Shown: one piece after another, positions 1-49,843 of the stretch
Numbering within the stretch: the first letter of the stretch is position 1
Layout of the letters: each line of letters opens with the position of its first letter
Source: Bacteroidales bacterium
GTDB lineage: Bacteria; Bacteroidota; Bacteroidia; Bacteroidales; Bacteroidaceae
Direction of reading: 5' to 3'
DNA: 49,843 nt
Assembly: GCA_030528885.1 (NCBI GenBank)
Contig: JAUMXY010000021.1
Span: 1 to 49,843, forward strand
Notes under the pieces: model-generated
The model's input: only the letters and a program-made list of their open reading frames with translations
The model's database searches: none
What the model was told of the DNA's origin: nothing
Translations under genes and position numbers: made by a program

Positions 1-839
1 TGCACCCTTTCCGCTATTTTCACATAGTCCTTGAACCGTTTTCCCTGCACAGGGGCATTCAGTTCGTTCCACATCGCCACAGGCTTCTTGAAACTCTGAG
101 TCACCATGCGCACCATCTCGTCACGGGGAGGCAGGTGCGGATGCTCAGGCACCTCAGCCTTCACCATATCGCAGAACGTGCCAAAGTCCTTCTCGCCCAC
201 CACCTTGCAGTCAGCCAGCACACGATACACCGCATACCACTGCCTTGCCACCTCCACCATCGGAGCCACCTTCTGAATGGCACGTGACACCTGCACAGGC
301 GAGATACTCTTCTGCTGAGATACCTTCTTCTTAGCCTTCTCGATGAAGTCCATGCACGAACGGTATTTGATACGTGGCACACGCCTGAGGATTCTCGTAA
401 TCACACCCACAAGAAACGCATCATCGTGATCTTCCATCCTTATCGCCTCGAACTCCTCATTCTGAGGCACCAGCCAAGGATGCCCCTCCTTGTCCTCGCA
501 GTAGGTCTTGACGGTGTAGTCGCCATCCAGCCAAGCCAACACGACATCGCCATCCATGATAGGCACATCCCTTGCCACCTGCAGCACATCCCCATCCTGT
601 ATGCCGGCACCTATCATCGAATCGCCCTTTGCCCTCACCGCGTAATCCTCAAGGCTTGTCAGCATTCTTCTCGGCACCATCTGCTCCTCCTTCACCACAT
701 CCCCCACACCGTTCGGCACACCGCACGGCACCTCATTGTCATAGAACGTCATTGGAGTGTCACACACCATAGGTTCCCACCCCAACCGTTCCAAATCTTC
801 AAACAACTTCTCAAAATCAGTTACTTCAGACCTTGCCAT
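1..839 (-). CDS. S24 family (UmuD/LexA-like) peptidase, C-terminus cut by window edge
   Basis: Reading starts at the ATG at 839-837 and stays open for 279 codons to the left edge, so the C-terminus is missing. Residues about 35-152 form an S24 peptidase domain. The candidate catalytic serine is Ser74 in KGDSM and the general-base lysine is Lys111 in YTVKTY. A Cys39-Gly40 pair lies 35 residues before the serine. In E. coli UmuD the order is Cys24-Gly25, Ser60, Lys97, so the spacing is nearly the same and self-cleavage is plausible. There is no N-terminal helix-turn-helix, so it is not a LexA or CI repressor of the usual build. After the peptidase domain comes a Lys/Arg-rich extension of more than 120 residues that I do not recognise. 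Role in SOS response or mobile-element control is inference. Confidence 0.8.
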   Translation of the reverse strand, partial: MARSEVTDFEKLFEDLERLGWEPMVCDTPMTFYDNEVPCGVPNGVGDVVKEEQMVPRRMLTSLEDYAVRAKGDSMIGAGIQDGDVLQVARDVPIMDGDVVLAWLDGDYTVKTYCEDKEGHPWLVPQNEEFEAIRMEDHDDAFLVGVITRILRRVPRIKYRSCMDFIEKAKKKVSQQKSISPVQVSRAIQKVAPMVEVARQWYAVYRVLADCKVVGEKDFGTFCDMVKAEVPEHPHLPPRDEMVRMVTQSFKKPVAMWNELNAPVQGKRFKDYVKIAERV

Positions 840-1029
840 GATTATATAAGTTTTATGTATGTTCTTTTCTTTAATTCCGCACGAACTTCACAGCCCATGC
901 GGATTCCATATTGGTAATTTAATAGCATCAGCAGAATCAGTCGATGTCCTGCATTAGCGTTATATCTATATTACTAAATTCTCTTTTACCTGTCACCTTT
1001 CATATGTGAATCAGAATCTAATTTCAAAA

Positions 1030-2217
1030 TCAGATTGTTCTCAATTCATTAATATTGATGTTAGACAACAATTCTTTTTGAATATTTACAAATTCTTTTA
1101 AGAAACTTTGAGAAATGTCCCAATATTGTTTATACATCTTTCTCATCTTTCTTTCTATTGTCATTTGTACTTTTTCATCGGGAATTGGGATGAAAACAGC
1201 ATTAAGAAAATCAGCTTCTTGAACTCGCGCTCTAGAAGAAGATGAACCTGTTGCCAGACGGACTAATTGTGATTTGACATAATCAGATTGTAAAATAGCA
1301 GACAAAACAAATTTGTTTCTTATTTTTGAATTATCCAATAGTTCTAATATATATGCTTCTTTTGAAATTAGGACTTCATTTATTTCTTCCGGGATAATAA
1401 AGACACGACTTTTTCTTGGATTGATTCTGCAATATGCTAAATCTCCACCTTTCGCTTTATAAAATGAGTATCCTATCTCATGGCCTTTTAAAACCCTTAT
1501 ATTTGAGATAACTCCAGTTGTTGGTGAAACATCAGGTATTTCAAGATAATTATATACTTGATTACGATTAGGTGTAAATGATGTGTGAATAAATCTGCAC
1601 ACCTTATCCATTCTCTCCAGTTTTGGGAATTTTTTCTTCAGATTCTCTAAGTCTATCCGGTTTAGAAGATAATTAGAATCGATTCTATAAGGCGTTATAA
1701 AATCTTGCTCTATCCATGAATATTCTCCACCATTCTCTGTCACTCTTATATTGGGGAAAAATTCTCTTGCTCCATCTAAGAAAATCGGCAAATCATTCTT
1801 TTCGATTGGTTTATAAACCGATTTTCCAACTTCGAAACCTATTTCCTTTGCGTTTGCTAGGAAAACATACTCTGGTTTGTTTAGAATAACCTTACCCTTT
1901 TTCCTCACCCCAATAATTGTTGTTTTTGACACGGATTTTCCAAATGGTATAAAAGCTCCTTCTGGCAGGCTCACAACCATTGTAAGAAAACACTTTGCCA
2001 ACAACCATTCTCTGAACCCTAAATACGACGGAAGATTTAATAAGCCCTCTGGTAAAACTATATAAACTTCACCTCCCTTTGATGAATCAATGGCTCTTAT
2101 GCATCTCTCAATAAAAAGAATATCTAATTCTTGACTCTCCCTGTTTTCCCCCATTTCGTATTTATTCAATACATTTTCAAACGTATAGGGAATTGTAAAT
2201 GGAGGGTTAGTTAGCAC
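1030..2217 (-). CDS. C-terminal fragment of fused restriction-modification protein: methylase end plus specificity domain
   Basis: This frame begins exactly at the N6-adenine methylase motif IV (TNPPF, residues 3-7), which normally lies inside an HsdM-type domain, so it is not a natural N-terminus. It continues the reading frame of the upstream fragment after a one-base shift. The first ~170 residues finish the methylase domain. From about residue 190 to the end the protein resembles a type I target-recognition (S subunit-like) domain, with a conserved-looking coiled region near the C-terminus (KVQMTIERKMRKMYKQYWDI). Joined with the upstream part, the protein would be about 815 residues: nuclease-like domain, methylase and specificity in one chain, a type IIG-like layout. 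The ATG here may not be used in the cell. Confidence 0.8.
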   Translation of the reverse strand: MLTNPPFTIPYTFENVLNKYEMGENRESQELDILFIERCIRAIDSSKGGEVYIVLPEGLLNLPSYLGFREWLLAKCFLTMVVSLPEGAFIPFGKSVSKTTIIGVRKKGKVILNKPEYVFLANAKEIGFEVGKSVYKPIEKNDLPIFLDGAREFFPNIRVTENGGEYSWIEQDFITPYRIDSNYLLNRIDLENLKKKFPKLERMDKVCRFIHTSFTPNRNQVYNYLEIPDVSPTTGVISNIRVLKGHEIGYSFYKAKGGDLAYCRINPRKSRVFIIPEEINEVLISKEAYILELLDNSKIRNKFVLSAILQSDYVKSQLVRLATGSSSSRARVQEADFLNAVFIPIPDEKVQMTIERKMRKMYKQYWDISQSFLKEFVNIQKELLSNININELRTI

Positions 2218-3476
2218 TAAATTAAAACTATTGTCTGGGATTTGATCATTGTTTTGTTTAATGAATCACCTTGATATATGTTATTATATCCATCACCATG
2301 CATTATAAGATTAATTTTCGCCAAGACATGTAAGTCTTCATCAGCCTCTCCTCCCCATAGACACTTTTCTATCAAGTCATTAAACAATCTATTTGATTCT
2401 TTTTCAGAAATATTTGAATCGGTTATTTTCTGATTAACATATTGGAATGATTGTATAAGAAATCCTCCAGAACCACATGCAGGATCCAGTATTTTATCCC
2501 CTATTTTGGGATTTGCGTATTTAACCATGAAATCTACAACTTCTCTAGGAGTAAAGTATTGGTCAAAATCTCCTCTCAAGGTAGATTTCAAGAAAATTTC
2601 ATAAACAGCCCCCTTTATGTCGTCTCCAGTTCCTAAAAAAGACCATGGTTCCAGTTCTTTGATGACAGATTCCAAACAATCCGCATCTGTAATTTTTATC
2701 TTTTCATCAGGATCGCTATAAATAGGATACTGCGTAGTAGCATCTTTGAATAAACAAATAAATTCGTCTTTAATACTTTGTTTGTGGATAATACCCATTT
2801 GTTTCAAAATATTGATTTGAAACCTATTGGTTTTTCCGTTCTTAGCCCGATGTTCTTCATTCATCTTAACTAGAAGTATCTTAGTCATTTCTTTGAATGA
2901 TTGATCGCTTCTAATCATTCCCTTTTTCTCTATGGTATCTTTACATTTCTTGATGATTTTGTACAATTCATCTTCATTTGTCAAGGTAAGGAGCAAACTT
3001 TGAACCTCTCTTATTTCGATGTCCGTAAGTTCTTTTCTTCGAGTTCGAGAAACTTCACTAATCAATTCACCTTTAGATGGAATAACACTTGTCCTTTTTC
3101 CTGTATAAATGTTGGTCACTACCACATCCCAACCATTTGTTACGATGCCATATATAGCTGGTGGCGTTGCAACTAGTTTTGCGTAACTAACACTTTGTAA
3201 AATATCTTTCTCTTTCAAAGAGATATTTGGCCCTTTCGTATCAATAATGATCTCCACATTACCATTTTCAAATATCTCAATATCAGATTCAACCGTGACC
3301 TTTCTTGTCCCAGTCTGTACACTCATACTATTTTCAAAACGCATATCAGTTTTCTTGTACCCCAATTTTTCCAAGAAAGGACATACAATATGCATTTTTA
3401 CATCTTCTTCCGTCTTGATCTTTAAAGACGTATTTGTTATATTTTCTTTCACCCAATCTCTTAGTATCATTTTCAA
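2217..3476 (-). CDS. N-terminal fragment of fused restriction-modification protein: HsdR_N-like nuclease plus N6-methylase start
   Basis: Residues 1-130 resemble the HsdR N-terminal nuclease-like domain, with a possible PD-(D/E)xK core at Asp65 and Asp79-x-Lys81 (EIIIDTKGP). Residues about 270-400 are the N6 DNA methylase core, with QYFTPREV (306-313) and the SAM-binding motif I DPACGSGGF (331-339). The frame ends early, just before motif IV. Restoring one base in the T run at 2252-2255 (A run on the coding strand) joins it to the next frame as DQIPDNSFNLVLTNPPF, the sequence expected for the family. The gene lies 18 bp after the GIY-YIG gene on the same strand and is markedly AT-rich compared with the rest of the window, which suggests horizontal transfer. 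As sequenced, no full enzyme would be made. Confidence 0.85.
   Translation of the reverse strand: MKMILRDWVKENITNTSLKIKTEEDVKMHIVCPFLEKLGYKKTDMRFENSMSVQTGTRKVTVESDIEIFENGNVEIIIDTKGPNISLKEKDILQSVSYAKLVATPPAIYGIVTNGWDVVVTNIYTGKRTSVIPSKGELISEVSRTRRKELTDIEIREVQSLLLTLTNEDELYKIIKKCKDTIEKKGMIRSDQSFKEMTKILLVKMNEEHRAKNGKTNRFQINILKQMGIIHKQSIKDEFICLFKDATTQYPIYSDPDEKIKITDADCLESVIKELEPWSFLGTGDDIKGAVYEIFLKSTLRGDFDQYFTPREVVDFMVKYANPKIGDKILDPACGSGGFLIQSFQYVNQKITDSNISEKESNRLFNDLIEKCLWGGEADEDLHVLAKINLIMHGDGYNNIYQGDSLNKTMIKSQTIVLI
2252..2255 (-). other. Frameshift site splitting the restriction-modification gene
   Basis: On the coding strand the frame breaks at AACAAAACAATG. One extra A (five instead of four) restores a continuous methylase domain through NPPF. 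The four-base run is short for phase variation. It is also not a standard X XXY YYZ slippery heptamer. A fixed mutation or a sequencing error is more likely than programmed shifting. Confidence 0.75.
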
Positions 3477-3494
3477 AAGGTTTTGATTATAATA

Positions 3495-4370
3495 TTATCC
3501 TTTCCACCATTCTGATGGATATTTATTCTGGTCTTCATCTACCCAAGCTTCTGTTCCTTGATAGGATGTGCCAGCACAGAAGGAAGCAGCACCTGAAGGC
3601 GAGCTTACTAATTCAGATAGGTCAATATCTTGCTGCAAGCTGTATAATTCCCCATCTTTCTGGGCGAGTTTCTTGTTAGCTATTACCTGCTTTCTGAATT
3701 CAGCCAATCCTTTGGGACAACTCTTGCTGGTTTCACCAACGATGGTGCTTTCACTTGTAATCACATAGCGTTTGCTTTCACGATAGAATTTCAAGAAAGC
3801 AAGCATACCAGTCTTGGGCATATACATCTTAAACTCCATAAAGGGTTCTGGCTCTGGCGTCTTCTCAGGACGATCAAAGACTTTGCAACCATAGAAGCGC
3901 GTCAAGAATTGAATATCTTCAAAGAACAATTCCATCTCGTTCTGCTTATCCTCAGACAAAGGCGGTTTGTTGATGTCCTTTGTGTTGTCGATGATGAAAT
4001 TATCTGCTTCAGTAGCTGCTTTCCAACCAAGATATTCTAAATAAAGTGCCTCGCTGGGGTAGATTTCATCAGATTTGGAAACGAACACAAGGGCTGTGTC
4101 CCAAAAGTCTTTCTTTTGCTTATGGTCATTGACACGATTTGTGAAGTCATTCGTCTGACCCACATAAGCCATTGGGCGCATATCTTTGTTTCTACCCAGC
4201 AAAATATAAAAGCCATATCGCTGAAGATGTGGTTGTTTCTTTCCTATCTCAGCCACTTTTTCACGTGGAAGCACAAAACATTCACACGACTTTGTGCTAC
4301 CCATGTCGATGATACGTGCTCCTTCCAAGGTCTTGTCGAGCAGTTTGGTATAAACGGTTAGTATTGCCAT
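3495..4370 (-). CDS. GIY-YIG nuclease family protein with C-terminal DUF4357
   Basis: The GIY-YIG core is visible as YGFYILLG (residues 52-59) and AYVGQTNDF (68-76), with the following conserved Arg79 and a candidate metal-binding Glu107 in YPSEALYLE. The last ~60 residues (SSPSGAASF through the terminal EWWKG) match the DUF4357 pattern commonly found at the C-terminus of such proteins. The family usually has 270-310 residues and this one has 291. It probably acts on DNA, but the substrate is unknown. It lies directly upstream of the fused restriction-modification gene on the same strand, after its own -7 box at 4432-4439, so the two are likely co-transcribed. A role in defence is inferred from position only. 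Confidence 0.85.
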   Translation of the reverse strand: MAILTVYTKLLDKTLEGARIIDMGSTKSCECFVLPREKVAEIGKKQPHLQRYGFYILLGRNKDMRPMAYVGQTNDFTNRVNDHKQKKDFWDTALVFVSKSDEIYPSEALYLEYLGWKAATEADNFIIDNTKDINKPPLSEDKQNEMELFFEDIQFLTRFYGCKVFDRPEKTPEPEPFMEFKMYMPKTGMLAFLKFYRESKRYVITSESTIVGETSKSCPKGLAEFRKQVIANKKLAQKDGELYSLQQDIDLSELVSSPSGAASFCAGTSYQGTEAWVDEDQNKYPSEWWKG

Positions 4371-4431
4371 ATCTCTATTTCTTATTTATTCCGTATCGTA
4401 AAACACAAGTGTGCGGTTGATTTTTCAGCCA

Positions 4432-4439
4432 CAAAGATA
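4432..4439 (-). promoter_or_regulatory. -7 box upstream of GIY-YIG gene
   Basis: The minus strand reads TATCTTTG, matching the Bacteroidetes -7 consensus TAnnTTTG. It lies about 62 bases before the start codon and would drive the GIY-YIG and restriction-modification genes. Confidence 0.6.
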
Positions 4440-4696
4440 AAGTTTTTTCCCGAAACGAGAGGGTTTTTGAGGGAAAACATAGTCAATTAAACAAAACTTG
4501 GTTGTTTTTTTTGACACCTTCCCACTCAATTTAGCGTACTGCCGATTTCTGTTGATAACAAAAACAGCAGGGCACTCATATTCCACATTTCTCAATTCGG
4601 CAACCGTTGTCCGTTTTCTGTTATACGGTTATGAAATGCGTAAACTTTAGTGTTTTCTTTGTGATTTGAAATTAAATCTATACCTCTGCAGGCAAA

Positions 4697-4825
4697 TCAA
4701 AATCTTTTGAAGATATGAAATCCCCACAAGATGCTCGGGAGAAAATCAAACAAGCATACATGAAGGGAGAAATCGTTTTGAGTGATGAAAATTCTCATGT
4801 GGATGTGGATTTTCATATTGCCTAA
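4697..4825 (+). pseudogene. Short remnant reading frame of unknown origin
   Basis: The frame around the ATG at 4715-4717 encodes MKSPQDAREKIKQAYMKGEI and ends at the TAA at 4823-4825 (36 residues from that ATG). The frame is open upstream through KSKSFED without a clear start, and composition looks protein-like. It is followed within 7 bases by a second fragment that resembles a four-helix-bundle family N-terminus. I do not recognise the family of this part. It is best read as the tail of a decayed gene in the island, with low certainty. Confidence 0.3.
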
Positions 4826-4831
4826 TAGCGT

Positions 4832-4927
4832 ATGGAAGAGGATAAGGATTTTTTGTGGCAAGACAACAACTACCGCACGTTGAAAGCGTTTCAGAAGGCG
4901 GAGTGTATCTATGATGTAACTTACTAA
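4832..4927 (+). pseudogene. Truncated four-helix-bundle suffix domain protein (N-terminal remnant)
   Basis: This 31-codon frame encodes WQDNNYRTLKAFQKAECIYD followed by VTY and a stop. The pattern NYxxLxxFQKAExIYDxTY is how Bacteroidetes four-helix-bundle suffix domain (S23-type) proteins begin, and these normally run to about 180-200 residues. Here the frame stops right after that motif and no continuation is visible downstream. Such genes are common in variable regions and mobile introns or intervening sequences. The remnant suggests deletion in the island before the methyltransferase promoter. Confidence 0.5.
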
Positions 4928-4981
4928 ATAAACAGAAATAAGTATTGGAAGGCGACACTTATTGCTTAACATTCTGATTAA

Positions 4982-5076
4982 GATCTGCTTATACTTGTTT
5001 TAACTATGTTAAATTCTTAAAAAATGATCACAGATCTTAAAAAATGATCTAATCCATTTTATCTCGTTTTTTGATC
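4982..5076 (+). promoter_or_regulatory. Cluster of five GATC sites and a 15-bp direct repeat upstream of the methyltransferase
   Basis: GATC occurs at 4982, 5026, 5033, 5046 and 5073, five times in 95 bp where about one per 256 bp is expected at even composition. The sequence TCTTAAAAAATGATC is repeated exactly at 5015-5029 and 5035-5049, a 20-bp period or about two helical turns. The last GATC ends one base before the -7 box of the downstream gene. Because that gene encodes a predicted GATC methylase, methylation-sensitive autoregulation is a reasonable inference. Confidence 0.6.
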
Positions 5077-5077
5077 T

Positions 5078-5085
5078 TACCTTTG
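5078..5085 (+). promoter_or_regulatory. -7 box of the DpnA-like methyltransferase gene
   Basis: TACCTTTG matches TAnnTTTG. Transcription would start near 5091, leaving a leader of only about 10 bases before the ATG at 5102. Confidence 0.6.
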
Positions 5086-5101
5086 CGGTGAATTTGTCGC
5101 A

Positions 5102-6193
5102 ATGGAGTATCAAGTAACTATCACAGAGACGCTTTCTCGTATAGAGTTAGTCGAGGCATCTTCTGCTATTGAAGCAGAAGATTTTGTACGTGACAGATAC
5201 TCAAAATGTGACATTGTCTTAAATGACACCCACTTTATTGACACTAACTTTGAGACCAATCAAGTGGTGCCCAATATGTCCACCCTATGCCACCTTCCAA
5301 CTCTCAATCCATATTACACGTCAAAGAAAAAAGATTTTCAACTTCTCCATGAGGATTGTTTTGAATTATTGCCTCATATCGAACAGCAGTTTGACATGAT
5401 ATTTGCCGACCCTCCTTATTTCCTCTCGAATGGTGGTATATCCATTCAGAGCGGAGAGGTGGTCAGCGTAAATAAAGGTGATTGGGATAAGGGGCTTTCG
5501 CCAGAGGAGATGAACGATTTCAACTTGCGTTGGATTTCACTTTGCCGTGACAAGTTGAAAGATAATGGCACAATTTGGATTAGTGGCACCTATCACAATA
5601 TTTTCAGCGTAGCCAATGCCCTCACTCAATTGGGATTCAAGATATTGAACGTAGTCACTTGGGCAAAGACCAATCCCCCACCAAACGTGTCATGCCGTTA
5701 CTTCACCTATTCCACGGAGTTCATCATCTGGGCAAGAAAAAAGGAAAAGGTAGCACATTATTATAACTACGAACTGATGAAGCGCATCAATGGCGACAAG
5801 CAGATGCGCGATGTGTGGAACTTGCCAGCTATCGCGCCTTGGGAAAAGTCCTGCGGCAAACACCCAACGCAGAAACCTTTGGGATTGCTGAGCCGCATCA
5901 TCATGGCATCCACAAAGCCAGGAGCATGGATTCTTGACCCATTCGCCGGAAGCAGCACCACAGGCATCGCCGCCAACCTGCTTGACAGGCGCTACCTCGG
6001 CATTGAACGTGAAGAGGAGTTTGCCCTGATGGGGAAGAGAAGGCGTGAAGAGATTGATAATATCAGCAATTATGCGACTTTCAGAAGTAAAATTGCTGAC
6101 ATCGTCAAGGCTGAGGACACACAAACAGATTGCTTTACCTTGAGAGAAGATTTTCCAGCGGAAGCTCTGCCATTCCTTTGCGAAAAAGGATGA
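5102..6193 (+). CDS. DpnA-like adenine DNA methyltransferase with N-terminal DpnD/PcfM-like domain
   Basis: Residues 1-55 (VTITETLSRIELVEA and so on) resemble the small DpnD/PcfM domain. From about residue 75 it is a beta-class amino methyltransferase. Motif IV is FADPPYFLSNGG, followed by VSVNKGDWDKG. The motif I region is ILDPFAGSSTTGIAA, preceded by GKHPTQKP. From memory, it resembles pneumococcal DpnA (M2.DpnII) more closely than M.HinfI, so GATC is the likely target. The C-terminal ~55 residues extend past the usual DpnA end. No restriction endonuclease gene follows, so it may be an orphan. The stop codon overlaps the ATG of a 30-codon frame. Its strand is opposite to the neighbouring genes and it has its own promoter. 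Confidence 0.88.
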   Translation: MEYQVTITETLSRIELVEASSAIEAEDFVRDRYSKCDIVLNDTHFIDTNFETNQVVPNMSTLCHLPTLNPYYTSKKKDFQLLHEDCFELLPHIEQQFDMIFADPPYFLSNGGISIQSGEVVSVNKGDWDKGLSPEEMNDFNLRWISLCRDKLKDNGTIWISGTYHNIFSVANALTQLGFKILNVVTWAKTNPPPNVSCRYFTYSTEFIIWARKKEKVAHYYNYELMKRINGDKQMRDVWNLPAIAPWEKSCGKHPTQKPLGLLSRIIMASTKPGAWILDPFAGSSTTGIAANLLDRRYLGIEREEEFALMGKRRREEIDNISNYATFRSKIADIVKAEDTQTDCFTLREDFPAEALPFLCEKG

Positions 6194-6282
6194 TTGGCGA
6201 AGAACACGGTGCCCTTATATTGGACAAGAATTTTGCCTTCAATACAGACAAAGAATCCTGCCTACAGAAGAAGAAAGGCTGA
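6190..6282 (+). CDS. Possible 30-residue ORF overlapping the methyltransferase stop (ATGA)
   Basis: An ATG at 6190-6192 overlaps the TGA of the methyltransferase, the usual arrangement for coupled translation. It encodes MIGEEHGALILDKNFAFNTD plus ten more residues, then TGA at 6280. I do not recognise it. It could be a small partner, the stump of a lost endonuclease gene, or chance. A terminator follows 18 bases later. Confidence 0.25.
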   Translation: MIGEEHGALILDKNFAFNTDKESCLQKKKG

Positions 6283-6300
6283 ATGCCTCAAATACAAACA

Positions 6301-6335
6301 AGCCCCCGCACAAAGAAATGTGCAGGGGCTTTTCT
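6301..6335. terminator. Hairpin terminator between methyltransferase and ABC-F gene
   Basis: AGCCCCCGCAC (6301-6311) pairs with GTGCAGGGGCT (6320-6330) with one mismatch and is followed by TTTCT. The convergent genes on both sides make a bidirectional terminator likely. Confidence 0.7.
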
Positions 6336-6356
6336 ATGCTGAGGCCATGCCGCGGC

Positions 6357-8057
<1,701 letters not shown>

Positions 8058-8114
8058 TTACAGGGAGGATTCGTGGCTTGGAACGCCTGCAGGCGGCATG
8101 GAGCTTGCGAGGAA

Positions 8115-8144
8115 TGAAAAAGGGCACTCCTGAGGAATGCCCTT
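8115..8144 (-). terminator. Terminator of the GAPDH gene
   Basis: On the minus strand AGGGCATTCC and GGAGTGCCCT form a stem around a 3-4 base loop, followed by TTTTC. It lies about 25 bases after the gapA stop codon. Confidence 0.8.
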
Positions 8145-8169
8145 AAAAACTATCTAACAGTTAGTGGAA

Positions 8170-9219
<1,050 letters not shown>

Positions 9220-9286
9220 TTAATCTCTAATTCTTTATTCTTTTTCAAACATGATGTGAAATATTCGCCTACCCGATGCCTCAATT

Positions 9287-9379
9287 TCATCCGCAATTGC
9301 AGCGTTCGGCTGTAGAACAGGCAGCACAAATCAGCAACATGCCAAGCATTGACACATATATAAATAAACGATATTTCAT
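9287..9379 (-). CDS. Predicted 30-residue mini-lipoprotein in the gapA leader
   Basis: An ATG at 9379-9377, about 16 bases after the predicted transcription start, opens a 30-codon frame ending at TGA 9289-9287. It begins MKYRLFIYVSMLGMLLI and continues CAACSTAERCNCG. This gives a basic N-terminus, a hydrophobic stretch and a lipobox-like CAAC, so the mature peptide would be about ten residues (CSTAERCNCG) with three cysteines. It lies between the gapA promoter and gapA, so it should be co-transcribed. I know of no family. It may be an unannotated small lipoprotein or a leader peptide. Chance cannot be excluded, but signal peptide and position together argue for it. Confidence 0.5.
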   Translation of the reverse strand: MKYRLFIYVSMLGMLLICAACSTAERCNCG

Positions 9380-9400
9380 GCTTTTTCTCGTTTTCAGGCA

Positions 9401-9408
9401 CAAAGTTA
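9401..9408 (-). promoter_or_regulatory. -7 box of gapA transcript
   Basis: TAACTTTG on the minus strand, with a TTG element 21 bases upstream. It is back to back with the mscL promoter, with 13 bases between the two -7 boxes. Confidence 0.65.
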
Positions 9409-9421
9409 CGAATAATATTTA

Positions 9422-9429
9422 TAACTTTG
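9422..9429 (+). promoter_or_regulatory. -7 box of mscL
   Basis: TAACTTTG followed by C matches the Bacteroidetes consensus. It lies 64 bases before the mscL start and faces away from the gapA promoter. The two polymerase sites overlap, so they may compete. Confidence 0.6.
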
Positions 9430-9492
9430 CAACGTTTTGAAGATATTTTGAAACCAAGCATAAATCACATTTAACAAAAGTAACAAAAAACT

Positions 9493-9957
9493 ATGGCAAA
9501 AATTATTGACGAATTCAAAGCATTTGCACTGAAAGGCAATGTGGTGGACATGGCTGTCGGCGTTATCATCGGCGGCGCATTCGGTAAAATCGTTTCTTCT
9601 GTCGTGGCAGACCTCATCATGCCGCTCATCGCAGTTATCGGCGGCGTGAACACAAGCGACCTGAAGGTAGTGCTCAAACCGGGCGTTGACGCCGTGCTCG
9701 ACGAAAGCGGAGCCGTTGTAACAGAGGCAGTTGCAGCTGTAACATGGAACTATGGAGCATTTGTACAGAACGTGATTGACTTCCTCATCATCGCCATCTG
9801 TCTTTTCTTCATCATCAGGGCTATCACTAAACTCTCTTCACTCAAGAAGAAGGAAGAAGAAGCTGCTGCAGCTCCAGAGCCTGCTCCAGAACCAGAACCA
9901 ACAAAGGAGGAAATTCTTCTCACAGAAATCCGCGACCTTCTGAAAGAAAAGAAATAA
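9493..9957 (+). CDS. mscL: Large-conductance mechanosensitive channel MscL
   Basis: This is the inner-membrane emergency valve that opens under osmotic downshock. The N-terminal amphipathic helix and pore-lining TM1 are clear ([20 protein letters not shown]), as is TM2 ([15 protein letters not shown]). The periplasmic loop between them is about 45 residues. The C-terminus carries an acidic Ala/Pro/Glu-rich stretch followed by the conserved [15 protein letters not shown] helix that forms the cytoplasmic bundle. Its 154 residues are slightly above the usual 130-150. It is monocistronic, with its own promoter and a perfect hairpin terminator. Confidence 0.97.
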
Positions 9958-9994
9958 TGACTTTTCAAACACAGGAAAGGTAAATAAGAAAACC

Positions 9995-10042
9995 AAGAAA
10001 TGCCAACTCGACTTTGCAGTTAAGTTGGCATTTCTTATTTTT
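9995..10042. terminator. Bidirectional terminator between mscL and mnmA
   Basis: A perfect 14-bp stem (AAGAAATGCCAACT and its complement at 10023-10036) encloses a 14-base loop. A-rich sequence precedes it and T-rich sequence follows, so it can end both convergent transcripts. Confidence 0.85.
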
Positions 10043-10056
10043 CCACTCTGAATTGC

Positions 10057-11151
10057 TTAGTTGATTTCGCCACTACCAAGGCAGAGCTTATGCGCCTCGT
10101 CATACACAACACAGAATTGCCCAGGAGCTACTCCGTGTATCCTTTCTGCAGCTTGCAGCAGCCAGCGTCCGTCTTCTTTCTGCGACAACACGCCTTTCAG
10201 GCATTCTGGCGTGTGCCTAATCTTAAAGGTGACATTCATGGCTGGCGTATCGGCAAGAAGCAGCTTGTCTTTGAACAGCTCGCTCTCAAAAGGGTTCTCT
10301 GTGATGAAATGGAAATCATTCATGGTCACGTGGTCTTTGTACACCTTGTCTGGGTCGTAACCATGGGATACGAACAGAATGTTGCGCTTCAGGTTCTTCT
10401 TCACAACAAACCAAGGTCCTCCGCCAAAGCCTAAGCCCTTCCTCTGCCCTATCGTGTAGAACCACAACCCCTTGTGCTCCCCTATCTTCTTGCCTGTCTC
10501 TATCTCACGCACGTCACCGGGATTCTCGCCAAGATGAGCCTTGATGTAATCGCGGAAATCGATGTTGCCCAAGAAGCAGATGCCTTGGCTGTCTTTGCGC
10601 TCGGCATTGAGCAGATGAGCCTTTTCGGCTATGTCGCGCACCTCATGCTTCCATAGGTGCCCTATCGGGAATTTCAACTTGCTCACCTGAAGGGAGTTGA
10701 TTTGACAAAGGAAGTCGGTTTGATCCTTTACGGGGTCAGGGGAAGTGGACAGCCACACTTTACCATCAAGCGTGGTTGTGGTGGCATAATGCCCTGTTGC
10801 TGTAATGTCGAACTCTTTGCCTACCACATCTTCAAAGCACCCGAACTTGATGAGTTTGTTGCACATCACATCGGGGTTGGGCGTCAAGCCCTGGCGCGCC
10901 TTGTCCATCGTATATCCGACCACCTTCTCCCAATATTCCTTGTGGAGGTCTATCACATCGAATTTGGCACCATACTTGCGGGCAAGCCATTGGCATATCT
11001 CGACATCTTCTTCGGAGGTGCAGTTCCACTCCGTATCTCGGTCGGGGCCTATCTTGATGTAGAAAAGATGGGGGTCATACCCCTGTTCCTTCAGTAAATG
11101 AACTGAAACAGCAGAGTCAACACCTCCTGAAACTAATGCTGCAACTGACAT
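10057..11151 (-). CDS. mnmA: tRNA-specific 2-thiouridylase MnmA
   Basis: It adds sulfur to U34 of Lys, Glu and Gln tRNAs. The ATP-pyrophosphatase P-loop SGGVDSAV is at residues 8-15. The two catalytic cysteines are Cys97 (NPDVMCN) and Cys192 (SQGICFLG). The tRNA-binding and C-terminal beta-barrel regions are present ([14 protein letters not shown]). Its 364 residues are normal. The ATG lies 3 bases after the nadA stop, so the two genes form an operon. The pairing may reflect shared need for cysteine-derived sulfur or iron-sulfur chemistry, which is inference. Confidence 0.97.
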
Positions 11152-11154
11152 AAC

Positions 11155-12174
11155 CTATTTGCTTGACATAGCAGATTTTAAGTTCTTTGAAATTTCAAGC
11201 ATCTTCTCAATAGGCTTGACAGCTTTCTCAGCAATGTCAGCTGGCACCTCGATGGTCGGCCATTCGTACTTCAAGGTGTTGTACAGCTTTTCCAATGTAT
11301 TGAGCTTCATGTATGAGCATTCGTTGCATGAGCATCCTGCCGCTTCGCTCATTTCTGGTGGTGCAGGAATGAAAAGTTTATCAGGACAAGCCTTCTTCAT
11401 TTCATGCAAGATGCCGCTTTCGGTTGCAACAATAAATTCCGCTGCATCATCTTTGATGGCGAAGTTCAGCAAACCCGCAGTAGAGCCTATGACATCTGCC
11501 ACCTTCTGTATAGGTGCAGGGCATTCCGGGTGAACAAGTATCTTTGCATCGGGATGCTCCTCCTTGATGGCAAGGATTTTCTCCAACGAAAATTGTCCAT
11601 GAACATGGCAACCTCCATTCCACAGCAACATGTTGCGCCCTGTGACAGCATTGATGTACCCCCCTAAATTCTTATCGGGGCCGAAGATGAGTTTTTCATC
11701 CTTGGGAAATGAATCGATTACAAGTTTTGCGTTGCTTGATGTGACGACAACATCCGTCAAGGCTTTGACGGCAGCCGTTGTGTTGACATAGCTGACCACT
11801 TTATGACCAGGATGCTGCTCCACAAAGGTTTTCAGCTCTTCAGCCTTGCAGCTGTCGGCAAGCGAGCAACCAGCATTAAGGTCAAGAACAAGGACCTTTT
11901 TGTCAGGACAAAGAATCTTGTTGGTCTCTCCCATAAAATGGACACCACACATCACGATGATGTCGGCATCAGTCTTAGCTGACCATTGTGCCAAAGCTAA
12001 TGAGTCGCCAACAAAATCGGCAATATCCTGTACGGCTCCGTCGGTATAATAATGAGCAAGAATAACCGCATTCTTGTCCTTGCACATTTTGCGAATTTCT
12101 TCACGCAGATTTATACCTTCAGGAACAGCTTCATCAATATATCCTTTTTCAATCCAAGTGTCTTTCAATTCCAT
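11155..12174 (-). CDS. nadA: Quinolinate synthase A
   Basis: It condenses iminoaspartate with dihydroxyacetone phosphate to quinolinate in NAD synthesis and carries an oxygen-sensitive 4Fe-4S cluster. Visible family motifs include AHYYTDGAVQDIADFVGDS, MCGVHFMGET, and the late cysteine-rich segment GCSCNECSYMKLNTLEKLY. Its 339 residues are normal. Neither nadB nor nadC is in the window. It has its own -7 box at 12203-12210 and is followed by mnmA after 3 bases. Confidence 0.97.
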   Translation of the reverse strand: MELKDTWIEKGYIDEAVPEGINLREEIRKMCKDKNAVILAHYYTDGAVQDIADFVGDSLALAQWSAKTDADIIVMCGVHFMGETNKILCPDKKVLVLDLNAGCSLADSCKAEELKTFVEQHPGHKVVSYVNTTAAVKALTDVVVTSSNAKLVIDSFPKDEKLIFGPDKNLGGYINAVTGRNMLLWNGGCHVHGQFSLEKILAIKEEHPDAKILVHPECPAPIQKVADVIGSTAGLLNFAIKDDAAEFIVATESGILHEMKKACPDKLFIPAPPEMSEAAGCSCNECSYMKLNTLEKLYNTLKYEWPTIEVPADIAEKAVKPIEKMLEISKNLKSAMSSK

Positions 12175-12192
12175 AACGCTGAATTTAATAAT

Positions 12193-13686
12193 TTATTGAG
12201 TGCAAAGATAGCAAAAAACACGCATGGACACAAAACAAACATCTGCATTTTTCCACTTTAGTCCTAATTTATGAAAGGTATGACGCCTATCAAGAAAGAC
12301 CAAGAGGGCCATTCTGCGCCTGCAAGCGGCGTGATACGTTCTTCCTGAACTGAAAGAAAAGGACATGCCTGCCGCTGTAAGCCCGAAAGGGAAAGACCAC
12401 CAGATGCCTACGGCGCCCAGCCCCACAGGAAAAGCGAAAACATAAGCAAGAGGGAAGCTGATTAAGCAGTACGCAACGAAGGCGTAAAGCATCATGGACT
12501 TGACGTCTTCTATAGCACGAAGGGCATTAGCATATACGGTTTGCAAGCAGTCGCCCAGCTGATAGCACGCGAAACAAGGCAAAAATGAAAGGAACAAAGC
12601 AGCAACTTGGTCGCTGGTGGTGAATATCGACGCGATGGGGACACCTGCAAGGCAGATGGATGCCGTTATGACAACTCCTGCACCTAAGGACATGAGAAAG
12701 GCCGCCTGAGCTGTCTTATATACTTCTCTCCAATCGTTTCGACCACGGTAGTGAGCGATGCGAATGGCTGCTGCAGCTCCAATTCCATAATAAACCATAA
12801 AACCAAGAGTGCTGACAGTGCACATGACTTGATGGGCCGCCAAAGCTGATGAGCCAATCCACCCCATGAAGATGGCGCAAACATTGAATGAACCTGCTTC
12901 CAAGCAAAGCTGGATGGATATGGGTATGCCCAAGCAGAAGAGAGAAAAGACTCCTTGTCCGCAAAAAGAAAAACGCCCAAGATGAGGTTTCGAGTCAAGT
13001 TGGGCATTTGCTTCAAGCAGGATTTTCGCCTCAAGGAAGGCGGGCGTGTTCAGAAGTCGCCCTTTTAACAGAGCGACGTACATGCATACAGGCATCAAGG
13101 CACGAGCTATCAAAGTGGCTACTCCTGCTCCTACAAGCCCCTTATCAAGCATAAAGATAAAGAGATAGTTGAGCAACAAATTGAGCACATTGCTTCCTAT
13201 CATCACCCACATGGGCGTTTGGGTATCTCCTAATGCATCTGAAAACTGCTTCATGGAATTGTAGAGAGCGAGAAAAGGAAGAGACGCCAGAAGCACAAGG
13301 AAGTAGGGTTTCATCAAGGGCAGGAGCTCTTCTGGCTGCCCCAGCTTGTCTATGTGAAGATAGAGCACGAAAAGCAAACCCACAACAAGAAGGCTTGCAA
13401 AGAGATTGACCACGTTGCTATTGCGAAGAGTTTGGAGCACTTTCAGATGATTGCCTTGACTATAGCATGCCCCTGCGACTGGTGTCGTGGCATAGGAAAT
13501 ACCCAATAGAAAATAGATGAAAAGGTTGAAGACGTTATTGACGAATCCTGCAGCAGAAAGTTCAGAGGTGCCGTATTGTCCAACCATAATGGTATCTGCC
13601 CATCCCTGCATGATGCTGCCAAGCTGAGCTATGATGATGGGATAGGCTAAGACTAATATTCCTTTTGTACGAGCTGAAAAATTCAT
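12193..13686 (-). CDS. MATE family efflux transporter with frameshifted C-terminus
   Basis: It is a 12-TM cation-coupled multidrug exporter, with the typical opening LAYPIIIAQLGSIMQGWADTI and repeated hydrophobic blocks. The start is set at MNFSARTKG; its ATG overlaps the TGA of the upstream gene by 4 bases. As sequenced the protein has 497 residues. The last ~45 are Arg/Cys/His-rich and unlike MATE ends. Adding one T to the four-T run (plus strand A run 12357-12360) changes the end to FFFQFRKNVSRRLQAQNGPL and a TGA at 12292-12290. This gives about 465 residues, a normal length. The frameshift may be a sequencing error. It is the last gene of the operon starting at the MORN gene. Confidence 0.9.
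   Translation of the reverse strand: MNFSARTKGILVLAYPIIIAQLGSIMQGWADTIMVGQYGTSELSAAGFVNNVFNLFIYFLLGISYATTPVAGACYSQGNHLKVLQTLRNSNVVNLFASLLVVGLLFVLYLHIDKLGQPEELLPLMKPYFLVLLASLPFLALYNSMKQFSDALGDTQTPMWVMIGSNVLNLLLNYLFIFMLDKGLVGAGVATLIARALMPVCMYVALLKGRLLNTPAFLEAKILLEANAQLDSKPHLGRFSFCGQGVFSLFCLGIPISIQLCLEAGSFNVCAIFMGWIGSSALAAHQVMCTVSTLGFMVYYGIGAAAAIRIAHYRGRNDWREVYKTAQAAFLMSLGAGVVITASICLAGVPIASIFTTSDQVAALFLSFLPCFACYQLGDCLQTVYANALRAIEDVKSMMLYAFVAYCLISFPLAYVFAFPVGLGAVGIWWSFPFGLTAAGMSFSFSSGRTYHAACRRRMALLVFLDRRHTFHKLGLKWKNADVCFVSMRVFCYLCTQ
12203..12210 (-). promoter_or_regulatory. -7 box of nadA-mnmA
   Basis: TATCTTTG on the minus strand lies 29 bases before the nadA ATG. The frameshifted tail of the upstream MATE gene reads through this promoter, further evidence that the tail is not natural. 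Confidence 0.65.
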
Positions 13687-14924
13687 AAACCGCCGTTTTG
13701 AGGAGCGAGCTCTCCAGCTGCAAGATGGCTGTAGTCGTAATACCACCAATAGGTTTTTCCGAATTCTCTGTGTGTTTTGTTTAGACGTTCTACTTCATTA
13801 AATATGCCTATTTTCTTCTCATTGTATTGTTTGAAGCGGGCAACAAACGCAGAATCTTGGAATACGGCAATCGTGTCTGTGCCTACGACAAGTTTGCCTT
13901 GCTGAGCGAAATCTGGATTGCCTATAAGCAGCAGAGCCTCACGATAAGCTTTGGGCAGTTTGTCGTAAGCGCCAGGCACGCTATCTGAAAGGTTGTAATA
14001 GCGAGGCAGCTGCTTGTGAAATTCTGTCAGTTTTTTGTCGAGCAACAAACTACAAAGATAGTAGTCGGCAGCTTGAGAATTAGCCAACGAGTCGGCAAAA
14101 AGCAGCTGATAATATTGCTGGGAAGACTTGACGTTTTTCCCACAATATGCTCCCAAATAAGCACAAATGTCTTGTGAAGACAATCTGTTGTAGAACATTG
14201 TGTCGGCTATATTCAACAATCCAAAGGATGCGTAGTGCTGAGGATATTCGAAGATGCGTTCGGCCAGCAGACCTTGACGCGAGAGAGCATACATACGCAA
14301 TTGAGTAAGGCGAGCCGTTGTGCGTAATGATTTCTGCCCAACTTCTGCAGCTGCTTTATAATCTCTGTTGAGTATGAGTCTTTCTGTCTTCAGCTCATAA
14401 TGATAGACATCTGGTGATTCAGATACACTTCCAACACCAAGCATCATGGCAAACAGAAGGATGTAATTGGGATACATCTGATATTTAAGTGCTTCGTTGT
14501 AAGTCAGGGAGTCGTCTGATAGTTTTTTTATAACAGCAACAGCTACCAGGTAAACAAGCATGCAAGCAGGAGCTATCCATACCCAATTACCAAAAGTGAA
14601 ACATTCAATTACTTTTTTATCTATATCCGTCAAAATGGCCAGCAGGAGCATAGAGGGGAAATAGGATAATGCGTGCCAGCGTGATGGTAAGCGCGACAAC
14701 ATAGCCACCACCCATTGGACAACCATCAGGACGATGGTGATGACGATTGCTCCGACAAGAAGGTTGTATGTTGTAACGCCCTTGGAATATACAAATTGTG
14801 CTTCTGCCAAAATCTCACCTTGAAGGAAAAACAAATAGCAAAAGGAAAAAAGCACAAACAGAATTCCGCAGGAATAACGAATCAGTCCTGCGGTTTTCTG
14901 TCTTGAATGTCTATATCGTTTCAC
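13683..14924 (-). CDS. Membrane protein of unknown function (DUF6057-like)
   Basis: The N-terminal ~180 residues hold about five to six membrane segments (GILFVLFSFCYLFFL, LLVGAIVITIVLMVVQWVV, LVYLVAVAVI, YILLFAMMLGVG and others). The remaining ~230 residues are soluble, helical and Tyr/Leu-rich, with a TPR-like look (DYKAAAEVGQKSL, YALSRQGLLAERIF). This layout fits the Bacteroidales DUF6057 family, which I name from memory and with moderate certainty. It starts 2 bases after glgB and overlaps the MATE start by 4 bases, so it is translated as part of the operon. The product could be a cell-surface or envelope-stress sensor, but nothing shows its function. Confidence 0.75.
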   Translation of the reverse strand: MKRYRHSRQKTAGLIRYSCGILFVLFSFCYLFFLQGEILAEAQFVYSKGVTTYNLLVGAIVITIVLMVVQWVVAMLSRLPSRWHALSYFPSMLLLAILTDIDKKVIECFTFGNWVWIAPACMLVYLVAVAVIKKLSDDSLTYNEALKYQMYPNYILLFAMMLGVGSVSESPDVYHYELKTERLILNRDYKAAAEVGQKSLRTTARLTQLRMYALSRQGLLAERIFEYPQHYASFGLLNIADTMFYNRLSSQDICAYLGAYCGKNVKSSQQYYQLLFADSLANSQAADYYLCSLLLDKKLTEFHKQLPRYYNLSDSVPGAYDKLPKAYREALLLIGNPDFAQQGKLVVGTDTIAVFQDSAFVARFKQYNEKKIGIFNEVERLNKTHREFGKTYWWYYDYSHLAAGELAPQNGGL

Positions 14925-14926
14925 TT

Positions 14927-16993
14927 TTATTCAGCGTTTTTGCGAAGTACTACTGCCGAGCGGGCTGGAATGTAAAGTTTGAGCCATCCCTTGCCGTCTC
15001 TTTCATATATCGGATCGTAATTGGTGAAATGACGAACTGAGTCATCTGCGAGATTGTTGCCGCCAAACATCTTGTTATCTGTATTGAGAACAACGTCGTA
15101 GCTTCCATGAGGAACAATAAATCCATAATCTGTAAACGACCTGTCGGGCGAGAAGTTGAAGACAAACAGCAAATTGCCACGCGAATATGCCAGAACTTGG
15201 TCGCCATCATTATGCCAAACCTCCACGACGGGTGTTTTCTGGAAGTTCTTTATCGACTTGATTGTCTTTATCATCGCTTCATCGAAATCGCCCAAATAAT
15301 GGTAACAAAGTTCTTTGTTGTCAACAAGGTTCCATTGACGACGTGCATATTGATACCCCCATCCGTTTCCTTCGCGAGGGAAGTCTATCCATTCTGGGTG
15401 TCCGAATTCATTACCCATAAAGTTCAGATATCCACCATTCATGGTTGAGGCAGTGAGCAAACGAATCATCTTATGGAGGGCAATACCTCTATTAGCCATG
15501 AAATTCTCGTCGCCTTTCTTGAAATGCCAATACATGTCTGCATCGATAAGACGGAACACGATGGTCTTGTCGCCTACGAGCGCCTGGTCATGTGATTCGG
15601 CATAAGATATGGTTTTCTCGTCCTGCCGCCTGTTGGTTGTCTCCCAGAACATGCTGGATGGCTTCCAATCTTCATCTCTGAGCTCCTTAATGGTCTTAAT
15701 CCAATAGTCTGGAATATTCATCGCCATACGATAGTCAAAGCCGTATCCGCCATCCTTGAATGGCGCAGCAAGACCTGGCATGCCTGACACCTCTTCCGCT
15801 ATCGTAATTGCCTTGGGATTCACTTCGTGGATGAGCAAGTTGGCGAGCGTCAGATATGCGATGGCTTCATCGTCTTCATGTCCATTATAGTAATCTCCAT
15901 ATCCGCCGAAGGCTTCTCCCAATCCATGACTGTAATAGAGCATAGACGTTACGCCATCGAATCGGAAGCCGTCAAATTTGAATTCTTCCAGCCAATACTT
16001 GCAGTTGGAGAGCAGATAGTGAATGACTTCGTTCTTGCCATAATCGAAGCAAAGGGAATCCCATGCTGGATGTTCGCGACGACCTCCTTGCATAAAGTAT
16101 TGGCATCCATCACCTGCAAAGTTTCCAAGACCTTCGAGTTCGTTCTTAACGGCATGAGAATGCACAATGTCCATAATAACGGCTATTCCCATCTCATGAG
16201 CAGCGTCTATCAGTTCCTTCAGTTCTTCAGGTGTTCCGAAGCGGCTTGAAGGCGCGTAGAAGTTGCTGACATGATAGCCAAAGGAACCATAATAAGGATG
16301 CTCCGCTATGGCCATTACTTGAATGGCATTATAGCCGTCTTTCTTGATGCGTGGCAATATGTTTTCCTTAAATTCCGTATATGTTCCCACCTTCTCAGCA
16401 TCTTGCGCCATGCCGATGTGGCATTCGTAAATGAGGAGCGGGTTGGTGTCTGGTTTGAAGTTTTTCTTCTTGAACACATAAGGCGTATCAGGTGCCCATA
16501 CTTGTGCAGAGAAAATCTTTGTTTCTTCGTCCTGAACAACCCTATTGGCATAAGAAGGGATACGCTCTCCTTCTCCTCCTTCCCACTTGATTTTGAGCTT
16601 ATAAAGGTCACCATGATGCAGCTGGCTCTTCTTGAGGTGAAGCTCCCAGTTGCCATGGTCAATCCTCTTCATCTTATAAGCTTCTTGTTCCTGCCAATCG
16701 TTAAACTGACCAACAACATATATTTCTGTTGCGTTGGGTGCCCACTCTCTCAACACCCAGCCTTTGGATGTTTTGTGAAGGCCAAAATACAGATAGCCGC
16801 TGGCAAAGTCAGAAAGAGTGGTTTTGCCTGCTTGCGTCAGTTCTGAAAGTTTATCCAGCACATGCTGATGGCGTCCTACTATGGCTCCTTCAAAGGGTTC
16901 GAGCCATGAATCGTTCTTTACCAAACCGATATGCTTTACCTTGGGTGCTGCTTTCTTTGCTGCAGCTGCCTTTGTTTTCTTACATGTAGCCAT
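14927..16993 (-). CDS. glgB: 1,4-alpha-glucan branching enzyme (GH13)
   Basis: It makes alpha-1,6 branches in glycogen. An Ala/Lys-rich start (1-20) is followed by a CBM48 domain (about 65-160) and the GH13 barrel. The catalytic triad is Asp346 (DGFRFDGVTS), Glu400 (ITIAEEVSGMP) and Asp469 (YAESHDQ). The segment GGYGDYYNGHEDDEAIAYL and the domain order resemble the eukaryote-like subfamily GH13_8 rather than E. coli GlgB. At 688 residues it matches that subfamily. No glgA, glgC or glgP lies in the window. It starts 3 bases after the YhcH gene and is followed 2 bases later by the membrane protein gene. Confidence 0.95.
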   Translation of the reverse strand: MATCKKTKAAAAKKAAPKVKHIGLVKNDSWLEPFEGAIVGRHQHVLDKLSELTQAGKTTLSDFASGYLYFGLHKTSKGWVLREWAPNATEIYVVGQFNDWQEQEAYKMKRIDHGNWELHLKKSQLHHGDLYKLKIKWEGGEGERIPSYANRVVQDEETKIFSAQVWAPDTPYVFKKKNFKPDTNPLLIYECHIGMAQDAEKVGTYTEFKENILPRIKKDGYNAIQVMAIAEHPYYGSFGYHVSNFYAPSSRFGTPEELKELIDAAHEMGIAVIMDIVHSHAVKNELEGLGNFAGDGCQYFMQGGRREHPAWDSLCFDYGKNEVIHYLLSNCKYWLEEFKFDGFRFDGVTSMLYYSHGLGEAFGGYGDYYNGHEDDEAIAYLTLANLLIHEVNPKAITIAEEVSGMPGLAAPFKDGGYGFDYRMAMNIPDYWIKTIKELRDEDWKPSSMFWETTNRRQDEKTISYAESHDQALVGDKTIVFRLIDADMYWHFKKGDENFMANRGIALHKMIRLLTASTMNGGYLNFMGNEFGHPEWIDFPREGNGWGYQYARRQWNLVDNKELCYHYLGDFDEAMIKTIKSIKNFQKTPVVEVWHNDGDQVLAYSRGNLLFVFNFSPDRSFTDYGFIVPHGSYDVVLNTDNKMFGGNNLADDSVRHFTNYDPIYERDGKGWLKLYIPARSAVVLRKNAE

Positions 16994-16996
16994 AGT

Positions 16997-17440
16997 TTAC
17001 GCTTTTATTTTAAATATAACTTTCACTATTTCTTCTGACTCTGAGATGCATGGCGCATGACCATCTTGTGGAAAGAATACGACGAATTCGCCTGGATGCA
17101 CCGTTATGTATCGCTCAGCTTCTCCTGGATAGAAGCTGATGTCTTTGTCTGAATCGTATTCCGCTTCAGGCAGATTCTTTCTTGGGGTAAATCCCATCGT
17201 CTCTGCCGTTGAAATCGGTATTTGAATATCTATCATGGCATTGTGTGTCTCGATACGGGCTTCGTCCTGCGTCTTTCCTTTTGCTGCGCAATAATTGGCA
17301 AAGAGCTGCCCTTCTACGAGTACGTCCTTTCCCATCTCATGCGTGGACAGATTCTGAGTCTTCAGGTATTCTGCCACCAGAGGAAAAAGAGGATGCATCT
17401 TCGCATATTTGTCGAAATTCTCCAAGGTGTCTAAAATCAT
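16997..17440 (-). CDS. YhcH/YjgK/YiaL family protein
   Basis: This is a small cupin-like protein of 147 residues. Typical family features are the ETHNAMIDIQIPI segment, the mid-chain ISFYPGE block and the C-terminal FFPQDGHAPCI with the putative metal-binding histidine. Relatives include E. coli EbgC and proteins tied to sialic-acid or sugar use. The precise substrate is unknown. It is 28 bases downstream of the inositol monophosphatase-like gene and 3 bases upstream of glgB, so a sugar-metabolism role is suggested by context only. Confidence 0.9.
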   Translation of the reverse strand: MILDTLENFDKYAKMHPLFPLVAEYLKTQNLSTHEMGKDVLVEGQLFANYCAAKGKTQDEARIETHNAMIDIQIPISTAETMGFTPRKNLPEAEYDSDKDISFYPGEAERYITVHPGEFVVFFPQDGHAPCISESEEIVKVIFKIKA

Positions 17441-17468
17441 ATTTTCTCTAATTTAAGGTTTATAGTTA

Positions 17469-18272
17469 TTAGTTAATGCATGCTTTTTCCATCTCTGCCA
17501 GCATCTTGTCGTGCAGCAATCCGTTGGTGGCTAATACCTCATGACCGCTCTCCCACTTCTCGTTCCCTCCTTTATAATCCGTTATCTTGCCACCCGCTTC
17601 GAGCAGTATGCAGGCGCCAGCAGCTACATCCCAAGGCTGGATGTACGACTCGAAGTAGACATCTATTTTTCCTGCTGCCAGATAACACAGTTCTGTTTCT
17701 GCGCTGCCAAAGCTTCGTATGCTGGCACAATGTCCGTACAGCTGACCCGTCATCTTCAAGCAGAAATCTCTCCACGCCTCTGCATTATAGGGATAGCCAA
17801 CCATGATGAGAGCTTGGTCGAGGTCTGACAGAGGAGAAACCTTTATGGCTCTGTCATTAAGGTATGCGCCCTGCCCTTTTGCTGCGCTGTACAATTCGTC
17901 TCTTGTCACTTCATATACCACACCCAGCAAGAGTTCTTTGCTGTCGCGAAGCGCGATGCTAACGCTGTATGGAGCCAAATCGTGGATGAAGTTGGTGGTG
18001 CCATCCAGCGGGTCCACAATCCAGTAAAGCTCTTTACTGCCATCGTCCTGCGCGATGGTCTTTTCTTCTGTTATGAATCCCGCCTGTGGAAGGATTTCTT
18101 TCAGCCGTGAGACAATCATCCTTTCGCATTCCTTGTCCACATAACTGACATAATCATGGCTTTGCTTCGACTCGACTCTGCTCGAATCAAAGTTTTTGCG
18201 CTGCTCTGCGATAAAACGTCCCGTTTCACGAGCAAGCGTTTTCACTTCTGAGATAATGCTTTGCAAATCCAT
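17469..18272 (-). CDS. Inositol monophosphatase family protein
   Basis: It is a Mg-dependent sugar-phosphate phosphatase of the IMPase/SuhB family. The metal-binding motif WIVDPLDGTTNF is clear, the upstream Glu is in ITEEKT, and the C-terminal signature WDVAAGACILLEAGG is intact. Its 267 residues are normal. The substrate may be inositol phosphate or another sugar phosphate (SuhB, CysQ and HisN relatives look alike), so I assign no symbol. It starts 1 base after the MORN gene stop. Confidence 0.92.
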   Translation of the reverse strand: MDLQSIISEVKTLARETGRFIAEQRKNFDSSRVESKQSHDYVSYVDKECERMIVSRLKEILPQAGFITEEKTIAQDDGSKELYWIVDPLDGTTNFIHDLAPYSVSIALRDSKELLLGVVYEVTRDELYSAAKGQGAYLNDRAIKVSPLSDLDQALIMVGYPYNAEAWRDFCLKMTGQLYGHCASIRSFGSAETELCYLAAGKIDVYFESYIQPWDVAAGACILLEAGGKITDYKGGNEKWESGHEVLATNGLLHDKMLAEMEKACIN

Positions 18273-18273
18273 A

Positions 18274-19401
18274 TCATTGTCCCATCAGACGTCCTCGGTT
18301 GTAGATGCCCTTGCGAATGACGGTTCCGTTCTTGTCTTTCTCCACAAAGGCTCCATCCTTCAAGTCGTTAAAGAACGAGCCCTCAAATCGTATGCCATCG
18401 GGAGTTTCCTCCACGCCCTTGCCATTTTTCATGCCTTCCTTGAAAGTGCCCTTGAACTTAGTGCCATCAGCCAATCGAAGCACTCCCTCGCCGCTCATCT
18501 CTCCATTTGCCCATCCACCATCATACACATCGCCATTGGCTGACACGTATTTGCCAAGTCCGTGCTCCTTGTCTTCTACCCAATAGCCTTCATATTTAGA
18601 GCCGTCTGGCCAGGTGTAAGAGCCAAAGCCGTCCATCAAGCCATTCTTGAACTCGCCAACGTATTTACGTTTGTCCACGTATGTAAAAATGCCTTGACCC
18701 GTACGCTCGCCATCGAGGTAGTCACCTTCGTAGATGTCGCCATTCTTGAACTTGTAGATACCTTTTCCATGCATCATGTCGTTCTTCCATCCACCTGTAT
18801 AGAAATCGCCATTAGCATAGGTGTACTTGCCTTGTCCGTTGCGCATGTCATTATCCATCTCTCCTTCATAGACAGAGCCGTCTCGCCAGTCATATATGCC
18901 CTTGCCCGACTTCTTGTCATCCTTCCAATCCCCATCATAATAAATGCCATTCGCCCAAGTGTATCGTCCTTTGCCATTTCGCTGATCCTGATGCCAGTCG
19001 CCAGTATACTTGTCGCCGTTGTAATAATACATGGTACCTATACCCTGCTGGTAATCAATATACCAAAGTCCGTCATACTTGTTGTTGTTGGCAAAATAGT
19101 AAACGCCCTTGCCATGCTGGTGGTCCTGATGCCAGTCGCCCTCATACTTTTCGCCATCCGTAAACACATAAACACCATATCCCTGACGCTTTCCTTTCAC
19201 ATATTCACCTTCGTACGTGTCGCCCGACTCAAACGTTGTCTTTCCCTTGCCATGAGGCTTTCCGCCTTCAAGGTCTCCATAATATGTTGCTTTGTCTTTG
19301 GGGAAAACGTAGTTGCCAATGACCACCTTCTTCTGTGCAAATGCAGAAGAGAGGCTCGCAGCCACCATCAACCCCAAGACTATATATTTATTTCTGTTCA
19401 T
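18274..19401 (-). CDS. Secreted MORN-repeat protein with 14 tandem 23-residue repeats
   Basis: A signal peptide (MNRNKYIVLGLMVAASLSS, cut after AFAQ) is followed by about 14 back-to-back repeats of exactly 23 residues, plus a partial fifteenth. Each fits YxGxWxxxxxxGxGxYxxxxGxx (for example YEGDWHQDHQHGKGVYYF). The repeat block covers residues about 40-365 with hardly any other sequence. In eukaryotes MORN repeats bind lipids or form beta-hairpin rods. In Bacteroidales they are common but unassigned. It opens the operon that continues with the IMPase-like gene, yhcH and glgB. Export means it acts in the periplasm or at the outer membrane, unlike the cytosolic enzymes after it. Confidence 0.93.
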   Translation of the reverse strand: MNRNKYIVLGLMVAASLSSAFAQKKVVIGNYVFPKDKATYYGDLEGGKPHGKGKTTFESGDTYEGEYVKGKRQGYGVYVFTDGEKYEGDWHQDHQHGKGVYYFANNNKYDGLWYIDYQQGIGTMYYYNGDKYTGDWHQDQRNGKGRYTWANGIYYDGDWKDDKKSGKGIYDWRDGSVYEGEMDNDMRNGQGKYTYANGDFYTGGWKNDMMHGKGIYKFKNGDIYEGDYLDGERTGQGIFTYVDKRKYVGEFKNGLMDGFGSYTWPDGSKYEGYWVEDKEHGLGKYVSANGDVYDGGWANGEMSGEGVLRLADGTKFKGTFKEGMKNGKGVEETPDGIRFEGSFFNDLKDGAFVEKDKNGTVIRKGIYNRGRLMGQ

Positions 19402-19434
19402 AGTATATTCTTCTTAATTATCAACTCTAATTTA

Positions 19435-19442
19435 CAAAGATA
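19435..19442 (-). promoter_or_regulatory. -7 box of the MORN-glgB-MATE operon
   Basis: TATCTTTG on the minus strand lies 33 bases before the MORN gene start. No other clear promoter is seen before nadA, so six genes may share it. Confidence 0.6.
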
Positions 19443-19516
19443 TGCATTTTTCTCCAAAACAAAGAACATCCTTGTATTTAATTAACTTTTTTAAATGTAA
19501 AATCCTTTTACAAAAC

Positions 19517-19544
19517 AAAAAAAAGGGATTGTCACCCCTTTTTA
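19517..19544. terminator. Terminator after the YigZ gene
   Basis: An A-rich run and GGG (19518-19527) pair with CCCCTTTTT (19535-19543) around ATTGTCA. The A/T-rich arms work on both strands. It ends the DUF1015-YigZ transcript. Confidence 0.65.
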
Positions 19545-19589
19545 AGAAAGCCATTCGCTTCGCTTTCCCATACCTGCCTTTTCAGGCTT

Positions 19590-20189
19590 TTACTCCTCAA
19601 ATCGCAACGAGCTGACTTTCTCCAGCCGAGCCTTCAGCTTGGGCATAGAAGCCTTACGGATGCGAAGCGTCATCGAGCAGTCGTTGTCATATCCTTGAGA
19701 AACAATATCTGGCGCCTCTTCTTTCACTATGCGCATGACATCATTCATGAACGGATATTCAAAGTAGAAAGTAATCTCCTCATCAACGGTCTTCTCGATG
19801 ATTTCTGCTGCCGCTATCGCCTCAGCCGCCGCAAGTCGATAAGCCACGATAAGCCCAGAAGTGCCTAGCTTCACCCCTCCAAAATAACGGACGACAATAA
19901 TCAGGATGTCCGTCAGTTCGTTCGAGTTAATCTGTCCCAATATGGGCTTTCCAGCCGTTCCTGAAGGCTCGCCGTTGTCATTAGCCCTAAACTCAGCCCT
20001 CTCGGCTCCAAGCATATAGGCATAGCAAACGTGGCGAGCATCATAGTACTTCTTCTGATACTCTGCCACAATCTGCTTCACCTCTTCTGCAGAACGAACA
20101 GGAATAGCAAAAGCGAGAAACTTGCTGCGTTTCTCGCTATATGTGCCCTCGCTGAGAGCCGTTATCGTTCTGTAGGAATCAATAGCCAT
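19590..20189 (-). CDS. YigZ/IMPACT family protein
   Basis: The family core is clear: SEKRSKFLAFAIPV, YDARHVCYAYMLG, DNGEPSGTAGKPIL and the signature VVRYFGGVKLGTSGLIVAYR. Its 199 residues match bacterial YigZ. The N-terminal two thirds form the IMPACT fold related to ribosomal S5 domain 2, and the rest is a ferredoxin-like domain. Biochemical role is unsettled; a translation-related role is suggested for eukaryotic IMPACT. It starts 9 bases after the DUF1015 gene. Confidence 0.93.
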   Translation of the reverse strand: MAIDSYRTITALSEGTYSEKRSKFLAFAIPVRSAEEVKQIVAEYQKKYYDARHVCYAYMLGAERAEFRANDNGEPSGTAGKPILGQINSNELTDILIIVVRYFGGVKLGTSGLIVAYRLAAAEAIAAAEIIEKTVDEEITFYFEYPFMNDVMRIVKEEAPDIVSQGYDNDCSMTLRIRKASMPKLKARLEKVSSLRFEE

Positions 20190-20198
20190 GCCTTTCTT

Positions 20199-21467
20199 CT
20201 ACGAAAGCTTATGTATTACCAAACCGCTGCGCAACTTTGGCTCAAACCAAGTTGCCTTTGGAGGCATGATGTTGCCAGAATCTGCAATGTCCATAATCTG
20301 CTGCATCGTAACAGGATAGAGCGCAAGAGCTGTCTTCATTTCTCCATTGTCCACACGGCGCTTCAGCTCGCCAAGACCGCGAAGGCCACCAACGAAGTCG
20401 ATGCGCTTGTCGCGACGGAGGTCCTTGATGCCAAGAATCTCGTCGAGAATCAGCTTGGAAGAAATGCTGACATCGAGCACGCCAATCGGGTCGTTCTCAT
20501 CATAAGTGCCTGGCTTCGCCTTCAGCGAATACCACTCCCCTTCCAGATACAGAGAGAACTCGTGCAATTCCTGAGCGCGATACTCGGCTGCACCCTTCTT
20601 CTCCACAACAAAATTCTTCTCAAGCGCCTTGATGAACTCCTCAGCTGTAAGTCCGTTGAGGTCCTTGATGACACGATTGTAGTCGAGAATGGTCAGCTGG
20701 CTTGCCGGGAAACAAACTGCCATAAAGTAGTTGTACTCCTCATCGCCGCGATGGTTGGGGTTCTGCTTTGCCTTCTCTGCGCCAACCAGAGCAGCAGCAG
20801 CGCTGCGATGGTGTCCGTCAGCAATATAGAGATTAGGCATCTGCGCAAAACGCTCTGTAATGGTCTTGATGTCCTCCTCGTCGCTCACCACCCAAAGCTT
20901 GTGGCCGAAGCCGTCGATGGGCGCAACAAAGTCATATTCTGGCTCTGTCTTGGCATACTTGTCAATCAACTGCAGCAGCACCTCATCATCTGGATATGCA
21001 AAGAATACAGGCTCGATGTTCGCGTCATTCACACGCACATGCTTCATGCGGTCTTCCTCCTTGTCTGCGCGAGTCAGCTCATGCTTCTTGATGACACCTG
21101 TCTGATAGTCACCGCTATAAGCGCCTACCACTATGCCATACTGCGTTTTCTCCTTGCCGCCATTAGCAGGCAGGCATGATGTCTGCGCGTAGATGTAGTA
21201 CTGCTCCTTCTCGTCCTGAACAAGCCATCCGTTCTGCTGAAACTTGGCAAACTGGCGTGCAGCTTCCTCATAGACACGAGGGTCGTACTCAGAAGTACCT
21301 GCCTCAAAGTTAATCTCAGGCTTAATGATATGATAGAGAGACTTCTCATTGTCGCCAGCTTCAGCGCGAGCCTCTTCAGAATCAAGCACGTCGTATGGGC
21401 GGCTTTCTACCTGCTCCACCAGCTCCTTGGGTGGACGCACTCCCTTAAAAGGTTTTACAATTGCCAT
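20199..21467 (-). CDS. DUF1015 family protein
   Basis: The protein (422 residues) starts with the family's typical PFKGVRPP and contains RPYDVLDSEEA near residue 23, then KSLYHIIKPEI, YADGHHRSAAA (seen as LYIADGHHRSAAA) and the C-terminal MPPKATWFEPKLRSGLV. The family is widespread in bacteria. It is often found near serine biosynthesis genes (serA, serC), as here, and its reaction is not established to my knowledge. The invariant DGHHR block suggests a metal-dependent or phosphoryl-transfer site, which is inference. Confidence 0.9.
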   Translation of the reverse strand: MAIVKPFKGVRPPKELVEQVESRPYDVLDSEEARAEAGDNEKSLYHIIKPEINFEAGTSEYDPRVYEEAARQFAKFQQNGWLVQDEKEQYYIYAQTSCLPANGGKEKTQYGIVVGAYSGDYQTGVIKKHELTRADKEEDRMKHVRVNDANIEPVFFAYPDDEVLLQLIDKYAKTEPEYDFVAPIDGFGHKLWVVSDEEDIKTITERFAQMPNLYIADGHHRSAAAALVGAEKAKQNPNHRGDEEYNYFMAVCFPASQLTILDYNRVIKDLNGLTAEEFIKALEKNFVVEKKGAAEYRAQELHEFSLYLEGEWYSLKAKPGTYDENDPIGVLDVSISSKLILDEILGIKDLRRDKRIDFVGGLRGLGELKRRVDNGEMKTALALYPVTMQQIMDIADSGNIMPPKATWFEPKLRSGLVIHKLS

Positions 21468-21522
21468 ATATTTATTATTAAATTATAATTGTTTCCTTAT
21501 TCTTCTACCTTAAAATAATCCA

Positions 21523-21630
21523 TCATCTTCCGGTGGCGTCTTGCACAGTCAGGCACACGCCCTTCTGCTCACGCAAAACACGCAGCAAAGGCATCTCTGA
21601 ACGGCCTTCCATTACTTTCAATCGCTTCAC
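21523..21630 (-). CDS. Possible small ORF in the DUF1015 leader
   Basis: Between the promoter and the DUF1015 gene a frame opens with GTG at 21630-21628 or ATG at 21612-21610 and ends at TGA 21525-21523. It encodes 29-35 residues (MEGRSEMPLLRVLREQKGVC then LTVQDATGR). A second frame begins on the overlapping ATGATG at 21526 and gives DYFKVEE. Adding one A would join them into about 43 residues. Composition looks protein-like, but I know no family. Confidence 0.3.
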   Translation of the reverse strand: MKRLKVMEGRSEMPLLRVLREQKGVCLTVQDATGR

Positions 21631-21644
21631 CCTTGTTTCGCCTA

Positions 21645-21652
21645 CAAAGTTA
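21645..21652 (-). promoter_or_regulatory. -7 box of the DUF1015-YigZ transcript
   Basis: TAACTTTG on the minus strand, about 177 bases before the DUF1015 start. The long leader carries the possible small ORF. Confidence 0.55.
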
Positions 21653-21692
21653 GGGCTTTCATTCGGAATGCCCAAATGAAAGCCCCTTTTTT
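21653..21692 (+). terminator. Terminator-like hairpin without an upstream plus-strand gene
   Basis: GGGCTTTCATT (21653-21663) and AATGAAAGCCC (21675-21685) form a perfect 11-bp stem, followed by a run of six T. It directly abuts the minus-strand -7 box. There is no plus-strand gene to terminate, so it could block antisense transcription or be a relic. Confidence 0.45.
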
Positions 21693-22136
21693 ATCCATTC
21701 TCACGCATTATTTCAGCAAAGCAGGCGCATCTGAAAGGATAGCCTTTCTCTGCCTTTCGCTTTTAGCGCATCTCTCCCAGCACAAAACAGGTGTACTGAT
21801 TCCCACGGCACATGTCAGCCATACCTTGCATCGCAATTACGTTAAGCCTTCCATCGTAATTACGATACAAGGCGTAACACAAACACGGCAGAGAAAGCAA
21901 GTGTGCATTTTTTTAGAGTGAGTGTCATTTTCGACAACTCGCTGACCTTCAGTTGTCTCATTCGTGTACGAAATATTAGGCGCAGGAAGGAGTAATTATT
22001 ACGTACAAGAGGTGTGCAATCACATGCAGACGGCATCCACAAAAGGATGAAGAAAAACAGGGAAAAACAACTGTATGGAACTCTGCAGAAAAAGCGATGC
22101 TGGATTGCTAACGAAACGCGAGAACAGGCAACAGAT
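21693..22136. other. Gene-free stretch between DUF1015 promoter and serA terminator
   Basis: I see no convincing gene here. It holds the structured repeat at 21824-21877. Frames on either strand are short, lack start context and carry no recognisable domain. Confidence 0.6.
21824..21877. repeat. Structured repeat element, copy A
   Basis: CCTTGCATCGCAATTACG (21824-21841) is nearly complementary to CGTAATTACGATACAAGG (21855-21872), with two mismatches. A second, interrupted pairing (TTAC..GCCTT with AAGGCGTAA) interlocks with the first. Its first arm shares 13 of 14 bases with the element at 42793-42845. Confidence 0.55.
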
Positions 22137-22174
22137 AAAAAAAGAGAGCCGCACCCGTGTTGGGGGTGCGGCTC
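22137..22174 (-). terminator. Terminator of serC-serA
   Basis: GAGCCGCACCC pairs perfectly with GGGTGCGGCTC around a short loop, and the minus strand continues into a T run (22137-22143). It lies about 45 bases after the serA stop. Confidence 0.85.
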
Positions 22175-22218
22175 GCATCATAGATTGTTTGGTTGTCTTG
22201 CGACAAACCCGATTTCAT

Positions 22219-23139
22219 TTACTTGTTTACTTGGAACTTGGTGATGCCCTCCTTGATGTAGCCAACAATCTGATTGGCAGCTGCAAGACCAGCGTTGACG
22301 TTTGCTTCTGCTGTCTGTGCACCCATCTTCTTAGGAGTTGAGAAATAACGTCCCTCAAACTTTGCGAACTCTTCGTCAGCATCTGGCTTGATGTCAGAAA
22401 TGTACTTGAGGTCTGTGCGCTCAGCAAGCAGTTCGATGAGTTCAGGCTCGTTGATTACTTCCTTGCGTGCTGTATTGATGAGGATGCCGCCCTTCTTCAT
22501 GCTGCCAACAAGCGCCTTGTTGATGCTCTGCTTTGTTTCGGCAGTTGCAGGAATGTGGAGTGACACGATATCGCAAGTCTCAAAGAGCTCAGCCTGAGAT
22601 GCAGCAGCTTGAACGCCTGCCGCCTCGATTACCTCTGCTGGGCAATATGCGTCGTATGCTGCTACTTCCATTCCAAAGCCCTTAGCGATGCGTGCTACAT
22701 TGCGACCCACATTGCCAAAAGCAAGAATACCGAGCTTCTTGCCCATCAATTCAGAACCAGCCTTGCCGTTGTAGAAGTTGCGAACGGCAAAAACAAGCAG
22801 ACCCAACACAAGCTCTGCTACAGCGTTGGCATTTTGTCCTGGCGTGTTCATGACAACAACGTTGTGAGATGTTGCAGCTTCAAGGTCTACGTTGTCGTAG
22901 CCAGCACCTGCACGAACAACAATCTTCAGGTTCTTGGCTGCATCGAGCACTTCAGCATCGATTTTGTCTGAACGAATGATGATTGCATCTACATCAGCAA
23001 CAGCCTCGAGCAACTGTGCCTTCTCTGTATATTTCTCCAGCAATGCCAGCTCGAAGCCAGCGTTTTCAATAATCTCTTTGATTCCGGCAACGGCAGAAGC
23101 AGCAAAAGGCTTCTCTGTTGCAATTAAAACTTTTGACAT
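22219..23139 (-). CDS. serA: D-3-phosphoglycerate dehydrogenase, short form
   Basis: It catalyses the first step of serine synthesis. The NAD-binding motif LGILAFGNVGRNVA lies near residue 140, the substrate-binding arginine region is VVRAGAGYDNVD, and the C-terminal catalytic segment is NTARKEVINEPEL. Its 306 residues lack the C-terminal ACT regulatory domain of E. coli SerA, as is usual in Bacteroidales. In place of the usual catalytic Glu-His region the end is divergent (SDIKPDADEEF, then YFSTPKKMGAQT with no clear histidine at the expected place). The 2-hydroxyacid dehydrogenase family is broad, but pairing with serC supports the SerA call. Confidence 0.9.
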   Translation of the reverse strand: MSKVLIATEKPFAASAVAGIKEIIENAGFELALLEKYTEKAQLLEAVADVDAIIIRSDKIDAEVLDAAKNLKIVVRAGAGYDNVDLEAATSHNVVVMNTPGQNANAVAELVLGLLVFAVRNFYNGKAGSELMGKKLGILAFGNVGRNVARIAKGFGMEVAAYDAYCPAEVIEAAGVQAAASQAELFETCDIVSLHIPATAETKQSINKALVGSMKKGGILINTARKEVINEPELIELLAERTDLKYISDIKPDADEEFAKFEGRYFSTPKKMGAQTAEANVNAGLAAANQIVGYIKEGITKFQVNK

Positions 23140-23160
23140 TTTATTTCTTTTTTATCAACA

Positions 23161-23236
23161 CGAATGTCCATGAATGCACACGAATGGTCATCAATCAATA
23201 AATTCATGATTATTCGTGGACATTCATGGACATGAT
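23161..23236. repeat. Imperfect inverted repeat between serC and serA
   Basis: The arms are 23161-23185 (containing CGAATGTCCATGAATG) and 23212-23234 (containing CATTCATGGACAT), with a loop of about 26 bases. Within each arm the ATTCGTG/CATTCATGG units also resemble one another. Similar CATTCGTGG-type intergenic repeats are, from memory, frequent in Bacteroidales genomes. Confidence 0.6.
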
Positions 23237-23258
23237 ATGTTATGAATTAAACAATCGA

Positions 23259-24326
23259 TTAGTGCTGAGCTTCAAACTCCTGCATGCACTTCACAAGTGC
23301 CTGAACGCCTTCGATAGACATTGCGTTGTAGCAAGAAGCACGGAATCCACCTACATCGCGGTGTCCCTTTACTCCTACCATGCCCTGAGAAGTAGCGAAC
23401 TTGAGGAATTCGTCCTGAAGATCCTGATATTCTGGCTTCAACACGAATGTGATGTTCATGAGTGAGCGGCTATCCTTCTCTGCTGTGCCGACGAAAAGCT
23501 TGTTGCGGTCAATTTCAGCATAAAGGATTTCTGCACGCTGCTCTGCCAGCTTCTGCATAGCTGCAACACCACCCTTTGCCTTGATGTAACGGAGGTTCAT
23601 CAGCGCTGAGTAGATAGGAACAACTGGAGGAGTGTTGAACATAGAGCCCTTCTTCACATGAGTGCGGTAGTCGAGCATTGTTGGAATATGGCGTGACACC
23701 TTTCCAAGTGCATCTTCCTTGACGATAACGAATGTGAGACCTGCCATAGCAAGATTCTTCTGAGCTCCACCATAAATCATCGTGTACTTGCTCACATCGA
23801 TAGGACGACTGAAGATGTCTGAAGACATGTCGGCAATCAATGGAATGGGTGAGTCGATGTCCTCACTAATCTCTGTACCGTAGATTGTGTTGTTTGTAGT
23901 GATATGGAGATAGTCAGCATCTGCTGGAATCTCGAAATTCTTTGGGATGTAAGTAAAGTTCTTGTCTGCTGAAGAAGCCACTTCTACCACTTCACCAAAT
24001 GCTTTCGCTTCCTTTTCTGCCTTTGTCGCCCACACGCCTGTATTCAGGTAAGCAGCCTTCTTCTCGAGGAAGTTGAATGGAACCATGCAGAACTCAAGGC
24101 TTGCGCCGCCACCAAGGAACAATACCGAGTATCCCTCTGGGATATTGAGAAGCTCCTTGAAGAGAGCTACTGCTTCATCAACAACAGGCTGAAAATCCTT
24201 TGCACGATGACTGATTTCCATCAGTGAAAGTCCTGAACCATTGAAATCAAGACAAGCTTGTGCTGTCTGTTCTATCACTTCACGAGGAAGAATAGAGGGA
24301 CCAGCATTGAAATTGTACTTTTTCAT
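23259..24326 (-). CDS. serC: Phosphoserine aminotransferase
   Basis: It is a PLP-dependent enzyme making phosphoserine from phosphohydroxypyruvate, and it also serves vitamin B6 synthesis. The start [11 protein letters not shown] is typical, and Lys190 in [12 protein letters not shown] is the PLP lysine. The C-terminal [15 protein letters not shown] is intact. Its 355 residues are normal. It is the first gene of the pair with serA, separated from it by the inverted repeat, and has its own promoter. Confidence 0.97.
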
Positions 24327-24378
24327 TGTTTGATTATTTGATTGTATTTCTACGCTTATAGACGTTTCTTTCTTTTTA

Positions 24379-24455
24379 CCAAAAAGCTATGCAAATTTAC
24401 TAATAAAAGCCCCAACATCATATCAGATTGATGTTTTTTTATGCCAAAAAGCTAT
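24379..24455 (-). promoter_or_regulatory. serC promoter region with a 12-bp direct repeat
   Basis: The -7 box TAAATTTG is at 24392-24399 on the minus strand. The plus-strand sequence CCAAAAAGCTAT occurs at 24379-24390, over the predicted transcription start, and again at 24444-24455, about 60 bases upstream. This is a candidate pair of operator sites. Confidence 0.45.
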
Positions 24456-24498
24456 AAAAATGGCGAAATCCTCGCAATATTGGTAAATGGAGGTAGCA

Positions 24499-25425
24499 TT
24501 ATAGCCATTTCTTCTTTCTAAACCACAGCAGCGAGACGGCCGTACAGAGGACACAGCTGACGATGGCAATAGGGAATCCCAAGTTCCAATCTTCCATCCC
24601 GTTTTTCAAGTTCATTCCAAACATGCTCGTGATGAATGTTGGGAAAAGGATAATCATGTTGAGCGAAGTAAGAAGCCTCATGACCGTATTCATGTTATTA
24701 TTAATAATGTTCGCGTAGGTATCCATCGTTGAATCGAGGATGTTGATGTAGATGGCTGTGGTTTCCCTCGCCTGATTCATCTCGATATTCACGTCCTCGA
24801 TAAGCTCTGCATCCAGTTCGTCCACAGGAAGCCTGAACTTGAGCTTGCTCAGCAGCGACTCATTGCCACGAATGGACGTGCCAAAATACGTGAGAGAGTC
24901 TTGCAAGCGAGAAAGGCTGATGAGCGCCTTGTTGTCGATGTGCTTGTCTAAGTCGCGTTTTGCCTTCTCGATGATGCCATTCACTTGCTTCAGATATTTC
25001 AGATACCACACAGACGCGCTCAAGAAGAGCCTGAAAACCAAGTCTGCAGCATCCGTAAATCCTTCAGCCCTCCGCATCTGATGATTGACAAAGTCGAGCA
25101 TCATTCTTGTCTCCTGATAGCAGATAGTGATGATTTTGTCTCCTTTGATTACGATACCCAAAGGAATGGTTGTATAAGGGCTGCGCGAAGAAACGCTTTT
25201 CAAGTGAGGAATACGCAAGATAATCATGAGCCACCCTTCATCCATGTCGTAACGGGCACGCTCATCAGCATCCGACACGTCCTCCATAAAGTAATCGGGC
25301 ATGCCTAGTTCCTTTTCGATAAATTCCTTATCGTCATCATCGGGGCAAGTAATCTGCACCCAGCAGTTTGGTTCCCAAGCGTCGATGTGCTTGATGCCAC
25401 CATTGAAATTCCAGAAAGTGCGCAT
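24499..25425 (-). CDS. corA: CorA family magnesium/cobalt transporter
   Basis: It is a pentameric inner-membrane channel for Mg2+ (also Co2+ and Ni2+). The large N-terminal cytoplasmic domain ends in a long helix, then two TM segments (MIILFPTFITSMFGMNL and IAIVSCVLCTAVSLLWF). The GMN signature lies at the end of TM1 in FGMNLKNG. The C-terminus is basic (RKKKWL). Its 308 residues are normal. A leader of about 190 bases with a small ORF and an attenuator-like hairpin precedes it. Confidence 0.93.
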   Translation of the reverse strand: MRTFWNFNGGIKHIDAWEPNCWVQITCPDDDDKEFIEKELGMPDYFMEDVSDADERARYDMDEGWLMIILRIPHLKSVSSRSPYTTIPLGIVIKGDKIITICYQETRMMLDFVNHQMRRAEGFTDAADLVFRLFLSASVWYLKYLKQVNGIIEKAKRDLDKHIDNKALISLSRLQDSLTYFGTSIRGNESLLSKLKFRLPVDELDAELIEDVNIEMNQARETTAIYINILDSTMDTYANIINNNMNTVMRLLTSLNMIILFPTFITSMFGMNLKNGMEDWNLGFPIAIVSCVLCTAVSLLWFRKKKWL

Positions 25426-25458
25426 TGTTGTCTGAATCTTTGCTTTTTAATGATTGAA

Positions 25459-25519
25459 CAGTAAAAATATATCGGGGCAAAGACTCATTCAACTCCACGT
25501 GAGAGGTGAGTCTTATCCC
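25459..25519 (-). promoter_or_regulatory. Attenuator-like hairpin in the corA leader
   Basis: On the minus strand GGGATAAGACTCA pairs with TGAGTCTTTGCCCC, with an inner CTC/GAG pairing around CACGTG, followed by ATATATTTTTACTG. The stem begins at the stop codon of the upstream leader ORF. That arrangement would let ribosome position decide folding. This is inference from sequence only. Confidence 0.4.
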
Positions 25520-25554
25520 AAGCAATTCATACTATTCGCCGGATAATCGTCCAT
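25513..25554 (-). CDS. Possible 13-residue leader peptide of corA
   Basis: ATG at 25554-25552 encodes MDDYPANSMNCLG and stops with TAA at 25515-25513, inside the left arm of the hairpin. It lies about 55 bases after the predicted transcription start. Two adjacent aspartates and one proline are notable because Asp/Pro-containing leader peptides control Mg2+ transporters in enterobacteria. A frame this short can arise by chance. Confidence 0.35.
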   Translation of the reverse strand: MDDYPANSMNCLG

Positions 25555-25588
25555 AGTTGTTTCTATTAGTTAATACTCTCTTTTGTCT

Positions 25589-25613
25589 GATTTCGCACTC
25601 AAAATGCGAAATC
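25589..25613 (-). promoter_or_regulatory. Perfect 9-bp inverted repeat at the start of the corA transcript
   Basis: GATTTCGCA and TGCGAAATC flank a 7-base spacer. The repeat begins within a few bases of the predicted transcription start, so it is either an operator covering +1 or a 5' stabilising hairpin. Confidence 0.5.
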
Positions 25614-25618
25614 GGGGG

Positions 25619-25626
25619 CAAAGGTA
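25619..25626 (-). promoter_or_regulatory. -7 box of corA
   Basis: TACCTTTG on the minus strand, with TTG exactly 19 bases upstream. It is one of the best promoter matches in the window. Confidence 0.65.
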
Positions 25627-25733
25627 ATGATTTATTTTTAACAGACAAAAAAACATATCCACAAAATGAGCCTGCCAGAAAAAACTTGCATTAAATATCA
25701 ACCAGACATCTATCGAATATCAAATATTTTATT

Positions 25734-25741
25734 TATCTTTG
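25734..25741 (+). promoter_or_regulatory. -7 box of the Rid-like gene, giving an almost leaderless mRNA
   Basis: TATCTTTG ends only 9 bases before the ATG at 25751. The transcript would start at about 25747, leaving a leader of about four bases. Confidence 0.55.
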
Positions 25742-25750
25742 CACCCGATT

Positions 25751-26887
25751 ATGGAATACAAGTCAATATATATAGAAGAGACAGGCACGCGTATTGAGCT
25801 CACCAGCTTTACAGCAGGCGATGTAACAGAGCTTCACGCCATGCTGCATGTTGACCCAAGAGGCGACCTCTTTGAGGCGCAGTTCTGCCGTATCGCCAAG
25901 GCAGAAGGGTATCTTATGGCAACAGAAGAAGCAAAAGACGCTCAACCTGTATTCAAGCGCTATTTCCTCAGCGATGCAGCTAATCAAGCGCCCCTCATAA
26001 CAAAATCTAGCCAATGCGCAGTATCCTGCATACAGCAACCGCCCCTCGACGGCTCCAAGATTGCTGTATGGCTATATCTGCAAAAAGGAACAGAAGTCAG
26101 CCACATGGATGGCTCTGCCATTGTCAGCCACAACGGATATAAGCATATATGGACGATGGGGCTTCTGAACACCAGCGCAGACACATCTTACATGCAGACC
26201 TGGAACACCCTGCTTAGCTACATCGACACCCTCAAGCTTTTCAGCGCCACACTAAAAGAAAACGGCATTCGTACTTGGTTCTATGTACGCGATGTGGACA
26301 CACAATATGGAGGTCTTGTCAAATCACGTCGAGAATGTTTTGTAGAACAAGGGCTTACTCAAGATACGCACTACATTTCTTCAACAGGAATAGGTGGTAC
26401 ACCTGCCGACCCCAAAGCGCTCGTGCAGCTCGACAGCTATGCCATGACCGGATTCCTGCCAGAGCAGCAACGCTACCTCTACGCCCCAACCCACCTCAAC
26501 AAGACCTATGAATATGGAGTTACCTTCGAGCGTGGAACATTGATGCAATATGGAGATCGCAATCACATCTACATATCAGGAACAGCTTCTATCAACAATC
26601 AGGGCGAAGTTGTCCATGTAGGAAATATCATTCTCCAGACGCAGCGCATGTGGGAGAATGTAGAGAAGCTTCTTGAAGAAGGCGGCATGAGCTACGATGA
26701 CGTCATGCAGATTATCGTGTATCTGCGCGATGGTTCAGACTACCAGGTGGTCAAACAGCTTTTCGACAGCAAGTTCCCCCAAAAGCCTTTCGTCATCACC
26801 CTCGCACCAGTATGCCGTCCAACGTGGCTTATCGAGATGGAATGCATTGCTGTGAAGAAATCCCAAAGCGAGTACCCCAACTTCTAA
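25751..26887 (+). CDS. Rid (YjgF/UK114)-fold protein, chorismatase-like
   Basis: The C-terminal ~130 residues form a Rid domain (HIYISGTASINNQGEVVHVG, then the helix around MWENVEKLLEEGG). The N-terminal ~230 residues match the layout of chorismatase FkbO/Hyg5-type proteins, which also end in such a domain, but I cannot confirm active-site residues. The start is set at MEYKSIYIEE (25751). An upstream TTG would lie in the promoter. It would be 378 residues, in the range of that family. It might act on chorismate or a related aromatic compound, or be a Rid deaminase relative. It faces the efflux operon tail to tail, with no clear functional link. Confidence 0.7.
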   Translation: MEYKSIYIEETGTRIELTSFTAGDVTELHAMLHVDPRGDLFEAQFCRIAKAEGYLMATEEAKDAQPVFKRYFLSDAANQAPLITKSSQCAVSCIQQPPLDGSKIAVWLYLQKGTEVSHMDGSAIVSHNGYKHIWTMGLLNTSADTSYMQTWNTLLSYIDTLKLFSATLKENGIRTWFYVRDVDTQYGGLVKSRRECFVEQGLTQDTHYISSTGIGGTPADPKALVQLDSYAMTGFLPEQQRYLYAPTHLNKTYEYGVTFERGTLMQYGDRNHIYISGTASINNQGEVVHVGNIILQTQRMWENVEKLLEEGGMSYDDVMQIIVYLRDGSDYQVVKQLFDSKFPQKPFVITLAPVCRPTWLIEMECIAVKKSQSEYPNF

Positions 26888-26910
26888 TCTTCCACACTCG
26901 TTCTTTCGGC

Positions 26911-28320
26911 CTAACGCAATTCACCCCTCGCCTTCTGCAATTGGGTATATGCAAGCAGCAACTGGCATCGCGCATGAACCAGATTGGCGTTGCATTGTTC
27001 CCACATCGACTGAACAGCCATGTAGTCGCTGAGCGTTTCAAAGCCCACCTCATATTGTTGTTTGGACAAACGGACATTTTCTGCAGCTTGCTCAAGAGCC
27101 TTCTTGCGCAGCTGCAGTTCGCTTTTTGCCTCCTCATAAACATTTTGGCATTGCAGCAGTTCAAGCTCCATCCGTTCATTCATCTCCTGCTGTTCAAGCA
27201 TCGCAATCTGATGAGCAGCACGAGCAGAACGCACCTTGTTCGAAGCGCCTCCAAACAAGTCAATAGGCAATTTGACAGCCACTCCGACAGCAGCAGCTCC
27301 ATTATTCGCTAATTTTCTTCCTTGCAGCTCTCCACCATCAAGATAGGTGTAAGACGCCATTACAGCCACATCGGGGAGACGCTCGCTCTTGGCTAATTTT
27401 ACATTTTGCCTCGCCATTTCCGTCTTGCTGCCAACGATAGCATATTCTGGACGTGAAGCAATAGAAGCGCCCAGCACCTCCTCCCCCACGTCTTGCCCAT
27501 CAGCCACCTCCATCGATTCAGGCATCTCCACCTCCACCTCGCTATCCAGCGGCATGCCAATGACGTGGCAAAGATTCATGATGGCAAGCTTATGACCATT
27601 CTCAGCCCTCTGAATCGAAAGCTCTGCCTCATTCAGCTTCACCTGCACCTTCAGCAAATCATTACGCGTGCTCATCCCCTGACGCAAAGCAGCTTCCACA
27701 TTCCTCTCCAGTTCCTTCAGCATATCTCTATAACTGTACGCAACATCAGCCAGCTCTTTCGCTCTGACTGCTTGGTAAAACGCCTCGTCCGTCTTGACCA
27801 ACACCTCCGATTCTGTCATACGCACATTTTCTCCTGCCATGTCCACACCCAGTTTCGCCATCTTGTAAGCAGCAGTTATCTTACCCCCTGTATAAAGAGG
27901 TTCCTCTACGGAGACATTCCCAATGAAAAGGTTCTTCATCTTCCATTCAATCTCTTGATCAGGAAAATCAGCATATTGATTCAACCGATACGTTCCATCC
28001 GCATTCATCGTCACATCAGGCACAAAAGTACCATCAGCAGCCAAGCTGTAAATAGGCAGCTTTCCCCCATCCAAGACGAGCGCTCCTTCAGCCAAGCTGT
28101 ACACATCCATCGCCATCAAGCTAATCTTAGGGAAATAATTAGCCTTATATGACTTTGCGTCGAACCTCGATTGCTCCAGCTTCACCTTAGCAGCCGAAAG
28201 CGTCCTGTTATGCTCCATCGCCCTTGCGCGACACTCCTCAACAGTTAGAGGTTGTGCCACGACAAACGCCCCTTGAGTCATCATGCACAATAGCACCATT
28301 GCAAAAACTCTCATATTCAT
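26911..28320 (-). CDS. TolC family outer-membrane efflux protein
   Basis: It is the outer-membrane channel of a tripartite efflux pump. A signal peptide (about 1-23, cut after VVAQ) is followed by LTVEECRARAMEHNRTLSAAK, a typical start of the first OEP repeat, and then two coiled-coil-rich repeats (for example NVEAALRQGMSTRNDLLKVQ and SKQQYEVGFETLSDYM). Its 469 residues are normal. The ATG overlaps the stop of the RND gene by 4 bases, so the two are translationally coupled. It is the last gene of the operon. Confidence 0.95.
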   Translation of the reverse strand: MNMRVFAMVLLCMMTQGAFVVAQPLTVEECRARAMEHNRTLSAAKVKLEQSRFDAKSYKANYFPKISLMAMDVYSLAEGALVLDGGKLPIYSLAADGTFVPDVTMNADGTYRLNQYADFPDQEIEWKMKNLFIGNVSVEEPLYTGGKITAAYKMAKLGVDMAGENVRMTESEVLVKTDEAFYQAVRAKELADVAYSYRDMLKELERNVEAALRQGMSTRNDLLKVQVKLNEAELSIQRAENGHKLAIMNLCHVIGMPLDSEVEVEMPESMEVADGQDVGEEVLGASIASRPEYAIVGSKTEMARQNVKLAKSERLPDVAVMASYTYLDGGELQGRKLANNGAAAVGVAVKLPIDLFGGASNKVRSARAAHQIAMLEQQEMNERMELELLQCQNVYEEAKSELQLRKKALEQAAENVRLSKQQYEVGFETLSDYMAVQSMWEQCNANLVHARCQLLLAYTQLQKARGELR

Positions 28321-31300
28321 TTCACCTTGAAAAATATAGAATAAAGTACTGGAATGAAAATCAGTGTAATCAGTGTACCAAAAAACAAACCTCCCATGAT
28401 GGTAACCGCCAGCGAGCCAAACATCGCATCAGACACCAATGGTATCATACCCAAAATCGTCGTGAGGCTGGCCATCATCACAGGTCGCAATCGCGACTTG
28501 GCACTATACAACAACGCTTCATGAGGAGGCTTTCCCTCCATGATTTCCAGATGAATCTCGTCCATCAGCACAATGCCATTCTTAATCATCATGCCAACCA
28601 ATCCCAGCACCCCTACTATTGCCACAAAGCCGAAAGGCTTTCCAGTTATCCATACAGCCAGAATCACACCCACCACCACAAGAGGGATGCAACAGAAGAT
28701 GATAGCAGGTTTCTTATAATCCCTGAAGAGCATAATCAGCACCAAAACCATCAAGACGATACAGATAGGGAATCCTCTGAAGAGATATTTCATCGACTGG
28801 TCGCTCGCCTTCTTTTCCCCACCCCATGAGAATGAATACCCCTCAGGCAGCTCCATCTTCTCAATTCCCTCTGCAATCGCCTGCCTTGCAGTCTCTGTGC
28901 CCACTCCGGAACATGGAGAGCATTGCAGGCGCTGCGTGCGCTCTCCATTATAGCGCACCACCACAGGCTCCTCCCATTCGATGTTGATGCCATGCGAAAT
29001 CTGCTTCAAAGGAATCGTCTGGATAATGTTCTCCACCACCTCCTCTCTCGTCACCTTGCCAGTCATCAGCTTCTGCACAGTGTTGCGATTCAGAAGATGC
29101 CTGACATTCGGCATCAAGCCAAAGATGCGCGCATTCTCCAAATCATCCACCTCCTCGCCCTTTTCGTCAGTACATTTCACATAAATGTTCTCAGCGTTGA
29201 TGCCATCATAGAACGTGCCAACAGGAACACCTCCTGTATATGCCATCATCGACATCGCTACATCAGCACGCGAAAGGCCGTTGTTCCTCGCTGTCGCTTG
29301 GTCATATTCCACCTTCAGCACAGGCACCTGCGGTTCCCAATCAGATGTAATCAGCTGCACCTTTCCCGTCGCCTCAGCTATTCCCCTCGCTTCGTCCACC
29401 AACCGATGCAGTACAGCAGGGTCAGGACCATGGAAGCACGCCTCGATAGGATACTTCTTAAACATCAGGTTATATCGTTTAAACTTCACATACGCATCAG
29501 GATAGCGTTCGCTCAGTTTCCTTTGCAATTCATCCATGTGCTCCACCAGCGCCTCGGGCGACGTGAAATCTATAATCAGTTCCCCATAAGCCAACGACGG
29601 CGTAGCCATCGAGCGCACCAGGTTATACCGCGAAGGCGTGCCGCCAACCGATGCCGTCACATGCACGATATACTCTTGCTCCCTCAGCCACTCGCCAATC
29701 TCCTCCAAGTCCTTCGCCGTCCTGGTCGAACTGTACCCCTCAGGCAGTTTATATTCCATGTAAAGCTGGTCATACTCCATATCAGGGAAGAAAGAGCGAT
29801 TGACAAACTTAAATCCCAAGCAACTAACCCCAAGTAGCAGCACAGCGCCCGTCACCACCAGCCACCTGTGCTTCAAGCCATAAGCCAACACCTTCTCCAG
29901 CACCTCATACGCCTTGCCCTTGTAGAGTTCCTTCCCCTCTTCGCTGTTGCCCTTCGCTTCCTTGCCCAGCATGCCATTACACATCACAGGCACATGAGTC
30001 AGCGCTAACACCCAGCTGAGCAGCAAGCTCACGGCTATGACGATAAACAAATCCCTCACATACACACCTGCCGTATCAGGGCTCATGAAAATCGGCAGAA
30101 ACGCCAGCACAGCTATCAGTGTCGCCCCCAGCAGGGGCATTGCCGTCTTCTCTCCTATCGCCGTCAGCGCCCCCATGCGAGGCCTTCCTTGCTTCATGTC
30201 CACCAGAATACCATCCACAATCACTATCGCGTTGTCCACCAGCATGCCCATAGCAAGCACGAAACTCGCAAGCGACACACGCTGCAAGGTGCCGTCAAAG
30301 CACTCCAGCACCAGAAACGAACCCATTACGATAACCACCAGACTGACGCCTATAATCAAGCCACTTCTCCATCCCATGAAAACAACCAGCAGAAGCACCA
30401 CTATAATCACAGACTCCAGCAAATTAATCAAAAACGTGTCCAACGCATCGCTCACCCTCTCTGGCTGATAAAACACCTTCCTGCATTCAATTCCTGCAGG
30501 GAACTTGCCCTCCATGTCCTGAATGCACTTCTCCACTTTCTTGCCCACCTTCAGAATGTCGAAATCAGCCGAACAGGCAATGCTGATACCCAACGCCTTG
30601 TCTCCATCGTGCGACATAGCATTCCTTGTCACATCCTCATACGTCTTCGTCACAATCGCGATGTCCTTCATTCGCAGTTGGTCATCATCATGCCCCTGAA
30701 TGAGCATATTCGAGATGTCCTCAACATTATCAAACTTATCATCCACAGCCACGCGGATACGGCTATCTCCATTGTTGTAATACCCAGCGTAACACGTCTT
30801 GTTCTGGTTGTTGAGTGTCTGAATCACCTCCACTGGCATCACGCCCAGATTCGCCATTTTATCCTCCCTCAACTCAATGTTGATACACCTGTCTCGCTTG
30901 CCATAAATATCCACGCGGCTCACCCCGTCCACATCACTCACCCTACGCTTAATCAGTTCAGCATAGTCATTCATCACCTTGTCGCTATAGCCATCGCCCG
31001 TCAGCGCATAGAACATGCCGTATACGTTACCAAAGTCGTCATGCACCTGAGATAGCGATGCCCCCTCAGGCAGCCGGCTCTGCACATTCGCCACCTTGCG
31101 CCTCAGCACGTCCCATTGCTGCTCAACCTCGTCGTCAGCCACCGTCGTCAGCAATTCGACAGTAATAATACTCAAATCGGCATAGCTCGACGACTGCACA
31201 TTGTTCAGCGTAGACATCTCCTCAATGCTCTTCTCCAGCAAGTCCGTCACCTCCAGCTCCACCTCATGGGCAGACGCACCAGGATAGGTAGTGACGACCA

Positions 31301-31439
31301 TCGCCTGCTTTACCTTGATTGCTGGGTCTTCCAGCTTAGACATTGAGTCATACGCCCAAATGCCGCCCAGCAGCAAAATCCACACAACAAAGTGTACAAG
31401 CTTGCTGTTATACAAAGCCCATTTACTCAAGTTCATCAT
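28317..31439 (-). CDS. RND family efflux pump permease (AcrB-type)
   Basis: It is a 1040-residue inner-membrane proton-driven exporter. TM1 (FVVWILLLGGIWAYDSM) is followed by the porter domain. The TM4 proton-relay segment contains ASFVLAMGMLVDNAIVIVDG, which shows the DN pair. The second half repeats the fold (VGVLGLVGMMIKNGIVLMDE). The RND layout of two large periplasmic loops is intact. The substrate is unknown. Sequence suggests the HAE1/multidrug branch rather than the heavy-metal branch. It lies between adaptor and TolC genes. Confidence 0.96.
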   Translation of the reverse strand: MMNLSKWALYNSKLVHFVVWILLLGGIWAYDSMSKLEDPAIKVKQAMVVTTYPGASAHEVELEVTDLLEKSIEEMSTLNNVQSSSYADLSIITVELLTTVADDEVEQQWDVLRRKVANVQSRLPEGASLSQVHDDFGNVYGMFYALTGDGYSDKVMNDYAELIKRRVSDVDGVSRVDIYGKRDRCINIELREDKMANLGVMPVEVIQTLNNQNKTCYAGYYNNGDSRIRVAVDDKFDNVEDISNMLIQGHDDDQLRMKDIAIVTKTYEDVTRNAMSHDGDKALGISIACSADFDILKVGKKVEKCIQDMEGKFPAGIECRKVFYQPERVSDALDTFLINLLESVIIVVLLLVVFMGWRSGLIIGVSLVVIVMGSFLVLECFDGTLQRVSLASFVLAMGMLVDNAIVIVDGILVDMKQGRPRMGALTAIGEKTAMPLLGATLIAVLAFLPIFMSPDTAGVYVRDLFIVIAVSLLLSWVLALTHVPVMCNGMLGKEAKGNSEEGKELYKGKAYEVLEKVLAYGLKHRWLVVTGAVLLLGVSCLGFKFVNRSFFPDMEYDQLYMEYKLPEGYSSTRTAKDLEEIGEWLREQEYIVHVTASVGGTPSRYNLVRSMATPSLAYGELIIDFTSPEALVEHMDELQRKLSERYPDAYVKFKRYNLMFKKYPIEACFHGPDPAVLHRLVDEARGIAEATGKVQLITSDWEPQVPVLKVEYDQATARNNGLSRADVAMSMMAYTGGVPVGTFYDGINAENIYVKCTDEKGEEVDDLENARIFGLMPNVRHLLNRNTVQKLMTGKVTREEVVENIIQTIPLKQISHGINIEWEEPVVVRYNGERTQRLQCSPCSGVGTETARQAIAEGIEKMELPEGYSFSWGGEKKASDQSMKYLFRGFPICIVLMVLVLIMLFRDYKKPAIIFCCIPLVVVGVILAVWITGKPFGFVAIVGVLGLVGMMIKNGIVLMDEIHLEIMEGKPPHEALLYSAKSRLRPVMMASLTTILGMIPLVSDAMFGSLAVTIMGGLFFGTLITLIFIPVLYSIFFKVK

Positions 31440-31545
31440 AAGCGCACATCTTTATAATTAATATATGAAAAACAAGGTTCGGCATCGCTTGGCACATTCA
31501 AAAAGAGATTTTGACCATCTTGACCTTGACCACCTTAACCTATTG

Positions 31546-32616
31546 TCAGAGCAAGCTGCCCACATTCGACTCAGCAGGTTTTTCCATCACCTTCACTCGC
31601 TGCCCGTCCTCCACATGGTGAACGCCAGCCGCCACCACCCGCTCGCCAGCCGTCAGCTCGGCAGCCACCACCATCGTGCCATCACGCTTGGCTGTATCCA
31701 CCTGCACAGCCCGCCTGTGTATAGTGCCTGTGTCTGACGAATAGACAAACACATAGCTCCTCCCTTGCTGGTGCAGCACAGCGCTCGCAGGGATGACAAA
31801 TCCTCTTTCCGCAGCCGCCTCTGCCAGCTCTGCATACACAATAGTCGTCATGCCTGGGGTAATCTTCGTCAAGTCCTGCCCGTCAGCAAATTTCAGCCTC
31901 ACACTATATAGCTGCGAAGCATTCGCTTCTTGACTCACCCTAGCCACGGACAGGGGGAACGACCTGTCTCTCATCGATTCGAAACGGCAATAATATCCTG
32001 ACAGCCTGTCCAAATCCATAAAGTCGGACGAGCTGACCTTGATTTCCACCTCCACGTCATCCCCCTCAAAGACACTGACAACAGCCATTCCTGCGCTCAC
32101 CGTCTCGCCCGGCTCATGAAACCTCGTCTGCACATATCCCGTCACGCTGCTGCGCAGCTTCGTGTCAGCCAGCTGATTCTCGCAGCTCGCCAGCTTCTGA
32201 GCCATCTGCTGCAAGCCATATCGTGCCTTGTCATAGTTGCTGGCCGTCACGTTGCCCTCAGCATAGAGCGCCATCACACGTTCAGCATCAGCTTTCACCT
32301 GCGCATATTCAGCCCTGGCCGCTTCCAGCTGAACCACATAGTCACGCTCATCCATCTCGGCCAGCACTTGCCCCTTTCTCACAAAGTCACCCTCCTTCAC
32401 CCACACTCGTTCAATTTGCCCAGCCACACGGAAAGAGTGATTCACCTCAGCAGCAGCCTTCGTCTTGCCAGTAAATGTCACAACGCCTGTCTGACTAGCA
32501 TTCTTCACCTCTGCCAGATAGACCGTAGGAACGGCATCAGCAGCAGCTTCCTTGCGTCCACACGACAGAACAGTCAAGCAAGAAAGCAGACAACCCATAT
32601 AAATAAAACGTTTCAT
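31546..32616 (-). CDS. RND efflux periplasmic adaptor, lipoprotein
   Basis: It links the RND pump to the TolC-type channel. The start is set at MKRFIYMGCLLS because a lipobox (VLSC, Cys about 19) follows at the right distance; the frame is open 8 codons further upstream. Segments include a barrel-sandwich half (SFRVAGQIERVWVKEGDFVRKGQVLAEMD), a short helical hairpin (about 95-130) and the second lipoyl half (SSVTGYVQTRFHEPGETVSAG). Its 356 residues are typical. A gap of 106 bases to the RND gene is unusually large for this operon and holds no clear signal. The divergent AraC-type gene probably controls it. Confidence 0.95.
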   Translation of the reverse strand: MKRFIYMGCLLSCLTVLSCGRKEAAADAVPTVYLAEVKNASQTGVVTFTGKTKAAAEVNHSFRVAGQIERVWVKEGDFVRKGQVLAEMDERDYVVQLEAARAEYAQVKADAERVMALYAEGNVTASNYDKARYGLQQMAQKLASCENQLADTKLRSSVTGYVQTRFHEPGETVSAGMAVVSVFEGDDVEVEIKVSSSDFMDLDRLSGYYCRFESMRDRSFPLSVARVSQEANASQLYSVRLKFADGQDLTKITPGMTTIVYAELAEAAAERGFVIPASAVLHQQGRSYVFVYSSDTGTIHRRAVQVDTAKRDGTMVVAAELTAGERVVAAGVHHVEDGQRVKVMEKPAESNVGSLL

Positions 32617-32675
32617 GAATTGATATTTTTTAATAGTCATGTGCTAACCAGCAAACACCTTGCTGACTGCGATTG

Positions 32676-32683
32676 CAAAATTA
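32676..32683 (-). promoter_or_regulatory. -7 box of the efflux operon
   Basis: TAATTTTG on the minus strand, 60 bases before the adaptor start. It is divergent from the regulator promoter, about 110 bases away. Confidence 0.5.
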
Positions 32684-32792
32684 CAGCATTATTTCCAAAC
32701 AAACGTGGTGGGTAAAAACGGTTTTTTGTCCCTTTTGTTCGTTTTATTTCTTAAAATAAGTTGAAAAAATTGGTCATTTCCATAAAATGCAC

Positions 32793-32800
32793 TTACTTTG
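32793..32800 (+). promoter_or_regulatory. -7 box of the AraC-type regulator gene
   Basis: TTACTTTG deviates at one consensus base but has TTGG exactly 19 bases upstream. It places transcription start at about 32806, which favours the ATG at 32818 over the upstream TTG. Confidence 0.5.
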
Positions 32801-32817
32801 TGAACAAAACAGTACCT

Positions 32818-33756
32818 ATGTCCGAGGAGAAAATAACCATCTATGAACTTGAGGGAGGCGAAGTAGACATCCTCAACGCAGAAACCGACAACGTGAAGCT
32901 CACAAAATCAGGCATTTTCCTGTGTAAGGATGGCGAGGTAAAGCTCACCATCGACGAAAAGGAATATCACCTCTACCCCAGCTCAATCGTTGTCTATTTC
33001 TCCTACAGCACCCTGCACATCAATTGGCACAGCAAAAACCTGCGTGGCACGCTCATTGGGGTTGACTTCGAAACCATACAGCCCATGCTCTACAACGTGG
33101 CCGATTTCAACGCCCTGTACACCATCAAGCAAATCCCCCACCAGATACTGCCAGCCGCCCAAGCTGCCATCATCAACGACTACATAAGTCTGCTCAAAAC
33201 AGCCATACAAAAAGAACGAGAAGAAACAGGGCACAAGGAGCAGCCAAGCGCAAGTCCTATAGCAGGCATCTGCAGCAAGCAGGTAGAACTGCTCAGCTAC
33301 GCGCTCACACTCGAAATCCTCCAGTGCTACGCCAAAGCCTTCGCCCAAAGCAAGACTTTCTCCAGAAAAGATGACATCCTGCAGCGCTTCATCACCAAGC
33401 TATACCAGCAATACAGGACAGAGCATCAGGTCACCTACTATTCAGGCCTACAATGCCTCGCCACACGCTATTTCAGCACCGTCATCAAAGAGAAGTCGGG
33501 CAAGACACCCAGCCAATGGATCACTACAGCCTTGCTTGTCGATGCACGCAACCTGCTCAAGGCAACCACACTGTCCATACATGACATATCAGACACGCTC
33601 AACTTCCCCAACCAGAGCTACTTTGGCAAGTGGTTCAAGCACCTCACAGGAGTCTCGCCTCTCGACTATCGCAATGGGAAGACCGCCAAGACACACGAAG
33701 ACAAAAACTTCACTGACATCATACAGCGAGGACTCGAACAAGCCACCAGTCTATAA
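32818..33756 (+). CDS. AraC family transcriptional regulator
   Basis: The start at MSEEKITIYELEGG (312 residues) is chosen from the promoter position; a TTG 19 codons upstream lies within the promoter. The N-terminal ~140 residues have an AraC cupin-like look. The C-terminal ~85 form the two-helix-turn-helix DNA-binding domain (SGLQCLATRYFSTVIKEKSG, then LSIHDISDTLNFPNQSYFGK and the FKHLTGVSPLDYR ending). It is divergent from the efflux operon, a frequent local-regulator arrangement. It could instead control the downstream lipoprotein and PL11 lyase genes on its own strand. Its ligand is unknown. Confidence 0.92.
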   Translation: MSEEKITIYELEGGEVDILNAETDNVKLTKSGIFLCKDGEVKLTIDEKEYHLYPSSIVVYFSYSTLHINWHSKNLRGTLIGVDFETIQPMLYNVADFNALYTIKQIPHQILPAAQAAIINDYISLLKTAIQKEREETGHKEQPSASPIAGICSKQVELLSYALTLEILQCYAKAFAQSKTFSRKDDILQRFITKLYQQYRTEHQVTYYSGLQCLATRYFSTVIKEKSGKTPSQWITTALLVDARNLLKATTLSIHDISDTLNFPNQSYFGKWFKHLTGVSPLDYRNGKTAKTHEDKNFTDIIQRGLEQATSL

Positions 33757-33796
33757 ACAAGAAATCAATTAAATAACAATAAAAAATTAAACAAAA

Positions 33797-34276
33797 ATGA
33801 AGAAAAATTTAGCGCTTATCACAGCTATCCTCTGCCTGGCTGCAGGATTCACAGCATGCGACGACACAGAAAACCACGCAGAAGCAACAACCACCTACTA
33901 TGTAGGCACAGACAGCATTTCCTATTCAGACCCGCTCAACGCAGAATACGACTCGCTCATCATCAATGCCTTCGACTCGCTTGGATTCACCTCCTACTAC
34001 TTTGAAGAGCACGCAGAAGTGGAGATGGGAGTCATCGCCAACGCCATCGCCATCTGCAACAGCAAGGCCGACAAGAAATACCTCAACAGCATGGCATCCC
34101 CTGTCACACTCCAGCAGGTAGCGACACAGCTCTACAAAGACAACACAGAGCTCTTCAATACAAAAGGCATCAACACGCCAGCCGACATCAACCTCAAACC
34201 CATGACCATCCACACCTTCCTTTGGTGCGACTCCTACAACAGCTATCTCAACAAGAAATCCGTACCCATAAACTAA
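33797..34276 (+). CDS. Small lipoprotein of unknown function
   Basis: A signal sequence with lipobox is clear (LAAGFTAC, Cys about 21), followed by a charged and polar chain of about 140 residues. The family is unknown to me. The mature protein has few cysteines, is acidic and contains ANAIAICNSKADKKYLNSMA. It lies 40 bases after the regulator gene and 16 bases before the PL11 gene, so it is likely co-transcribed. A surface role in substrate binding is possible but not shown. Confidence 0.75.
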   Translation: MKKNLALITAILCLAAGFTACDDTENHAEATTTYYVGTDSISYSDPLNAEYDSLIINAFDSLGFTSYYFEEHAEVEMGVIANAIAICNSKADKKYLNSMASPVTLQQVATQLYKDNTELFNTKGINTPADINLKPMTIHTFLWCDSYNSYLNKKSVPIN

Positions 34277-34292
34277 CACACACCTGCGCACC

Positions 34293-36155
34293 ATGAAATT
34301 GCGACACATCATAAGCGCCCTCTGCATCGCAGCAGCACACACAGCCACAGCACAGCCAAACTACGCACCCGACATACAAAGGGAGCAGCTCAATCGTGGA
34401 CTCATCTGCCTCAGAGACGCTGACAGCATCGCAATTTCATGGCGGCTTCTGCAATACGAAAAAGACTGGACGTTCAACATTTACATCAACAATAAGAAAC
34501 TCAACAGCAAACCATTAGCCAACTCCACCTTCTTCAAAACTCCATACACGGGAACAACTGCAGAAATCAAAGTCGTGCCACTCAGACAAGGCAAAGAACA
34601 GCCTGCAGAAAGCGCCACCTGCACCATCAATGCAGAAACACAGAACCACATCACCATCCCACTCGACAAGCCCAGCGATGCCACCACGCCCGACGGACGC
34701 ACCTATACCTATTCAGCCAACGATGCCAGCGTGGGTGATGTGGACGGAGACGGCACTTACGAAATCATCCTCAAGTGGGAGCCCTCAAACAGCCACGATA
34801 ACAGCCACGAAGGATACACGGGCAACGTCCTGTTCGACTGTTACACCTTCACAGGCACAAAACTCTGGCGCATCGACCTCGGCAAGAACATACGTGCAGG
34901 AGCACATTACACACCCTTCCTCGTCTACGATTTCGACGGCGACGGATGCGCTGAGCTCATTGTCAAGACAGCCGACGGGACCATTGACGGAACAGGCAAG
35001 CCCATAGGCGACCCCAACGCCAACTGGGTGACCGACACGACCATCAGCCAGCACATAGAAGGAAAACACAACGGGCGCCAGAGACGCATCGTAGGTAGGA
35101 TACTCGATGGGCCAGAATACCTTACTCTCTTCCAAGGCACAACAGGAAAAGCACTCGCCACCATACCCTACCAACCTCCACGAGGCAACCCTAGCGACTG
35201 GGGCGACAACTACGGAAACCGATGCGACCGCTACCTAGCAGCCGTAGCCTACCTCGACGGCAAGCGACCCAGCGCCGTCATGTGCCGAGGGTACTACACA
35301 CGCTCATGCCTCGCTGCATACGACTGGGACGGAACCCACCTCACTCAGCGATGGCTATTCGACTCTACCCACCACCCTGGCTATTCGGGACAAGGCAACC
35401 ATAACCTGCGCGTAGGCGATGTAGATGCCGACGGATGCGATGAAATCACCTATGGAGCCATGGCGGTCGACAACAACGGGCGCCCCCTCTACACCACACG
35501 TATGGGACACGGTGACGCCATCCACCAAATGGCCTTCTACCCCGACAGCGCCCAGCTGCAGATATGGAGCGTCTTCGAAAACAAGCGAGACGGCTCAGCC
35601 TTTCGCGATGCCAAGACAGGACGTATCATCTTCCAAATACACAGCCGACAAGACGTAGGCAGAGGCATGGCCGCCGACATCGACCCGACAACACCAGGAG
35701 TGGAAATGTGGTCAGCATCACAGCGAGGATACTATGATGTAAAAGGGCAACACCACCAGCCACACATCGCCCTGCCACAAAACAGCGCTGTCTGGTGGGA
35801 CGGAGATCTCCTGCGCGAGCTCCTCGACCGCAACGCCATCCTCAAGTACGACCACCTCAACCCTGCCGTCCATACCCTCGTCAACTTTCGCGCACAAGGT
35901 TGTTCTTTCAACAATGGAAGCAAGCAAAATCCGTGCCTCTCAGCCGACATCCTTGGCGACTGGCGCGAAGAGGTCATCCTTCGAAACCACGCAAGCACAC
36001 AACTGCACATCTACTCCACCACCATCCCAACCAGCCATCGCTTTACCGCCCTCATGCTCGACATTCCTTATCGCCTTAGCGTAGCCACCCAAAACGTCGG
36101 CTACAACCAACCACCACACCTCGGCTATTACCTGGGGAGTGGTATGAAAAAATAA
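34293..36155 (+). CDS. Rhamnogalacturonan lyase, PL11 family
   Basis: The 620-residue secreted protein has a signal peptide (about 1-20, ending ATAQ) and an N-terminal Ig-like domain. Calcium-binding-type loops recur through an eight-bladed propeller (DVDGDGTYEIIL, DFDGDGCAELIVK, DVDADGCDEITYG). Characteristic PL11 blocks are WGDNYGNRCDRYLAAVAYLDG and GQGNHNLRVGDVDADGCDE, and late LGDWREEVILR. It would cleave the rhamnogalacturonan I backbone of pectin, acting outside the cytoplasm. No SusCD pair or other pectin gene is nearby, so it is an isolated lyase rather than a full utilization locus. Confidence 0.93.
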   Translation: MKLRHIISALCIAAAHTATAQPNYAPDIQREQLNRGLICLRDADSIAISWRLLQYEKDWTFNIYINNKKLNSKPLANSTFFKTPYTGTTAEIKVVPLRQGKEQPAESATCTINAETQNHITIPLDKPSDATTPDGRTYTYSANDASVGDVDGDGTYEIILKWEPSNSHDNSHEGYTGNVLFDCYTFTGTKLWRIDLGKNIRAGAHYTPFLVYDFDGDGCAELIVKTADGTIDGTGKPIGDPNANWVTDTTISQHIEGKHNGRQRRIVGRILDGPEYLTLFQGTTGKALATIPYQPPRGNPSDWGDNYGNRCDRYLAAVAYLDGKRPSAVMCRGYYTRSCLAAYDWDGTHLTQRWLFDSTHHPGYSGQGNHNLRVGDVDADGCDEITYGAMAVDNNGRPLYTTRMGHGDAIHQMAFYPDSAQLQIWSVFENKRDGSAFRDAKTGRIIFQIHSRQDVGRGMAADIDPTTPGVEMWSASQRGYYDVKGQHHQPHIALPQNSAVWWDGDLLRELLDRNAILKYDHLNPAVHTLVNFRAQGCSFNNGSKQNPCLSADILGDWREEVILRNHASTQLHIYSTTIPTSHRFTALMLDIPYRLSVATQNVGYNQPPHLGYYLGSGMKK

Positions 36156-36613
36156 ACCCGATCTCCGGTCATTAACAATTGAGTTTGCAAGTTTTTAGGT
36201 TTGCGGAATTGGGGTAAATTGAGAATTGGGGGGTACGCTTTTTGTGCCCTTTACTCTCCAAAATTCCAAATCGTTGATACTCAGACATGCCGCCCGTGTC
36301 GGAAATAATAGGCACAGGGTGTTCGTGTTATTATGCGCACGGTGTCTGAAACCTTGTCTGCGCGGTGTGCGTTTGCAGCCGCTTGCCCAGCCCTCCTCAA
36401 AAAGAAAAGGGGCACAAGGTGAAAATGCCCTGTGCCTCCATGCTGAAGTGTCAGTGTCTGACAAGTGTCGTGGACGTTTGGAAAGGCGAGTTTGATATGA
36501 CAGAAACATATTAAATGGTTTCAAATGTGGCTTAACGTTCTTCATGGCAATCAATTAAATGCTATTTTCATCGAATTCATATCGAATATTGTGTTTATCT
36601 AACGAAAAAATGT
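36156..36613. other. Gene-free stretch between PL11 lyase and his operon
   Basis: I find no convincing gene. A small hairpin, GGCACA..TGTGCC, lies at 36411-36436, and similar GGCACAGG and GCACGG words recur around 36308-36345. A weak GGGTAC/GTGCCC hairpin lies near 36233-36254 and could act as a terminator for the lyase. Confidence 0.5.
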
Positions 36614-36621
36614 TAACTTTG
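36614..36621 (+). promoter_or_regulatory. -7 box of the his-lys transcript
   Basis: TAACTTTG followed by C. It lies 29 bases before the chosen hisH ATG and probably drives hisH through lysA. Confidence 0.6.
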
Positions 36622-36649
36622 CATCGTTTATGCGGTCATGTATAGCAAT

Positions 36650-37252
36650 ATGAAAGTAGCAATTATAAAATATAATGCGGGCAATATAGGTTCAGTAGTA
36701 AATGCGGTCAGGCGCTTAGGCATAGAGCCTGTAGTGACGGATGACGCGAAGGAGATTGGAGAAGCCGACAGGGTTATCTTCCCCGGACAGGGAGAGGCAA
36801 GGAGCACGATGGCTTACCTGAAGGAGCACGGGTTGGACCAGGTGATTGTGAACCTGAAGCAGCCTGTGCTGGGTATTTGCATTGGTATGCAGCTGCTGTG
36901 CAGGCATAGCGAAGAGTATGACACGGACTGTCTGGGGGTGTTTGATGTGGATGTGAAGAGGTTTGTGCCAAAGGTACATGAGGAAAAGGTGCCGCAGATG
37001 GGATGGAACACGGTGGAGCAAACGCGCTCTGCATTGTTTGACGGATTTGGCGAGAGGGAGTTTGTGTACTTCATCCATAGTTACTATGTGCCTCTATGCG
37101 ACCATACAGCTGCGGTGACGGACTACGTGCAGCCCTACTCTTCTGCACTGCACAAGGATAACTTCTATGCAACGCAGTTCCACCCGGAGAAGAGCGGAAG
37201 CGTAGGTGAGAGAATCTTGAAAAACTTTATAACCAAGGGAGGGGTTGAATAA
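36650..37252 (+). CDS. hisH: Imidazole glycerol phosphate synthase glutaminase subunit
   Basis: It supplies ammonia from glutamine to HisF in histidine synthesis. Cys77 in GICIGMQLL is the nucleophile, and the His-Glu pair lies in ATQFHPEKSG. The start is set at MKVAIIKYNAGN, where homologues begin; an ATG four codons earlier is possible. Length of 200 fits the family. It is first of four his genes; hisG, hisD, hisC and hisB are not in the window. Confidence 0.97.
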   Translation: MKVAIIKYNAGNIGSVVNAVRRLGIEPVVTDDAKEIGEADRVIFPGQGEARSTMAYLKEHGLDQVIVNLKQPVLGICIGMQLLCRHSEEYDTDCLGVFDVDVKRFVPKVHEEKVPQMGWNTVEQTRSALFDGFGEREFVYFIHSYYVPLCDHTAAVTDYVQPYSSALHKDNFYATQFHPEKSGSVGERILKNFITKGGVE

Positions 37253-37269
37253 CGCTCCCTAACGAAGAT

Positions 37270-37992
37270 ATGATTGAAATTATTCCTGCTATTGACATTA
37301 TTGATGGCAAGTGTGTGCGTCTGACTCAAGGCGATTACGACACAAAAAAGGTGTATGAGGAAGACCCACTAGAGGTAGCGAAAAGGTTTGAAGCACATGG
37401 CATCAGACGCCTGCATACCGTGGATTTGGACGGTGCAAAGGCTCAGCATGTGGTGAACTACAAGACGATTGAAAGAATTGCTGACCACACCAGCCTGGTG
37501 ATTGACTTTGGAGGCGGCATCAAGTCTGACGAGGACATTGATGTGGCGTTTGCCTGTGGAGCCTCTATGGTGACCATCGGCAGCGTGGCAGTAAAGAAGC
37601 CTGCGCTGTTTGAAAAATGGATTGAGAAATACAACGACAACAAAATCATCTTGGGAGCTGACGTAAAAAACGGACTCATCAGCATCAACGGATGGATGGA
37701 AGAGGGAGAGGACGAGCTGATGCCTTTCTTGCACAGATATGTGAGCAAGGGAGTAGACAATGTGCTCTGCACGGACATCAGCAAGGACGGCATGCTGCAA
37801 GGGCCTGCCGTGGAGCTGTATGAGGAGGTGATGAAGGAGTTTCCGAATCTGAACCTCATCGCCAGCGGAGGCGTGAGCTGCATCGAGGATATCGACAGGC
37901 TGAACGAGAGCGGCATCCCTGCCGTGGTGTTTGGCAAGGCTATCTATGAAGGAAGAATCAAACTGGAAGAACTGGAGAAGTATGTTGGCTAA
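37270..37992 (+). CDS. hisA: ProFAR isomerase (phosphoribosylformimino-AICAR phosphate isomerase)
   Basis: It is a half-barrel-duplicated TIM barrel doing the Amadori rearrangement in histidine synthesis. Motifs are [19 protein letters not shown] at the start (catalytic Asp8) and the late phosphate-binding [13 protein letters not shown]. Length of 240 is normal. It starts 17 bases after hisH, and its last 11 bases overlap the hisF start. Confidence 0.97.
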
Positions 37993-38773
37993 ACGTATCA
38001 TACCATGCCTAGACATCAAGGACGGGCAGACGGTGAAGGGAACGAACTTCGTGAACCTTCGACAAGCAGGCGACCCTATCGAGCTGGGGAAGTTGTACAG
38101 CGAGCAAGGAGCAGACGAGTTGGTGTATCTGGACATCACGGCATCGCATGAGGGAAGAAAGACTTTCACTGAGCTGGTGAAGCGCATAGCAAGGGAAATC
38201 AACATCCCCTTTACAGTGGGAGGTGGTATCAACGAACTGAAGGACGTGGACCGATTGCTGAATGCTGGAGCTGACAAAGTAAGTATCAACTCGGCTGCGC
38301 TGAAAAGGCCTGAGCTGATTGATGAGATTGCAAAGAACTTTGGAAGCCAAGTGTGTGTAGTGGCCATAGACGCAAAATGTGAGGATGACATGGTGCACGA
38401 GAATGGTGACCCTAACATTGACGGAAACTGGGTGTGCTACATCAACGGAGGAAGAGTGCCTACGCAATACAGGCTGCTCGACTGGGCTAAGGAGGCGAAC
38501 GAAAGAGGGGCTGGAGAAATTCTCTTCACATCGATGAACCACGACGGTGTGAAGAGAGGATTTGCCGATGTGGCGCTGAGAAAGCTGGCCGACACACTGA
38601 CTATCCCTGTCATAGCGTCTGGAGGCGCAGGAGCGAAGGAGCACTTCCGTGACACGTTCCTCAACGGACATAGCGATGCCGCTCTAGCTGCCAGCGTCTT
38701 CCACTTTGGAGAAATACCTATCCCTGAACTGAAACGCTATCTGGCTGACGAGGGGGTGAATGTAAGACTATAA
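37982..38773 (+). CDS. hisF: Imidazole glycerol phosphate synthase cyclase subunit
   Basis: It closes the imidazole ring with ammonia from HisH. The start [20 protein letters not shown] is chosen because homologues begin here, although the frame is open 17 codons further upstream inside hisA. Catalytic residues are Asp11 (CLDIKDG) and the Asp in VVAIDAK. The 263-residue length is usual (about 250-260). It overlaps hisA by 11 bases, suggesting translational coupling. Confidence 0.97.
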
Positions 38774-38791
38774 CGAAAGAATTAAGATATA

Positions 38792-39403
38792 ATGGAAATC
38801 GATTTTAACAAGATGGATGGATTGGTTCCAGCCATCGTACAGGACGCAAAGACCCTGAAAGTGCTGATGCTCGGCTTCATGAACGAGGAGGCATACAAGA
38901 AAACTGTAGAGACAGGAAAAGTGACATTCTACAGCCGTACAAGAAAGACGCTCTGGACTAAGGGAGAAACAAGCGGAAACTTCCTCAATGTGGTGGAGAT
39001 TCTGAACGACTGTGACAAGGACACGTTACTCATCAAGGCTAACCCCATCGGACCTGTGTGTCATACAGGAGCTGACACGTGCTGGAATGAGAAGAATGAC
39101 AATCCAGTCATGTTCATGGTGGAGTTGCAGCGATTCATCGAGAAACGCCATCAGGAAATGCCAGAAGGAAGCTACACGACCTCGCTCTTCAAGGACGGAT
39201 GCCATCGTATGGCACAGAAGGTGGGAGAAGAGGCGCTCGAGGCTGTAATTGAGGCTGTAGCAAACAACAACGAGAGACTGGTGTATGAAGCATCAGACAT
39301 GCTCTACCACCTCATCGTCTTGCTGACGTCGAAAGGACTGACCATCGAGGATTTGGCTAACGAATTAGCTGAACGCCACGACCCTAACTGGCACAAGCAC
39401 TAA
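38792..39403 (+). CDS. hisI: Bifunctional phosphoribosyl-AMP cyclohydrolase / phosphoribosyl-ATP pyrophosphatase
   Basis: A fused HisIE enzyme for the second and third steps of histidine synthesis. The N-terminal ~115 residues are the cyclohydrolase with zinc ligands in VEILNDCDKD and PVCHTGADTCW. The C-terminal ~85 are the MazG-like pyrophosphatase with KVGEEALEAVIEA and the YEASDMLYHLIV helix. At 203 residues both domains are complete. It starts 18 bases after hisF. Confidence 0.97.
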   Translation: MEIDFNKMDGLVPAIVQDAKTLKVLMLGFMNEEAYKKTVETGKVTFYSRTRKTLWTKGETSGNFLNVVEILNDCDKDTLLIKANPIGPVCHTGADTCWNEKNDNPVMFMVELQRFIEKRHQEMPEGSYTTSLFKDGCHRMAQKVGEEALEAVIEAVANNNERLVYEASDMLYHLIVLLTSKGLTIEDLANELAERHDPNWHKH

Positions 39404-39480
39404 TTCTACAAGAAGGAAGGCTGAAGGGCTGAAGCATCAAGAGAATAATATAGAAAATCTTAATCGTCCAATCGTATATC

Positions 39481-40230
39481 ATGCAATTGATTGATTACAA
39501 GAACGTCAACGTCTATCAAGAGTCGCAATTGGTCTTGCAGGATGTCTGCTTCGACGCCGAAGAGGGGGAATTCATCTATCTCACGGGTAAAGTAGGAACG
39601 GGAAAGAGTTCGCTGCTGAAGACTTTCTATGGCGAGCTGCCTGTGAATGAGGGGCAAGCCAGAGTGCTTGGCTACGACATGAAGGAACTGAGAAGAAGCC
39701 AGCTGCCTGAACTACGAAAGAAGCTGGGCATCATCTTCCAAGACTTCCAGCTCCTGACCGACCGAACGGTGGACGCCAACCTACGATTTGTGCTGAAAGC
39801 GACAGGATGGAAGAACAAGATTGAAATCAACCAGCGAATCAGCGAGGTGCTGCAACTGGTAGGCATGGAAACGAAAGGATACAAAATGCCCTCAGAACTC
39901 TCTGGAGGAGAGCAGCAGCGCATCGTCATAGCGAGAGCCATTCTGAACCGCCCTCGCCTTATTCTTGCCGACGAGCCAACAGGCAATCTTGACGCTGAGA
40001 CAGGAAAGCAAATCACAGAGCTGCTCCAGCAAATTTGCAAGGCTGGAAGCACTGTCATCGTCATCACACATAATCTGCAGTTGATAGAACAATACCCAGG
40101 AAGGCTCTTCAAGTGCGAAAACAGAAGACTTGTGGAAATCTGCAACGAGAAGCAACAAGAGGAGGTTGCAACTGAAGCCAAGGAACCAGCTGAAGAAGCA
40201 GTGGAACCTGCTGAAGAGGTTACAGAATGA
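39481..40230 (+). CDS. ABC transporter ATP-binding protein, FtsE-like
   Basis: Walker A is GKVGTGKSS (residues 36-44), the signature LSGGEQQR is intact, and Walker B with switch is [11 protein letters not shown]. The start [11 protein letters not shown] and 249-residue length are near FtsE, which with FtsX links septal hydrolases to the divisome. The C-terminal ~30 residues are an Ala/Glu-rich acidic tail ([12 protein letters not shown]) not usual in FtsE. No ftsX gene is next to it, so a different partner cannot be excluded. It sits between hisIE and the aspartate kinase gene on the same strand. Confidence 0.85.
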
Positions 40231-40277
40231 CACATTATATATAATATATACTGAAGAAACTTAAAAGATAAAAAGAT

Positions 40278-41591
40278 ATGAAAGTACTGAAGTTTGGAGG
40301 AACATCCGTTGGTACTCCACAGAGAATGAAGGAGGTCGTGAAACTTATTACTGACAGCGACCAGAAAATTGTCGTTCTTTCTGCCATGTCGGGTACTACC
40401 AATTCCCTGGTAGAAATATCTGACTACCTCTACAAGAAGAATCCGGAAGGAGCGAATGAGACCATCAATACGCTCGAAAAGAAATATAAGAAGCATGTGG
40501 AGGAACTCTACACTACAGAGGAGATGAAGCAGAAGACATTGGATTTCCTGAAGGAAGAGTTCAACTACCTGCGCTCTTTTACCAAGGGCATCTTCACCAT
40601 CTTCGAAGAGAAAATCGTAGTGGGACAAGGAGAGCTCCTATCAACCAACATGGTGACCAACTACCTCATCGAGCAGGGTTATAACGCAGCCCTCATTCCT
40701 GCACTCGAGTTCATGCGCACAGACAAGAATTCCGAGCCAGACCTCGAATACATCACCAAGAACATCAAGGCGCAACTGGAGAAAGTGCCAGAAAAGGATA
40801 TCTACATCACGCAGGGATTCATCTGCCGAAATGCTTATGGAGAGATTGACAACCTGCAGCGTGGAGGCTCTGACTATAGCGCTTCTCTCATTGGAGCAGC
40901 TGTGGGCGCATCTGAAATCCAAATCTGGACAGACATTGACGGCATGCACAACAACGACCCACGATTTGTGGAGAACACAACACCTGTCAACCACCTGCAC
41001 TTTGAGGAAGCCGCAGAACTGGCATACTTTGGAGCGAAAATTCTCCACCCTACCTGCGTGCAGCCAGCCAAGTATGCAGGTATCCCGGTCAAGCTGCTCA
41101 ACACGATGGATCCTTCAGCACCAGGTACCATCATTAGCAACGAGACCGAACATGGAAAAATCAAGGCTGTGGCAGCAAAGGACAACATCACAGCCATAAA
41201 GATTACATCGTCACGTATGCTGCTCGCCTATGGGTTCCTTCGCAAAGTGTTCGAGATTTTCGAATCATACAGAACATCCATCGACATGATTACAACCTCA
41301 GAAGTAGGCGTGAGCGTATCCATCGACAACACAAGCAATTTGGACGCTATTGTCAACGAACTTAAGAAGTTTGGACATGTGCAGGTGGACAAGGACATGT
41401 GCATCATCTGCGTAGTAGGCGACCTTGACGCACAGAACGTTGGTTTCGAGAGCAAGGCAACAGAGGCACTTAAGGAAATCCCCGTACGCATGATTTCCTA
41501 TGGAGGTTCTAACCACAATATCTCTTTCCTCATTTCGGCAGAAGACAAGAAGAAGGCGCTCCAATCACTCTCCGACCACCTGTTTAACTAA
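40278..41591 (+). CDS. Aspartate kinase (monofunctional)
   Basis: It phosphorylates aspartate, the first step to lysine, threonine and methionine. The N-terminal motif [13 protein letters not shown] and the middle [15 protein letters not shown] are standard. Two C-terminal ACT domains (about residues 300-437) give allosteric control, with [13 protein letters not shown] and [10 protein letters not shown]. The lysC-type layout and pairing with lysA, 8 bases downstream, suggest lysine-pathway control, but isozyme identity cannot be fixed by sequence alone. Confidence 0.95.
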
Positions 41592-41599
41592 TTCAGATT

Positions 41600-42772
41600 A
41601 TGGGCATCAACTTGAATAATGTAGAAAGGTTTGCGAATCTTCGCACACCTTTCTATTATTACGACACAAACATACTGAACCAGACGCTCGAAGCCATCGC
41701 TGCAGAGATACAGAAGCACGACAATTACTTCGTGCATTATGCCGTCAAAGCCAACGCAAACCTCAAGGTGCTGGAAGTCATCCGACAGGCTGGCTTAGGC
41801 ATCGACTGCGTTTCTGGAGGTGAAATAGAGCAAGTGCTCACGGCTGGCTTCCCAGCAGATAAAATCGTCTTCGCTGGCGTTGGAAAGAGCGATTGGGAAA
41901 TTGAACTCGGATTGGACAAGGGCATCTTCTGCTTCAACGTGGAAAGTATCCCTGAACTCGAAATCATCAACGAGATAGCTGCAAGAAAAGGGAAAGTGGC
42001 CACCATCTGCTTTCGTATCAACCCAGACGTTGGAGCGCACACCCATGCCAACATCACCACAGGATTGGCAGAAAACAAGTTCGGCATAGACATGGCAGAC
42101 ATGGAGAAAGTCATCCTCTTGGCGCAGAATATGAAGAACGTGCAGTTCAAGGGATTACACTTCCACATTGGCTCGCAAATTCTGGAGATGGACGATTTCA
42201 TTGCTCTCGCCCATCGTATCAACGAACTTCAAGAACAATTAGAAAGCAAGGGCATCCGTTTAGAAATTATCAATGTAGGAGGAGGGCTTGGCGTTGACTA
42301 CGAGAATCCCCAAGACAACCCTATCCCCAACCTCAAAGACTACTTCGCTGTTTACGAGCAGCATCTGAAAGTGCGCCCGGGACAAACCGTCCACTTCGAG
42401 CTTGGACGAGCAATCGTAGCGCAATGTGGCGCGCTCATCACCAAGGTCAACTATGTGAAAGAAGCATCTGTCAAGAAGTTCGTCATCGTCGATGCTGGCT
42501 TCACAGACCTCATTCGCCCAGCCCTCTACGACGCCCACCATCGCATCGTCAATCTCAGCAGCAACAAGCCAGAAGAAACCTACGACGTGGTAGGCCCCAT
42601 CTGCGAATCGAGCGACGTATTCGACAAAGACATCCGTCTGCCTCAGACCTGCCGAGGCGATCTCATCGCTCTGCTCTCTGCTGGTGCCTATGGCGAAATC
42701 ATGGCTTCAAGCTACAACTGCCGCAAGCTGCCAAAGGCTTACACAGACAAGGAACTGAACACAAATGGATAA
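41600..42772 (+). CDS. lysA: Diaminopimelate decarboxylase
   Basis: This is the PLP enzyme for the last step of lysine synthesis. Lys50 in HYAVKANANL binds PLP, and the phosphate-binding glycine loop is VGGGLGVDYE. The later segments GPICESSDVFDKD and GAYGEIMASSYNCR are intact. Its 390 residues are slightly short of many LysA proteins but usual in Bacteroidales. It is the last gene of the his-lys run, followed by the structured repeat. Confidence 0.96.
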   Translation: MGINLNNVERFANLRTPFYYYDTNILNQTLEAIAAEIQKHDNYFVHYAVKANANLKVLEVIRQAGLGIDCVSGGEIEQVLTAGFPADKIVFAGVGKSDWEIELGLDKGIFCFNVESIPELEIINEIAARKGKVATICFRINPDVGAHTHANITTGLAENKFGIDMADMEKVILLAQNMKNVQFKGLHFHIGSQILEMDDFIALAHRINELQEQLESKGIRLEIINVGGGLGVDYENPQDNPIPNLKDYFAVYEQHLKVRPGQTVHFELGRAIVAQCGALITKVNYVKEASVKKFVIVDAGFTDLIRPALYDAHHRIVNLSSNKPEETYDVVGPICESSDVFDKDIRLPQTCRGDLIALLSAGAYGEIMASSYNCRKLPKAYTDKELNTNG

Positions 42773-42792
42773 ACCACTCATCTGATGCGCAC

Positions 42793-42850
42793 TGCATCAC
42801 AATTACGATATGCCCTGCACCATAATTGCGATGCAGGGCATATCGCTTTA
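42793..42850. repeat. Structured repeat element, copy B, possibly terminator of lysA
   Basis: CGATATGCCCTGCA (42806-42819) and TGCAGGGCATATCG (42832-42845) form a perfect 14-bp stem. A second pairing between TGCATCACAATTACG (42793-42807) and CATAATTGCGATGCA (42821-42835) interlocks with it, so only one stem can form at a time or a pseudoknot results. The segment CTTTATA follows and may allow termination. Confidence 0.6.
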
Positions 42851-42961
42851 TAGGCAATTCAAGCAGCCAATCGCAGGGACAAGACAACACGAGAAGCTGC
42901 ATTTGAAAAGCAGACAAAGCTTTTATCCTGCAAGATTGTTGCCAATGCAAGAAATTTGGCG

Positions 42962-42969
42962 TAACTTTG
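42962..42969 (+). promoter_or_regulatory. -7 box of grpE-dnaJ
   Basis: TAACTTTG with TTG 20 bases upstream. The leader of about 100 bases is structured (see next entry). Confidence 0.6.
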
Positions 42970-42992
42970 CAGCAGAATCAGAGACAGAACAA

Positions 42993-43048
42993 ATGACACA
43001 ATGTCATACAGTTGCCAGTGTTTCACGCGCTGGCATCGTTTTTGTCAT
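42993..43048 (+). promoter_or_regulatory. Hairpins in the grpE leader
   Basis: ATGAC/GTCAT (42993-43007) and TGCCAG/CTGGCA (43013-43035) form two hairpins, and TGTCAT recurs at 43043-43048, allowing an alternative pairing. No CIRCE (HrcA) box is visible. A temperature-responsive RNA is conceivable but unproven. Confidence 0.35.
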
Positions 43049-43076
43049 TATTTCAGAACGTAAACAATATTGAATT

Positions 43077-43667
43077 ATGGACAAAAAGATAAAGAATGAA
43101 GAGGTCAACGAGGAAATCGTTGACAAGACGGCAGAGGAAACAGAAAACACTGCTGGCAAAGAAACAGAGTGCAAAGAAGATTCAAAAGACAACGAGAAGA
43201 AAGAGCAGACTCCCGATGAGAAAATCGCAGAACTAGAAAAGCAAATCGAAGAGCTGAAAGTGCAGCAGCTCTACAAAGTGGCTGAGTTTGACAACTTTCG
43301 CAAACGCGTGATGCAAGAGAAAGCTGACCTTATCAAGAACGGAGGCGCTAAAGTCATCACCACCCTGCTCCCCATCATCGACGACCTCGAACGCGCACAG
43401 CAGAACATGGACAAATATGAGGACGTAGCTGCCGTGAAAGAAGGACTGTTACTCATCATCGACAAGTTCTTCAAACTGTTGGCACAAGAAGGCTTGAAGA
43501 AAATGGATGTGGTAGGAGAAATCTTCGATGCCGACCTGCACGAAGCAATCGCAATGGTGCCTGGTCAAGCAAGCGACATGAAAGGCAAAGTCATCGACTG
43601 CGTTATGGCTGGCTACACATTGAACGAGAAAGTGATACGCTACGCAAAAGTAGCTGTAGCAGAATAA
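43077..43667 (+). CDS. grpE: Nucleotide exchange factor GrpE
   Basis: It is the co-chaperone releasing ADP from DnaK. The N-terminal ~60 residues are highly charged, and residues about 50-110 form the dimerising coiled coil (KIAELEKQIEELKVQQLYKV then AEFDNFRKR). The C-terminal four-strand head contains GEIFDADLHEAIA and the ending GYTLNEKVIRYAKVAV. Its 196 residues are normal. The dnaJ gene follows after 36 bases. Confidence 0.97.
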   Translation: MDKKIKNEEVNEEIVDKTAEETENTAGKETECKEDSKDNEKKEQTPDEKIAELEKQIEELKVQQLYKVAEFDNFRKRVMQEKADLIKNGGAKVITTLLPIIDDLERAQQNMDKYEDVAAVKEGLLLIIDKFFKLLAQEGLKKMDVVGEIFDADLHEAIAMVPGQASDMKGKVIDCVMAGYTLNEKVIRYAKVAVAE

Positions 43668-43703
43668 ACAGGCTATCAGCAATCGACAACAGAAACGAAC
43701 CGT

Positions 43704-44876
43704 ATGGCAAAAAGAGATTTCTACGAAGTGCTGGGAGTGTCTAAGACTGCTTCCGACGACGAGATAAAGAGAGCCTACAAGAAAATGGCCATCAAGTATC
43801 ACCCCGACCGCAATCCTGGTGACAAGACTGCCGAAGAAAAGTTCAAGGAGGCAGCCGAAGCATACGATGTGCTTCGCGACCCACAGAAACGTCGGCAGTA
43901 TGACCAGTTCGGACCTGATGCATTCAGCCCTGGAGCAGGTGGCTTTGGAGGAGGACAAGGCATGTCAATGGACGACATCTTCAGCATGTTTGGCGACATC
44001 TTCGGCGGAGGCGGCTTTGGAGGAGGATTCAGCGGCTTTGGTGGCTTTGGCAATGGAGGCGGACAACGCAGGAAGCCTGTTTACAAGGGACAAGACCTAC
44101 GCATGCGCATCGAACTGGATTTGAACGACATCGTCAACGGCGTCACCAAGAAATTCAACGTCCGTACAGACATCCAATGTTCACATTGCAAAGGAACAGG
44201 CTCAGAAGACGGACAGGAAACAACATGCAGCACTTGCAACGGACAAGGCACAGTATATAAGACACGCCAGACAATGCTTGGCATCATGCAAACCCAGACG
44301 GTGTGCGACACTTGTGGAGGAGAAGGCACTGTCATCAAGAACAAGTGCAAGCATTGCAATGGGGAAGGCATCGTGAAAGGCGAGAAGCAAGTGGAAGTAG
44401 AACTCCCAGCTGGACTTGTTGAAGGCTATGCCTACAATTTCCAAGGCAAAGGTGGAGCAGGAAGACGCAACGGCGTGGATGGAGACCTCCAAATCCTTGT
44501 ACACGAAAAGCCTCACCCTGAACTTGTTCGCGATGGATGCGACCTCGTCTACAATCTTCTTTTAACCATTCCACAAGCAGTACTTGGCACGTCGCTTGAA
44601 GTGCCAACTCACGACGGCAAGGCCAAAATCAGCATTCCAGCAGGAACACAGCCAGGAACAGTCTTGCGCTTGAAAGGCAAAGGAATCCCAGACATCAACG
44701 GCTACGGACATCAGAAAGGCGATGAAATCATCAACATATCCGTCTACATGCCAGAGACCCTCACCAAAGAAGAACGAAAAGCTATCGAAACGCTGGCTGG
44801 CAGCGACAACATAGCACCATCAAGCAGCATCAAAGACAAGATATTCAGTCACTTCCGTGCTTACTTCAAGAAATAA
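43704..44876 (+). CDS. dnaJ: Chaperone DnaJ
   Basis: It is the Hsp40 co-chaperone of DnaK. The J domain has His33-Pro-Asp ([10 protein letters not shown]). A Gly/Phe-rich linker (about 75-125) follows. Four zinc-binding repeats are complete: [24 protein letters not shown] and CKHCNGEG. The C-terminal peptide-binding domains end in the usual dimerisation helix. Its 390 residues are normal. It ends in its own terminator. Confidence 0.98.
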
Positions 44877-44902
44877 GGAAAAACAAGCCAACATCCCCAA
44901 AC

Positions 44903-44940
44903 AAGGTCGCATCGACATAAATGATGCGACCTTTTTTATA
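44903..44940. terminator. Terminator after dnaJ
   Basis: AAGGTCGCATC and GATGCGACCTT form a perfect 11-bp stem around GACATAAAT, followed by a T run. The minus-strand side is less T-rich, so it mainly serves dnaJ but may also help the convergent kdsD. Confidence 0.85.
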
Positions 44941-44994
44941 TCCCCTATAAGACAGACAGAGGCAAATGCCCGTGTCACAATGCCTTCTAAAGTG

Positions 44995-45948
44995 CTAATT
45001 CATGATGGCAAAGTAGTCGACGATGCCAACCAGCTTTCCGTGGTCGACCACAAGCAAAGAGTGAATCTTATGGTTACGAAACATCTGCTGAATGGTTGTG
45101 AGCTTAGCTTCAGGAGATATAGTCTTAGGAGTGCGTGTCATGACCTCGCTCACAGAGATGTTGATGAAATTCTCGCGTGCACCTTCAACAGCCCGTCGAA
45201 TGTCGCCATCAGTAATAATGCCAAGAATATTGTCTCCATCAATGACAACTCCCAAGCCCAGCTTTCCACTGCTCATAATCATCAACGCATCAGAAAGACG
45301 CATAGAAGGCGGAACAATGGGAAGATTATCTGTATACATGACATCCTTCACCTTGACAAGCAGCTTTCTGCCCAAAGTTCCACCTGGATGGAACTGAGCG
45401 AAATCCTTTGCCTTAAAGTTACGTATCTCCATCAAAGCACAAGCCAAAGCATCTCCCATAGCCATCGCGGCAGTCGTACTTGCCGTTGGCGCCAAATTAA
45501 GCGGGCAAGCTTCACGGGCAATGCCACACAAGATATGGTAGTCAGAATGCTGAGCAAGCAAAGAATCTGACGCACCTGTCATAGATATGGTAGGAATATG
45601 CCGTCCCTCTAAAGAAGCTGTAATACGCAAAAGTTCGTCAGTATTCCCTGAATTGCTTATCATCAGCAAAATATCATCATCTTGTATCATTCCCAGGTCA
45701 CCATGCAGGGCATCAAGGGCATTCAAATAGAACGCAGGTGTACCTGTCGAAGCCAATGTGGCTGCAATCTTTGCGCCAACATGTCCAGATTTTCCCACGC
45801 CTGTGACAACCACATGCCCTGAGCAGCGATGCATCAGCTCTACCACCTTATCGAAACTGTCGTCAAGCTGTGGAATCAAATCAAGCAAAGCCTGAGCCTC
45901 ATCGCGCAGACAACGTTCTGCATAAACCTTTGGATTTATCGATTTCAT
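44995..45948 (-). CDS. kdsD: KpsF/GutQ-type arabinose-5-phosphate isomerase
   Basis: It converts ribulose-5-phosphate to arabinose-5-phosphate for Kdo of lipopolysaccharide. The N-terminal ~190 residues are a SIS domain (VVVTGVGKSGHVGAKIA, LMISNSGNTDELL, HGDLG). The C-terminal part has two CBS domains (starting near VKDVMYTD and VSEVMTRTPKTI). Its 317 residues fit. It lies 17 bases after kdsA, a pathway partner that uses its product. Confidence 0.94.
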   Translation of the reverse strand: MKSINPKVYAERCLRDEAQALLDLIPQLDDSFDKVVELMHRCSGHVVVTGVGKSGHVGAKIAATLASTGTPAFYLNALDALHGDLGMIQDDDILLMISNSGNTDELLRITASLEGRHIPTISMTGASDSLLAQHSDYHILCGIAREACPLNLAPTASTTAAMAMGDALACALMEIRNFKAKDFAQFHPGGTLGRKLLVKVKDVMYTDNLPIVPPSMRLSDALMIMSSGKLGLGVVIDGDNILGIITDGDIRRAVEGARENFINISVSEVMTRTPKTISPEAKLTTIQQMFRNHKIHSLLVVDHGKLVGIVDYFAIMN

Positions 45949-45965
45949 ATCTTCTTACAGAAATC

Positions 45966-46721
45966 CTAATCAACCAACAACTTTGCAATTACATCATCAA
46001 GGTCGTCAAGCGAAAGCATGTTTGGACCGTCTGACAAGGCTTTCTCTGGATCTGGATGAACCTCAAAGAAGAAACCGTTAGCGCCAAAAGCTTTAGCAGC
46101 TACGGCCATAGCTGGAACAAACTCGCGATTGCCTCCTGTCTTTCCGCCTGCTGCTCCTGGGCGCTGCACCGAATGGGTACAATCCATAATGACTGTATCT
46201 GTGAATCGATGCATATCAGCTATATTACGGAAATCGACTACGAGATTGTTGTAACCATATATGTTTCCTCGCTCTGTCAACCACACCTCATCATTTCCGC
46301 TTTCACGCACTTTCTGAACGGGGTATTCCATATCCAAACCCGAAAGGAACTGCGCTTTCTTGATGTTGACGATGCGTCCCGTACGAGCTGCAGCAACCAG
46401 CAAATCTGTCTGTCGGCAAAGGAAAGCTGGAATCTGCAACACATCTGCCACCTCTCCTGCAGGCTGAGCTTGATAGCTTTCATGAATGTCTGTCAGGATT
46501 TTAAGTCCGTACTTTTCCTTGATGTCAGAAAGCATCTGCAAGCCTTTTTCTAATCCAGGCCCACGATAAGAATGTATGCTGGTGCGATTCGCTTTATCAA
46601 ACGAAGACTTAAAAATGATATCCAAACCATGTTTCTCATTAAGGCGAACAAGCTCCTGAGCAACCTCCTCAAGGCACTCCATTGATTCTATTACGCATGG
46701 ACCGGCAATAATTGTTGGCAT
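45966..46721 (-). CDS. kdsA: 3-deoxy-8-phosphooctulonate synthase (Kdo-8-P synthase)
   Basis: It condenses arabinose-5-phosphate with phosphoenolpyruvate. Motifs are IAGPCVIES at the start, FKSSFDKANRTSIHSYRGPG and late DCTHSVQRPGAAGGKTGGNR, where the family's metal or conserved region lies. Its 251 residues are slightly short of E. coli KdsA (284), because the N-terminus begins right at the barrel. It is followed by kdsD, the enzyme supplying its substrate. Confidence 0.96.
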   Translation of the reverse strand: MPTIIAGPCVIESMECLEEVAQELVRLNEKHGLDIIFKSSFDKANRTSIHSYRGPGLEKGLQMLSDIKEKYGLKILTDIHESYQAQPAGEVADVLQIPAFLCRQTDLLVAAARTGRIVNIKKAQFLSGLDMEYPVQKVRESGNDEVWLTERGNIYGYNNLVVDFRNIADMHRFTDTVIMDCTHSVQRPGAAGGKTGGNREFVPAMAVAAKAFGANGFFFEVHPDPEKALSDGPNMLSLDDLDDVIAKLLVD

Positions 46722-46768
46722 AGCTATCTAAGAAAGAATTAATGTTTAACAAATTAGGGATAAGCTTA

Positions 46769-47200
46769 TCAGAAAGGATAGTCACCGTCATTCTGTGCTG
46801 GCGTCACTACATCTGCCGCGGGCTTGGGAGCAGCAGCGGGCTGCTGTTCTGGCAGAGTCGAAGGTGCGCTTGCCCGTGGAGAGAGCAGTTCCATGTTGTC
46901 GACCATGATATCGATGGTTCTTCTGCTTACTCCTTGGCGGTCAGTCCAGTCGCGTGACTGAATCTTACCTTCCACATACAGTTTGTCACCCTTATGAACA
47001 TATTTCTCCACTATTTCTCCCATTTTTCTCCAGAAGATGCAATTATGCCATTCCGTACGGTCGGGCACTTGTGAGCCGTTCTGCAATGTGTAGCCACGTT
47101 CAGTCGTTGCAAGACGGACTTGCGCTACACACACGCCTTGGTCAAGATATTTAACTTGTGGGTCGGCCCCCACATTGCCTATAAGCATTACCTTATTCAT
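46769..47200 (-). CDS. ssb: Single-stranded DNA-binding protein
   Basis: An OB-fold domain (residues about 1-105, [20 protein letters not shown]) is followed by a short Pro/Ala-rich linker and the acidic tip DGDYPF, a variant of the usual DDDIPF that docks partner proteins. The core segment [20 protein letters not shown] is typical. Its 143 residues are normal. Its ATG overlaps the aroC stop by 4 bases, an unusual link between replication and aromatic synthesis. Confidence 0.96.
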
Positions 47201-48276
47201 AACTGTATCGTCTTATTTAATAAATAGTGGTCTAAAATTGTCATGGCTGCCATCGCCTCTACTACAGGTACAGCTCGAGGCAAGACGCAAGGGTCGTGAC
47301 GGCCTTTCACTTCAAGAATAGTCTCCTCGCCTTGCTTGTTCACAGTTGGCTGTGGGCGCAACTGTGTTGCAACAGGCTTGAAAAGCACTCTGAAAAATAT
47401 ATCTTGACCATTGGAGATACCTCCTTGGATGCCTCCTGAATTATTTGTTCTGGTGCTGATAGTTCCATCATCGCTACAAAAGAGGTCGTTTTGTTCAGAG
47501 CCTCGCTGACCAACGCCATCAAAGCCCGCTCCATACTCAAAACCTTTGACTGCGTTGATACTCAGCATGGCTGCACCAAGGTCGGCATGAAGTTTGGAGA
47601 ATGCTGGTTCCCCTAATCCTGCAGGACATCCTTTGATGACGCAAGTAATCGTTCCCCCAATCGTATCTCCTTCTGATTTCACGTCAAGAATAAGCTGTTC
47701 CATCTCCTTCGCCTTTTCCAAATCGGGGCAACGAACAGAATTGCTTTCTACTAATGAGAGGTCTAGACTCTTATAATCTTTTGTTATCGCGATGTTGCCA
47801 ACTTGAGACGAGTATGCCACAATCTCTATACCCAAGTGTTTCAGCGCCAGCTTGGCAAAGGCTCCACCCACGCAGCGCGAGATGGTTTCGCGTGCCGACG
47901 AGCGTCCCCCACCTCGATGGTCGCGAAGGCCGTATTTCGTTGTGTAAGTATAATCTGCATGGGATGGTCGGAAGACGTCTCTGACATTCTCGTAATCATT
48001 AGAATGCTGATTCGTGTTTCTGACCAAGAAACCGATTGGACAACCTGTGGTCTTGCCCTCAAACACTCCTGAAAGTATTTCGACCAAGTCGCTTTCTTGT
48101 CTTCCTGTTGTAATACGACTCTGTCCTGGCTTCCGGCGATTCAGCTCATCTTGGATGAAATCGAGGTCGACATCAATGCCAGCAGGCATTCCATCCACCA
48201 CTCCTCCAACAGCCGCCCCATGGCTTTCGCCAAAAGTCGTCAATGTAAATATATGTCCGAAGCTGTTTCGCATCAT
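47197..48276 (-). CDS. aroC: Chorismate synthase
   Basis: It makes chorismate, the branch-point of aromatic synthesis, and needs reduced FMN. Standard motifs are [14 protein letters not shown] at the start, the [14 protein letters not shown] block near residue 128, and the later [18 protein letters not shown]. Its 359 residues are normal. The start overlaps the stop of the SlyD-like gene by 4 bases, so translation is probably coupled. A second ATG directly follows the first and either could be used. Confidence 0.97.
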
Positions 48277-48860
48277 TCACATCCTCCACATCCGCTGCCA
48301 CAACCGCCATCGCCACAATTGCCGCCACAGCCGCCTGAGCATCCACCGCCACAACCGCCACAGCCACTCATCGCATTCAGCAGTTCAGTAACCTCGTCAT
48401 TTGTAGCCAGACGATTTTCAACAACAGTTCCCTTGAAATGGAGGTCCATGCCTGCACGAGGATGATTCAAGTCTATCGTCACAGAGTCGCTCTTAATTTC
48501 GATGATAGTTGCATTAAATCGGCTTCCGTCCTCACCCTGCATAGGAACAACTGCTCCTTCGTAAATGTACTTGCTGTCAAATTCTCCGTTTATACAGAAA
48601 ATAGACTTGTCAACATCGAACATCAGTTCATCCTTGAACTCACCGTATGCATCTTGGCATGGTATGACAAAATCGAACGTTCCACCTTTCTCCACGCTCT
48701 CCACACCAGCCTCAAAAGCAGGGAGAACGACTCCCAGCTTGCTGATAAATTGGAAGGGGTGGCTCGCAGAGCATTCCTCAATGGGTTCGTTGTCTTCTTC
48801 TCCGTCTTCTATCGTGTAAAGCTGATAAGCTACTGTTATGTACTTGTTATCGAGTGCCAT
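48273..48860 (-). CDS. FKBP-type peptidyl-prolyl isomerase, SlyD-like, with Cys/Gly-rich tail
   Basis: The SlyD-type layout is FKBP half, an inserted IF chaperone domain (about 70-125), FKBP half. Motifs are [20 protein letters not shown] and later [16 protein letters not shown]. The last ~32 residues are almost only Gly, Cys and Ser, with eight cysteines in GC and GGC steps (for example [15 protein letters not shown]). SlyD of E. coli has a His/Cys metal tail that helps nickel delivery. Here histidine is missing from the tail, so thiol-based metal binding is suggested. It is first of the operon before aroC. Confidence 0.93.
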
Positions 48861-48896
48861 ATTATAAATATTTATATTTTTACATTATTTCCATTG

Positions 48897-48904
48897 CAAA
48901 GGTA
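48897..48904 (-). promoter_or_regulatory. -7 box of the slyD-aroC-ssb-kdsA-kdsD operon
   Basis: TACCTTTG on the minus strand, 36 bases before the SlyD-like start. No other clear promoter is seen before kdsD, so five genes may depend on it. Confidence 0.6.
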
Positions 48905-48957
48905 TTGAAAAAAATGATGATTTACAAATAATATTTCCACTTTTCAGCCTTTTATAT

Positions 48958-48965
48958 TAACTTTG
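48958..48965 (+). promoter_or_regulatory. -7 box of the DUF2807 lipoprotein gene
   Basis: TAACTTTG followed by C lies 31 bases before the ATG. It diverges from the operon promoter at 48897-48904. Confidence 0.6.
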
Positions 48966-48996
48966 CATAAAAGAATCGTAACACCAATAAAAGAAC

Positions 48997-49713
48997 ATGA
49001 AACATCCATTCTTGCTCCCCATTCTATCGCTAGCCATGCTGACAGCATGCAACAGCACGCCAACTGACAAAAAGGAACCAGAAGTGCAGGTCAAGAAAGA
49101 AAAAAGGAAAGCAAACATCATCAAGAAACCCCTCAACATTCCATACGAGTTCTCTTACATCACGAACATGGGAAGTGTGGACATCATATACACACAAGGT
49201 GACTATCATATTGACATAGAAGGAGACAGCGCAATGCTTCAACACGTTGACGCAAACTTCGACAGCAGCCTTCTGACTGTAAGCATAAGAACAGACAAAA
49301 ACAATGAGGTTAACCTCTTCGGCACGACAAGCAATGTGCGCATGTACGTTTCATGCCCAGAGCTGCATTGTGTCAGCGTATGTGGCAACGGTGGCTTCGA
49401 AAGCGCTGAGACGTGGAAAGGCAACGACATCCGTCTGGGCATGTTAGGGACAGGAGCTCTAAAGCTAGGCAAAATAGAATGCAAAACTCTCACGCTCGAA
49501 TCGAGCAACATAGGCAACGTCACCATTGGAGACCTGCAAGCACAAGAAGCCACCATCTACTCACGCAGTTCTGCCAACATAGACGTGAACTTAAACGTTG
49601 AAGAGCTGACTGTACTCAACGAGGGGAAACAAACCATCACCCTTAATGGCACAGCTAAAAAAACACTCATCAAGAATCCTAAAGACGAGAGGCTGACCAA
49701 CAATCTGAAATAA
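48997..49713 (+). CDS. DUF2807 (GIN domain) lipoprotein
   Basis: A signal sequence with lipobox (LAMLTAC, Cys about 18) is followed by a Lys/Glu-rich linker and, from about residue 50, a right-handed parallel beta-helix-type GIN domain. Segments such as VDIIYTQGDYHIDIEGD and TLESSNIGNVTIGDLQAQEA are typical of DUF2807, known in Bacteroidetes as putative autotransporter-adhesin head domains. Its 238 residues fit. Function is not established. It is probably exposed at the outer membrane. Confidence 0.88.
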   Translation: MKHPFLLPILSLAMLTACNSTPTDKKEPEVQVKKEKRKANIIKKPLNIPYEFSYITNMGSVDIIYTQGDYHIDIEGDSAMLQHVDANFDSSLLTVSIRTDKNNEVNLFGTTSNVRMYVSCPELHCVSVCGNGGFESAETWKGNDIRLGMLGTGALKLGKIECKTLTLESSNIGNVTIGDLQAQEATIYSRSSANIDVNLNVEELTVLNEGKQTITLNGTAKKTLIKNPKDERLTNNLK

Positions 49714-49752
49714 AGCAAAACCCACCAGCCTTGCCTTTTTCCACAGCGCCCC

Positions 49753-49843
49753 ATGCCTGACATTGCTCATACGCTTGACAGACAAACAGGTGCACGGCTT
49801 AACGAATTTACGACACACAGCCTGCGTAACAATAAGAACACAG
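49753..49843 (+). CDS. Possible start of a gene cut by the window edge
   Basis: ATG at 49753 opens a frame that stays open to the window end (30 codons, starting MPDIAHTLDRQTGARLNEF). There is no visible promoter or ribosome-binding site, and I see no family. It lies in the same frame as the DUF2807 gene after its stop, so it may be chance. Confidence 0.2.
   Translation, partial: MPDIAHTLDRQTGARLNEFTTHSLRNNKNT

Follow-up and report, generated by a model that had tools for sequence, protein, structure and literature searches.

Within a Bacteroidales bacterium related to rumen Prevotella, a contig stretch of 49,843 nucleotides (the window) raises the question of why a gene predicted to encode a GATC methyltransferase should carry a crowd of GATC sites in its own promoter.

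The GATC cluster and the gene that it precedes

Upstream of the gene at 5102-6193, GATC sites were found at positions 4982, 5026, 5033, 5046 and 5073. The sequence-only reading had counted five GATC in 95 bp ahead of the -7 box and a 15-bp direct repeat with a period of 20 bp. Both were borne out, the former at 4982-5076 and the latter as two copies of TCTTAAAAAATGATC at 5015-5029 and 5035-5049 of the forward strand (5015-5049 overall). The -7 box TAccTTTG was assigned at 5078-5085 (+) from the sequence and the alignment, TAnnTTTG being the Bacteroidota -7 consensus, and the fifth GATC ends one base ahead of it.

In the whole window there were 25 GATC, whereas dinucleotide shuffles predict 228.5. 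The observed to expected ratio was 0.13 with an order-2 Markov model, with values of 0.08 beyond position 6200 and 0.52 in 1-5101. CTAG (0.27) and GGCC (0.32) were also depleted window-wide, less than GATC. Random placement of the 25 sites gave at least five GATC in 95 bp in 0 of 20,000 trials, and the rate was 0.0002 in 5,000 dinucleotide shuffles of 4401-5101. When 228 sites were placed, as would be present without avoidance, a cluster of this kind arose somewhere in the window in 16% of the trials, so that the avoidance of GATC is part of the argument against chance. In the assembly (2,622,338 bases in 73 contigs, completeness 88.96), GATC triplets with gaps of 0-30 bp were confined to this promoter.

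The gene at 5102-6193 (+) is a dpnD::dpnA fusion of 363 aa with a DpnD-PcfM domain at aa 3-47 (PF14207, 1e-11) and a beta-class N6 DNA methyltransferase at aa 98-309 (N6_N4_Mtase PF01555, 2e-58), and the motifs DPPY and DPFAGSSTTG are present. Its earlier description as a DpnA-like enzyme holds for the DpnA part; the protein is not a plain DpnA, since a DpnD-PcfM domain is fused to it. DPPY was present in 17/17 fusions and the FxGxG-type pattern in 16/17, the exception being L142 with DPFNGSATTG. The full-length predicted structure (mean pLDDT 73.6) showed an N-terminal domain with a strand-strand-helix-strand order, which is not a helix-turn-helix (HTH), and a search of the DpnD profile against solved structures produced no plausible relative, eight of the 10 local matches being designed TIM barrels. 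No DpnII endonuclease was seen at the window locus.

The product of this gene very probably acts on GATC. We infer this specificity from the operon partners of its relatives, DpnM and DpnII, and from a conserved 74-residue stretch (TWAKTN...KHPTQKP), taken for the target-recognition region, which was 84-93% identical to DpnA of 27 dpnD-dpnM-dpnB-dpnA (D-M-B-A) operons. The best solved relatives were CcrM, which is a GANTC enzyme, and a chain named DpnA (5hek). A CcrM-like GANTC target was rejected: GANTC is absent from 4982-5101, and close relatives have DpnM and DpnII as partners. For Prevotella intermedia, PMC5608340 describes a demonstrated restriction-modification (R-M) system with 6mA at GATC and a second predicted GATC methylase that was inactive when cloned, which by analogy is a caution for the activity predicted here.

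A conserved array upstream of dpnD

Relatives were compared at 82 loci, consisting of the best 80 of 586 confirmed candidates, the window and L115 of the same genome. With L068, L103 and L108 dropped, 79 loci remained in which the first dpn gene is preceded by 150 bp or more; 40 of them carried dpnD (27 D-M-B-A operons and 13 fusions) and 39 did not. Within 200 bp upstream of the first dpn gene, at least three GATC were present in 37/40 dpnD loci, with two GATC in two loci and one in another. At loci lacking dpnD, GATC was absent in 36/39 and occurred once in 3/39. Clustering of GATC upstream of orthologues, as the sequence-only reading would have it, was thus found at dpnD-bearing loci and did not extend to DpnA orthologues at dpnD-less loci, where the array was absent before the first dpn gene in 39/39. 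The assignment of the cluster to a predicted GATC methyltransferase promoter was upheld by the arrays before dpnD/dpnA loci. One locus scored as dpnD-less, L059, has an intact array 2.1 kb before dpnA, then a dpnM remnant, and is by its sequence a decayed operon.

The conserved element was GATC-N6-GATC-N16-GATC, in which the third GATC stands 32 bp ahead of the -7 box TAnnTTTG, and it precedes both full dpnD-dpnM-dpnB-dpnA (DpnII) operons and dpnD::dpnA fusions. The exact spacing of 10 and 20 bp was present in 34/40 promoters (23/27 D-M-B-A, 11/13 fusions) and missing in the window, L031, L045, L055, L056 and L085. The GATC columns were conserved at 93-100% in D-M-B-A operons and 85-100% in fusions, and flanking bases in the D-M-B-A class were almost as conserved as GATC. 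TAnnTTTG, with a background frequency of 0.0007 per base, stood at exactly +32 from the third GATC in 31/40 promoters (20/27 D-M-B-A, 11/13 fusions) and with at most one mismatch in 38/40 (25 D-M-B-A, 13 fusions). The distance from the third GATC to the box was constant in both architectures and the distance to the start codon differed from fusion to fusion; the array thus keeps its place relative to the promoter, not the start codon. Its units follow a 10-bp register that reads GATC, GATC, xTTA, GATC in relatives and CTTA, GATC, (C/A)TTA, GATC in the window and its nearest relative L031; T-tracts also recur with a phase of about 10 bp. In 10/13 fusions, versus 0/27 D-M-B-A loci, an additional GATC sits at +27, a single base ahead of the box. 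Transcription starts about 5 bp past a -7 box. If this applies here, the third GATC would lie near -43 and the array at about -75 to -42, an activator-like position, with the fourth GATC in the core promoter.

Of the five GATCs in the window's cluster, only those at 5026, 5046 and 5073 are part of the arrangement that is conserved among relatives. Register unit 1 (5016-5019, +, from the 40-promoter alignment) is a lost site, reading CTTA in the window and L031 and GATC in most relatives, including 11/13 fusions. GATC site 2 lies at 5026-5029, in a column that is GATC in 13/13 fusion promoters, and unit 3 is CTTA at 5036-5039 (+), xTTA in relatives, with TTA in 13/13 fusions and a following A in 12/13. 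Site 3 at 5046-5049 is the anchor column of the alignment, 32 bp ahead of the box (5046 to 5078), and site 4 at 5073-5076, one base ahead of the box, is typical of fusion promoters. Two sites are extra: the upstream GATC at 4982-4985, common to the window and L031 only, and the out-of-register GATC at 5033-5036, absent in the alignment from the 12 other fusions of the first set. Both lie in a 10-nt inverted repeat (4978-4987 / 5031-5040).

In the reference operon, L084 of Prevotella communis E15-14, the array is followed by dpnD (59 aa), dpnM (TIGR00571, 5e-81), the DpnII endonuclease gene (PF04556, 1e-96) and dpnA. In fusion-type loci dpnD is joined straight to dpnA without intervening dpnM and dpnB, and the DpnD parts had just 28-47% identity to L084 DpnD. 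On the DpnA tree, built from 82 rows and with its bootstrap not fully settled, the fusion label requires 10 changes, with at least six forced by supported branches, and module and methylase have therefore recombined repeatedly. Seven supported independent contrasts on this tree showed on average 6.8/7 in the same direction and none in the opposite one (sign test 0.016-0.031). Co-inheritance of dpnD and the array accounts for part of their association and is expected, because they are just 50-100 bp apart. Within the D-M-B-A loci, dpnM was about 57-61% identical to that of L084 in many cases and 72-92% elsewhere, with dpnB and dpnA often near 80%, which suggests gene swapping inside the operon.

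A search independent of the genes with GATCN6GATCN7TTAAN5GATC, a pattern that overlooks decayed copies such as the window's, produced 11 matches in 11 of 399 genomes of the family. All 11 lay directly upstream of dpnD, in three D-M-B-A operons and eight fusions; five were already in the first set (L033, L052, L061, L067 and L084) and six were new loci. The looser GATCN6GATCN16GATC gave two matches among 45 same-genus genomes and 36 in 30 array-bearing genomes, comprising the 30 known arrays, two variant arrays (L135 and L136) and four others that look unrelated by eye. A large regulon was rejected, as the array is unique in the window's genome and extra matches were few in the 30 array-bearing genomes. 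A universal DpnD operator was also rejected, since 8/8 outside DpnD/PcfM genes (three DpnI-linked and five on four of the eight plasmid records found) had no GATC in 200 bp upstream. The DpnI-dpnD loci L120 and L121 had zero GATC in 1759 and 3135 bases. A phage origin of the array was rejected as well, the sole viral-contig match (L124) lying in a GATC-rich stretch and being judged chance by eye; phage records gave 1069 matches to the window protein, all with less than 60% identity.

The variant array TTAGATCTGTTTAGATCGAATTT...TTAGATCAC was located at about 5868 (-) in L135 and about 5350 (-) in L136, and no dpn genes were found near it in the 9 kb (L135, P6B1) and 11 kb (L136) examined. Its promoter has a GATC beside the -7 box and is of the same kind as the divergent promoter of D-M-B-A loci; the L135 gene beside it encodes the product MSNPAFMSV.... 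On the divergent side, a GATC lies 27-28 bp beyond the first array site in 10/27 D-M-B-A loci, just before a -7-like box. The possible divergent genes, where readable, belong to at least two different small protein families, and a Pfam scan of one member per family showed nothing above cut-off. The array may feed two promoters.

Neighbouring genes and other GATC systems

The genome of the window has a second dpnM-dpnB-dpnA operon (L115 6449-9118, -, contig C3) without dpnD or array. Each of its genes, the DpnII endonuclease included, was matched over nearly full length. This operon could explain the strong avoidance of GATC, and because of it GATC methylation in this genome need not come from the window gene. 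Around the 12 fusion loci counted, the observed to expected ratio of GATC was 0.05-0.46 with the promoter excluded. Four D-M-B-A loci (L040, L043, L045 and L048) barely avoided GATC (41-47 versus 49-60 expected), so avoidance is not a constant companion of the array.

A total of 18 fusion loci were inspected for their neighbours, being the 13 of the first set (window included) and L138-L142; the locus of L139 begins near a contig end. The nearest same-strand upstream nuclease-type gene encoded an approximately 240-aa protein in 10/18 loci and DpnI, which cuts methylated GATC, in 6/18. Four members of the 240-aa group were scanned, and two of them showed a HARE-HTH match below threshold; the other members were grouped by tblastn. 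The C-terminal half of the 240-aa protein is putatively nuclease-like. DpnI was identified by PF06044 and PF17726 in the three scanned (L067, L095 and L142) and the remaining ones were assigned partly by tblastn. It was on the same strand and adjacent to the fusion in L088, L095, L141 and L142, and separated from it by one small ORF in L067 and L090. The contig of L088 holds just the C-terminal part of DpnI; upstream of an apparently intact fusion, DpnI was located in L095 (4122-4901), L067 (3461-4228), L090 (515-1282), L141 (2584-3348) and L142 (2807-3571). An IVP-like ORF lies between the nuclease-type gene and the array in L031, L033, L067 and L090, and the window holds a relic of it at 4829-4924 (+), 32 codons with 96% identity.

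Among the 18 fusion genomes, DpnII endonuclease was found in two (those of the window and L032) and DpnI in six, each time at the fusion locus. Dam/DpnM was above the curated cut-off in three (those of the window, L032 and L033) and in none of the other 15, the six DpnI-bearing genomes among them; these absences are soft, the six fusion genomes of stated completeness being incomplete drafts (78-89). The genome of L090 has a near-full-length Dam-family match below the cut-off, and remnants were present in others.

Further upstream in the window, the GIY-YIG + DUF4357 protein at 3495-4370 (-) matches the candidate defence family PDC-S14 (PADLOC, 3e-57), and the array gene looks like it borders a defence island. 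A MAD2/type I-like N6 methyltransferase whose C-terminal part is specificity-like was found at 1030-3476 (-) as two adjoining ORFs (2217-3476 and 1030-2217), apparently split by a frameshift. Just before the IVP-like relic, an open stretch at 4685-4825 (+) resembles by eye the C-terminal two thirds of a second DpnD, ...KIKQAYMKGEIVLSDENSHVDVDF.

Methylation-responsive control and its alternatives

The array is almost certainly a functional promoter element. As read from its arrangement, it is on balance likely to act as a conserved, methylation-responsive operator of GATC modification systems in Bacteroidales, and that control depends on methylation is, taken by itself, slightly more probable still. 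The three sites, 10 and 20 bp apart and 32 bp from the -7 box, would lie on one helix face, with the third GATC where an activator or RNA polymerase would make contact. The gene product, together with DpnM where present, would methylate the array GATCs, and the adenine methyl groups would alter how RNA polymerase or a regulator binds, DpnD being the nearest candidate for the latter. The feedback would most likely be negative, the methyltransferase being made in a burst while the DNA is unmethylated and only at a low level after the genome has acquired the mark; we hold this direction at just below even chances. Because 15 of the 18 fusion genomes are without Dam/DpnM above the cut-off, the loop may be closed in them as far as the Dam/DpnM families are concerned. 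Two stable states, which the sequence-only reading had raised, are improbable, with nothing seen in support beyond the multiplicity of GATC. Against the main reading, the window copy has lost one of the three sites, L059 keeps its array without dpnD, and the window's genome has a second GATC system. The three DpnI-linked and five plasmid DpnD/PcfM genes without upstream GATC argue against DpnD as a general GATC reader. In addition, a methylation-blind binding site or a curved UP-like element would look similar, because the T-tracts are phased and the flanks of D-M-B-A arrays are nearly as conserved as GATC.

The methylation-blind site would be an operator for a regulator that reads TTTGATC units spaced at 10 bp, methylated or not, with the enzyme's target GATC reused as a binding word. 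Candidate readers would be DpnD, the methyltransferase itself or a C-protein-like factor. We consider such an operator rather unlikely. It would agree with the 10-bp register of units, one of which is GTTA/CTTA instead of GATC, with the conserved flanks and with the dpnD that follows each of the 11 arrays of the pattern search, and binding to their own operator is known for some methyltransferases according to PMC3874152. However, a working system would methylate the array GATCs, which would call for a protein blind to the mark, and a binding-word model does not predict the fourth GATC beside the -7 box in 10/13 fusions. An AT-rich curved UP-like sequence, in which GATC was kept merely via inheritance with a mobile dpnD module, would fit the T-tracts phased at about 10 bp and the mobility of modules seen as 10 changes of the fusion label on the DpnA tree, but we regard it as very unlikely, as GATC columns are 85-100% conserved, mostly in GATC-avoiding DNA, despite a DpnD identity of 28-47% to L084. 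That the five GATCs arose by chance, or are the leftover of acquired GATC-richer DNA, is hardly credible: the upstream island is indeed less GATC-poor (0.52 in 1-5101) and 13 of the 25 window GATCs lie before 5077, but the conservation, the gene-independent pattern search and the placement and shuffle statistics refute it.

The pairing of DpnI with a GATC methylase is unexplained by present ideas. DpnI and an intact-looking GATC methylase side by side are a conflict that would require tight control, and a speculative and improbable extension is that the array serves as the safety catch of a methylation-triggered device made of DpnI and the fused methylase. The methylase, once expressed, would mark the cell's own DNA for DpnI cutting, so the array promoter would keep it silent while GATC is unmethylated, and it would fire when a phage or an incoming methylase upsets the unmethylated state. 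The outcome would be programmed DNA destruction or a switch between a DpnI state and one in which the DNA is methylated. The HARE-HTH-like nuclease fusions and the DpnII operons would then be the same switch with other outputs.

Compared with known systems, the methylation-responsive operator is best read from sequence as a new variant of CfrBI/LlaDII-type control. CfrBI, LlaDII and AhdI are described as R-M systems regulated by promoter methylation (PMC12707154; also PMC3874152), and the former source calls methyltransferase-dependent transcription of the endonuclease particularly logical and apparently rarely used. As in these systems, and given GATC specificity, the promoter of the methyltransferase gene contains recognition sites for the enzyme itself; here, in contrast, these sites form an ordered, dpnD-linked array of three or four sites with helical spacing in many species. 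As in DpnII/MboI (dpnM, dpnA, dpnB), relatives of the window gene sit in dpnM-dpnB-dpnA operons with a DpnII-family endonuclease; unlike there, dpnD is the first gene, and the window gene is fused and without dpnM and dpnB. The Pdpn promoter of S. pneumoniae is described as constitutive (PMC3573125). C-protein R-M systems share with the array loci a small first gene after an ordered operator in its own promoter, but this gene, dpnD, encodes a PF14207 DpnD-PcfM protein and not a member of an HTH controller family. Dam-controlled phase-variable promoters such as pap, agn43 and opvAB are similarly described as having multiple GATC in the regulatory region, whereas here the regulated gene is itself the predicted methylase. 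At the Dam-controlled promoters, a separate housekeeping enzyme, Dam, does the methylating, and the mark is read by OxyR or Lrp.

In titles and abstract openings, with subscription journals mostly outside coverage, no report of a dpnD-linked GATC array was found. Literature on DpnD with restriction and methyltransferase did not name Prevotella in title or abstract opening, and no function of DpnD turned up in the searches; its link to the array gives DpnD a possible role. Overall, the array is a candidate for R-M control that depends on the methyl mark, conserved with fixed geometry in dozens of Bacteroidales, many of them from the rumen. The same row of GATC before matching genes in dozens of related species is probably a built-in, self-regulating methylation switch, and the timing with which these systems turn on and off bears on DNA transfer into Prevotella.
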